From contig JAAYPW010000049.1 in the NCBI GenBank assembly GCA_012519615.1, forward strand, positions 1 through 51,531: a stretch of 51,531 nucleotides of DNA. Direction: 5' to 3'. The notes under the pieces are model-generated. The model was not told the origin of the DNA, searched no databases, and saw only the letters and a program-made list of their open reading frames with translations. The stretch is from Fusobacteriota bacterium. Lineage in GTDB: Bacteria > Fusobacteriota > Fusobacteriia > Fusobacteriales > JAAYPW01. Shown here in pieces: positions 1-51,531 of this stretch. The first letter of the stretch is position 1. The number at the start of each line of letters is the position of its first letter. A program made the position numbers and the translations under genes.

Positions 1-750
1 AAAAATTCTAAAATTGGTAAATTAAATTTAATATATATGGATGCTTGCCTTATGGGAGGAGTTGAAGTTGCGTATCAACTTAAAGATGTGGCAGATTATC
101 TAATGTTTTCACCGGAGGTGACACCGGGCATGGGATCTGAATATGAATATATGTTAAATGCTATTAGTGATAATTATGAAAAATCAATGTTAGATGTTGC
201 AAAAGCAATTATTGCCGGAAATATAACAAGCTATAGTATCGGAGGTAAACAACACGATGGGGATAACTTTGAATCGCTAGTATATACAGTTGTTGATCAA
301 CGAAAAACAGATGTATTTATAGAAAAATTAAACAATGTAAGTGATGTTTTAATAAATAATATTGACGCTATTAAAAATATGAAAAACACAACATTACTAA
401 CGTATAGTTATGAAAATACTAATGATTATTCTAAATTATCGACATATGTAGATTTAGGTGATTTCCTTGAACATGTTAAGAATTTATCATTGTCTAGTAA
501 CGATCTATCAATAATAGATGATCTATTAGTTTATATGAGAAATAGAGATGAATATATAGGAGAATTAAAATATCAAAATGGAGTTTATCCTGGTTATCCA
601 ATGGCCATACAAGACGGGACATATGGATTATCAATATATATGCCACTTAAAGAAGTTGCATATAGCTATTCAATTTCTTATTACTATTACGCAACAAGAT
701 TTGCTAGAGATACAAAATGGTATAACTTTTTAGAAAGATATAATAACTAA
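1..750 (+). CDS. Clostripain-like (peptidase family C11) protein, C-terminal part
   Basis: The reading frame is open from the first base, so the N-terminus lies outside the window; the ATG at 37 is internal. The visible part begins with the family C11 nucleophile motif DACLMGGVEVAYQL, where the Cys is the catalytic residue, followed by SPEVTPGMG, which matches the conserved stretch after the nucleophile in clostripain-like enzymes. The catalytic His, which precedes the Cys in this family, would be upstream of the window. C11 enzymes cleave after basic residues and many are secreted. No membrane anchor is visible in the remaining 250 residues. Family assignment is firm; substrate and location are unknown. 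Confidence 0.8.
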   Translation, partial: KNSKIGKLNLIYMDACLMGGVEVAYQLKDVADYLMFSPEVTPGMGSEYEYMLNAISDNYEKSMLDVAKAIIAGNITSYSIGGKQHDGDNFESLVYTVVDQRKTDVFIEKLNNVSDVLINNIDAIKNMKNTTLLTYSYENTNDYSKLSTYVDLGDFLEHVKNLSLSSNDLSIIDDLLVYMRNRDEYIGELKYQNGVYPGYPMAIQDGTYGLSIYMPLKEVAYSYSISYYYYATRFARDTKWYNFLERYNN

Positions 751-792
751 AATATTATAACTACTTAAAAATATATAAATAATGAAAAGTAG

Positions 793-1167
793 GTGAATTT
801 AATTAATAAAACTAATATAACAGGGATAGAAACAGAAAAAATAATATTTGATGGTTTTGAAAACTTTATTGTACTATTTTATTCACATACAAATGTTTGG
901 AAACAAACATTTAAAACTGAAAATTACGTAAATATTTTAGAATTAAAAGTTAAGGGTACAGAAGTAGAACTGAAAAAAATAAAAAAGAGTAAAAAAAATA
1001 TATTCGAAAAAAAACAGATATTACAATATAAGGGTGTAGTTGTGAAAAACAATATTATTATTGATAAAATATATTATAATAATGAGTGGAGTTACCTTAA
1101 GGCAGGTAGTATTATAGTAATTGATTATGAAAATTTAAATAAAAAATTTATTTTAAATAAATTATAA
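793..1167 (+). CDS. Hypothetical protein, uncertain start codon
   Basis: This encodes about 120 lysine- and isoleucine-rich residues with alternating beta-like hydrophobic segments; no family is recognised, and there is no signal peptide or membrane segment. The start is unclear. A GTG at 793 opens the frame, but the only Shine-Dalgarno-like sequence (AGTAGGTGA, 789-797) overlaps it. The first codon at normal spacing in frame is ATT at 802, a rare initiator, and there is no in-frame ATG. It lies 42 nt after the peptidase gene and just before the ankyrin gene, probably in one transcript. Confidence 0.5.
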   Translation: MNLINKTNITGIETEKIIFDGFENFIVLFYSHTNVWKQTFKTENYVNILELKVKGTEVELKKIKKSKKNIFEKKQILQYKGVVVKNNIIIDKIYYNNEWSYLKAGSIIVIDYENLNKKFILNKL

Positions 1168-1170
1168 AAA

Positions 1171-1215
1171 AGGTGGTGAAAAAATTACGATTAACGCGTA
1201 ATTGTTTTTGTTATG
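1171..1215 (+). promoter_or_regulatory. Shine-Dalgarno / hairpin / ATG start region of the ankyrin gene
   Basis: The Shine-Dalgarno sequence AGGTGGTGA (1171-1179) is 33 nt upstream of the only in-frame ATG (1213). In the gap, AATTACG (1183-1189) and CGTAATT (1197-1203) form a perfect 7 bp stem with a 7 nt loop. Removing the 21 nt hairpin leaves 12 nt between Shine-Dalgarno and ATG. It is one of five such arrangements in the window. Confidence 0.6.
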
Positions 1216-1878
1216 TATATAAAAAGAGAGGAAATAATTGCTAAATTAGATAAAATATCAATTAAAGATATTGATAGTGGAATATATCCTAATTTTGAAA
1301 TATTAATATATGCAATAATGAAAAAGGAAGATAAACTTTTTAAAAAAGTATTAGATAGAATGATAGGAAAAGAGGAATTCTATAGATTACTTGATTTTAG
1401 TAAAGAGACGCAATCTTATACAATATTACATTTAGCTACAATAGAAAATAATATAAAAGCAGTTGAAAGTTTACTAGTAAATAAAAAAATTAGTCCCAAT
1501 GTTATGACTAAACAGGGACTTACTCCTTTAATGATTGCTGCTAAGAAAGGATATTACGAGATTACAGAAATACTAATAAAAAATGGAGCCAATATCAATA
1601 CAACATCAAAAACAAAAAATAGCGCTATTATGTATGCTGCATCTTCAAACGGGGAATCAAATTATAAAATAGCCAAATATTTATTAGAGAAAGATTCTAA
1701 AATAGATAATCAAAATAAAAAAGGAAATACCGCATTGATTATATCTGCAATGAAAAATATTAAAATTTATAATTGTCTTATAGAAAAAGGTGCTGATACA
1801 GAAATAAGAAATAAAGAGGGAAAATTAGCAATTGACTATTATCTTGAAAATACCTCTTTAGAAAAAACACAATATTGA
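1213..1878 (+). CDS. Ankyrin-repeat protein, cytoplasmic
   Basis: This 221-residue protein has no signal peptide, so it should be cytoplasmic. From about residue 70 it shows ankyrin repeats: TILHLATIENN, GLTPLMIAAKKGYYEITEIL, SAIMYAASSNG and NTALIISAMKN, each followed by the helix-turn-helix and LIxKGADxx pattern typical of the fold. The first 65 residues are charged, helical and of no known family. Ankyrin repeats bind proteins; the partner is unknown. The start is ATG 1213, the only in-frame ATG near the strong upstream Shine-Dalgarno, which is separated from it by a hairpin. The gene is followed 16 nt later by nfo. Confidence 0.8.
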   Translation: MYIKREEIIAKLDKISIKDIDSGIYPNFEILIYAIMKKEDKLFKKVLDRMIGKEEFYRLLDFSKETQSYTILHLATIENNIKAVESLLVNKKISPNVMTKQGLTPLMIAAKKGYYEITEILIKNGANINTTSKTKNSAIMYAASSNGESNYKIAKYLLEKDSKIDNQNKKGNTALIISAMKNIKIYNCLIEKGADTEIRNKEGKLAIDYYLENTSLEKTQY

Positions 1879-1894
1879 TTTTAAGGAGAATATT

Positions 1895-2737
1895 ATGAAA
1901 TATATAGGGGCGCATGTTAGTGCTGCTGGTGGAGTCGAGAACGCACCAATAAATGCAGGGGAAATTGAAGCAAAAGCATTTGCTTTATTTACAAAAAATC
2001 AAAAAAGATGGGAAGCAAGCCCGTTAACTACTAAAAATATAAAAAGTTTTAGAGAAAATATAATAAAGTTCGGGATTAATGAAAAATTTATCCTCCCACA
2101 TAATAGTTATCTTATTAATCTAGGTAATCCTGAGAAAGAAAATCGTGAAAAATCAATAAAAGCTTTTATTGATGAGGTAAATCGTACAAAAGATTTGGGA
2201 TTACTTTATATAAACGGACATCCTGGTAGTCATTTAAATAAGATTACCGAAGAGGAATCGTTGGATTATATTTCAGAATCAATTAATGAGATAATTAAAA
2301 ATACAGAACTAATAACTATTGTAATAGAAAATACATCTGGGCAAGGTTCAAATCTGGGTTATAAATTTGAACATTTAGCATATATAATAGATAGAATCCT
2401 AAATAAAGACAGAATTGGAGTATGTCTTGATACATGCCATACTTTCACAGGTGGATATGATTTACGTACAAAAGAAGCATATACAAAAACAATGGATGAA
2501 TTTGAAAAAATAATTGGATTTAACTATTTAAAAGGTGTACATTTAAATGATTCTAAAACGCCATTTAATAGTAGAGTCGATAGACATCATAGTATTGGGA
2601 AAGGGGAATTAGGGGAGGAGTTTTTTAAACTTTTTATGAATGATAAAAGATTTAATAATATGCCAATAATATTAGAAACTATCGATACTACTTTATGGAA
2701 AGACGAGATAAAGTTTCTTTATAGTTTACAAAAATAA
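1895..2737 (+). CDS. nfo: Endonuclease IV (AP endonuclease)
   Basis: This 280-residue protein has the usual length for Nfo, which cuts DNA 5' of abasic sites in base excision repair using three metal ions. All metal-binding motifs of the family are present in order: GAHVSAAGG (7-13 region), LPHNSYLIN, NGHPGSH, VIENTSGQGSNLG, VCLDTCHTFTGG, GVHLNDSK, DRHHSIGKGELG and the final ILETI. The start is ATG 1895 with AAGGAG 9 nt upstream. It follows the ankyrin gene closely and probably shares its transcript. Confidence 0.97.
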   Translation: MKYIGAHVSAAGGVENAPINAGEIEAKAFALFTKNQKRWEASPLTTKNIKSFRENIIKFGINEKFILPHNSYLINLGNPEKENREKSIKAFIDEVNRTKDLGLLYINGHPGSHLNKITEEESLDYISESINEIIKNTELITIVIENTSGQGSNLGYKFEHLAYIIDRILNKDRIGVCLDTCHTFTGGYDLRTKEAYTKTMDEFEKIIGFNYLKGVHLNDSKTPFNSRVDRHHSIGKGELGEEFFKLFMNDKRFNNMPIILETIDTTLWKDEIKFLYSLQK

Positions 2738-2779
2738 TATATTTTATTAGTAAAAATTGGGGGGGGTGATATCTAAATA

Positions 2780-3757
2780 ATGGATGAGGTGTTATTGGAA
2801 GTAGATAACCTAAAAGTATGGTTTAAAAAAAATAAAAGTATATTTCAATTTTATAAAAAAGATAAATATGTGAAAGCTTTAGATGGTATAAGCTTTAAAT
2901 TAAAAAAAGGAGAAGTTTTAGGTGTAGTAGGGGAATCAGGCTGTGGGAAAACAACATTAGCTAAAACTATTTTAAAATTAAATAAAATAAAATCTGGTAA
3001 AATCATATATAAAGGTGATAATATATTTGATTTTAAAAAAAAGGATATTAAAAATTATAGAAAAAAAGTTCAAATGATATTTCAAGATCCGTATTCATCT
3101 CTAAATCCAAATTTTAATATTGAAAAAATAATCAGGGAACCTCTATCAATTCATAAATTAGAAAATAAAAATGAAAAAATAGAAAAGATTCTAGAAAAAA
3201 TAAAACTGTTACCAGTGAAGGAATATATAAAGAAATATCCGCATATGTTATCTGGTGGACAAAGACAAAGAGTCGTTGCAGCAAGAGCAATTATATTATC
3301 ACCAGAGCTAATAATAGCAGATGAACCAGTATCAATGATTGATCTTTCGACTAAAGCAGAAATTCTAAAAATGTTTAATGATTTAAAAAGAGAATTTTCA
3401 CTTACATATATTTATATAACTCATGATTTGTCAACAGCGAAGTATTTTGCAGATAGAATAGCGGTTATGTATCTTGGAAAAATAGTAGAGATAGGGGAAG
3501 CTGATGAAATAATTGAGCATCCAAAACATCCATATACAAAGGCATTAATTGAAGCAGTATGTGAACCTAGCTACAAAGATGTATCAATACTTAAAAAAAT
3601 ACCGATATTATCTAATGTAGATAGTATTTATAATGAAAAAGGTTGTATTTTTAAAAATAGATGTATATATAAAATGGAAAAATGTGAAATACAGAAACCA
3701 AAATTTATAAATATTATTAAAAATCATTTTGTGTCATGTTTTTTAATAGAAAATTAG
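2780..3757 (+). CDS. Oligopeptide/dipeptide ABC transporter ATP-binding protein (OppF/DppF-like)
   Basis: This 325-residue ATPase would energise import of peptides through a membrane permease. It has Walker A GESGCGKTT, a Q-loop (MIFQDPYSSLNP), the ABC signature LSGGQRQRV, Walker B LIIADEPVS and switch His in THD. The C-terminal extension typical of OppD/OppF is present, including the HPYTKAL motif and the cysteine cluster CIFKNRCIYKMEKC. A run of eight G precedes TGAT as Shine-Dalgarno, about 10 nt before ATG. No permease or binding-protein gene is nearby, so its partner subunits must be elsewhere. The family is secure; the transported substrate is not known. Confidence 0.92.
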   Translation: MDEVLLEVDNLKVWFKKNKSIFQFYKKDKYVKALDGISFKLKKGEVLGVVGESGCGKTTLAKTILKLNKIKSGKIIYKGDNIFDFKKKDIKNYRKKVQMIFQDPYSSLNPNFNIEKIIREPLSIHKLENKNEKIEKILEKIKLLPVKEYIKKYPHMLSGGQRQRVVAARAIILSPELIIADEPVSMIDLSTKAEILKMFNDLKREFSLTYIYITHDLSTAKYFADRIAVMYLGKIVEIGEADEIIEHPKHPYTKALIEAVCEPSYKDVSILKKIPILSNVDSIYNEKGCIFKNRCIYKMEKCEIQKPKFINIIKNHFVSCFLIEN

Positions 3758-3780
3758 GTTAGAATTCTATTAATTTTCAC

Positions 3781-3809
3781 TTGAAAAAAACATATAAATA
3801 TCGTATAAT
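3781..3809 (+). promoter_or_regulatory. Sigma-70-type promoter upstream of the RseC-like gene
   Basis: TTGAAA (3781-3786) and TATAAT (3804-3809) are separated by exactly 17 bp. Transcription would start near 3816, about 20 nt before the ATG at 3837. It falls in a 79 nt gap and probably drives the run beginning with the RseC-like gene and ftsK. Confidence 0.65.
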
Positions 3810-3836
3810 TAGATTATAAAAAGATAGGAGAAAATT

Positions 3837-4226
3837 ATGAAAACATGTGGAATTATAACTAAAATAGATGGTAAAAAAATAGAAGTAACTGTTTATAAAG
3901 AAAGTTCTTGTGCAAGCTGCAATAAATGTATAGAGAGTGATAAAAATATCGGAACTTTCGAAGTAGAAACAGATGAAATATATTCTATAAGTGAAGAAGT
4001 TGCTGTGGAGATAGACAGCAAATTTATATTGAAAAATAGTATACTATTATATATATTTCCGGTTGTTATGTTTTTTTTATTTTATTTTATAGGAGAATTA
4101 TTTTTTACAAATAAAGATTTTCCTATTTATTTTAGCTTTTTGAGTATAATAATAAGTTTTTTTATTTTAAAAATACTAGATAAGAAAAAAAACAAAAAAA
4201 TGGATTTAAAAATATATAAATTATAA
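3837..4226 (+). CDS. RseC/MucC-family membrane protein (SoxR-reducing type)
   Basis: This 129-residue protein starts with a small beta domain holding a cysteine cluster (SSCASCNKC, near residues 22-30), followed by two membrane helices at about residues 64-84 and 91-110 and a lysine-rich tail. That architecture is characteristic of the RseC/MucC family, whose members are linked to SoxR reduction, Rnf-type electron transport or sigma-E control. No rnf or sigma factor gene lies here, so its partner is unknown. The start is ATG with AGGAG upstream, just behind a good promoter; ftsK follows after 14 nt. Confidence 0.85.
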   Translation: MKTCGIITKIDGKKIEVTVYKESSCASCNKCIESDKNIGTFEVETDEIYSISEEVAVEIDSKFILKNSILLYIFPVVMFFLFYFIGELFFTNKDFPIYFSFLSIIISFFILKILDKKKNKKMDLKIYKL

Positions 4227-4240
4227 TAAGGAGAAAATTG

Positions 4241-6445
4241 ATGAAAAGTATAAGAAACGAGTTATTAGGAACTCTATTTTTAGGGTTAGGAACTTATTTA
4301 ATATATATATTAGTTATAAATCATAACCTCTCAGAGGATAAACTAGTAAATAATATAGGGTTTATAGGACGTGGATTACATAGTTTGATTTTTCTTTTAT
4401 TTGGTGTGTTGGCATATCTGGCACCAGTGGTTAGTTTTGCTTATTCAGCGGTATTTTTTTTTAATAATAATTCAAAATTCAATAAATTAAAATTTTTTTC
4501 ATTTATAGCATTTATTGTATTATTTTCTACATTACTAATAGCTATAAATTTAGATAAAAGTATTGGTTTTGGAGTATTGAAAAATGTATTACGTGAAATA
4601 TTGAGCTTAGGTGGTAATGGTAAATCTGGAGGTATGATTGGTGCATTTTTTATGACTATATTTTTTCCTCTTTTTGGAAAAAATGGATCAATAATACTTA
4701 TATTGATTTTAATGTCTGTAACATTATTAGCTTTTGGAAACTATCAGGTTAAAAAAGTATTAAGATTTATATTTTCAATGTTTTACAGAAAAAAAAAGAA
4801 TAAAATACAGATAGATGAAACTAAAAAAAGTAAAGACGAAAGCGATAGAGAGGTTAAACCACAAAGAGAAAATAGTGAATTAAGTAAAGATGAATTTAGA
4901 GATGTAAAAAAAAATAGAATAATTGATTTAGATATTTCAAAGACAGCATATGTAAAAGATAATAAAATTAATAAAGAATACGAAGAAGAGAATAAAAAAA
5001 AAATTAATAACAAACCTATTAATTTAAAGAATAAAGTTGAACATGAAGAAAAATTACACATTAATGAGAAAATAGAATTAAAAGAAAATAATACATCTGG
5101 TAATTTAGAAGATATATTTCAAGAAAAAGAGGAAAATAAAGAAAAACAGTTAGAATTAGAAAATATTATAAAAGATAAAATTGTAAATTTAGAAGGACTT
5201 TTAAGAGAATATAAAATAGATGCAAAAGTTATAAATGTTGAACGTGGACCTGTTATTACAAGGTTTGAACTTAGTGTAGCAATGGGGACTAGAGTTAGAA
5301 AAATTGTATCATTACAAGATGATATTGCTATGAATTTAGAAGCAAAAAGTATAAGAATTGAAGCTCCAATACCAGGAAAAAATGCTATTGGGATTGAAAT
5401 ACCAAATGAAATAACAGAAGCAGTACATTTTGCAAATATTTTAAAAAGTGATGAAATGAAAAAAATAAATTCTCCGCTTGCTGTTATTTTAGGTAAAAAT
5501 ATTGTTGGAGAAAATGTAATTGTTGATTTAGCAAAAATGCCGCATTTACTTGTGGCAGGAAGAACTGGTTCTGGTAAAAGTGTGTGTATTAACACTTTAA
5601 TATCTACAATTATTTCAAAATGTAGTTATGAAGAGGTAAAATTTATAATGGTGGATCCGAAAATGGTAGAACTTATGCCGTATAATGAGATTCCGCATCT
5701 ACTTTTACCAGTTATTATAGATCCAAAACAAGCAGCAGTGGCTTTAAAATGGGCTGTAAACGAAATGGAAAATAGATATAAATTATTATCAGAAATAGGT
5801 GCAAGAAATATAGAAAACTATAATAAATTAAATGGAGTGGAAAAATTATCATATATTGTAGTAATAATAGATGAATTAGCAGATCTTATGATGATTGCTC
5901 CGGCAAGCATAGAGGAATCAATTGCTAGAATTGCTCAGAAAGCACGAGCAATCGGAATACATTTAGTAGTTGCTACACAACGACCTTCAATAGATGTAAT
6001 AACAGGTACGATTAAAGCAAATTTACCATCCAGAATATCATTTGCTGTTGCATCACAAATTGATTCGCGAACAATATTAGATGGACAAGGTGCAGAAAAA
6101 TTACTAGGTCGTGGCGATATGCTATTTTTAGAATCCGGAAGTCCAAATTTAGTAAGAATTCAAGGGGCCTATATTTCTGATGATGAAATTGTAAAGTTAA
6201 CTACATACCTAAAATCTAATGGAAAGCCAAATTATAAAAATGAAATCTTAGAAGATAATTTTGATTTAGATAAAGACGAGCTATATGATGAGGCTGTTGA
6301 ATTAATTAAAAAAGAGGAAAAAGTATCAATATCACTTATACAGAGAAAATTAAAAGTTGGTTATTCAAGAGCTGCAAGAATTTTTGATCAGCTACAGGAA
6401 AATGGAGTTGTAAGTGAAGATAGGGAGATATTAATAGATGTTTAA
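4241..6445 (+). CDS. ftsK: DNA translocase FtsK/SpoIIIE
   Basis: This 734-residue translocase would move chromosomal DNA through the division septum. The N-terminal 175 residues contain four hydrophobic membrane segments. A charged, low-complexity linker follows (about 185-310), then the alpha/beta motor: Walker A GRTGSGKS (residues 440-447), the MVDPKMVELMPYN segment and Walker B VVIIDELADLM near 541. The C-terminal gamma winged helix, which reads orienting DNA sequences, is at about 675-734. ATG 4241 is preferred over TTG 4238 because AAGGAG (4228-4233) is 7 nt upstream. The next gene overlaps by 8 nt. Confidence 0.95.
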   Translation: MKSIRNELLGTLFLGLGTYLIYILVINHNLSEDKLVNNIGFIGRGLHSLIFLLFGVLAYLAPVVSFAYSAVFFFNNNSKFNKLKFFSFIAFIVLFSTLLIAINLDKSIGFGVLKNVLREILSLGGNGKSGGMIGAFFMTIFFPLFGKNGSIILILILMSVTLLAFGNYQVKKVLRFIFSMFYRKKKNKIQIDETKKSKDESDREVKPQRENSELSKDEFRDVKKNRIIDLDISKTAYVKDNKINKEYEEENKKKINNKPINLKNKVEHEEKLHINEKIELKENNTSGNLEDIFQEKEENKEKQLELENIIKDKIVNLEGLLREYKIDAKVINVERGPVITRFELSVAMGTRVRKIVSLQDDIAMNLEAKSIRIEAPIPGKNAIGIEIPNEITEAVHFANILKSDEMKKINSPLAVILGKNIVGENVIVDLAKMPHLLVAGRTGSGKSVCINTLISTIISKCSYEEVKFIMVDPKMVELMPYNEIPHLLLPVIIDPKQAAVALKWAVNEMENRYKLLSEIGARNIENYNKLNGVEKLSYIVVIIDELADLMMIAPASIEESIARIAQKARAIGIHLVVATQRPSIDVITGTIKANLPSRISFAVASQIDSRTILDGQGAEKLLGRGDMLFLESGSPNLVRIQGAYISDDEIVKLTTYLKSNGKPNYKNEILEDNFDLDKDELYDEAVELIKKEEKVSISLIQRKLKVGYSRAARIFDQLQENGVVSEDREILIDV

Positions 6446-6818
6446 TTTGTTAATAGCTATATCGATTATAGTTGTATATTTTCTTGCATACAATCTATTT
6501 AAGAAAAAAACAATAGATATAACTTTTAAAAAAAATACAGAGATATCAGGGATTATTATTGGAAAATATGATGATAAACCTATAGAAAACGTAGTTGTAA
6601 TGTTGGGTCAAATAGATAAAAATAATAAAAAAGATAATGTTTTTAAAAAAATCTCTAATTACGAGCTTAGAACAGATAAAAATGGTAAATTTATATTTAA
6701 AAATATAGATTATTCTAAATATTTTGTTTATGCAGAGTATAATGGTAAAAAAGTCTTAAGTTATGTTAAAATAGATGAAAACACAGAAATAATAGATGAT
6801 TTAATATTAATAATATAA
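6438..6818 (+). CDS. Small membrane-anchored protein with a carboxypeptidase-regulatory-like domain
   Basis: This is a 126-residue protein. Residues 2-18 are an uncleaved-looking hydrophobic anchor (LLIAISIIVVYFLAY). The rest is a single beta-sandwich-like domain with the motif ISGIIIGKYDDKPIENVVVML, then RTDKNGKFIFKNI and a final YVKID strand. This matches the carboxypeptidase D regulatory/SpaA-like fold often found in envelope proteins. It overlaps ftsK by 8 nt and precedes maf by 12 nt, so it is translated within the division operon. Its role is unknown; an envelope role fits its neighbours FtsK and MreB. Confidence 0.65.
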   Translation: MFNLLIAISIIVVYFLAYNLFKKKTIDITFKKNTEISGIIIGKYDDKPIENVVVMLGQIDKNNKKDNVFKKISNYELRTDKNGKFIFKNIDYSKYFVYAEYNGKKVLSYVKIDENTEIIDDLILII

Positions 6819-6830
6819 GGAGTGTTTTAA

Positions 6831-7409
6831 ATGATACTTGCGTCTAAGTCACCTAGAAGGAAAGAGATATTAACAAATTTCGGTTTCAATATTAATATAA
6901 TTACAGAAAATATTGATGAGTATAGTGATAAAAAAAAAATAGTAGACCAAGTTAAGGAAATATCATATAAAAAAGCTAAAATTATTTCATTAAAATATAA
7001 AAATGAATTTATATTAGCTGCAGACACAGTTGTAATCTATAAGAAACATTTATTAGGTAAACCTAAATCAGATGACGAAGCATTTAACGTATTAAAAAAA
7101 TTATCTGGAAAATGGCATAAAGTTATAACTGCTTATACTCTTATAAATGAGTCTAAAAATATAGAAATTACAAATTATGATTTAACTAAAGTTAAATTTA
7201 ATAAATTTTCAGATGTAGATATAAAATGGTATATAAGTACTAAAGAGCATTGTGATAAAGCGGGAAGTTATGGTATACAGGGAAAAGGTGTGTTTATGGT
7301 ACAAAAGATTAAAGGTGATTTTTATAATGTGATGGGGTTTCCTATTTCTAAATTTATAAGGGATCTATCAAAAATTGGCTATACTGTTAATGAAATATCA
7401 AAAATATGA
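6831..7409 (+). CDS. maf: Maf/YhdE-family nucleoside triphosphate pyrophosphatase
   Basis: This 192-residue protein has the standard Maf length. Maf enzymes hydrolyse dTTP/UTP or modified NTPs to monophosphates and are linked to septum formation. Family signatures are ILASKSPRRKEIL at the N-terminus, ILAADTVV, LLGKPKSDDEAFNVLKKLSG, WHKVITAYTL and AGSYGIQGKG. The start is ATG with AAGGAG at normal spacing. The position before mreB is the classic maf-mreB association. Confidence 0.95.
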   Translation: MILASKSPRRKEILTNFGFNINIITENIDEYSDKKKIVDQVKEISYKKAKIISLKYKNEFILAADTVVIYKKHLLGKPKSDDEAFNVLKKLSGKWHKVITAYTLINESKNIEITNYDLTKVKFNKFSDVDIKWYISTKEHCDKAGSYGIQGKGVFMVQKIKGDFYNVMGFPISKFIRDLSKIGYTVNEISKI

Positions 7410-7446
7410 GTAAGGAATATTCGTTATTAACCCTAAAAAAATAAGA

Positions 7447-7493
7447 GAGGAGGATGTTATCTGAGACAAACTTAGATAACTTTATGAAATATG
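7447..7493 (+). promoter_or_regulatory. Shine-Dalgarno / hairpin / ATG start region of mreB
   Basis: GAGGAGGA (7447-7454) is 36 nt from the mreB ATG (7491). Between them GTTATCTGAG (7456-7465) pairs with CTTAGATAAC (7471-7480): 10 bp including one G-U, with a 5 nt ACAAA loop. Excluding the hairpin the spacing is 11 nt. A second ATG at 7484 is out of frame and gives only a 12-codon ORF. Confidence 0.7.
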
Positions 7494-8531
7494 AGATTAA
7501 AAAATATATTACATTTATTTAGTGAAGATGTGGGGATAGATTTAGGAACTGCAAATACTTTGGTGTATGTAAAAAATAAAGGTGTGATACTCAATGAACC
7601 TTCAGTTGTAGCAATAAAATCAAAAACTAGAGAAGTATATGAAGTCGGTGGAAAAGCTAAAGATATGATAGGGAAAACACCAAATGCTATTGAAGCTATA
7701 AAACCTCTAAAAGATGGAGTAATTGCAGATTATGAAGTTACAGAAAAAATGTTAAGAGATTTCTTTAAAATTGTACATAAAAAAAAGTTTTTTACAAATC
7801 CGCGTGTTGTAATTTGTGTACCTGCAGGTGTTACTCAGGTACAAAAAAGGGCTGTTATGGATGTTGCTAAAGAAGCAGGTGCTAGAGAAGCATATCTAAT
7901 TGAAGAACCAATGGCAGCTGCAATTGGTGCTGGTTTAGATATTTTTGAATCAACAGGAAATATGGTTGTAGATATTGGCGGCGGAACAACTGAAATAGCA
8001 GTTATTTCTCTTGGAGGGATTGTTAAAACGACATCTCTTAGAGTCGCGGGAGATAAAATTGATGAATGTATTGTTCAATATATTAGAAAAGATCATAATT
8101 TATTAATCGGAGAAAAAACAGCAGAGGAGATAAAAGTAAATATTGCATCTGCGACTGTATTAGGCGATGAACTAGAGTACGAAGTACGTGGGAGAAATGT
8201 ATTAAGTGGATTACCGCGTAATATAACTGTTACTTCGAAAGAAATTAGAGAAGCTATAGAAGAATTAATATATCAAATGATAGAAGAAATTAAAATTACA
8301 CTAGAAAAAACACCACCTGAACTATCTGCGGATATTTATCAAAAAGGACTAGTGTTAACAGGTGGGGGAGCTGGAATTCGTAATTTAGATAAGAAAATTT
8401 CTGAAAGTTTAGAAATACCTGTAATGGTTGCAGACAATCCATTAGCTTGTGTTGTAAATGGAATTGGAAAAGTATTACAAAGTTTTGATAAATTTAAAGA
8501 TGTTATAATTTCACCAGAAACAGACTATTAG
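7491..8531 (+). CDS. mreB: Rod-shape determining actin homologue MreB
   Basis: This 346-residue bacterial actin forms membrane-associated filaments that guide lateral cell-wall synthesis. It has the phosphate-1 motif DVGIDLGTANTLVYVK, the PAGVTQVQKRAV segment, LIEEPMAAAIGAGL, phosphate-2 MVVDIGGGTTEIAVI and the adenosine motif VLTGGGAGIRNLD. Length and content are typical. The N-terminus MRLKNILHLFSEDVG agrees with other MreB proteins, supporting ATG 7491 despite the distant Shine-Dalgarno. No mreC/mreD follows; a diguanylate cyclase gene begins 11 nt later. Confidence 0.97.
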   Translation: MRLKNILHLFSEDVGIDLGTANTLVYVKNKGVILNEPSVVAIKSKTREVYEVGGKAKDMIGKTPNAIEAIKPLKDGVIADYEVTEKMLRDFFKIVHKKKFFTNPRVVICVPAGVTQVQKRAVMDVAKEAGAREAYLIEEPMAAAIGAGLDIFESTGNMVVDIGGGTTEIAVISLGGIVKTTSLRVAGDKIDECIVQYIRKDHNLLIGEKTAEEIKVNIASATVLGDELEYEVRGRNVLSGLPRNITVTSKEIREAIEELIYQMIEEIKITLEKTPPELSADIYQKGLVLTGGGAGIRNLDKKISESLEIPVMVADNPLACVVNGIGKVLQSFDKFKDVIISPETDY

Positions 8532-8542
8532 GAAGTGATAAT

Positions 8543-10825
8543 GTGAAAAAAATTTTATTAAAAAATTTTATTATATATACAATAGTTTTTGTTGTTTTTT
8601 TAATAGTAGTATACCCTTTTATGTTTAATTATTTATATAGAAATGAAATTTTTCATGAACAAATGTATATAAATTCTAAAAATGATTATATAAAAGAAAA
8701 TATAAACGATCAAGAATTAATAAATTTTCGTAATAATAATAACATTGATAAAATTTTTTATGTTAATAATAAAATAATTATTCACTCATCATTAATTACA
8801 GAAAAGGGAAATGTATTCGAATATGATAAATTAAATACAAAATATAACAATATACAAGAACAAAAAACTGATTTGAAAAAAAATGGTTCTTGGGTAAAAA
8901 TTGGAAAAGATACGCTAAGATATTATCTTATGGTAGATGATAATTCTTTTTTGATTATAGAAAAAAATTTTAAAGATAGAATAAATTATGTCAATCAGAA
9001 TCTTAAAATAATTTATTTAATGTTGTCTATTTTATTTTTTATTATATTTATCACAGCAATACTCTATAAATTATCTAATTTTTATATACCTATTAATAAA
9101 TTTATAAAAAAAATAAAAAATATTGATAAATTAGAAAATTACGAGATCAATTCAATTATAAAAATTGATAATATTACTCCTGATTTTAATTATGTAGAAA
9201 ACGAGATTATGATGTTTTTAGGTAAAACAGGAGAAAGAATAGATAAGATAGAACGGGATCGTCAAGCAATGAAAAAAGTATACGAAACGATGATGTTAAA
9301 AAATAAACAGATGCTTTCACTGTATGAGTTTGCTAAAACATTATCTTTTGATTTAGAACTATCAAATATTTATAATAAAATTGTAGAGATAATGACTACT
9401 CTGATGAAAACAAAAGTAATTGTTGTTATTTTATTAAAACAAGATAAAACATATGATATTGATTATATTTATGGTATAAAAGAGTATAAAAATAATTTAC
9501 AGGAAAATAAATTAGAAGATGATGTTTTTAGTAAAGGCCAACTTATGAAAGTAAGAGATTTGTCAAAAGAGAAAAGATTAAATTTTAATGGAATGGATAC
9601 AGAGGATAAGAACCTATTATCAACTTGTATATATATTCCATTAAAAAATATAAATGAGATAAATGGGATAATGGTAATAGACGGAATCTTTGATGAAAAG
9701 TTATCAAACGCAGAAGAATCAATGACCTTAATTACCATTGGAGAGATAATTGGTAAAGCTATAAATAAGGCTCAAAAGTATAAAGAAATGAATATAGGTC
9801 TAAATATTACATCGATGTTATATAGAATTACAACACTAGTTGAAACAAATAAAAACTTAGACGAAATATTTCAACATATTATAAAAGCAATAAAAAAAGT
9901 GGTTGACTATACTTCTGCCTCAATCTATCTTTTAAATGAAAAAAATGAATTAAAAGAGAAACCGGAGTATAGAGAAGGGGAAAAAGACGAAATATTAGAA
10001 TCAATAGAGTTTAAATTAGGTAATGGGATAAAAGCATTAGTTGCTCAAAAAAAAGAGACTATTATAATTAAAGATGCAAGAAAAAGTTCAAAAGATTTCA
10101 GTGATATATTTTCTGATGATGATAAAATGGTAGCATCTTTCGCATCGGTTCCAATGATTGTTGGTGATAAACTTGTAGGTGTATTAAATTTATCGCATAA
10201 GGAACCTTATAAATTTAGAGAAGAGGATAAGCAAATTTTAAAAGTATTTGCAAATCAAGTAGCATCAACAATAAGTAAAATATTAAGCGATAAAAAATTA
10301 GAGGAATTATTAGCAAAAGTAACGAATGAATCAATAACCGATCCATTAACACAGGCATATAACAGAAGATATATGATGCGTAGACTTACAGAGGAGATGG
10401 AAAGAGCAAAAAGAGAGAAAAAAATTATGGGATTATTGGCATTGGATATTGATTTCTTTAAAAAATTAAATGATTCATACGGTCATCAAGCAGGAGATTA
10501 TGTATTGCAACAGGTTACTGATATTATTAAAAAAAGTGTAAGAGTTATAGATATTGTATGTAGATATGGCGGGGAAGAATTTTTTGTTATATTGCCTAGT
10601 ACAACAAAAGAAGGATGTATAATCACAGCAGAAAGAATTAGAAAATCAATTGAATCAAATAAAATGCTTTTTGGTGATTCCGTAGTTGGTGTAACAGTAA
10701 GCATTGGAATAAGCTTATTTCCAGTGGGTGGAGATACAATAGAGCAGATGATTAAATCAGCTGACATGGCATTATACCAAGCAAAAGAGAGGGGACGTAA
10801 TAGAGTGATTTCTTATGGTGAATAG
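8543..10825 (+). CDS. Membrane diguanylate cyclase with two GAF domains
   Basis: This 760-residue protein would make cyclic di-GMP from two GTP. Membrane helices lie at about 8-28 and 154-176, bracketing a periplasmic sensor domain. A coiled linker follows, then two GAF domains (about 264-410 and 435-590) and a C-terminal GGDEF domain. The active-site motif is GGEEF (676-680), and an intact inhibitory I-site RVID (667-670) sits five residues before it, so product inhibition is expected. The motif DIDFFKKLNDSYGHQAGDYVL is typical of active cyclases. The start is GTG 8543 with AGGAAGTG upstream. The next gene overlaps by 11 nt. Confidence 0.93.
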   Translation: MKKILLKNFIIYTIVFVVFLIVVYPFMFNYLYRNEIFHEQMYINSKNDYIKENINDQELINFRNNNNIDKIFYVNNKIIIHSSLITEKGNVFEYDKLNTKYNNIQEQKTDLKKNGSWVKIGKDTLRYYLMVDDNSFLIIEKNFKDRINYVNQNLKIIYLMLSILFFIIFITAILYKLSNFYIPINKFIKKIKNIDKLENYEINSIIKIDNITPDFNYVENEIMMFLGKTGERIDKIERDRQAMKKVYETMMLKNKQMLSLYEFAKTLSFDLELSNIYNKIVEIMTTLMKTKVIVVILLKQDKTYDIDYIYGIKEYKNNLQENKLEDDVFSKGQLMKVRDLSKEKRLNFNGMDTEDKNLLSTCIYIPLKNINEINGIMVIDGIFDEKLSNAEESMTLITIGEIIGKAINKAQKYKEMNIGLNITSMLYRITTLVETNKNLDEIFQHIIKAIKKVVDYTSASIYLLNEKNELKEKPEYREGEKDEILESIEFKLGNGIKALVAQKKETIIIKDARKSSKDFSDIFSDDDKMVASFASVPMIVGDKLVGVLNLSHKEPYKFREEDKQILKVFANQVASTISKILSDKKLEELLAKVTNESITDPLTQAYNRRYMMRRLTEEMERAKREKKIMGLLALDIDFFKKLNDSYGHQAGDYVLQQVTDIIKKSVRVIDIVCRYGGEEFFVILPSTTKEGCIITAERIRKSIESNKMLFGDSVVGVTVSIGISLFPVGGDTIEQMIKSADMALYQAKERGRNRVISYGE

Positions 10826-12308
10826 TCTAAATTCTGTTTCAAATAATACTATTTTACTGTCAGTACTTGTATTTATAGTATTTTTTTTCATGTTTTCATT
10901 ATTAGGAGCATATTTAAATAAAAAATATAAATTTCCTAAAATTAAAATTTCTCTAATAATTGTATTTATATTAATTACATTAAGAGTAATTTTAGAAATT
11001 CACGAAGTTACATGGAATAAATCGAAGTTAAATGCAATAATATATATTGGGATAATGTTTTTTGTGATAAAACTATTTGATTATATGATAATTGATTTTT
11101 ATGCAAAAAAAACTAAATTTGAAATGCCAAAATTAATTCACGATATTATAATTATGATCATATATATTGTTGCATTTTTTTCAATCTTAAAAATGCAACT
11201 TGGAATTGATATTACACCATTGCTCACAACATCTGCAGTTATATCAATGGTTATAGGATTGGCATTACAAGATACTCTTAGTAATTTCATAGCTGGTATA
11301 GTGATTCATATAGAAAGCCCATTTAAGTATAATGATTGGATTGGGGTAAATAATATTGATGGACGTGTTATTGAAATCAATTGGAGAACAGTTAAAATAC
11401 TTACTTTTTCAAACGATTTTTATATTATCCCTAATAGTATTATTGCAAAAAGTCAAATAACAAACTATAACGCACCTACAAAAAATCACTTAAGAGTAAT
11501 AAAAATAAGGGCCTCTTATGATGAGTCTCCAAATAAAATAAAAGAAATTATATTAGAAACAGCAAAAGAGATCCCGTATGTATTAAAGGATCCAGATCCA
11601 ATAATAAATATTGTTGATTATCAGGAATATTATATTGAATATAACGTTAGACTATGGATTGATGATTTTGGTAAAAAGAGAATTGTAACAGATGAGTTTT
11701 TAAGTAAATTATGGTATAAACTAAAAAGAGAAAATATAAGACCCCCTTATAAAAGACAGGAAATATATAATTTTGAATCAAATAAAATTGTTGATTGTAA
11801 ATATGAAGCCTTAGAAGAAAAAATTTTTTACTTAAAATCAATTGACCTGTTTAAAAATATGGAAAAAAATGTATTAGAAAAAATAGTTAATAAAATGAAT
11901 GAGATGTTTTATGGAAAAAAAGAAATTTTATTTAGACAAGGTGATGAAGGTGATAGCTTTTTTCTAATATATAAAGGGGAAGTTGACATTTTTTTAGACA
12001 ATGAAAAAATTGCTACTTTAAAAAAAGGAGATTTTTTTGGAGAAATGTCATTACTATTGGGAAAAAATAGAACTGCAACTACTATTGCTAAAACAGACTT
12101 AAAATGTTTTGTTATTGATAAAATAAACTTTTCTATTATAATACAAACTTATCCAGAAATTTTAGAAACTATAAGTAAAACTTTAAGTAATAGAGAAACT
12201 TTAAATATGGAAAATAAAAATAATACAAAAAATAACTTAAAAGAGACAACAAGTTTTAGTAATGAAAAAAATATACTAAGAATGTTAAAAGATTTTTTTA
12301 ATATTTAG
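10815..12308 (+). CDS. MscS-type mechanosensitive channel with C-terminal cyclic-nucleotide-binding domain
   Basis: This 497-residue protein has about five membrane helices in residues 10-160. The last is a pore-type helix followed by the MscS signature GLALQDTLSNFIAGIVIHIE. The beta domain (SPFKYNDWIGVNNIDGRVIE, then IIPNSIIAKSQITNYN) and the alpha/beta domain follow. Residues about 345-460 form a cNMP-binding domain with phosphate-binding cassette FGE (408-410) and RTA (419-421), the residues that contact the cyclic phosphate. This is the layout of bacterial cyclic-nucleotide-gated MscS relatives. It overlaps the diguanylate cyclase gene by 11 nt, so the two are translationally coupled. Confidence 0.9.
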   Translation: MVNSLNSVSNNTILLSVLVFIVFFFMFSLLGAYLNKKYKFPKIKISLIIVFILITLRVILEIHEVTWNKSKLNAIIYIGIMFFVIKLFDYMIIDFYAKKTKFEMPKLIHDIIIMIIYIVAFFSILKMQLGIDITPLLTTSAVISMVIGLALQDTLSNFIAGIVIHIESPFKYNDWIGVNNIDGRVIEINWRTVKILTFSNDFYIIPNSIIAKSQITNYNAPTKNHLRVIKIRASYDESPNKIKEIILETAKEIPYVLKDPDPIINIVDYQEYYIEYNVRLWIDDFGKKRIVTDEFLSKLWYKLKRENIRPPYKRQEIYNFESNKIVDCKYEALEEKIFYLKSIDLFKNMEKNVLEKIVNKMNEMFYGKKEILFRQGDEGDSFFLIYKGEVDIFLDNEKIATLKKGDFFGEMSLLLGKNRTATTIAKTDLKCFVIDKINFSIIIQTYPEILETISKTLSNRETLNMENKNNTKNNLKETTSFSNEKNILRMLKDFFNI

Positions 12309-12324
12309 TTTCAGGAGGAAAAAA

Positions 12325-13998
12325 TTGAAAAAAAATATAACTATATTATCTATTTTCATATTTATTTTTATTTCTAATTTAAATTTATATTGTAATACAA
12401 ATTTATTTAGTGCAAATAGTACAGTATATATTGAATTTTGTAAAAATAAAGCTATGATTCAAAATATATATAGTGACATGGTTAATAAAAATAAAGATAT
12501 TAATGAAATCGAATTAGGATTTATACAGAATAATAAGTTTTACTATATTAAAGATTATATAAAAGAGATTGATTATATAAAGGGTACAAATATAATCAAA
12601 ATTACTGCATTAAAAGAAGGAATTAAATTTGAAATAAATATTTATACTCCTTTTGATGCAAACAAAGAATCTTTTTTTATAACTACTGATATTATTACAG
12701 AGGAGATAAAATTTAATACAAATATTAAACTTGTATATAATATTAAATCAGATAAAACTGGAAATGTATATTGGAATAAATGGAGTAAACTATATTCGTT
12801 TAATAAATTAAATTTAAAATCAATTGTTAATGATTCAGATATATTTATTACGAATAATCAAAAAAAATTTGATAATAAGCTTTTAAAATCAAAAGGCTCT
12901 ATAAAGAAAAAAATAAATAATGACATTTCAATTGTTGTAAATAAGGGAAATTTAGAAAGTTATAATAGTATACGAGAGATACTTATGATAAGTTTTTCTG
13001 CAATTGATAGAGAATTTGTCAATAATTTACCAACGCATTATATTCTGAATCAAGAGATAAGTCACTGGAATTATTGGCATAATAAATCTGACAAAAATGA
13101 TTTATATAAAAATGATGAATTACTTATAAAGCAGATTACAATATTAAAAATGTTGCAAATTAATAATGAAAAAATATTATCACATTCAATTCCAAACAGT
13201 TCAACATATGATGTAGAAAGTACACTGTATACTACATATGCACTGATAAAAACTGGTCATTATAATGAAGCAAAAAAAATCATTTTAAAATTATTAGACG
13301 AAAAAAATATAAATTTAATGAAAAATAATAACGATGATAATTTAGGTCTGTTTTTATTAGTTTTTTCTGAATATTTAAATGAATCAAAAGATTTTACAAT
13401 TTTTAATGAAAACTATTTTTCTATTCAAGAAAATATCCTTGAATATATTTATGAAAAATATAATAATAGCGAGCTTATTATAACAAAAAATGAATTAAAG
13501 AAACTATATTATATTAGCAAAGGGATTAAGTCTTTATTAGAAAAAACAAGTTATTTAATATCAAAAGAGGTCGTATTGGATTATTTGCAAATTACATGTA
13601 AAATAAATAATTCAATAAATAAATTTAATGAGTATTCGTATAAAGATATTATCATTGTTGATAAAGATATAGTCTCTGAAGATAAAATTGAGTTAATAAA
13701 CAAAACTTATTTCCAAAAATACTTGAAAAGTCTTGAAACTAAAGATGATAAAGAGATTTTTACAGAAAATCTATTAGATACAGCAATTGCACTGTATAAT
13801 TGTGATAAAGTTGAAGAATTTAATCTAATTACTAATTATATTGATGATATAATTTATAAAAATAGTATGCTAATTCCGAATAGTTTTTGTATTAAAAATA
13901 AAGATATTGCTATAAAAGATGATAAAATTAGAGCTATAAATTTATCAAAATATATAATAATTAAAAATGTTGGTGTGATAAATGCAAATAATAAATAA
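12325..13998 (+). CDS. Exported protein of uncertain function, possibly six-hairpin (GH15-like)
   Basis: This is 557 residues with an N-terminal signal peptide (KKNITILSIFIFIFIS). Residues about 25-220 are beta-rich. The second half is helical and resembles an alpha/alpha toroid of the glucoamylase type: HWNYWH near 251, then paired helices such as DELLIKQITILKML and YTTYALIKTGHYNEAKKIIL. The catalytic signatures of GH15 enzymes are not recognisable, so it may be degenerate or non-enzymatic. The start is TTG 12325 with CAGGAGG 7-8 nt upstream. It overlaps scpB by 17 nt. The fold assignment is tentative. Confidence 0.45.
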   Translation: MKKNITILSIFIFIFISNLNLYCNTNLFSANSTVYIEFCKNKAMIQNIYSDMVNKNKDINEIELGFIQNNKFYYIKDYIKEIDYIKGTNIIKITALKEGIKFEINIYTPFDANKESFFITTDIITEEIKFNTNIKLVYNIKSDKTGNVYWNKWSKLYSFNKLNLKSIVNDSDIFITNNQKKFDNKLLKSKGSIKKKINNDISIVVNKGNLESYNSIREILMISFSAIDREFVNNLPTHYILNQEISHWNYWHNKSDKNDLYKNDELLIKQITILKMLQINNEKILSHSIPNSSTYDVESTLYTTYALIKTGHYNEAKKIILKLLDEKNINLMKNNNDDNLGLFLLVFSEYLNESKDFTIFNENYFSIQENILEYIYEKYNNSELIITKNELKKLYYISKGIKSLLEKTSYLISKEVVLDYLQITCKINNSINKFNEYSYKDIIIVDKDIVSEDKIELINKTYFQKYLKSLETKDDKEIFTENLLDTAIALYNCDKVEEFNLITNYIDDIIYKNSMLIPNSFCIKNKDIAIKDDKIRAINLSKYIIIKNVGVINANNK

Positions 13999-14509
13999 AA
14001 TAGAGGTTATACTTTTTATTTCAGGAGATGCAGTCGATATTAAAGATTTGTCGGATTATTTTAATATGAAAAATAGCGAAATACTTAAAATCTTATATGA
14101 ATTAAAAGGGGAAAAGAAAAACTCCGGTATAATTATTAAAATATATGATGATACCAAAGTACAGATGCTTACAAATCCTGATTATGGAAAAGATATTATA
14201 GATTTTTTTAGTCAAGAAACAAAACCCAAAAAATTAACAAAAGCTGCATTAGAAACTGTAACAATTATTGCGTATAAACAACCAATTACAAAAGGGGAGA
14301 TCGAGGCAATAAGAGGAGTAAATGTAGAAAAAGTACTTACCACACTAGAAGAAAAGAATTTAATTGAGATCTGTGGAAAAAAACACACAATAGGAACACC
14401 TAATTTATATTGTGTTACTGATGAATTTCTTAATTATATTGGAATAACAAAAATTTGTGATTTACCAAGTTACGAGGATGTGAAAAATGGAACTTATAAG
14501 ATTGAATAA
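13982..14509 (+). CDS. scpB: Segregation and condensation protein ScpB
   Basis: This 175-residue protein has two tandem winged helices. ScpB dimers join ScpA and SMC in the chromosome-condensing complex. Characteristic segments are IEVILFISGDAVDIKDL at the N-terminus, LTKAALETVTIIAYKQPITKGEIEAIRGVN in the middle (quoted here only as a landmark at about residues 83-112) and KHTIGTPNLYCVTDEFL. The ATG at 13982 lies inside the end of the preceding gene with GGTGTGA upstream. scpA is not adjacent; the pseudouridine synthase overlaps the 3' end by 23 nt, a common scpB-rluB pairing. Confidence 0.93.
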   Translation: MQIINKIEVILFISGDAVDIKDLSDYFNMKNSEILKILYELKGEKKNSGIIIKIYDDTKVQMLTNPDYGKDIIDFFSQETKPKKLTKAALETVTIIAYKQPITKGEIEAIRGVNVEKVLTTLEEKNLIEICGKKHTIGTPNLYCVTDEFLNYIGITKICDLPSYEDVKNGTYKIE

Positions 14510-15200
14510 ATATTTATCAGATATGGGTGTTGCGGCACGTAGAAAGATTGATGAGCTTATTGATGAAAAAAAAGTTTATGTTAATGGAGAATGTGCTAAA
14601 CTTGGTCAAAAGATTAATCCTATAAAAGATGAAATTATTTTTAACGGGAAAAAAATTGAAAATAAAGATATTAAACTTGAATATTATATTATAAATAAAC
14701 CTAGAAAAGTTATATCTGCTGTAAGTGATAATTCTGACAGACAGGTAGTAACTAATTTAATTAAAACAAATACTAGAATTTTCCCAGTTGGAAGACTTGA
14801 TTATGAAACAGAGGGATTATTAATCTTAACAAACGATGGAGAGTTATTCAATAGAATTGTACATCCAAAAAATGAAGTTTTTAAAAAATATTTTGTTAAA
14901 ATTAGCGGAAAACTCTCAAGGGAAAGCCTAGATAAACTTAAAAATGGTGTAGTGCTTGATGATGGAATAACATTACCTGCAAAGGTTGAAATTACCTATA
15001 TTGATGACTACAATACGTCACTAAAAATTGAGATAAGAGAAGGAAGAAATAGGCAAATAAGAAGAATGTTTAAAGAGTTATCTCATAGAGTGCAATATTT
15101 GAAGAGAGTGGCAATAGGAAAACTGGATATAGGAGATTTAAAACCAGGCGAATATAGAGAATTAACAGATAAAGAGTTAAAATACTTAAGAGAGCTATAA
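14487..15200 (+). CDS. rluB: 23S rRNA pseudouridine synthase, RluB/RsuA family
   Basis: This 237-residue enzyme isomerises a uridine in rRNA. An S4 RNA-binding domain (residues about 3-50, RLNKYLSDMGVAARRKIDEL) is followed by the catalytic domain with VGRLDYETEGLLILTNDGE, whose Asp105 is the predicted nucleophile, and EGRNRQIRRMF near the end. Length and the scpB neighbourhood favour RluB over RsuA. The start ATG overlaps scpB by 23 nt, with GAGGATG as Shine-Dalgarno. Confidence 0.93.
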   Translation: MELIRLNKYLSDMGVAARRKIDELIDEKKVYVNGECAKLGQKINPIKDEIIFNGKKIENKDIKLEYYIINKPRKVISAVSDNSDRQVVTNLIKTNTRIFPVGRLDYETEGLLILTNDGELFNRIVHPKNEVFKKYFVKISGKLSRESLDKLKNGVVLDDGITLPAKVEITYIDDYNTSLKIEIREGRNRQIRRMFKELSHRVQYLKRVAIGKLDIGDLKPGEYRELTDKELKYLREL

Positions 15201-15220
15201 AAAAAGGAGTGTATTTAGTA

Positions 15221-16519
15221 ATGAAAAAAATAGTATATAATGGAAAAATAGATGATGTAATGAAGTTATTAGAGGGAAGATTTGTTATAGATGAGAAATA
15301 CGAATCAATTGTTAAAGATATTTTAGAGAATGTAAAAGCATATAAAACTAGCTCTATTATTGAATATACCAAAAAATATGATTCACCTAATTTTACTAAT
15401 TCAGACCTTAAAGTTACAAAAGAAGAGATTGAAAATGCATATAAATTAGTGGATTCAGAATTTCTAGTTGCGATAAAAAAAGCTAAAAAAAATATAGAAA
15501 ATTTTCATAAAAAGCAAAAAAGAAATTCATGGATGGATTTTGGAGAAAATGGAGAAATGCTTGGCATGAAAATTACACCTTTAGATAGAGTTGGTTTATA
15601 TGTTCCAGGAGGAACTGGAGGTAGTACACCGCTAGTATCATCTGTATTAATGAATGGAATTCCTGCTAGAATTGCAGGTGTAAATGAGATTGTTATGGTA
15701 ACTCCACCTAACAATAAAAATGAAATAAGTCCTTTTTTGCTTGTTGCAGCAGATTTAATTGGTATAAAAGATATTTATAAAATGGGAAGCGCATGGGCAA
15801 TAGGGGCTTTAGCTTATGGAATAGAGGGATTAGAACCGGTAAATAAGATTGTTGGTCCGGGAAATATATATGTTACTGTTGCAAAAAAAATGGTATATGG
15901 AACAGTGGATATTGACATGATAGCTGGTCCTAGTGAGATACTTATTATTGCAGATAATTCTGCAAATATTAAATATATTGCAGCAGATTTTTTATCACAA
16001 GCAGAGCATGATCCAATGGCTGCATCAATTTTAATAACTGATTCAGAAGAAATTGCTTCAAAATTTGAAAATGAGGTTCAAATTCAACTAAATAAGTTAA
16101 GTAGAAAAGAGATTGCAAAAGAGAGTGTAGAAAAAAATGGAATTATGATATTAGTAAAAAACATTGAAGACGCATTTAAAATCTCAAATGAAATTGCACC
16201 AGAACATTTAGAACTTCAAATAAAAGCACCATTTGAATCAATTCCTAAAATAAAAAATGCAGGAGCAATTTTCTTAGGTCAATATACTCCCGAACCAATT
16301 GGAGATTATTTTGCAGGTCCAAATCATGTATTACCTACAAATATGACTGCTAAATTTTATTCTCCATTAAATGTTGATGATTTCATTAAAAAAACATCTA
16401 TTTTATACTATCCAAAAGATCTATTTATGAAAAGTGCTGACCATGTAATTAGAATAGCAGAAGTTGAAGGATTAGATGCACATGCCAATTCAATAAGAGT
16501 AAGGAAAGAGGGAAGCTAA
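15221..16519 (+). CDS. hisD: Histidinol dehydrogenase
   Basis: This 432-residue enzyme oxidises histidinol to histidine in two NAD-dependent steps. Recognisable segments are GLYVPGGTGGSTPLVSSVLM, GPGNIYVTVAKK, DMIAGPSEILI and the zinc/catalytic motifs SQAEHDPMA, APEHLEL, PIGDYFAGPNHVLPT and EGLDAHANSIR. ATG 15221 is preferred over the in-frame GTG 15209, which overlaps the AAAGGAG Shine-Dalgarno. No other his gene is in the window; the only close partner is the HAD phosphatase gene starting at the base after its stop codon. Confidence 0.96.
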   Translation: MKKIVYNGKIDDVMKLLEGRFVIDEKYESIVKDILENVKAYKTSSIIEYTKKYDSPNFTNSDLKVTKEEIENAYKLVDSEFLVAIKKAKKNIENFHKKQKRNSWMDFGENGEMLGMKITPLDRVGLYVPGGTGGSTPLVSSVLMNGIPARIAGVNEIVMVTPPNNKNEISPFLLVAADLIGIKDIYKMGSAWAIGALAYGIEGLEPVNKIVGPGNIYVTVAKKMVYGTVDIDMIAGPSEILIIADNSANIKYIAADFLSQAEHDPMAASILITDSEEIASKFENEVQIQLNKLSRKEIAKESVEKNGIMILVKNIEDAFKISNEIAPEHLELQIKAPFESIPKIKNAGAIFLGQYTPEPIGDYFAGPNHVLPTNMTAKFYSPLNVDDFIKKTSILYYPKDLFMKSADHVIRIAEVEGLDAHANSIRVRKEGS

Positions 16520-17164
16520 TTGGAAAAAAAAGATAGAATTTTTTTAATTGATTTTGATAATACATTAACAAACAAAGATACAACTGATACGATAATGATT
16601 AAATATAATAAAACTCTACTGGATAATTACCAAAACCGAATTAGAAAAGGGGAAATTAATGTAAAAGAGTATTTGTCTGGATTACTAGAAAGTTTAACAA
16701 TTAGCAAAGAGGATTTTTATAAAAGTATAGGCGATAATGTAGATATAGATAATAATTTTATAAACTTTAAAAATCAAATAGAGGATTTTCGAATTGTTAG
16801 TGCTGGAACATATGAAAATATTTTTGCAGTTTTAGAGAAAAATAAAATTAATATTGATAAAAAAATGATATATGCAAACGAGTTACTCTTTTTAAATAAT
16901 AATAAAATAAAAATAGAATACCCCTTTGATGTAGATGATTGTTTTGAAGGTGTTTGTAAAAAAAGTATTGTAAAAAAATATAAAGAATTATATAAAGAAG
17001 TTGTTTTTATTGGTGATGGACTTTCAGATATATCTGTCTGTGGTGTTGCAGACATAATTTTTGCTAGAAGAGATCATTCACTAGAGAAATATTGTGAAAA
17101 AAACAATATTTCACATATAAAATACGATGATTTTGATGATATTATCAAATATTATATAAAATAA
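16520..17164 (+). CDS. HAD-superfamily phosphatase (SerB/MtnX-like)
   Basis: This 214-residue protein has HAD motif I DFDNT (Asp11 nucleophile, Asp13 acid/base), motif II Ser/Thr in VSAGTYEN and motif IV GDGLSDIS. The end ADIIFARRDHSLEKYC resembles MtnX/phosphoserine-phosphatase-like members, which act on small phosphomonoesters. TTG 16520 immediately follows the hisD stop, with GAGGGAAG as Shine-Dalgarno inside hisD. The coupling to hisD raises the possibility of a histidinol-phosphate phosphatase, but this is inference; phosphoserine or another substrate is equally possible. Confidence 0.8.
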   Translation: MEKKDRIFLIDFDNTLTNKDTTDTIMIKYNKTLLDNYQNRIRKGEINVKEYLSGLLESLTISKEDFYKSIGDNVDIDNNFINFKNQIEDFRIVSAGTYENIFAVLEKNKINIDKKMIYANELLFLNNNKIKIEYPFDVDDCFEGVCKKSIVKKYKELYKEVVFIGDGLSDISVCGVADIIFARRDHSLEKYCEKNNISHIKYDDFDDIIKYYIK

Positions 17165-17191
17165 TTTAAATAAAACTGGGAGGTGAAATTA

Positions 17192-17476
17192 ATGTTGCTT
17201 AATGAGAAAGAGATAATAAATATTTCTAAAAATTCAAAACTAGATATTTCTAAAGAGATAGCACATTATGAAAGCAAAATTAATGATGTATTAAAAAATG
17301 TAGAGAATATTTTTGGAGTAGACTTAGATATTTTAGTTGAATTCACTGATCCGACGGAATTAAAAAACATTTTCAGAGAAGATAATGTGAAAATTTATGA
17401 AAATAAAGAATTAATAACGAAAAATGCACCTTTAGAAGAGGACGGTGCTTTTGTTGTACCAAAAATAGTAGGTTAA
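17192..17476 (+). CDS. gatC: Asp/Glu-tRNA amidotransferase subunit C
   Basis: This 94-residue protein matches GatC, the small belt-like subunit that stabilises the GatA-GatB complex. It has the helical N-terminus NEKEIINISKNSKLDISKEI and the C-terminal APLEEDGAFVVPKIVG, which corresponds to the conserved RxDEx...VPxIV end of the family. ATG 17192 has GGGAGGTGA 6 nt upstream; the GTG at 17183 lies within that Shine-Dalgarno and is unlikely to be used. gatA and gatB follow directly. Confidence 0.92.
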   Translation: MLLNEKEIINISKNSKLDISKEIAHYESKINDVLKNVENIFGVDLDILVEFTDPTELKNIFREDNVKIYENKELITKNAPLEEDGAFVVPKIVG

Positions 17477-17499
17477 AATATTTTGAGGAGGATTTTCTA

Positions 17500-18954
17500 A
17501 TGAAATTATATGAATTAGAGGGACATAAATTATCTAATATGTTAAAAAGCAAAGAGATAACAGCATTAGAATTAACAGAAAATATTATTAAAAGAATAAA
17601 AGAGACTGATAATGATATAGAAAGCTATATCTCAACAAGAGAAGAGTTTGCAATTAATGAAGCTAAATCTATAGATGAAAAAATAAATAAAGGTGAAGAA
17701 TTACCGATTCTTGCAGGAATTCCAATTTCATTAAAAGATAATATAATAATAAATGGTGAAAAAACTACAGCAGGATCGAAAATGTTAGAAAATTATATTG
17801 GAATTTACGAGAGTACTACTGTAAAAAAAATAAAAGAAAGTAGTATGATAATCTTAGGTAAAACTAATATGGATGAATTTGCAATGGGTTCTTCAACTGA
17901 AACATCTGCTTTTAAAAAAACTAAAAATCCATGGGATATTTCAAAGGTGCCAGGGGGATCTAGCGGTGGATCTGCAGCATCTGTTGCAATAGGAAGCTCG
18001 ATATTATCAATTGCTTCTGATACAAGTGGAAGTATAAGACAACCTGCTGCATTTTGTGGTGTAGTTGGATTAAAACCAACAAATGGACTTGTTTCAAGAT
18101 ACGGATTAGTTGCTACAGTATCATCTCTAGATCAAATAGGACCTATAACAAAAGATGTAAGAGATTCTGCATTATCTTTAAATGTTATCTCAGGATATGA
18201 CGAGATGGATGCAAAATCGATAAAACAAGATAAAATTGATTATACTAGTTATTTAAATGAAAACATAAAAGGGATGAAAATAGGATTACCAATTGAATAT
18301 TTAGAAAATGATTCTCTGGATAAAGGGATAAAAAAACATATATTAAATGCAGTAGAAAATTATAAAAATCTTGGAGCAGAAGTAATCGAAGTTTCTCTTC
18401 CGCATACAAAGTATGCAACCTCAGTATACAATATATTGGGTACATCAGAGATAAGTGCAAATTTATCAAGATATGATGGAGTGAGATATGGTTACAGATC
18501 TAAAAATTATAATAATTTAGAAGAACTGTATGTAAAAAGTAGAACAGAAAGTTTTGGCAATGAAGTGAAACTTCGTATTCTATTAGGAACACATTTTTTA
18601 AGTACTGGTTCGTATGAAAAATATTATAAACGTGCTTTAGCTATTCAAAAAATAATAACTAAAGATTTCATCGATGTATTTAAAAATGTGGATGTATTAC
18701 TTACACCAACAACTCCAACAACAGCATTTAATTTTAATGAGAAGATAGATGATGTTGTAAAAATGTACTCTTCAGATATGTATACTACAGCAGCTAGTTT
18801 AGCAAAATTACCTGCATTAACAATCCCTATTGGGTTAGAAGAGGGATTACCTGTTGGAATGCAGTTAATAGGGAACCATTTTAATGAGGGGAAAATATTA
18901 AAAACTGCATATTCTTATGAAAAAGTACGTGGAGAATTCAAATTAAATAAATAA
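17500..18954 (+). CDS. gatA: Asp/Glu-tRNA amidotransferase subunit A
   Basis: This 484-residue amidase releases ammonia from glutamine for conversion of misacylated Glu-tRNA(Gln) or Asp-tRNA(Asn). The Ser-cisSer-Lys triad is intact: Lys79 (SLKDNI), Ser154 (PGGSSGGSAA) and nucleophile Ser178 (SDTSGSIRQPA). GEKTTAGSKML and NGLVSRYGLVATVSSLDQIGP are further family segments. The start is ATG with GAGGAGGA at normal spacing. It lies in the order gatC-gatA-gatB. Confidence 0.97.
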   Translation: MKLYELEGHKLSNMLKSKEITALELTENIIKRIKETDNDIESYISTREEFAINEAKSIDEKINKGEELPILAGIPISLKDNIIINGEKTTAGSKMLENYIGIYESTTVKKIKESSMIILGKTNMDEFAMGSSTETSAFKKTKNPWDISKVPGGSSGGSAASVAIGSSILSIASDTSGSIRQPAAFCGVVGLKPTNGLVSRYGLVATVSSLDQIGPITKDVRDSALSLNVISGYDEMDAKSIKQDKIDYTSYLNENIKGMKIGLPIEYLENDSLDKGIKKHILNAVENYKNLGAEVIEVSLPHTKYATSVYNILGTSEISANLSRYDGVRYGYRSKNYNNLEELYVKSRTESFGNEVKLRILLGTHFLSTGSYEKYYKRALAIQKIITKDFIDVFKNVDVLLTPTTPTTAFNFNEKIDDVVKMYSSDMYTTAASLAKLPALTIPIGLEEGLPVGMQLIGNHFNEGKILKTAYSYEKVRGEFKLNK

Positions 18955-18975
18955 TTTTTGGGAGGAAATATAAAA

Positions 18976-20421
18976 ATGTCTATAGAATATGAGGTAGTTA
19001 TTGGATTGGAAGTACATTGTCAGTTAAAAACAAATACAAAAATATTTTGTAATTGTAGTACAGACTATGATGGTAAAGCACCGAATTCACACACTTGTCC
19101 AGCATGCACAGGACATCCTGGGACATTACCTAAACTTAATAAAAAAGCGCTAGAGTATGCGATAAAAGCTGGATATGCTTTAAATTGTAATATAAATAAA
19201 TATAGTAGATTTGATAAGAAAAACTATTTTTATCCCGATAATCCAAAAGCTTTCCAAACAAGTCAATTTGAAATGCCATATGCGGAACATGGATATATTG
19301 ATATAAAATTAGACGATAACAGTGTAAAAAGAATAAATATTACAAGAATACATATGGAAGAGGATGCTGGAAAATTAGTACATAGCGATATTGCTGATGA
19401 GTCATACGTTGATTTAAATAGAGCTAGTATGCCATTAATAGAGATTGTATCTGAACCAGATATGAGAAGTTCTGAGGAAGCTTATAAATTTTTAACAAAA
19501 TTAAAATCATTAATTAAATACACAGGTGTAAGCGATGTAAGTATGGAATTAGGCTCGCTACGTTGTGATGCAAATGTATCAATACGTCCTAAAGGTCAAA
19601 AAGAATTTGGTACAAGGACAGAAACAAAAAATTTAAATTCATTTAAAGCAGTTGCTAGAGCAATAGAGCACGAGATAGAAAGACAAAAAGATCTTATAGA
19701 ATCAGGTGGAAAAGTAATACAAGAAACAAGACTTTGGGATGATAATAAAGGAGTGACAAAATCAATGCGTGTGAAAGAAGACGCAGATGACTATAGATAT
19801 TTCCCAGAAGTAGATATACCTATGATATGTGTGACCGATGAAGAACTAAATAAAATTAAAATGGAGATGCCAGAATTTCCCGAGGAAAAAATATCGAGAT
19901 TTGTAAAAGAATACTCTATTCCTATTTATGATGCAGAAGTATTATCAACAGAAAAAGATATGGCAGATTATTTTGAAATTGTAGCAAAAAAATCAAATAA
20001 TGCAAAATCTGCAAGTAACTGGATAATGACAGAAGTGATACGTGTTTTAAATGAAAAATCAATTGAAATTGATAAATTTACTATAAATCCAAACAATTTA
20101 GGTGAATTAATAAAATTAATAGATTCAAACGTGATAAGTAATAATATTGCAAAAAAAGTCTTTAATACAATGTTAGATGATAATAGAGAACCAGAATTAA
20201 TTGTAAAAGAACAAGGATTGATTCAAATAACTGATGAAAGTGAACTTGAAAAAATTATTATTGATATAATTAATGCAAATCCAGCTTCAGTAGCAGATTA
20301 TAAAAATGGAAAAACAAAAGCAATTGGTTTTTTAGTGGGACAAGCAATGAAAATGACAAAAGGAAAAGGAAATCCACAAACTCTTAATAAAATTTTAATA
20401 GAAAAATTAAACCAGATATAA
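18976..20421 (+). CDS. gatB: Asp/Glu-tRNA amidotransferase subunit B
   Basis: This 481-residue protein is the kinase and tRNA-binding subunit that activates the misacylated residue before amidation. It opens with YEVVIGLEVHCQL and has zinc-site cysteines in CNCSTDY and CPACTGHPGTLP, then NYFYPDNPKAFQTSQF and GSLRCDANVSIRP. The C-terminal YqeY-like tail with GFLVGQAMKMTKGKGNP is complete. ATG 18976 has GGGAGG upstream; the TTG at 18958 precedes that Shine-Dalgarno and is discounted. A perfect hairpin follows the stop codon. Confidence 0.97.
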   Translation: MSIEYEVVIGLEVHCQLKTNTKIFCNCSTDYDGKAPNSHTCPACTGHPGTLPKLNKKALEYAIKAGYALNCNINKYSRFDKKNYFYPDNPKAFQTSQFEMPYAEHGYIDIKLDDNSVKRINITRIHMEEDAGKLVHSDIADESYVDLNRASMPLIEIVSEPDMRSSEEAYKFLTKLKSLIKYTGVSDVSMELGSLRCDANVSIRPKGQKEFGTRTETKNLNSFKAVARAIEHEIERQKDLIESGGKVIQETRLWDDNKGVTKSMRVKEDADDYRYFPEVDIPMICVTDEELNKIKMEMPEFPEEKISRFVKEYSIPIYDAEVLSTEKDMADYFEIVAKKSNNAKSASNWIMTEVIRVLNEKSIEIDKFTINPNNLGELIKLIDSNVISNNIAKKVFNTMLDDNREPELIVKEQGLIQITDESELEKIIIDIINANPASVADYKNGKTKAIGFLVGQAMKMTKGKGNPQTLNKILIEKLNQI

Positions 20422-20427
20422 AAAAAA

Positions 20428-20459
20428 TTAATCGGCAAGTTATACAACTTGCCGATTAA
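20428..20459 (+). repeat. Perfect 14 bp hairpin between gatB and the next gene
   Basis: TTAATCGGCAAGTT (20428-20441) and AACTTGCCGATTAA (20446-20459) are exact complements around a 4 nt ATAC loop. It is GC-rich for this genome. There is no T-tract on either side of the + strand; the downstream sequence is a run of A and then the next Shine-Dalgarno. It may be an atypical terminator, an mRNA-stabilising element or a processing site. Confidence 0.6.
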
Positions 20460-20484
20460 GGCATAAAAAAAGGTGGTGAATTTA

Positions 20485-21291
20485 TTGAAAAATAAAGATA
20501 AAAAAATTATATATTATAACGATAAATTTATTTTAAACAATGAGAAAAAAAATAAAGGTTTTTTGTACGGGCAAGGCTGTATAGAGGAGATAAAAATAAC
20601 TAACAATAAATTAAACTTAATTGATATACATATTGAAAAACTAGAAAAAAATATGAAAAGTCTCGATATATATAGAAAAATTGATTTTTATTCAATTATT
20701 AATGAATATACAAATCTAAAAGATACCGAAAATAATGAATATATCATTAATATTGTCGTTAACGACACAGAGTTATATATATCACTAGATGATACTAGAG
20801 AATATGAAAATTATAATAAAAATACATATGATATTAAAATAATCGAATCAGTTTATCATAATGAGTTATCTAATTACAATACTATAAATAGATTAACTGA
20901 TTTATTAGCTAAAAAAGAGATTATTAAGGAGCAATTAGATGATGGAATTTATATTAATAGAGAAAAAAATATTACAAATACAATTTATGGAAATGTTTTT
21001 TTTATAAAAAAGGGTATTATAAATACTCCAAAAAATACATTAAATATTTTAAATAGTGTATCCACAGAGTGTGTAAAAGAAATAATAAATAGTTTGGGGT
21101 ATAAGATACAATATGGTGAATATAAGTTAGATGATTTAATTGATTCAGATGGAATTTTTATAACTAATATATTTAGAAAAAATACAATTAATATTGTTAG
21201 GAAATTAAATAATATAGAAAAAAATAACTCAGAAAATATAATAGAAATAATAAAAAAAGAATATTTAAAAAAATATGAAAATATGTTATAA
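20485..21291 (+). CDS. Class IV aminotransferase-like protein lacking the PLP lysine
   Basis: This 268-residue protein follows the fold-type IV aminotransferase/aminodeoxychorismate lyase pattern: FLYGQGCIEEIKI at the N-terminus, the N-R-L-x(3)-LAKKEI helix, then ITNTIYGNVFFIKKGIINTP. In this family a Lys binds PLP in the position K-x-L/I-N; here it is Asn132 (YNTINRL). The conserved Glu of the VTE motif is Asn165. The 33-residue spacing fits the family. It therefore probably cannot form the usual internal aldimine. The start is TTG 20485, 7-8 nt after AGGTGG; GTG 20473 is inside that Shine-Dalgarno. Confidence 0.75.
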   Translation: MKNKDKKIIYYNDKFILNNEKKNKGFLYGQGCIEEIKITNNKLNLIDIHIEKLEKNMKSLDIYRKIDFYSIINEYTNLKDTENNEYIINIVVNDTELYISLDDTREYENYNKNTYDIKIIESVYHNELSNYNTINRLTDLLAKKEIIKEQLDDGIYINREKNITNTIYGNVFFIKKGIINTPKNTLNILNSVSTECVKEIINSLGYKIQYGEYKLDDLIDSDGIFITNIFRKNTINIVRKLNNIEKNNSENIIEIIKKEYLKKYENML

Positions 21292-21292
21292 T
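21264..21292 (+). promoter_or_regulatory. Possible extended -10 promoter before the PBP gene
   Basis: TGTTATAAT ending at 21292 is an extended -10 element overlapping the previous stop codon. A weak -35, TTTAAA (21264-21269), lies 17 bp upstream. In such AT-rich sequence this could arise by chance. Confidence 0.35.
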
Positions 21293-21347
21293 ATATATAG
21301 CTGTATTATAAAAGATTGATTTGATAGGAGGACGTTATAAGTACAAA

Positions 21348-23327
21348 ATGAATAACAAAATGAACAATAAAATAAATAATAAAAGAATTAAAATTGTAAT
21401 AGGAGTATTTTATTTTGGATTCATATTGTTGATTGTAAATCTTTTTAAGATTCAAATTATAGAACATAAAAATTGGAAGAAAATTGCATATAAACAATAT
21501 TATACAAAGGAATACTTAGAAGATAAAAGAGGACAAATATTAACTTACGATAAAAAAGAAATTGCATATGATTTAGAATCTTACATATTAATATTAGATC
21601 CTTTTAGAATAAGTGATAAATATTTAGATGAAATCTCTTCGGTTATTTCTAGCGTGTTAAATCTTAATGAAGAAGAATTAAAAAATAAAATAAAGGTTGG
21701 TAAAGAAAATAAAAGAAGGTATTTAAATATTTCAAATAATGTTTTCGCAGAGGAAAAAGAGGAAATTTATAACTTATTAATTAAAGATAAAAAAAAGTTG
21801 GAAAGAGAATCAATAATTTCAGGTGTATTTTTTAAAGAAGACACTATACGTATTTTACCAGAGTTAGATTTATTTAAAAATATAATAGGATTTATTAATA
21901 TTGAAAAAGAGGGTATGTATGGTATTGAGAGAACATATAATAGCTATTTAAAAGGAACTAAAGGTTATAGCGAAACATATCTTTCAACACATAATAAATT
22001 TGAATTACCTCTAAAAAATCAATATAAAAAAGTTGAGGCTAAGGATGGAAATAATGTTATTTTGACTATTGATTATGTTATGCAACATATTTTAGATGAA
22101 AATTTATACAAAACTTTTATTGAAACCAATGCTGAATGGGCAGCGGGAGTTATAGTGTCTCCTAAAAATGGGAAAATTTTAGCAATGTCTTCTTTTCCTG
22201 TTAGTGATAGACTTGTGGATACAAGAAATAATGTGATTTATAATCAATATGAACCAGGTTCTGTTTTTAAACCAATTATAGTTTCTATGGCATTAAATGA
22301 AGGTGTAATCGATGAAAATAGCAGATTTTATTCAACAGGTAGAATAAAAAAATACAATACAATATTAAAAGATCATGGAAATGGTGTTATTGGAAACTTA
22401 AGCATCTCTGATATTATAGAAAAATCAAGTAATGTTGGCATGATAATGATTGGCGATAATATGACAAATCAAACTATGTATAATGGACTATTAAGATATG
22501 GATTTAATGAGAAAACAGATATTGAATTATCGGGAGAAAGAGATGTATCTGTTCCTAATTTAGCTAATTGGAGTGGACTTACTAAGCCAACAATCTCTTT
22601 TGGACAAGGGATCGTAGTTACACCAATTCAAATGGTAATGGGATTTGCAGCTGTGATTAATGGGGGATATTTATATAAACCAATAATTGTAGATCGAGTA
22701 GAAACACCTACTGGAGAAATTGTTTTAAAAAACAATCCACAATTAAAAAGAAGAGTTTTTGAAAATGAAAAAATTAGTGAAACTATGAGATTATATTTAG
22801 AAAGAGCAGTAGCAAACGGAACTGGAAAAGGTGCATATATAGAGGGGTATAATGTTGGCGGGAAAACAGGTACATCGCAAAAGGCAGGAAAAGGTGGATA
22901 TGCACGAGGTAAATATATTGCATCATTTGCAGGTTTTTTCCCTAGCGATGATCCAGAATATTTATGTCTAATAGTAGTTGATGAACCAAAACGAAAAATT
23001 TATGGTGGAGAAGTAGCTGCACCAGTTGCAAAAAAGGTATTTGAAAGAATTATAAAATATAAAAATATAATACCAAATAATATTAAAGAGAAAATAATAT
23101 ATCTTAAAGATGATGAAGTGCAGTTTAAAACATTAAAAATAGACACTGAAAAAAATATTATGCCTAATTTTGTTGGCTATTCTCTAAGGGATGCACTGGA
23201 ATTTTTTTCTGAAACAAATTACGAGATTATAATAAAAGGTTCTGGAAAAATTAAGAGCCATGAACCAAAGAGTGGTTCGTGTCTAGATAAAGTACAGAAA
23301 GTGTATTTAAATTTAGAAGAAATGTAA
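21348..23327 (+). CDS. Class B penicillin-binding protein (FtsI/SpoVD-type) with PASTA domain
   Basis: This 659-residue transpeptidase crosslinks peptidoglycan, probably at the septum. A short basic N-terminus and one membrane helix (about residues 14-33) are followed by the PBP dimerisation domain (EDKRGQILTYD) and the transpeptidase domain: S305-V-F-K308 (active Ser), S360-S-N362 and K506-T-G. A single PASTA domain is at about 602-658. ATG 21348 lies 16 nt after AGGAGG with no clear hairpin between, so ATG 21360 is also possible. Orthologues are usually named ftsI or spoVD. Confidence 0.93.
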   Translation: MNNKMNNKINNKRIKIVIGVFYFGFILLIVNLFKIQIIEHKNWKKIAYKQYYTKEYLEDKRGQILTYDKKEIAYDLESYILILDPFRISDKYLDEISSVISSVLNLNEEELKNKIKVGKENKRRYLNISNNVFAEEKEEIYNLLIKDKKKLERESIISGVFFKEDTIRILPELDLFKNIIGFINIEKEGMYGIERTYNSYLKGTKGYSETYLSTHNKFELPLKNQYKKVEAKDGNNVILTIDYVMQHILDENLYKTFIETNAEWAAGVIVSPKNGKILAMSSFPVSDRLVDTRNNVIYNQYEPGSVFKPIIVSMALNEGVIDENSRFYSTGRIKKYNTILKDHGNGVIGNLSISDIIEKSSNVGMIMIGDNMTNQTMYNGLLRYGFNEKTDIELSGERDVSVPNLANWSGLTKPTISFGQGIVVTPIQMVMGFAAVINGGYLYKPIIVDRVETPTGEIVLKNNPQLKRRVFENEKISETMRLYLERAVANGTGKGAYIEGYNVGGKTGTSQKAGKGGYARGKYIASFAGFFPSDDPEYLCLIVVDEPKRKIYGGEVAAPVAKKVFERIIKYKNIIPNNIKEKIIYLKDDEVQFKTLKIDTEKNIMPNFVGYSLRDALEFFSETNYEIIIKGSGKIKSHEPKSGSCLDKVQKVYLNLEEM

Positions 23328-23347
23328 AATGTGAGGGATGAAAAGAG

Positions 23348-23743
23348 ATGAAAAAAAATAAAATATTGTATTTAGATGATGAAGTAGAGCTCTTAGAATT
23401 TGTTAAATTTGTTCTTGAATATAACAATTATGAGGTAATTGTAGGTGAAAATTGGGATAAATCTTATTTTGAAATATTAAGTGATGTGGATATGATAATT
23501 TTAGATGTTATGTTTTCTAATGGAAATGCATGTGGATATGATATATGTAAAATAATTAGAGCTAAGGAAAAATATAGTAAAATTCCTATTTATATGTTTT
23601 CAGCAAAAACATTTCATGAAGATAAAATAAAAGCACAAGAAGCAGGTGCTAATGGATTTATAGAGAAGCCAGTCGAGGTAAAAGAACTATTAAGTATTGT
23701 TGAAAGTGTTGTAAATAGAGAAAATATCAATGCATTATTATAA
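23348..23743 (+). CDS. Stand-alone receiver-domain response regulator
   Basis: This 131-residue protein is a single receiver domain. The acidic pair is in LYLDDE, the phospho-acceptor is Asp53 (IILDVMF), the Ser of YMFSAK is in beta-4, and the switch Lys is in EKP. A few extra residues (SNGNACG) lie in the loop after the phospho-acceptor. With no output domain it must act by protein contact, as CheY or Spo0F do. No sensor kinase is nearby. It overlaps priA by 14 nt. Confidence 0.92.
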   Translation: MKKNKILYLDDEVELLEFVKFVLEYNNYEVIVGENWDKSYFEILSDVDMIILDVMFSNGNACGYDICKIIRAKEKYSKIPIYMFSAKTFHEDKIKAQEAGANGFIEKPVEVKELLSIVESVVNRENINALL

Positions 23744-25883
23744 TTTATATATTGAAGACATATCACACATGCTTTTTACTTATGGAAGTGAAAATAACGA
23801 TTATAAAATTGGGGAACAAGTTATTGTAAAATTTCAAAATAAAACAAGAAAAGCAATAATTATGGGTTACTCACAACAAACGGAGTTTGATTACACTGTT
23901 AATGAAATTCAGGGTAAAATTGAAAATAGTATAAAAATTGATGAGATACATTTAAAACTATATATATGGATAAGAAACTACTATATTACAAACTTTTCAA
24001 ACATTATAACTGGAGTATTACCTAAAAATATGAGAAATGAAATGGTTTCAAGATGTAAATTAAATAAAATTTTTATACCGCGAAATAAAAATGATAAAAT
24101 TTTTTTAGATTATATGAAAGTTAAAAAAAATATTAGTTTAGATACTTTGAAAAGAAAATTTGACAAAAGTTTAATTGATTATATGATAGCAGAAAATATC
24201 TTAAAATTAGAAAAAGTTATTAGAGATAAAAGAAAAAAGGTTATTAAGCATATAATACTAGAAAATGAATATAATAAAAAAATAAAACTTACAAATGAAC
24301 AAGAAAATACAAAAAATAGTATTATTAACTCGAGTAAAAAACTATTTTTAGTAAAAGGGGTTACTGGTTCTGGTAAAACAGAAATATATATTGAAATTAT
24401 TAAGGAAGCGAACAGGAATAATCAGGGTGCAATTTTTTTAGTTCCGGAGATTTCTCTTACTCCTCAAATTATTAAAAGATTTGAGGAAACATTCGGAAAT
24501 AAAATTGCTATTCTTCATAGTAAATTAACAGATAGAGAAAAAGCTGATGAATGGAATCATGTGAATAACGGCGAAAAAAAAATTATTGTGGGTGTAAGGT
24601 CTGCAATATTTGCACCAGTTAAAAATTTAAAATATATTATAATTGACGAGGAACACGAAACAACATACAAACAAGATAGTAATTTTGTATATGATGCTAG
24701 GTATGTAGCTATAAAAAGAAGTGAACTTGAGGATTTAAAAGTAATATTTGGTACTGCAACACCATTAATAGAAAGTTTTTATTATGGAAAAAATAATATT
24801 TTTGAATATTTAGAATTAAATAGAAGGTACAATAATATTACACCACCTAAATTTGAAATTGTTGATATGAAAAATGAAGAAAGAGAAAATTTTAGTGAAA
24901 AATTACTAAAAGAAATTTCAAATTGTATAAAAAATAATGAACAAGTTATTCTATTTTTAAATAAAAAGGGATATTCAAATCAAATACAATGTAAAAAATG
25001 TGGACATATTGAAAAATGTGAGAATTGTTCAGTATCGTATAGTTATTATAAAATTGAAAACAAATTAAAATGTTCATACTGTGGAAAAGAAAAAAAATTT
25101 ACAAAAATATGCGCTGATTGTAATAGTGATGAATTTTCATATCATAATTATGGCACGGAAAAAATTGAGATGGAATTACAGGAAATATTTCCTGAAGCAA
25201 GAATACTTAGAATTGATTCGGATACGGTAAAAGAGAGGGATGCTTATACAAATATGTATAATGATTTTTTATCACAAAAATACGATATTTTATTAGGAAC
25301 ACAGATTATTGCTAAGGGATTTCATTTTCCTAATGTTACATTAGCAGGGATAATTTCAGCAGATACAATTTTAAATTTTCCAGATTTTAGATCAAGTGAA
25401 AAAACCTTTCAATTAATTGTCCAAACAGCAGGTAGAGCAGGTAGAGGAGAAAAACGAGGTACAGTTATAATACAAACATATAATCCGGATCATTATGCAA
25501 TACAAATGGCAATTGATGCCAATTATGAGGAGTTTTATAATTATGAGATAAAAAATAGAAAAGAGCTAAATTATCCCCCTTTTGGTAAAATAATAAATAT
25601 TATTGTATCTTGCGAAGATGAATCTAAATTAGAAAATAGTGCAAAAGAGTTCTATGATGATATTAAGGATATTTTAAATGAATCAGAAAAATTTATGATA
25701 TATGGTCCATTTAAAGCACCTTTATATAAAATAAATAAAAGATACAGATATCAAATATTTATAAAGGGTGATAGAGAACAAATTAATATTTTCAAGAAAA
25801 AAATTAGAGATATATTATTTAAATATAATAATAAAAATGATGTTAGGATAGTTATTGATGTGGATCCGATTAATTTAATGTAA
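23730..25883 (+). CDS. priA: Primosomal protein N' (replication restart helicase)
   Basis: This 717-residue superfamily 2 helicase reloads the replisome at stalled forks. The N-terminal 3'-binding domain and winged helix are followed by helicase motif I GVTGSGKTEIY, LVPEISLTPQI, DEEH and GTATP. The zinc module is complete (CKKCGHIEKCENC, then CSYCG and CADC), followed by LGTQIIAKGFHFPNV and QTAGRAGRG. The ATG lies within the end of the receiver gene. Def and Fmt follow, a frequent priA-def-fmt order. Confidence 0.96.
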   Translation: MHYYNLYIEDISHMLFTYGSENNDYKIGEQVIVKFQNKTRKAIIMGYSQQTEFDYTVNEIQGKIENSIKIDEIHLKLYIWIRNYYITNFSNIITGVLPKNMRNEMVSRCKLNKIFIPRNKNDKIFLDYMKVKKNISLDTLKRKFDKSLIDYMIAENILKLEKVIRDKRKKVIKHIILENEYNKKIKLTNEQENTKNSIINSSKKLFLVKGVTGSGKTEIYIEIIKEANRNNQGAIFLVPEISLTPQIIKRFEETFGNKIAILHSKLTDREKADEWNHVNNGEKKIIVGVRSAIFAPVKNLKYIIIDEEHETTYKQDSNFVYDARYVAIKRSELEDLKVIFGTATPLIESFYYGKNNIFEYLELNRRYNNITPPKFEIVDMKNEERENFSEKLLKEISNCIKNNEQVILFLNKKGYSNQIQCKKCGHIEKCENCSVSYSYYKIENKLKCSYCGKEKKFTKICADCNSDEFSYHNYGTEKIEMELQEIFPEARILRIDSDTVKERDAYTNMYNDFLSQKYDILLGTQIIAKGFHFPNVTLAGIISADTILNFPDFRSSEKTFQLIVQTAGRAGRGEKRGTVIIQTYNPDHYAIQMAIDANYEEFYNYEIKNRKELNYPPFGKIINIIVSCEDESKLENSAKEFYDDIKDILNESEKFMIYGPFKAPLYKINKRYRYQIFIKGDREQINIFKKKIRDILFKYNNKNDVRIVIDVDPINLM

Positions 25884-25900
25884 AATAGGAGGTTAATATA

Positions 25901-26404
25901 ATGGAAATGAAAATTAGAACATATGGAGATCCGGTTCTTAGAAAAAAAAGTGAAAAAATTGATGATATAAATGAAGAACTACTAGAATTAATAGAGTATA
26001 TGAAAAAAACAATGTATAGTGCATCTGGTATAGGTTTAGCAGCACCACAAGTGGGTATAAATAAAAGATTATTTATTATAGATATAGGTGAAGGGATAAA
26101 AACTATAATTAATCCAGAATTTATAGAAAGTAATAGTTCTATTATTGAAATGGAAGAAGGATGTCTAAGTATACCTGGAACATATAAAAAGGTAAAAAGA
26201 CCAGAAAAAGTAACTGTAAAATACTTAAATGAAAAAGGTGAAGAAATTATTGAAGAGGCAGATGGAATATATGCAAGAGCACTTCAACACGAAAATGATC
26301 ATTTAGATGGTATAATGTTTGTTGATAGATTATCCACAGTTGGGAAAAAACTAGTATCTAAAAAACTAGATGCCATAAAAAAAGAAACTTTAAAAAATTT
26401 ATAA
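25901..26404 (+). CDS. def: Peptide deformylase
   Basis: This 167-residue metalloenzyme removes formyl groups from nascent N-terminal methionine. All three motifs are present: GIGLAAPQVG, EEGCLSIPG with metal ligand Cys88, and HENDH with His130, Glu131 and His134. The length is standard. The start is ATG with AGGAGG. It lies between priA and fmt; the pair Fmt/Def forms the formylation-deformylation cycle. Confidence 0.97.
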   Translation: MEMKIRTYGDPVLRKKSEKIDDINEELLELIEYMKKTMYSASGIGLAAPQVGINKRLFIIDIGEGIKTIINPEFIESNSSIIEMEEGCLSIPGTYKKVKRPEKVTVKYLNEKGEEIIEEADGIYARALQHENDHLDGIMFVDRLSTVGKKLVSKKLDAIKKETLKNL

Positions 26405-26423
26405 TATAGAAAGAGGATTGTAA

Positions 26424-27353
26424 ATGAAAATTGTATTTATGGGAACACCAGAATTTGCAGCGTATTCTTTAGAGAAAGTATACGATAAATATGGCATATC
26501 AGCAATATTTACTAAAGCTGATAGACGAAATATGCGTAATAATAAAGTAAAATATTCACAAGTTAAGGAGTTTGGCTTAAATAAAGATATACCAGTATAT
26601 CAACCTGAAAATATTAATAATGATGAAATATTTGAAATTTTAAAATCTATTAATCCTGATATAATTGTAGTTGTTGCATATGGGAAAATTATCCCTAAAA
26701 AAATAATTGATTTACCAAAATATGGAATTATAAATGTACATGCTTCTTTATTGCCAAAATATAGAGGGGCTTCACCAATTCAAAGTGCTATTATTAATGG
26801 AGATAAAGTTACAGGTGTAACAATAATGTACATTGAAGAGGGACTCGATGAAGGTGATATGATTTTAAAAAGAGAAGTCATTATTGATGAAACTGATAAT
26901 TTTATGAGTCTACATGATAAATTGAAAATCGTAGGAGCAGATACTCTTTTAGAGGCTTTGGAGAATATATTTAAAGGCAATCTTAATATTATAAAACAAA
27001 ACCATAATGAAGCAACTTTTGTTAAACCGATAAAAAAAGAAGACACCCAGATAAAATGGGATGATACTGTTGATAACCTATTTAATTTGATAAGAGGAAT
27101 AGATCCATTTCCAGGAGCATATTCAATTTTAAATGATAAAATATTTAAAATTCATAGTGTAGAAAAAATAAATGAAAACTATAAAGGTAGTATTGGAGAA
27201 ATTGTAGATATTATCAAAAATAAAGGTCCTATTGTAAAAGTAAATAATGGTGCATTATTACTTACAAGAGTGAAACCAGAAAATAAAAAAATATTAACAG
27301 GACAGGACATTATAAATGGAAATTATATTAAAATAGGAGATATTTTTAATTAA
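26424..27353 (+). CDS. fmt: Methionyl-tRNA formyltransferase
   Basis: This 309-residue enzyme formylates initiator Met-tRNA using 10-formyl-tetrahydrofolate. It shows VFMGTPEFAAYSL at the N-terminus, the catalytic region INVHASLLPKYRGASPIQ and GVTIMYIEEGLDEGDMI. The C-terminal tRNA-binding OB domain follows (about 205-309). The start is ATG with AAGAGG. FolD, encoded 0.7 kb downstream, supplies the same one-carbon pool. Confidence 0.96.
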   Translation: MKIVFMGTPEFAAYSLEKVYDKYGISAIFTKADRRNMRNNKVKYSQVKEFGLNKDIPVYQPENINNDEIFEILKSINPDIIVVVAYGKIIPKKIIDLPKYGIINVHASLLPKYRGASPIQSAIINGDKVTGVTIMYIEEGLDEGDMILKREVIIDETDNFMSLHDKLKIVGADTLLEALENIFKGNLNIIKQNHNEATFVKPIKKEDTQIKWDDTVDNLFNLIRGIDPFPGAYSILNDKIFKIHSVEKINENYKGSIGEIVDIIKNKGPIVKVNNGALLLTRVKPENKKILTGQDIINGNYIKIGDIFN

Positions 27354-27367
27354 TTAAGGGGGAAGAG

Positions 27368-28027
27368 ATGGCAGTAGATAAAATTTCACCAAAAGTAATA
27401 GAAAGATTAACAAAGTATTTAAGATGTTTAGAAAATTCTGATGGGGAAGATTATATTTCATCAAAGGATTTAGCAGATAAAATGGGATTTACAGCAGCTC
27501 AAGTTAGAAAGGATTTAGCAAATTTTGGTGAATTTGGAATTAGAGGAAAAGGATATAAAGTAAATACATTATATAATGATATAGAAAAAATACTTGGAAT
27601 TAATAAAATAAATAATGTTATAATCGTAGGTTTTGGAAGATTAGGTAGCGCTCTTTATTCTGAATCAGAATTTACAAAACAAAGATTTAATGTTGTTGGT
27701 ATTTTTGATAACTCAGAATTGAAGATTGGAAAAAGTTTAAAAAATATTGAGATAAAAAATATTAGCGAACTTAGTAATGAAATTTCTAAATATTCAGAAA
27801 GCGTTGATATTGCGATTCTAACTGTTCCAAAATTTGTAGCACAAGAGGTATCAGAACTAATTGCAGAATCTGGAATTAAGGCAATACTTAACTTTGCTCC
27901 TATTAAATTAAATTTACCAGAATCAGTTGTTGTAGAAAATATTGATTTATATGCTAAATTACAGGAGATAAATTATTGGAAAGAAAAAATATTAAAAAAA
28001 GCAAAAAAAAAAGTCAAAAAAAATTAA
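27368..28027 (+). CDS. rex: Redox-sensing transcriptional repressor Rex
   Basis: This 219-residue protein has the Rex architecture. An N-terminal winged helix (ISPKVIERLTKYLRCL, then GFTAAQVRKDLANFGEFG) binds DNA. A Rossmann domain with GFGRLGSAL senses the NADH/NAD ratio, and a C-terminal swapped helix completes the dimer. Rex normally represses fermentation and anaerobic respiration genes when NADH is low. I did not see a Rex operator near any gene here. The start is ATG with AAGGGGGAAG. Confidence 0.96.
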   Translation: MAVDKISPKVIERLTKYLRCLENSDGEDYISSKDLADKMGFTAAQVRKDLANFGEFGIRGKGYKVNTLYNDIEKILGINKINNVIIVGFGRLGSALYSESEFTKQRFNVVGIFDNSELKIGKSLKNIEIKNISELSNEISKYSESVDIAILTVPKFVAQEVSELIAESGIKAILNFAPIKLNLPESVVVENIDLYAKLQEINYWKEKILKKAKKKVKKN

Positions 28028-28048
28028 AAACGATTAGGGGTGAATAAT

Positions 28049-28912
28049 TTGGAAAAAATAATAAACGGAAAAGAAATTTCTCAAAATATAAAAGATGAGA
28101 TTAAACTTGAAATTGAAAACTTAAAAAAAGAAACTGGTAAAATTCCGGGATTAGCAGTTATACTAGTAGGGAATGACCCCGCTTCAAATGTTTATGTTGG
28201 TTCAAAAGAAAAAACTTGTTTATCACTTGGTTTTTATTCAGAAAAATATGTATTACCTGAAAATGCAAGTGAAGATGAATTACTAGATAAAATAAATGAA
28301 CTAAATAAAAATGTTGATATTGATGGAATATTGGTTCAATTACCTCTTCCAAAACATATTAATTCTGATAAAATATTAAATAGTATTTTGCCGGAAAAGG
28401 ATGTAGATGGATTTCATCCAATTAATGTTGGGAAATTAATGATAGGTGCAGATGATGGTTTTTTCCCATGTACACCATACGGTATAATAGAGCTATTAAA
28501 AAGAAAAAATATTAAAATTGATGGAAAAAATGCTGTTATTGTAGGACGTAGTAATATTGTAGGTAAACCAATATCTCTTATGTTATTAAAAGAAAATGCT
28601 ACAGTTACAATATGCCATAGTAGAACAAAAGATTTAAATAGCGTAGTAAAAGGCGCAGATATTATTGTAGCAGCAATAGGTAAAGCTAAATTTATAAATA
28701 AAGATATGGTTAAAGATGGTGCTATTATAATCGATGTAGGAATAAATCGTATTGATGGAAGCACTAAACTTTATGGTGACGTTGATTATGATAGTGTTTT
28801 TGATAAAATATCCTATATAACGCCTGTGCCAGGTGGAGTAGGGCCGATGACTATTGCAATGCTTATGAAAAATACACTAATTTCATTTAAAAGAAGAGTA
28901 AACAAAATATAA
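28049..28912 (+). CDS. folD: Methylenetetrahydrofolate dehydrogenase/cyclohydrolase
   Basis: This 287-residue bifunctional enzyme interconverts methylene- and formyl-tetrahydrofolate. The active-site motif SNVYVGSKEK supplies Tyr49 and Lys53; ILVQLPLPKHI, PEKDVDGFHP, VIVGRSNIVGKP and YITPVPGGVGPMTIAML are all conserved. TTG 28049 with AGGGGTG 6 nt upstream is chosen over GTG 28040, which is part of that Shine-Dalgarno. Its product feeds Fmt. Confidence 0.96.
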   Translation: MEKIINGKEISQNIKDEIKLEIENLKKETGKIPGLAVILVGNDPASNVYVGSKEKTCLSLGFYSEKYVLPENASEDELLDKINELNKNVDIDGILVQLPLPKHINSDKILNSILPEKDVDGFHPINVGKLMIGADDGFFPCTPYGIIELLKRKNIKIDGKNAVIVGRSNIVGKPISLMLLKENATVTICHSRTKDLNSVVKGADIIVAAIGKAKFINKDMVKDGAIIIDVGINRIDGSTKLYGDVDYDSVFDKISYITPVPGGVGPMTIAMLMKNTLISFKRRVNKI

Positions 28913-28920
28913 TTTTTAAC

Positions 28921-28953
28921 AGGAGGTGAAAGGTAGTAATACCGTAAATTATG
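28921..28953 (+). promoter_or_regulatory. Shine-Dalgarno / GNRA hairpin / ATG start region of glmS
   Basis: AGGAGGTGA (28921-28929) is 21 nt from the ATG at 28951. In the gap GGTA (28932-28935) and TACC (28940-28943) pair around a GTAA tetraloop, which belongs to the stable GNRA class. Excluding the hairpin leaves 9 nt. ATG 28951 must be the start because Cys2 of GlmS is the mature N-terminal nucleophile. No glmS ribozyme is visible. Confidence 0.55.
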
Positions 28954-30780
28954 TGTGGAATAGTAGGTTATATAGGGGAAAAAGATGCAAAAAATATATT
29001 ATATAATGGATTAACTAAATTAGAATATAAAGGATATGATTCTTCGGGTATAGCATTAATAGATGATAATAAAAATTTAATTATAAAAAAAGAATCCGGA
29101 AAACTGACTCAAATAAAAAAATATATTGAGGATACTAATATAATAAGTAATATAGGAATAGGACATACAAGATGGGCAACACATGGAAAACCAACTCAAA
29201 TTAATTCGCATCCACATACAAATTGTAGAAAAACTATTGCACTAGTACATAATGGTATTATTGAAAACTATCTTGAACTAAAAGAGGAACTTATAAAAAA
29301 AGATCATAAAATAATATCTGAAACAGATTCGGAGATTATAGTACATCTAATAAGTGAATATTATACTGGAAATTTATATGGAGCAGTACAAAAAATAATA
29401 CAATATTTAAAAGGAACATTTGCAATTGCAGTAATTTCAGAAAGTGAACCAGATAAAATTATTATTGCCAAAAAAGGTACATCAATGTTAATTGGAATAG
29501 GTGAAAATGAAAATATATTTGGATCTGATATTCCACCAATTTTAGAACATACAAAAAATATAATTGTTATGGATGATTATGAGATTGGAGTTATAGAGAA
29601 AAATAAAGTGACGATTACCGATTTAGAAGGAAATATTTTAAATAAAGTGGTAGAAAATATTGATTTAACAATTGAAATGGCAGAGAAGTCTGGTTTTAAA
29701 CATTTTATGTTAAAAGAGATACATGAGCAACCACGAGTTGTAGAAGATGTATTAAGAGGGAAAATTGAAAATGGAAAAATAAAATTTGATAATTTTAATA
29801 TTACAAAAGAAGAGTTGCGAAAAATAGAACAAATTAATATAATTGCGTGTGGAACATCGTATCATGCTGGATTAGTAGGGAAATTTATAATTGAAGAAAT
29901 ATTAAAACTACCTGTAATTGTAGAAATTGCATCAGAATTTAGATATAAAACACCTATTCTTAGTGAAAAAAATTTAGTTATTGTAATAAGTCAATCTGGA
30001 GAAACTTCTGATACACTAGGTGCATTACGTGTTGCAAAACAATCAGGTGCTAAAGTAATAGGGATGGTTAATGTTATAGGCTCTACAATTGCAAAAGAGG
30101 CATACGGTACAATCTATACAAACGCAGGTCCGGAAATAGGTGTAGCATCAACAAAAGCTTTTTTATCGCAGCTTACAATGATGTATTTATTTATGCTGTA
30201 TTTAGGGGATAATCTTAATCTAATAGATAATAAATATAAAGAATACATTATAAAAAATCTTGAAAAAATTCCAGAAAAGATATCTACTATTTTAAATAAA
30301 AGTGATGAGATTTTAAATATTGCCAAACAATTAAAAAATACTAAAAATATTATGTATATTGCAAGACATATTAATTATCCTGTGGCTTTAGAGGGTTCTT
30401 TAAAATTAAAAGAAACTTCTTATATCCACTCTGAAGCATATCCTGCTGGTGAATTAAGACACGGACCAGTAGCGTTAATAGAGGAAAATGTACCTGCACT
30501 TGCAATTGCATTAAAGAATTCTAAAACATATGATAAAATGCTGAGTAACATCCAAGAAATAAAGGCAAGAGATGGAAAAATAATAGTATTAGCTTCAGAA
30601 GATGATGAAAATATAGACAGTATTGCAAATATGAGTTTGAAAATAGAACCAATTGATGAGATATTTTCACCTCTTTTAACTGTAATTCCATTACAAATAC
30701 TTGCATATTATATATCAGACGAGAAAGGTTTAGATGTAGATAATCCTAGAAATTTATCAAAAAGTGTGACTGTGGAATAA
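28951..30780 (+). CDS. glmS: Glucosamine-6-phosphate synthase (isomerising)
   Basis: This 609-residue enzyme makes glucosamine-6-phosphate from fructose-6-phosphate and glutamine, the first committed step to peptidoglycan and lipid A sugars. It has an N-terminal glutaminase domain starting MCGIVGYIG (Cys2 nucleophile) with GHTRWATHG and HNGIIENY. Two SIS sugar-isomerase domains follow (ACGTSYHAG and SQSGETSDTLGAL), and the end DVDNPRNLSKSVTVE is standard. Length is normal. Confidence 0.97.
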   Translation: MCGIVGYIGEKDAKNILYNGLTKLEYKGYDSSGIALIDDNKNLIIKKESGKLTQIKKYIEDTNIISNIGIGHTRWATHGKPTQINSHPHTNCRKTIALVHNGIIENYLELKEELIKKDHKIISETDSEIIVHLISEYYTGNLYGAVQKIIQYLKGTFAIAVISESEPDKIIIAKKGTSMLIGIGENENIFGSDIPPILEHTKNIIVMDDYEIGVIEKNKVTITDLEGNILNKVVENIDLTIEMAEKSGFKHFMLKEIHEQPRVVEDVLRGKIENGKIKFDNFNITKEELRKIEQINIIACGTSYHAGLVGKFIIEEILKLPVIVEIASEFRYKTPILSEKNLVIVISQSGETSDTLGALRVAKQSGAKVIGMVNVIGSTIAKEAYGTIYTNAGPEIGVASTKAFLSQLTMMYLFMLYLGDNLNLIDNKYKEYIIKNLEKIPEKISTILNKSDEILNIAKQLKNTKNIMYIARHINYPVALEGSLKLKETSYIHSEAYPAGELRHGPVALIEENVPALAIALKNSKTYDKMLSNIQEIKARDGKIIVLASEDDENIDSIANMSLKIEPIDEIFSPLLTVIPLQILAYYISDEKGLDVDNPRNLSKSVTVE

Positions 30781-30818
30781 AATTAAAAAATAAAAAAAAT
30801 ATGGCAATAATGAGATTA

Positions 30819-30847
30819 TAGGTTTAATAATATTTTTATTAAACCTA
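30819..30847 (+). terminator. Hairpin after glmS, possible terminator
   Basis: TAGGTTTAATA (30819-30829) and TATTAAACCTA (30837-30847) form a perfect 11 bp stem with a 7 nt T-rich loop, 38 nt after the glmS stop. Downstream is only AATTTTATTA, a weak T-tract, so termination efficiency is uncertain. Confidence 0.45.
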
Positions 30848-30871
30848 AATTTTATTATAGGGGTGTTAATT

Positions 30872-32116
30872 TTGAAAAAAACATATTTTTTTGTAAGTTT
30901 ACTTAGTTTCTTTTCATTATTTTTTTATTTATCTATTCAAAATATATATTTTATGATATTAAAAATAATAATTTTTTCAGCAATAGGTCTTTATATGATA
31001 AAAAAAGATAAAATATATTTTTATTTTTTTTTATATGCTCTTATGTTTAATATGATTTTTTTTAATTTATTTATATTTAATAGTGAATTAATTGAACACG
31101 AAAATTATAAAATAAGGGGAAATATTAAAAATAATATAATAAATGTGAAAAAAATTAATAATAAATACCCTAAAAATAGATTATTTATAAATATAAAAGA
31201 TAACTATATTGAAGATGGTATTTATAATTTTAATATTAAAATTATAAATAATCATGGTAAAATTATCGGTGAAATAATTAATTCAAATACAGATTTATCA
31301 GAAAAATTTGTGACTATATTCGAAAACAAAATTGAATCATATACAAGAAAACATCCAAAAGATTTTTTAGATTTTTATACTTTACTTGTTACAGGAAATA
31401 AAAATCATCAGAATAAGGATGAATTGAAAAAATATGCTTATACAGGGATATCCCATTTAATGGTTATATCTGGAATGCATTTTGGTATAATATTTTTTAT
31501 ATTAATGTATATATTAGAACTATTTTCAATATCATATAAAAAAAAGTATATAATGTTAATATTTATAACGACATTGTATGTTTTCTTATGTAGATTTGAA
31601 ATTCCAGTTGTAAGATCCTATATAATGGCAATGTTTTTAATAATTGCAAGACTTAATCATGAACGATATTGTATAAAAAAGTCATTTGTTCTATGCTATA
31701 TAATTCATATTCATCTAAATCCACTTAATATATATAATGTTTCATTTCAATTATCATATGTTGCTGTTTTTGCACTAATTTATATGTATCCGATATTTAA
31801 AACATATGTAAATACAGATAATATTAGTAAAACGCGAGAGATGTTTTATACTGGAATTGTAGTACAGGTAGCAATGTTACCTTTATCAATATATTATTTT
31901 GGGAAATTACCATTTTTATCTCTGTTTGCAAATATATTTTTGTCGATATTTTTTACATTATTAATGATTATTTTTATATTAAACTTTATAATTGGGATAT
32001 TTTCTATAAAATTAGCAACAATTTTTTGTAATTTATCGTATTTTGCATACAGTATTTTTCAAGCGTATATTGATTTTTTTAATAAAATACCTTTTATGAG
32101 TATTGATATTAATTAA
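30872..32116 (+). CDS. ComEC/Rec2-family DNA uptake channel, without metallo-beta-lactamase domain
   Basis: This 414-residue membrane protein starts with helices at about 5-65, then an OB-like soluble domain (about 75-140). The Competence membrane domain follows with the hallmark HLMVISGMHFGI (expected HLLAISGLHVG) and further helices including VSFQLSYVAVFALI. ComEC carries transforming DNA across the inner membrane. The usual C-terminal metallo-beta-lactamase nuclease domain is absent. TTG 30872 with AGGGGTG upstream is the likely start rather than GTG 30863. Confidence 0.85.
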   Translation: MKKTYFFVSLLSFFSLFFYLSIQNIYFMILKIIIFSAIGLYMIKKDKIYFYFFLYALMFNMIFFNLFIFNSELIEHENYKIRGNIKNNIINVKKINNKYPKNRLFINIKDNYIEDGIYNFNIKIINNHGKIIGEIINSNTDLSEKFVTIFENKIESYTRKHPKDFLDFYTLLVTGNKNHQNKDELKKYAYTGISHLMVISGMHFGIIFFILMYILELFSISYKKKYIMLIFITTLYVFLCRFEIPVVRSYIMAMFLIIARLNHERYCIKKSFVLCYIIHIHLNPLNIYNVSFQLSYVAVFALIYMYPIFKTYVNTDNISKTREMFYTGIVVQVAMLPLSIYYFGKLPFLSLFANIFLSIFFTLLMIIFILNFIIGIFSIKLATIFCNLSYFAYSIFQAYIDFFNKIPFMSIDIN

Positions 32117-32133
32117 AATATATTTTTAATTAA
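32109..32133 (+). repeat. AT-only hairpin over the comEC-like stop codon
   Basis: TTAATTAAAA (32109-32118) and TTTTAATTAA (32124-32133) are perfect complements with a 5 nt loop and include the stop codon. The stem has no G-C pair and no T-tract follows. The rest of the gap to 32308 (about 170 nt) shows no gene and no convincing promoter. Confidence 0.35.
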
Positions 32134-32307
32134 CCATATTAACAGACACTAAAAATCAATCTTATTAACTTTTTCATAAATTAAAGTAAAATAAAAAAGG
32201 ATTTTTGATTAAAGTTAGAATATATAAGAAAATGTAAAAGTATTTTAAATATTTATTAAACTAATAATATTTGATTAAGAAGATTAAAAAAAGGAGTTGA
32301 AATTCCT

Positions 32308-32664
32308 ATGGGTAAAACAGTTTTTTTAGTAGATGATATGGATTTTTCAAGAAATATATTAAGAAGAATATTGGAAAAAATCGGATATACTGTAATTGGC
32401 GAAGCTTCTGACGGAATAGAGGCATTAGAATCTCTTGAAGAGATAAATGTAGATATTGTAATAACGGATATAGTAATGCCTTTCATGAACGGTGTAGAAT
32501 TTTTAAGAAAATTCAGAGAAATTAATAAAGAAACAAAAGTAATTGTAATGAGTTCTACAGGTTATGACGATAGAATAAAAAAAATATACGAGTATGGAGG
32601 TAATGGTTTTCTAACAAAACCATATACCGAAAAACAGATAAAAGAGATTCTAGAAAATTTATAA
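32308..32664 (+). CDS. CheY-like response regulator
   Basis: This 118-residue single receiver domain has VDDMD for metal binding, phospho-acceptor Asp54 (IVITDIVMP), Ser-Ser-Thr in VMSSTGYDD and the switch Lys in TKPY. The VFLVDDMDFSRNILR start resembles CheY proteins of flagellar or other chemosensory systems, but no chemotaxis gene is present. AAAGGAG lies 12 nt before ATG and can pair weakly with TTCCT next to the start codon. A 49-residue protein is encoded immediately downstream. Confidence 0.93.
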   Translation: MGKTVFLVDDMDFSRNILRRILEKIGYTVIGEASDGIEALESLEEINVDIVITDIVMPFMNGVEFLRKFREINKETKVIVMSSTGYDDRIKKIYEYGGNGFLTKPYTEKQIKEILENL

Positions 32665-32695
32665 AGCATAATAAAAAAGGAGGAAAAAAATATAT

Positions 32696-32845
32696 ATGGA
32701 GTTTTACAAAAAATTAATAATTAAAATATTAGAATCTAGTAGTAGCGGAAGTGAATCTGAAATACTCAAAATTCTAAAATCAGGTCAAGATTTATCAAAA
32801 AAAGAAAAAGAACAACTTGAAGAGATGATTGACAGCATTATATAA
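32696..32845 (+). CDS. 49-residue protein of unknown function
   Basis: A short frame begins at ATG 32696 behind a very strong Shine-Dalgarno (AAAAAAGGAGG, ending near 32687) and encodes 49 residues: two predicted amphipathic helices joined by a serine/glycine-rich stretch (ESSSSGSESE), ending EQLEEMIDSII. It has no membrane segment. It follows the CheY-like gene by 31 nt and ends 7 nt before the converging GTPase gene. The Shine-Dalgarno and the acidic/helical composition argue for a real gene. No family is recognised. Confidence 0.6.
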   Translation: MEFYKKLIIKILESSSSGSESEILKILKSGQDLSKKEKEQLEEMIDSII

Positions 32846-32852
32846 TAAAATA

Positions 32853-33893
32853 TTATAGAAAAATCCAAGATAATACAATTAATAAAATAATAATTATAAA
32901 AAATAATATAATTATTTTGAATTTTTTATTTCTTATTTTTATAGAGAGAATTTCTTCTAAATTATTAATTTTTTCTTTATCAATTGAATAAATTTTATAA
33001 TGTTCTAAAATGTCCTGAAAATCCTTGATTTTTATAGGTTTATTTTTTAAACTTACAATTTCATCATACCATATTTGATTTCTATAATGTGATATCCATA
33101 GAAGAGGAGAGAAAATATTAAAAGGATTACTTAATTTAATCATAAGATCTTTTTCAAGACAACTATTTCCAGATGATGATATTGGAAATATATCTACTTT
33201 TTTTGAAAAAGATTTTATATTTTGATATATACGATTGTATATTTTATGTAAATTAATATAGTTAAAAGCTTTCTCTTTTTCATTATCTATATTGTCTTCG
33301 GAAAGATTATTATTAAAAAGATCCCACTTAGTAATAATTAGAGATATAGGTATAGAATTATACAAAGGATTTAAAGTTTTAATAGAGGATAATAATTTTA
33401 AAATTTCAGACTCTCTTTGTAAAGACTCGTCAATATCATTATTTGGATCTAAAAAAATTAGAATTCCACCACAATTTGCAAAAAAATTAAAAACTAGTTC
33501 TTGTTTTTTTTTAATATAACTTGCAACATTATAATCATTTTTATATTCATCAGGTACACCTAAAAGTAATTCTCCTGCAAAGTCAATGCTTTTTAATGAA
33601 AATTTTTGATTGTTAATTGTATAAGTCATATTAATTTTATGAATATTATTAGCGTCTGTACGGGGAGGGAATTCGCCTTTTATAAGATATTTATAGTTAT
33701 TTTTTAAATATTCCTTTGTTTCAAAATCATTACAATTAATTTTGATGTTACTATTATGTTGTTGCATCGTTTCCAATGCATATAAAGATGTAAAAAACAT
33801 CGTTTTACCAGAAGCACGAGCACCAAATACACCAATTGGTTTGTCATTGTATGTTTTTAAATCATCAATTTGTTTGCTTAATAAAGTTTTCAC
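32853..33893 (-). CDS. Tail-anchored P-loop GTPase-like protein
   Basis: This 346-residue protein has a GTPase signature set: Walker A GARASGKT (residues 24-31), G3 DFAGE, G4 ITKWD and a G5-like ISSSG. One membrane helix closes the chain (about 324-345), so the domain would face the cytoplasm as a tail-anchored protein. It resembles the double-GTPase (DO-GTPase) branch of TRAFAC proteins, an assignment from motif pattern only. It is a paralogue of the 37308 product; the first 31 residues align without gaps. The start is GTG 33893 with AGGAGTG 7 nt upstream. It is the only minus-strand gene. Confidence 0.7.
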   Translation of the reverse strand: MKTLLSKQIDDLKTYNDKPIGVFGARASGKTMFFTSLYALETMQQHNSNIKINCNDFETKEYLKNNYKYLIKGEFPPRTDANNIHKINMTYTINNQKFSLKSIDFAGELLLGVPDEYKNDYNVASYIKKKQELVFNFFANCGGILIFLDPNNDIDESLQRESEILKLLSSIKTLNPLYNSIPISLIITKWDLFNNNLSEDNIDNEKEKAFNYINLHKIYNRIYQNIKSFSKKVDIFPISSSGNSCLEKDLMIKLSNPFNIFSPLLWISHYRNQIWYDEIVSLKNKPIKIKDFQDILEHYKIYSIDKEKINNLEEILSIKIRNKKFKIIILFFIIIILLIVLSWIFL

Positions 33894-33944
33894 TGTATCA
33901 CTCCTAAAAGAATTATATAATTAAATAATAATATGTATATATAT

Positions 33945-33972
33945 ATTATACAAAAAAAAATAAAAAAATCAA
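33945..33972 (-). promoter_or_regulatory. Promoter for the minus-strand GTPase gene
   Basis: On the minus strand TTGATT (33972-33967) and TATAAT (33950-33945) are 16 bp apart, pointing to the GTG at 33893. It is back-to-back with the + strand promoter at 33992-34020, so the 226 nt gap is a divergent control region. Confidence 0.5.
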
Positions 33973-33991
33973 GAAGTTTTTTATCGAACTC

Positions 33992-34020
33992 TTGAATAGA
34001 ATGTTTATTTATGTTATAAT
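33992..34020 (+). promoter_or_regulatory. Promoter for the exported-protein genes
   Basis: TTGAAT (33992-33997) and TATAAT (34015-34020) are 17 bp apart; a TG two bases before the -10 makes it an extended element. Transcription would start near 34027, giving a leader of about 93 nt that holds the Shine-Dalgarno and the hairpin ahead of ATG 34120. Confidence 0.65.
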
Positions 34021-34066
34021 TTTAGATCTAATACGAAGTAAAACAAAATATATTAATCATAATTAA

Positions 34067-34122
34067 AAGGAGGTGTTCACTGCTAACATTAAAACAGTAT
34101 TTGTTAGCAGGACAAAATAATG
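34067..34122 (+). promoter_or_regulatory. Shine-Dalgarno / hairpin / ATG start region of the PEGA-CBM25 gene
   Basis: AAGGAGGTG (34067-34075), a near-perfect anti-anti-Shine-Dalgarno match, is 44 nt from ATG 34120. CTGCTAACA (34080-34088) and TGTTAGCAG (34102-34110) form a perfect 9 bp stem with a 13 nt loop between them. Excluding the hairpin leaves 13 nt. This is the longest gap and the most GC-rich of the longer stems in the five cases. Confidence 0.7.
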
Positions 34123-35169
34123 AAAAATAAGATAATTATTCTATTAGGTCTTATTCTATTAAGCCTATCAGTATTTTCAAAGGAATCTACTCTTAAAATA
34201 ATTTGCGATGAAACGAATGTAAATATTTATTTAAATGAAAAATATATCGCAAAATATGAAGGTAGCGATATAAGTATTAATTTAACTCCAGGTAAATACA
34301 ATTTAATTGCAAGAAAAGATTTAGATGATGGTTCATATTATTATTTTGAAAAAGAATATGAATTTGGAGAATCTTCAGTAAGAATAATAGCAGATGTTCA
34401 AATGTATACAATATTTCCAGAAAAATATTATTATAAGAGTGCTAAAATGACAAAAGATATTAGCTATTACGAAGAATATCTAGATAAATATCCAAATGGA
34501 GTTTATTCAAAAAGTTTTAATACTTTTTTAGAAGAATATTATGTATCACATTCAGATAATATGGAGATCTGTAAAAAATATTTGAAAAAATATCCTAATG
34601 GAAAAAACAGCTCATTAATTCAAGCATCACTTGAAAGTTTATATTTCGAAAGATTTATAAAAAATAATAACATATTATATGGTGAAGAATATCTTAATAA
34701 ATATCCTGATGGAAAATTTGTGGATAAAGTAAAAAATGTAATTAATAATCTTAAACCAAAGGGAATTATAGATGTATATCCAACAGAATTTTCAGAAAAT
34801 GATCCATTAGTTGTATATTTTTCAGCGAATAAAAGTAAAGCTATATGGAAATATAGAAAAGCTCTTAATAGAAAAAATTCAAATATACCAATCCTTCCGT
34901 CGGAAATGTTTATAAGATATGGATTTAATGGATGGGCACCAGAATATTTATTTGATGAAAAGGAAGATCCAAGAATGGAAAAATTCTATGAAATGGGAGA
35001 GGGCGTTTGGAAGTATGAGTTATATTTACCGAATGATGAATCTATTAAAGAAGTTAATTTTACATTTAAAGATGAATTTAACAATTGGGATACCAATCTG
35101 ACAAAAGATTATACTGTTTATTTAGTGAAAGAGGGCAGTAATTATAAAGTAGTTAAAATAGACCGATAG
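34120..35169 (+). CDS. Exported PEGA / TPR-like / CBM25-type protein
   Basis: This 349-residue protein has a signal peptide (residues 1-20). A PEGA-like beta domain follows (about 22-90: LKIICDETNVNIYLNEK, then LTPGKYNLIARKD). Next are three helical repeats with the core EEYLDKYPNG (about 118), KKYLKKYPNG (about 153) and EEYLNKYPDG (about 190), a period of 35-37 residues. The C-terminus (about 228-349) resembles starch-binding CBM25/CBM53: IRYGFNGWAP near 265 and FNNWDTNLTKDY with Trp323-Asp324. No enzymatic domain is visible, so it is probably an envelope binding or assembly protein. It leads a run of three exported repeat proteins. Confidence 0.65.
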   Translation: MKNKIIILLGLILLSLSVFSKESTLKIICDETNVNIYLNEKYIAKYEGSDISINLTPGKYNLIARKDLDDGSYYYFEKEYEFGESSVRIIADVQMYTIFPEKYYYKSAKMTKDISYYEEYLDKYPNGVYSKSFNTFLEEYYVSHSDNMEICKKYLKKYPNGKNSSLIQASLESLYFERFIKNNNILYGEEYLNKYPDGKFVDKVKNVINNLKPKGIIDVYPTEFSENDPLVVYFSANKSKAIWKYRKALNRKNSNIPILPSEMFIRYGFNGWAPEYLFDEKEDPRMEKFYEMGEGVWKYELYLPNDESIKEVNFTFKDEFNNWDTNLTKDYTVYLVKEGSNYKVVKIDR

Positions 35170-35193
35170 AATATAGTTTAAGGAGTGATTAGA

Positions 35194-36174
35194 TTGAAAA
35201 AAATTGCAGTATTAGTTATAATAATTGCAGTGACAGCTGCCTTATTTTATACATTAAAAAGTAAACAAGAACTTTTTCAAATAGATGAAAAAAATATTGA
35301 ATCAATTGAAATTGTGGAACAAGATACAACTTTAAAAAATAATGAAATTATCGAAAATAATGATGAAATTTCGAAAAAAAGTATAGAAGTTCCACTTTAT
35401 CCAGCTACAGTAAAAGTTAGCTTGAACAAAAAATCAATTGAGTCAAATAATAAGGATAGAGTAAATTTTACAGTAGAAGTATTTGACCAATATGATGAAA
35501 AAATGCAAAATGTTAGTATTAATGATATTGAATTATATATTAATAATAAAAAAATAACTGGAGATTCATTTAAAACTAGTGAAAAAGGGGAATATTCAGT
35601 TTATGCAAAATACAAAAGTATATATAGTAATCAAGTAGGATTTATTGCAATACAAAAAGGATTATTTAAAGATAAAAATTTAGAAAAAGAAATTAGAAAA
35701 GTATTGGGAAAACCTAATGAAGAGATAACTATAGAGGATCTAAAAAAGATTCCAGTACTTACTATTGAATATAAAAAAATAAAACAACTTGATGGCATAG
35801 AGTATATGACTGAATTAAAAGAATTAAAATTAACAGGAAATGAGATCGTAGATGTAAGTCCTTTATCAAAATTAAAAAAGTTAGAAAAATTGTGGTTAGA
35901 TGAAAATAAAATTAGAATTGTTGATCCTCTATTATCGTTAGAAAATATCCATTATTTAGAATTGGGAAATAACGAGATAAGAAATATTAAACCGTTAAGT
36001 AATATGTTAAAAATAAAAAAATTATATCTATATGATAATCAAATTTCAGACATAAGAGCGATTGTTAACTTAAATGAATTAATAGAGTTTTATATTTGGG
36101 ATAATCCATTAGAAAAAAGTTCTGATAATATTTTTAGATATTTTGAAAAAAAATCTTGTAAAGTTTACAAATAA
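35194..36174 (+). CDS. Exported leucine-rich-repeat protein with Ig-like domain
   Basis: This 326-residue protein has an N-terminal hydrophobic helix (about 3-22) that acts as signal or anchor. An acidic linker is followed by an Ig-like (bacterial invasin-type) domain at about 70-160. Five or so internalin-type leucine-rich repeats of about 22 residues then run from about 195 to 310, with units such as LKELKLTGNEIVDVSPLSKL and KLEKLWLDENKIRIVDPLLSL (given as landmarks). Internalin-type LRRs bind proteins outside the cytoplasm. TTG 35194 with AAGGAG 9 nt upstream is preferred to GTG 35185. Confidence 0.8.
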   Translation: MKKIAVLVIIIAVTAALFYTLKSKQELFQIDEKNIESIEIVEQDTTLKNNEIIENNDEISKKSIEVPLYPATVKVSLNKKSIESNNKDRVNFTVEVFDQYDEKMQNVSINDIELYINNKKITGDSFKTSEKGEYSVYAKYKSIYSNQVGFIAIQKGLFKDKNLEKEIRKVLGKPNEEITIEDLKKIPVLTIEYKKIKQLDGIEYMTELKELKLTGNEIVDVSPLSKLKKLEKLWLDENKIRIVDPLLSLENIHYLELGNNEIRNIKPLSNMLKIKKLYLYDNQISDIRAIVNLNELIEFYIWDNPLEKSSDNIFRYFEKKSCKVYK

Positions 36175-36189
36175 AGGGGGATTTATATT

Positions 36190-37131
36190 ATGAAGAAACT
36201 AATAATTGTTTTTTGTATTATACTTTTTAGTATATGTTCATTTTCAAATGAGATAGACGAACAAGCAACTAAAAAACTTCTTGCTGCAACAAAAAACAAT
36301 AAGCTAGATGATGTTGTATCACTTTTAAAATTAAATGTTGATATTAATACTGTCGATAAAAAATTATATACACCCATAATGTATGCTGTAGAAAATGATA
36401 ATATAGAGATGGCACGGGCGATTATTAGATTAAATCCTAATTTAGGTGATATAAATATTAATGGAGATACGGTATTAATGATGGCAAATAGTAAGGAGAT
36501 GATAAATATCCTTATTAATGCAGGTGCAAGAGTAGATAAATTTAATGATAGAAGAAACAACCCACTTTTAAATGCAGCGCGTAAAAAGGATCCGTCTATT
36601 ATAGAAGCTTTAATAAAACATGATGCAAAAACTGAAATACGAAATGCGAGACACCAGACCCCATTATTACTTGCAATTATGGATAAAAGAGTAGAGGAAT
36701 CAAAAGTTTTAATTAAAAATTCTTTTATTGATAATTTAGATAAAGATGGAAATACTGCTTTAATGTATGCAACAGAGGAAGATATTATAATTGAGCTACT
36801 TAATAATGGCACAGATTTATCAATTAAAAATAAAAAAGGGATTATTATGGGCGAAGAGTCTTTAATGCTTTCTATTGAATTAGGTTATGAACTAGCTGTA
36901 GCTAAATTTATTGAACGAAACCAAAATGTAAACTTTAGAGATATGTATGGAGATAGCCCTTTAACATATGCTGTGAAAAAGAACCAGAAAAATATAGTTG
37001 AAATGTTACTTAATTCAGGAGCTAATATTAATTTTAAAGATCTAGATGGTAAAACACCAATACAAATTGCTGTAGGAAAAGCATATAAAGAAGTAGTAAA
37101 CTTATTGATAAAATATGGAGCAGAAATATAG
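36190..37131 (+). CDS. Exported ankyrin-repeat protein
   Basis: This 313-residue protein has a signal peptide (KKLIIVFCIILFSICSFS) and then about eight ankyrin repeats filling the rest, for example YTPIMYAVENDNIEMARAII, NPLLNAARKKDPSIIEALI and SPLTYAVKKNQKNIVEMLL. The repeats are regular and end KYGAEI at the very C-terminus. It is periplasmic or exported, unlike the cytoplasmic ankyrin protein at 1213. It is 15 nt behind the LRR gene and shares its transcript. The binding partner is unknown; neighbouring exported proteins are candidates. Confidence 0.85.
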   Translation: MKKLIIVFCIILFSICSFSNEIDEQATKKLLAATKNNKLDDVVSLLKLNVDINTVDKKLYTPIMYAVENDNIEMARAIIRLNPNLGDININGDTVLMMANSKEMINILINAGARVDKFNDRRNNPLLNAARKKDPSIIEALIKHDAKTEIRNARHQTPLLLAIMDKRVEESKVLIKNSFIDNLDKDGNTALMYATEEDIIIELLNNGTDLSIKNKKGIIMGEESLMLSIELGYELAVAKFIERNQNVNFRDMYGDSPLTYAVKKNQKNIVEMLLNSGANINFKDLDGKTPIQIAVGKAYKEVVNLLIKYGAEI

Positions 37132-37168
37132 TTTAGTATAAAATAACTTAAATTTTCCTTAAAATGTA

Positions 37169-37197
37169 TTGAAAAAGAGTTGAAAATATGCTATTAT
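37169..37197 (+). promoter_or_regulatory. Promoter for the second GTPase operon
   Basis: TTGAAA (37169-37174) and TATTAT (37192-37197) are 17 bp apart in the 176 nt gap before the GTPase gene. The leader also has a TATAGT/ACTATA 6 bp stem (37241-37255) directly before AAGGATG and two tiny overlapping reading frames (37259-37273 and 37273-37287). Confidence 0.5.
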
Positions 37198-37307
37198 AGT
37201 AATGTATAATTTTTATATTAAAATATTTAGATGAAATAAATATAGTATAACTATAAGGATGAATTATAAATAATGAATTTAATATGACTATAGGATGGTG
37301 AAATGAA

Positions 37308-39521
37308 GTGGATGATAGATTAGAGAATAAGATAAATAAGTTGAAAAATTATAGTGAAAATCCAATAGGAGTATTTGGTGCAAGGGCATCAGGTAAAACT
37401 ATGTTTTTTACAATTTTATATGGATTAACTGGATTTAAAGATGATAAAAATCAATTCTCTGTACTTTGCAAAGATGAAGAAACTAGAAAATATTTAAGTA
37501 ATAACTATATGTATGTTTCAAAAGGGGAACTTTTACCTAGAACAGAAATTACACTTATGAGAAAAATTGTAATGGAGTTCATATTTAATCAGAGTGATTA
37601 TGCTTTAAAAAGTTTTGACTTTGCAGGAGAATTATTAAAAGAGAATTCAATGGAAGAAAAAGTTCTTGCGGATGTATTTTTAAAAAGACAGAAAAAAATA
37701 TATGAGTTTTTTGCCACTTGTAGTGGAATTCTTATTTTTATAGATCCAAGCGAAGATGATGATGAAATATTTAGAAGACAAGATGAAGTAAATAAGCTAT
37801 TAGGTTATATAAAGGATGAAAATGGTGCCTGGTCTAAATCTATTCCAATTGCTTTAGTTATAACGAAATGGGATAAAGTAAGTCAAGGGAAAAATGAAGT
37901 TGTTGAAAAGAAAAAAGCAATAGATTATATTGAAAACCATAAAGTTTATAAAAATGTATATAATATTTTACAAGGTGCTACAGATACAGTGGATATTTTT
38001 CCATTATCTGCATTTGGTGAATCAAAGGGTGAAGATTTACCACCAGATGATTTAAATCAACCTTTTAACTTGTTTGCACCGATGGTTTGGATATCTCAAA
38101 AAAGAGACGTTGATTGGAAAAATAAAATTAAAGAGATTTTTAAAAATGAAAAAATTAATGCAGCTGATGCAAAAGCTATAATTGATAATTTTAAAGACAG
38201 TGTTAAAAATCCTGAAATTCTTAAAGAAGTTGATAAAATATATAGTGCATATCTTGCAAAAGGGAGAAATAAAATAATAGCGATAATTGCACTAATTATC
38301 ATATTAATTGCTGGTTTTGGAGTTGGATATTTCTTCTATTCGGAAAAAAATAGAGAATCAATAGATTTTGATAAAGTATTAGCTGTTAGTAATAAAAGAG
38401 AGCAAATTGACAAAATTGATAATTACATTATAAAATACGGGGAAGAAAATTTAAATTCTAAAAAATTAATTGAAAAATTAAAAGATGTGTATAAAGAGGC
38501 AATTGATTTAGAAACTGATGTAAATCAAAAAGAGATTTTACTTAGTAAATTAGGTGATAGATTCGATGATGGTGAGACAATAGAATTTATAAATTCTAGA
38601 AAAATTGCTCTACAAGAGGAAAAAAGACAAAATGAAATTATACAAAGAAAAAAAGCTGATGCTGATACAGAATATAAATTATTAGAAACAATATGGAAAG
38701 ATAACTCTCCTAGTTTGAAAAAATATGAATATTCAAAAGCTTTCGCAACAAATTTCCCTGATTATAGACTGATAAATCTTGTAAAAGAAAATAGCGAAAA
38801 GTATTTAAAACTTGCAGATAGAGAGCTCTATGATGAAATAATTACATTAAGCGAAAATAAAAATAGAAATTTAAATATTATTTATGATAAAATTGAAACA
38901 TATCTTGTGAAAGCAGATTTTAAAGAGTATAAAACACTAGTTATTACTTTAAAAGAAAATCTTAAAGAAGAGGAATATTTTAGTTTTATTCAGTTAAAAG
39001 TCGAAGAATATAATAAAAATATTAATACAAATAAGGCTTTAGAACTTTCAAATGCTATTAATAGTTATTTAAAAAATAGTAAACAAAAAAAATTCCAAAC
39101 ACAAGCTAATGATTATAAAAATAAGTTAGCTACAATTAGCAAGGGAATAAGTGCAGATGTAGAACTATATACTGATATTTCAAATTTTAGAAGAGAAAAA
39201 TGTAATGTGGATATGAGAGTTGCAGTAACAAGTGAAATAAATAAAAAATCTGAAACTAAAATAATATTTAAATCAAAAGAAGATATTAATGGAACGATAA
39301 AAAATATGAATTATGTTGGAGTAGATAGAGCAAATATCATTTTAGATACCAAAATGGAAATACAAGTATATGTTACTACACCAGATAAAAATGAATATAT
39401 TTTTGGACCACAGGCAATAAATTTTGATAATGTTAATAAAGAAGTAGTTTTAAAGGGTCCTAATTCGGATCAAATAAAAGTAATGATAAAAATTAAAAAT
39501 GATTTATTTAAAATACAATAA
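37308..39521 (+). CDS. Membrane-anchored P-loop GTPase-like protein with large exported tail
   Basis: This 737-residue protein has a cytoplasmic GTPase-like domain with Walker A GARASGKT (24-31), G3 DFAGE (Asp104), G4 TKWD (186-189) and a G5-like PLSAFGE near 230. It is followed by one membrane helix (about 323-343). The remaining 390 residues would be outside the membrane: helical, TPR-like segments (345-605) and a beta-rich end (about 610-737). The first 310 residues are paralogous to the whole minus-strand gene at 32853. The start is GTG 37308 behind AGGATGG. It is followed 12 nt later by a partner membrane protein. Function is unknown. Confidence 0.7.
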   Translation: MDDRLENKINKLKNYSENPIGVFGARASGKTMFFTILYGLTGFKDDKNQFSVLCKDEETRKYLSNNYMYVSKGELLPRTEITLMRKIVMEFIFNQSDYALKSFDFAGELLKENSMEEKVLADVFLKRQKKIYEFFATCSGILIFIDPSEDDDEIFRRQDEVNKLLGYIKDENGAWSKSIPIALVITKWDKVSQGKNEVVEKKKAIDYIENHKVYKNVYNILQGATDTVDIFPLSAFGESKGEDLPPDDLNQPFNLFAPMVWISQKRDVDWKNKIKEIFKNEKINAADAKAIIDNFKDSVKNPEILKEVDKIYSAYLAKGRNKIIAIIALIIILIAGFGVGYFFYSEKNRESIDFDKVLAVSNKREQIDKIDNYIIKYGEENLNSKKLIEKLKDVYKEAIDLETDVNQKEILLSKLGDRFDDGETIEFINSRKIALQEEKRQNEIIQRKKADADTEYKLLETIWKDNSPSLKKYEYSKAFATNFPDYRLINLVKENSEKYLKLADRELYDEIITLSENKNRNLNIIYDKIETYLVKADFKEYKTLVITLKENLKEEEYFSFIQLKVEEYNKNINTNKALELSNAINSYLKNSKQKKFQTQANDYKNKLATISKGISADVELYTDISNFRREKCNVDMRVAVTSEINKKSETKIIFKSKEDINGTIKNMNYVGVDRANIILDTKMEIQVYVTTPDKNEYIFGPQAINFDNVNKEVVLKGPNSDQIKVMIKIKNDLFKIQ

Positions 39522-39533
39522 GGTGGTATGTGT

Positions 39534-40478
39534 ATGGAAATTAAACTTATGGTTGTAACCCATAAAAAGAATTTTGGTTCTATACCGTATTTTTCGGAAA
39601 ACCTAAGTGAGATATATAGAAATATACTTGAAAAAGTAAATTACATTGACTATCCATCAGACGAAAACAATATGGTTGAATTAAATAAAAATGAATTTTA
39701 TATTTATTTTTTAACTTATATAGGTGGTAGCGATGAGTTTGGAAGAACATATTCTAATATAATATCTACTTTATTTGAATATCCATTAACAGAACAAGAA
39801 AAAATAAGAGTTCGTAAAATTTTATATGAAGTAAAAAATGATATCAAAACAGAGATTGACGTATTTTTAACTAAAAGTTATTTTACGACTATAAAAAGAA
39901 GAGTACATTTAAAAAAAAGCATAAAACTTACGAAATCAGATAGAGAAGAAATTGAAAAAAAGAAACTGGAAAAAGAGAATCAAATTATTGAAACTGAAGA
40001 GATAATTCAAAAAAAAATCAATAAAGAGATAGATGAAAAAGAAACTGAATTAATGGATAGGGAACAAAGAATAAAGGACTTACAGGAAAAATATAGGCAA
40101 GAACGTGTAGAACGTAAACGGATGATTAAAATAAAGCAAAAAAGACACGAAAGAGAAAAAGAAGTTGAACAAATTATAAGAAAAAGTGATTTATTAAATA
40201 AAAATATAAGTGAAATACAGGGTGATTTAGAGAGAATATCTCAAAATTCCAATCTTGCAGTATCACATATTTTAAAGATAATTGATCGAATGAGATTAGA
40301 AACGGATACAGTGAAACCAAATGTTAATAAAAACAATCCATCTAATTTAAATAAAAAATTCAAAGCAAGTGTTGGAAGAAAATTAAATAAAAGAGTGATA
40401 GTTATGTTTTATTTATTTATTTGTATTGCGTTTTTAGTATTAGTATATCTATTTGTAGGAAAATATAAAATATTTTAA
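39534..40478 (+). CDS. Coiled-coil membrane protein encoded with the GTPase
   Basis: This 314-residue protein has a globular N-terminal domain (1-125: VVTHKKNFGSIPYFSENLSE and IYFLTYIGGSDEFGRTYS). A long charged coiled coil follows (about 140-245, rich in E/K/R/Q), and one membrane helix closes the chain (about 290-309). The N-terminal domain somewhat resembles the GAP1-N domains that accompany DO-GTPases, but that is a weak match by eye. ATG 39534 sits 8 nt from AGGTGG; the ATG at 39528 is too close. The 12 nt gap indicates co-translation with the GTPase, so the two probably form a membrane complex. Confidence 0.6.
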   Translation: MEIKLMVVTHKKNFGSIPYFSENLSEIYRNILEKVNYIDYPSDENNMVELNKNEFYIYFLTYIGGSDEFGRTYSNIISTLFEYPLTEQEKIRVRKILYEVKNDIKTEIDVFLTKSYFTTIKRRVHLKKSIKLTKSDREEIEKKKLEKENQIIETEEIIQKKINKEIDEKETELMDREQRIKDLQEKYRQERVERKRMIKIKQKRHEREKEVEQIIRKSDLLNKNISEIQGDLERISQNSNLAVSHILKIIDRMRLETDTVKPNVNKNNPSNLNKKFKASVGRKLNKRVIVMFYLFICIAFLVLVYLFVGKYKIF

Positions 40479-40490
40479 ACTAAATAACCT

Positions 40491-40526
40491 AATACATAGG
40501 ACAGATTTATTTCTGTCCTATGTATT
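40491..40526 (+). terminator. Strong hairpin after the GTPase operon, probable terminator
   Basis: AATACATAGGACAG (40491-40504) and CTGTCCTATGTATT (40513-40526) are exact complements with an 8 nt loop, 12 nt after the stop codon. The following bases are TAATAATAATGATTTATTTT, so there is no compact T-tract; termination is likely but not certain. It separates the GTPase pair from the next operon. Confidence 0.55.
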
Positions 40527-40561
40527 TAATAATAATGATTTATTTTAGTTTGGAGGAAAAT

Positions 40562-42640
40562 ATGAGAACCATAAAAATGTTAGGTAAAAAAATATCTATT
40601 AAAGTTGAAAGTACTGGAAAAGAATCTTCTAAATTAAAAAAATTACAAATCAATTATAAACTAAGATTAATATTTATTGCATTAATCTTTATTTTTTTTG
40701 TATTTTTTTTTAATATTGGAAAAGCTAAGAAGGAATATGAAATTGGAAATATTTCTGAAAGTACTATTTTATCGCCATTATCTATAGAATACGAAGATAA
40801 ATTTGATAAAGATTTTGTAGTAGAACAAATCAAAATGAATACACAGCCAATATATACAATAGATCATCAAGTTAAAATCAATGTTATAAAAAATTTAAAT
40901 AGTATATTTGATAAATATAATATGTTTAAAAAAAATCTAATTACTTTATCTTTAAAAACTGAATCCGAAAAAGAAAATTTATATAATAGTTTTTTTAAAG
41001 ATACAAATGTTCAAATTGATTTTAAAACTATTAAAAAAATGCTCGAAGAGGATAATGACCACATTATAAAGTCAAATTTACTAAAAAAAATAGATAAAAT
41101 ATATGAAAACGGTATTGAAGAAACGGAATTAAATTTATTAAAAAATGAGATTAAAAATATTTTTAGTGAAGTTGAATATGATATATTTTCAAAAATTATT
41201 TTGCCTGATAAATTTTATGACGAGGAATCTACAAAAGAGAATATTGCAGTACAATTAAAAAATATCGAAGTAAAAAAAGTGAAAATTAACTTTGGTGATA
41301 TAATTATTTCTAAAGGTGAAGTAATTAATGAAGAGATAAAAGAAAAACTTGATAAAACAGGTGTTTTAGATAAATTGAGCTACTTAAGAAAGATTTTTGG
41401 AATTTGTTTATATTTTATATGTTCAACAATTTTATTTATGTTTCTTGGTAGAAAATATATAAAAAAAGAGATTATAGAAAATAAAATTTATTTTTCAACA
41501 CTAATTTCGATTTGTATAATGCTATTTTTTCTTAAAATAATACCAATAAAATTAATTTTTTTATTTCCTTTTGGATTTTTGATACTTATTCTAGGAATAA
41601 TTAGTACAGAAAAATATGCTTTTATAATAGGAGGAACTGCTCTTATTTATATTTTACCATATATGGGATTTGACCAGCTTTTATTTATTGTAAATTTAAC
41701 GAGTATGTTAATTGCTATATATTATGTTAAACAAATTAAAAATAGAAGTGATATTATAAATGCAGGTATCTATATGGGATTAATAAAAACAGTTATTGGA
41801 TCTGGATTTTGTATTATTTTTTCATACGAAGCAGTTGACATTATATGGATTGCACTTCAACTTTTGTTATCTGGAATAGCGGCGGGAATGTTAACAATTT
41901 CCATATTACCTTATTTAGAAAATTATTTTAATATACTAACAAATATTAAATTACTTGAACTAGGTGATTTTTCTAATCCACTTTTAAAAGAACTTTTAAT
42001 GAAAGCCCCAGGAACATTTCACCATAGTTTATTAGTTGCAACACTAGCTGAAAATGCAGCTGAAGCAATAGGTGCAAATTCTACTTTTACAAGGGTTGCA
42101 TGTTATTACCATGATATTGGTAAAACAAAGCGTCCGACATTTTTCGTCGAGAACCAGTTTTATGGTGTAAATCCACATGACACATTAAACCCTTATTTAA
42201 GTGCTTTAATTATCAGATCTCACACAAAAGATGGAGAAAAAATAGCTAGAATGCATAAAATTCCCAAGGAAGTAAGGGATATTATGTCCGAACATCAAGG
42301 GACAACATTACTTGCATATTTCTATAATAAAGCAAAAAATGATAATCCAGACATAAATGAATCAGATTTTAGATATGATGGTCCAAAACCACGTACAAAA
42401 GAATCAGCTATAATAATGTTAGCAGACTCTATTGAAGCAGCGGTAAGAAGTTTAGATCATAAAAATCCTGTAATAGTAGAAAGTTTAATAAGAAAGATAA
42501 TAAATGGAAAAATTGAAGAAGATCAATTATCAGAAGCAGAATTAACATTTAAAGATATAGAAATAGTTATAAAGACTTTTTTAAACGTAATACAAGGAAT
42601 ATATCATTCAAGGATAAAATATCCTGAAATAAAAAAATAG
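40562..42640 (+). CDS. 7TM-HD phosphohydrolase, PgpH/YqfF-like cyclic di-AMP phosphodiesterase
   Basis: This 692-residue protein has one membrane helix (about 38-56), an extracytoplasmic 7TMR-HD domain (about 60-280), a block of about six membrane helices (285-455) and a cytoplasmic HD domain. The HD metal site includes HHSLL, YHDIGK (His517-Asp518), SHTKDG and SEHQGT. PgpH relatives hydrolyse cyclic di-AMP to pApA. ATG 40562 has TGGAGG 6-7 nt upstream; the ATG at 40520 lies within the preceding hairpin and is unlikely. It leads an operon with ybeY and the DgkA-PAP2 gene, an order common in Fusobacteria and Firmicutes. Confidence 0.9.
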   Translation: MRTIKMLGKKISIKVESTGKESSKLKKLQINYKLRLIFIALIFIFFVFFFNIGKAKKEYEIGNISESTILSPLSIEYEDKFDKDFVVEQIKMNTQPIYTIDHQVKINVIKNLNSIFDKYNMFKKNLITLSLKTESEKENLYNSFFKDTNVQIDFKTIKKMLEEDNDHIIKSNLLKKIDKIYENGIEETELNLLKNEIKNIFSEVEYDIFSKIILPDKFYDEESTKENIAVQLKNIEVKKVKINFGDIIISKGEVINEEIKEKLDKTGVLDKLSYLRKIFGICLYFICSTILFMFLGRKYIKKEIIENKIYFSTLISICIMLFFLKIIPIKLIFLFPFGFLILILGIISTEKYAFIIGGTALIYILPYMGFDQLLFIVNLTSMLIAIYYVKQIKNRSDIINAGIYMGLIKTVIGSGFCIIFSYEAVDIIWIALQLLLSGIAAGMLTISILPYLENYFNILTNIKLLELGDFSNPLLKELLMKAPGTFHHSLLVATLAENAAEAIGANSTFTRVACYYHDIGKTKRPTFFVENQFYGVNPHDTLNPYLSALIIRSHTKDGEKIARMHKIPKEVRDIMSEHQGTTLLAYFYNKAKNDNPDINESDFRYDGPKPRTKESAIIMLADSIEAAVRSLDHKNPVIVESLIRKIINGKIEEDQLSEAELTFKDIEIVIKTFLNVIQGIYHSRIKYPEIKK

Positions 42641-42651
42641 GAGTATAAAAT

Positions 42652-43104
42652 ATGGAAATTATAATTGATTTAACAAATGAAAATAGTAAATTTGATTTAG
42701 ATTTAGATAAAATAGAAAGTTTTATTCATTATGTTATTAAAAAAGAATATGATTCAGAAAAAGATGTGTATATATCAGTTCTAATTAGTGATAACGACGA
42801 GATACAAAACATTAATCGAGAGTATCGAGGAAAAGATATGCCAACTGATGTTATTTCTTTTGCGTATAACGAAACAGAAAATGAAGGGATATATGATGTC
42901 TTAGGAGATATAATAATATCCTTTGATAAAGTACAAGAACAATCAAAAGAGTATGAACACAGTATTGAACGTGAATTTTTTTATGTATTACTACATGGAA
43001 TGCTACATTTACTAGGTTACGATCATATTGAAGATGAGGATAAAAAAATAATGAGAGAAAAAGAGGAGCAGATATTGGAGAAATATAATATTAGGAGAGA
43101 ATAG
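42652..43104 (+). CDS. ybeY: Endoribonuclease YbeY (16S rRNA maturation)
   Basis: This 150-residue zinc endoribonuclease acts in 16S rRNA 3'-end maturation and ribosome quality control. It has the conserved NREYRGKDMPTDVISFAY, GDIIISFDKV and the metal site HGMLHLLGYDH, where the three His bind zinc. The start is ATG with AGGAG. The next gene starts at the base after its stop codon. Confidence 0.96.
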   Translation: MEIIIDLTNENSKFDLDLDKIESFIHYVIKKEYDSEKDVYISVLISDNDEIQNINREYRGKDMPTDVISFAYNETENEGIYDVLGDIIISFDKVQEQSKEYEHSIEREFFYVLLHGMLHLLGYDHIEDEDKKIMREKEEQILEKYNIRRE

Positions 43105-43851
43105 ATGGATGATAAAAACAAAAAATATAGTGATCATTTAAAAAAAAGTAAACTTATAGATAAAATGAATTATGCAATTGAAGGGATAATTGAAGCGATA
43201 ATTATAGAAAGAAATATGAAAATTCATTTTTTTGTAACCCTAATAATTATATTTATCTCTTTATTAGTTGGATTAAATAAAATTGAATTTGCATTGATTT
43301 TGATTGCAATAGCACTAGTCTGGATCACTGAAATAATAAATACTGCTATTGAAAAAGTTGTTGATATGAATACAAAAGAGTATAATGAGTATGGAAAAAT
43401 AGCAAAAGATGCAGGAGCAGGGGCAGTATTTGTCTCAGCAATACTTGCTATTGCAATTGGATATTTAGTTTTTTATAACCATTTTGAAAAAACAGGAAAT
43501 ACTATATCAAAATTTAAAAATAAAAAATTTATAAATATACATCATGCTATAATTATTTTATTATTGGTTTTGGTATTTGTTATTGGTTTAAAAGCATTTT
43601 TCAAAAAAGGAAGACCATTAGATGGTGGTATGCCAAGTGGACATAGTGCTGCAGCTTTCTCCATAGCGACGTCTATATTTTTTATTTCTAAAAGTTCTTT
43701 TGTTGGATTATTAGCATTTGGAATAGCTATGCTTGTTGCACAATCGAGAGTTCGTGAAAATGTACATACGGTAACAGAAGTTATAATAGGAAGTTTTGTT
43801 GGTTTTTCTATTACCTTTCTATCGTTTTATATATTATTGTCTATTAGTTAA
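43105..43851 (+). CDS. Fusion of undecaprenol/diacylglycerol kinase (DgkA) and PAP2 phosphatase
   Basis: This is 248 residues in two membrane enzymes. The first half (about 15-130) is DgkA-like: YAIEGIIEAI, ERNMKIHF, then ITEIINTAIEKVVD and GKIAKDAGAGAV, the kinase signature. The second half is a PAP2 phosphatase with motif 1 KxGRP (168-171), motif 2 PSGHS (177-181) and motif 3 SRVRENVH (to His221). In Gram-positive relatives DgkA phosphorylates undecaprenol, and PAP2 enzymes dephosphorylate undecaprenyl pyrophosphate, so the fusion likely serves lipid-carrier recycling. It abuts ybeY. The start is ATG with AGGAG inside ybeY. Confidence 0.9.
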   Translation: MDDKNKKYSDHLKKSKLIDKMNYAIEGIIEAIIIERNMKIHFFVTLIIIFISLLVGLNKIEFALILIAIALVWITEIINTAIEKVVDMNTKEYNEYGKIAKDAGAGAVFVSAILAIAIGYLVFYNHFEKTGNTISKFKNKKFINIHHAIIILLLVLVFVIGLKAFFKKGRPLDGGMPSGHSAAAFSIATSIFFISKSSFVGLLAFGIAMLVAQSRVRENVHTVTEVIIGSFVGFSITFLSFYILLSIS

Positions 43852-43919
43852 ATAATATTGTAAATCAATTAATAAAAAATGATTTTAATAAAAAAATAAA
43901 CAGTTTAAAACAAGCGAAA

Positions 43920-43935
43920 ACACTATATATAGTGA
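43920..43935 (+). promoter_or_regulatory. NrdR box 1 upstream of nrdD
   Basis: The core CACTATATATAGTG (43921-43934) is a perfect palindrome matching the NrdR box consensus ACACWATATATWGTGT. Its centre is 31 bp (three helical turns) from that of box 2, the usual paired arrangement. Confidence 0.8.
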
Positions 43936-43950
43936 TTTGTATAAAAACAA

Positions 43951-43966
43951 ACACTATATATAGTGT
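43951..43966 (+). promoter_or_regulatory. NrdR box 2 upstream of nrdD
   Basis: ACACTATATATAGTGT is an exact 16 bp palindrome fitting the NrdR consensus fully. It ends 7 bp before the -35 element, so a bound NrdR oligomer would block RNA polymerase. The nrdR gene is not in the window. Confidence 0.85.
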
Positions 43967-43973
43967 TTTTTAG

Positions 43974-44002
43974 TTGACATTTTATTTAATATGAGGTATA
44001 AT
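43974..44002 (+). promoter_or_regulatory. Consensus sigma-70 promoter of nrdD
   Basis: TTGACA (43974-43979) and TATAAT (43997-44002) are separated by exactly 17 bp, a full consensus promoter. Transcription would begin near 44009. This argues against the in-frame ATG at 44011, which would be almost leaderless, and for ATG 44047. Confidence 0.85.
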
Positions 44003-44046
44003 TAATTTAGATGAATAAAGATAAGGAATATATAAAGGAGGCAAAA

Positions 44047-51531: not shown

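Follow-up and report, generated by a model that had tools for sequence, protein, structure and literature searches.

A pabC-like gene beside a penicillin-binding protein gene

The window, which is the whole stretch of DNA analysed here, is one complete contig of 51,531 bp from the genome of a member of Fusobacteriales (158-contig draft, 25% GC, contamination 0.15%). At 20485-21291 on its forward strand, an open frame encoding 268 aa begins with TTG and contains neither a stop codon nor a frameshift; an earlier note on this DNA had already described the frame as intact. The near-consensus Shine-Dalgarno sequence AAGGTGGTGA (20470-20479, forward strand) directly precedes this start, 5 bases 5' of the TTG, and the TTG at 20485 is therefore favoured over a GTG at 20473, which would give a longer frame. 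Between gatB and this gene lies a perfect 12-bp inverted repeat with a 4-nt loop (20430-20457), which is terminator-like with a T tail on the minus strand only; no minus-strand gene is present there.

The encoded protein matched the Pfam Aminotran_4 profile (PF01063) over residues 31-228 (E 3.5e-22; 79.8 bits against a cut-off of 28.5) and has the same fold in its AlphaFold2 model, which places it in fold type IV and bears out its earlier description as a class IV aminotransferase homologue. When ranked by both sub-family models and structures, ADC lyase (PabC) was the nearest sub-family, followed by BCAT and D-amino-acid transaminase. The score of the protein against the NCBIfam ADC-lyase model was 85.4 bits, below the cut-off of 308; since its orthologue in genome G001, which has an intact active site, also fell below this value with 134.8 bits, the NCBIfam cut-offs were dropped as a measure of membership.

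Directly downstream is a gene for a PBP2-type class B penicillin-binding protein with a PASTA domain (21321-23327, forward strand; PF00905, E 4.7e-66); the same two genes are neighbours in six relatives. In five of these (G001, G058, G075, G077 and G078) the gene order is class IV gene, PBP2, pabB, priA, fmt and rex; most of them also have def and folD, and in G001 alone a response regulator gene and pabA lie between pabB and priA. The remaining relative, G079, has the same class IV-PBP2 pair, after which its contig ends. The order in the window is class IV gene, PBP2, response regulator, priA, def, fmt, rex and folD. Here, PBP2 and the response regulator gene are 20 bp apart, and this junction (23328-23347) marks the site that pabB occupies in the five relatives, and the response-regulator receiver gene (23348-23743, forward strand; profile match and gene order), which is followed by pabA in G001, is followed directly by an overlapping priA. 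Judged by gene order, pabB and pabA are absent from the window locus, the loss of pabA being judged against G001 only; linked pabB/pabA are present in the syntenic relatives.

From the shared gene order, the gene at 20485-21291 is the positional orthologue of the PBP2-linked pabC of six Fusobacteriales genomes. Its placement with the PBP2-linked clade in a quick tree, where it forms a long branch, was not strongly supported, and the orthology rests on synteny. No closer relative was found in a contig scan, which returned the G058 orthologue and distant homologues, or among 98 genomes of the phylum. In several Fusobacteriales (loci L030, L031, L089, L090 and L091), a PBP2-type gene lies among the pABA genes pabC, pabB and, in some cases, pabA, and the linkage of folate and cell-wall genes is recurrent in this order.

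Elsewhere in the window, an anaerobic ribonucleotide reductase (NrdD; 44011-46461) carries a C-terminal thioredoxin/glutaredoxin-like domain with a CPNC motif in the same chain, and a prokaryotic diacylglycerol kinase domain is fused to a PAP2 phosphatase domain (43105-43851). Two similar P-loop proteins with the motif GVFGARASGKT (32853-33893, reverse strand, and 37308-39521, forward strand) are of the Double-GTPase kind (PF19975/PF19993); both have hydrophobic stretches after the GTPase region and lie among genes for LRR, ankyrin and unknown proteins, and these genes may form a cluster for conflict or signalling.

Replacement of the PLP-site residues

We aligned the window protein with 71 homologues, 53 of them ADCL-like and the rest mostly BCAT-like. 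At the position of the Schiff-base Lys (Lys140 in P. aeruginosa PabC, PaPabC), the window protein has Asn132 (AAT, 20878-20880), and 33 residues further on, at the position of the PLP-N1 Glu (PaPabC Glu173), it has Asn165 (AAT, 20977-20979); both residues, the codon of Asn132 and the spacing were correctly read in the earlier note. The first column holds Lys in 70 of the 71 homologues and Glu in one, and the second holds Glu in 70 and Asp in one. The odd row in the Lys column is a second, short PabC encoded by the same genome, whose Lys adjoins the column within the motif EFKYEDR, and we read this as a shifted alignment; the Asp in the Glu column is also from this protein. No different Lys of the window protein was found at the Schiff-base position in the alignment.

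The replacements extend well beyond these two residues, to R52K, G191S, R194T, T35E, F33I and S229I. Lys52 (20638-20640) stands in place of the PLP-phosphate Arg (PaPabC Arg46), which is Arg in all 71 homologues, and Ser191 (21055-21057) in place of the phosphate-loop Gly (PaPabC Gly199), which is likewise invariant (71/71). At the conserved Arg corresponding to PaPabC Arg202 (Arg in 69 homologues, Lys in the other two, both BCAT-like), Thr194 was found (21064-21066). Ile33-Glu34-Glu35 (20581-20589, forward strand, as are all codons given here) replaces Phe-Glu-Thr (PaPabC Phe27-Thr29), so that Glu35 occupies the position of the catalytic Thr of ADC lyase (Thr28 in E. coli PabC, Thr29 in PaPabC), which is Thr in 53 of 53 ADCL-like homologues. 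The cleft residues His49, Glu34, Asn170 and Asn228 are retained.

In PaPabC, seven strictly conserved side chains surround PLP, namely Phe27, Thr29, His43, Arg46, Gly199, Lys140 and Arg202 (PMC3174152). Mapped by motif register, the window protein retains the His alone, the other six and the N1 Glu being replaced. Because no substituent at PaPabC Gly199 would fit without clashing with the phosphate of PLP (PMC3174152), Ser191 counts against PLP binding independently of the loss of Lys. From the combined replacement of the Lys, the Glu, the phosphate Arg, the loop Gly and Arg and the Thr, we infer that the window protein has lost the ability to form a Schiff base and, very probably, to bind PLP.

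It is highly improbable that PLP is still bound and supports a slow activity, either via Lys52 or without an internal aldimine. Mutants of D-amino-acid transaminase in which Lys145 is changed to Asn carry out partial reactions, and an N174K mutant of a Variovorax protein (see below) suggests that a natural Asn at the Schiff-base site exists. Lys52 also lies in the pocket where PaPabC Arg46 packs against Lys140 (PMC3174152), but a clash with the phosphate of PLP is predicted for G191S, and E165N, R194T and S229I take away the contacts that are left. An enzyme that has turned to PLP-independent chemistry in the old cleft, in line with the other chemistry suggested in the earlier note, is a little easier to envisage but still unlikely: the fold and the four cleft residues named above are kept, and Glu35, Lys52, Asn132, Arg136, Asn165 and Ser191 provide new polar groups in the cleft, yet the catalytic set is not recognisable and no metabolic partner genes adjoin.

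All six syntenic orthologues retain both the Lys and the Glu, indicating that the loss is specific to the window lineage. The genome is a draft in 158 contigs, but an origin of these changes in sequencing or assembly error or in contamination is hardly credible, because many independent codon changes are spread over the gene, the neighbours on both sides are intact, contamination is very low, and the losses from the operon agree with the change.

Probable displacement of the pab operon and selection on the remaining gene

The genome that contains the window has folK and folP, so that pABA is still needed. On another contig, C48, a gene for a PabB of the PRK07093 type (434.8 bits against a cut-off of 275) is followed by that for the short PabC, which keeps the Lys, Arg, Gly and Arg of the active site and has Asp in place of Glu; the same Asp is found in Thermus thermophilus PabC (PMC3174152). 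A search of the order's other 95 genomes gave no equivalent of the short PabC beyond weak general similarity, suggesting that this pabB-pabC pair was likely acquired horizontally. Contig C58 carries a trp operon with trpE and trpG, and this operon may supply the glutaminase subunit. The PabB of contig C48 (L032:5160-6320, G000) has two poly-asparagine runs near its N-terminus, which is unusual in bacterial enzymes; the genome has 25% GC. Given that pabB and pabA are gone from the window locus and that an unrelated, intact pair is present elsewhere, the old pABA operon appears to have been displaced, with its lyase gene left behind. Standard profiles class the gene at 20485-21291 as an aminotransferase or a lyase; the C48 gene pair is the one to which pABA synthesis should be assigned.

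The gene left behind has evolved rapidly. Its terminal branch is 1.71 in the window lineage against 0.81 in G001, while that of PBP2 is 0.51 against 0.77, and the window branch makes up 0.34 of the tree of the class IV gene as against 0.12 to 0.27 for neighbouring genes. Only 32 of 76 columns that are invariant among the orthologues are kept by the window protein, whereas each orthologue keeps 88-99% of the columns invariant in the others, suggesting that constraint has been relaxed over the whole protein. As 44 of the 76 columns are changed across the protein, a change confined to catalytic residues was ruled out. An excess of losses near PLP was seen at family-wide thresholds (Fisher p 0.012 to 0.06), but it was not significant at stricter ones (p 0.15) or on the orthologue-invariant columns (p 0.27), and we therefore do not build the case on this threshold-dependent excess.

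Relaxed constraint raises the question of whether the gene is simply decaying, and two simulations bear on this. In the first, functional orthologues drifted neutrally until half of 24 conserved columns were lost; the mean number of stop codons was 11-14 and none of 3200 runs was free of stops, as compared with no stop codon in the window gene. In the second, stop codons were forbidden and neutral drift was continued to the same 44 losses in 76 columns (n = 600). Scored with the family HMM, the resulting proteins reached a mean of about 33 bits and a maximum of 102 bits, as compared with 144 bits for the window protein, indicating that the fold remained under selection at the amino-acid level during the loss of the pocket. 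With no stop codon or frameshift and with amino-acid constraint indicated by the comparison with the simulations, a neutral pseudogene was rejected. The AlphaFold2 model (pLDDT 86.9, pTM 0.85) is compatible with an intact fold, and Foldseek matched it to fold-IV enzymes with E values down to 2.7e-21; because the input alignment held intact enzymes, the pLDDT speaks for compatibility with the fold and not for stability of the protein.

It is accordingly possible but rather doubtful that the displaced pabC is a relic on its way to becoming a pseudogene, its frame open by chance or because its translation spares the downstream PBP2 gene from polarity. The displacement of the pab operon, the protein-wide relaxation with a long terminal branch, and the AT-driven composition rich in Asn, Ile and Lys would all fit such a relic. 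However, the absence of the stop codons expected under neutral decay, the far lower family scores after stop-free neutral drift to equal loss, the preserved Shine-Dalgarno sequence and the confident predicted fold speak against it. The earlier note had taken orthologues that retain the Lys as a pointer to recent decay; they do retain it, as does the Glu in all six, but neither recent nor neutral decay is indicated, given the open frame, the selection and the predicted fold.

A putative PLP-free pseudoenzyme and its relation to known systems

Taking these data together, the loss is real and lineage-specific, and we consider it fairly probable that, after displacement of the operon, the former pabC has been kept as a folded, selected, PLP-free pseudoenzyme with a non-catalytic role. 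The view in the earlier note of a non-catalytic or repurposed PLP-fold protein is thus the best-supported reading, with the qualifications that the PLP pocket is more fully lost than it had claimed and that the loss is lineage-specific. Of the attributes of a pseudoenzyme, fold and selection are supported in silico, and the loss of activity is read from the residues.

In the course of events that we propose, the gene would have started as the pabC (ADC lyase gene) of an ancestral Fusobacteriales pABA operon. The new pabB-pabC pair would then have taken over pABA synthesis, freeing the old lyase from catalysis, and the Lys, the Glu, the phosphate Arg, the phosphate-loop Gly and Arg and the catalytic Thr, which the alignment shows to be replaced, could have been given up while the frame stayed open and the fold constrained, as the simulations and structure prediction indicate. 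That the folded pseudoenzyme now works without PLP chemistry would be the weakest step. Its most plausible role would be that of a small-ligand-binding or protein-binding subunit, acting through the emptied inter-domain cleft and the dimer surface, and perhaps tied to the constant neighbour PBP2, which suggests a link to the cell envelope. Rv0812, one fold-IV enzyme of Mycobacterium tuberculosis, acts both as ADC lyase and as D-amino-acid transaminase and may link the synthesis of folate to that of peptidoglycan (PMC8105722). We put forward only tentatively the fuller proposal, that after non-orthologous displacement of the pABA operon an ADC lyase has turned into a protein free of PLP that has taken on a new role, regulatory or structural, next to a class B PBP gene.

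To our knowledge, few pseudoenzymes of vitamin B6 folds have been described in fold type IV, and as a rule no more than their present state can be observed. Our literature search found no paper directly on PLP-less fold-type-IV proteins, on K145N or on the Variovorax structure. Here, the likely trigger can be seen, with pabB and pabA gone, a second, unrelated pABA pair present and six relatives keeping the ancestral state; if the protein is functional, this would be a traceable route from enzyme to non-enzyme.

Among known proteins, the ADC lyases of E. coli (1et0), P. aeruginosa (2y4r) and Legionella pneumophila (3lul) resemble the window protein in fold, length and best sub-family similarity, but the latter has other residues in place of the active-site Lys, Glu, Arg, Gly, Arg, Thr and Phe, and its locus lacks pabB/pabA. 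Mutants of D-amino-acid aminotransferase (E177S, 1g2w; K145) are altered at the same positions in the same fold; however, these are engineered single changes in PLP-bound enzymes, whereas in the window protein the changes take in the entire phosphate site too. The structure search also returned an aminotransferase-like protein of Variovorax paradoxus (7z79, TM 0.78) and its N174K mutant (9j32). The name of the mutant implies that the wild type has a natural Asn174 at the usual Lys site, and position 174 corresponds to position 132 of the window protein by the offset seen in 5k3w; the likeness is drawn from the mutant name and the fold, and the two proteins, from different lineages, share about 12-13% identity. 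A bare Lys-to-Asn change thus probably has a precedent in 7z79/9j32, and what is new at the window locus is that the pocket has been lost wholesale and that this goes with an operon displacement that can still be seen.
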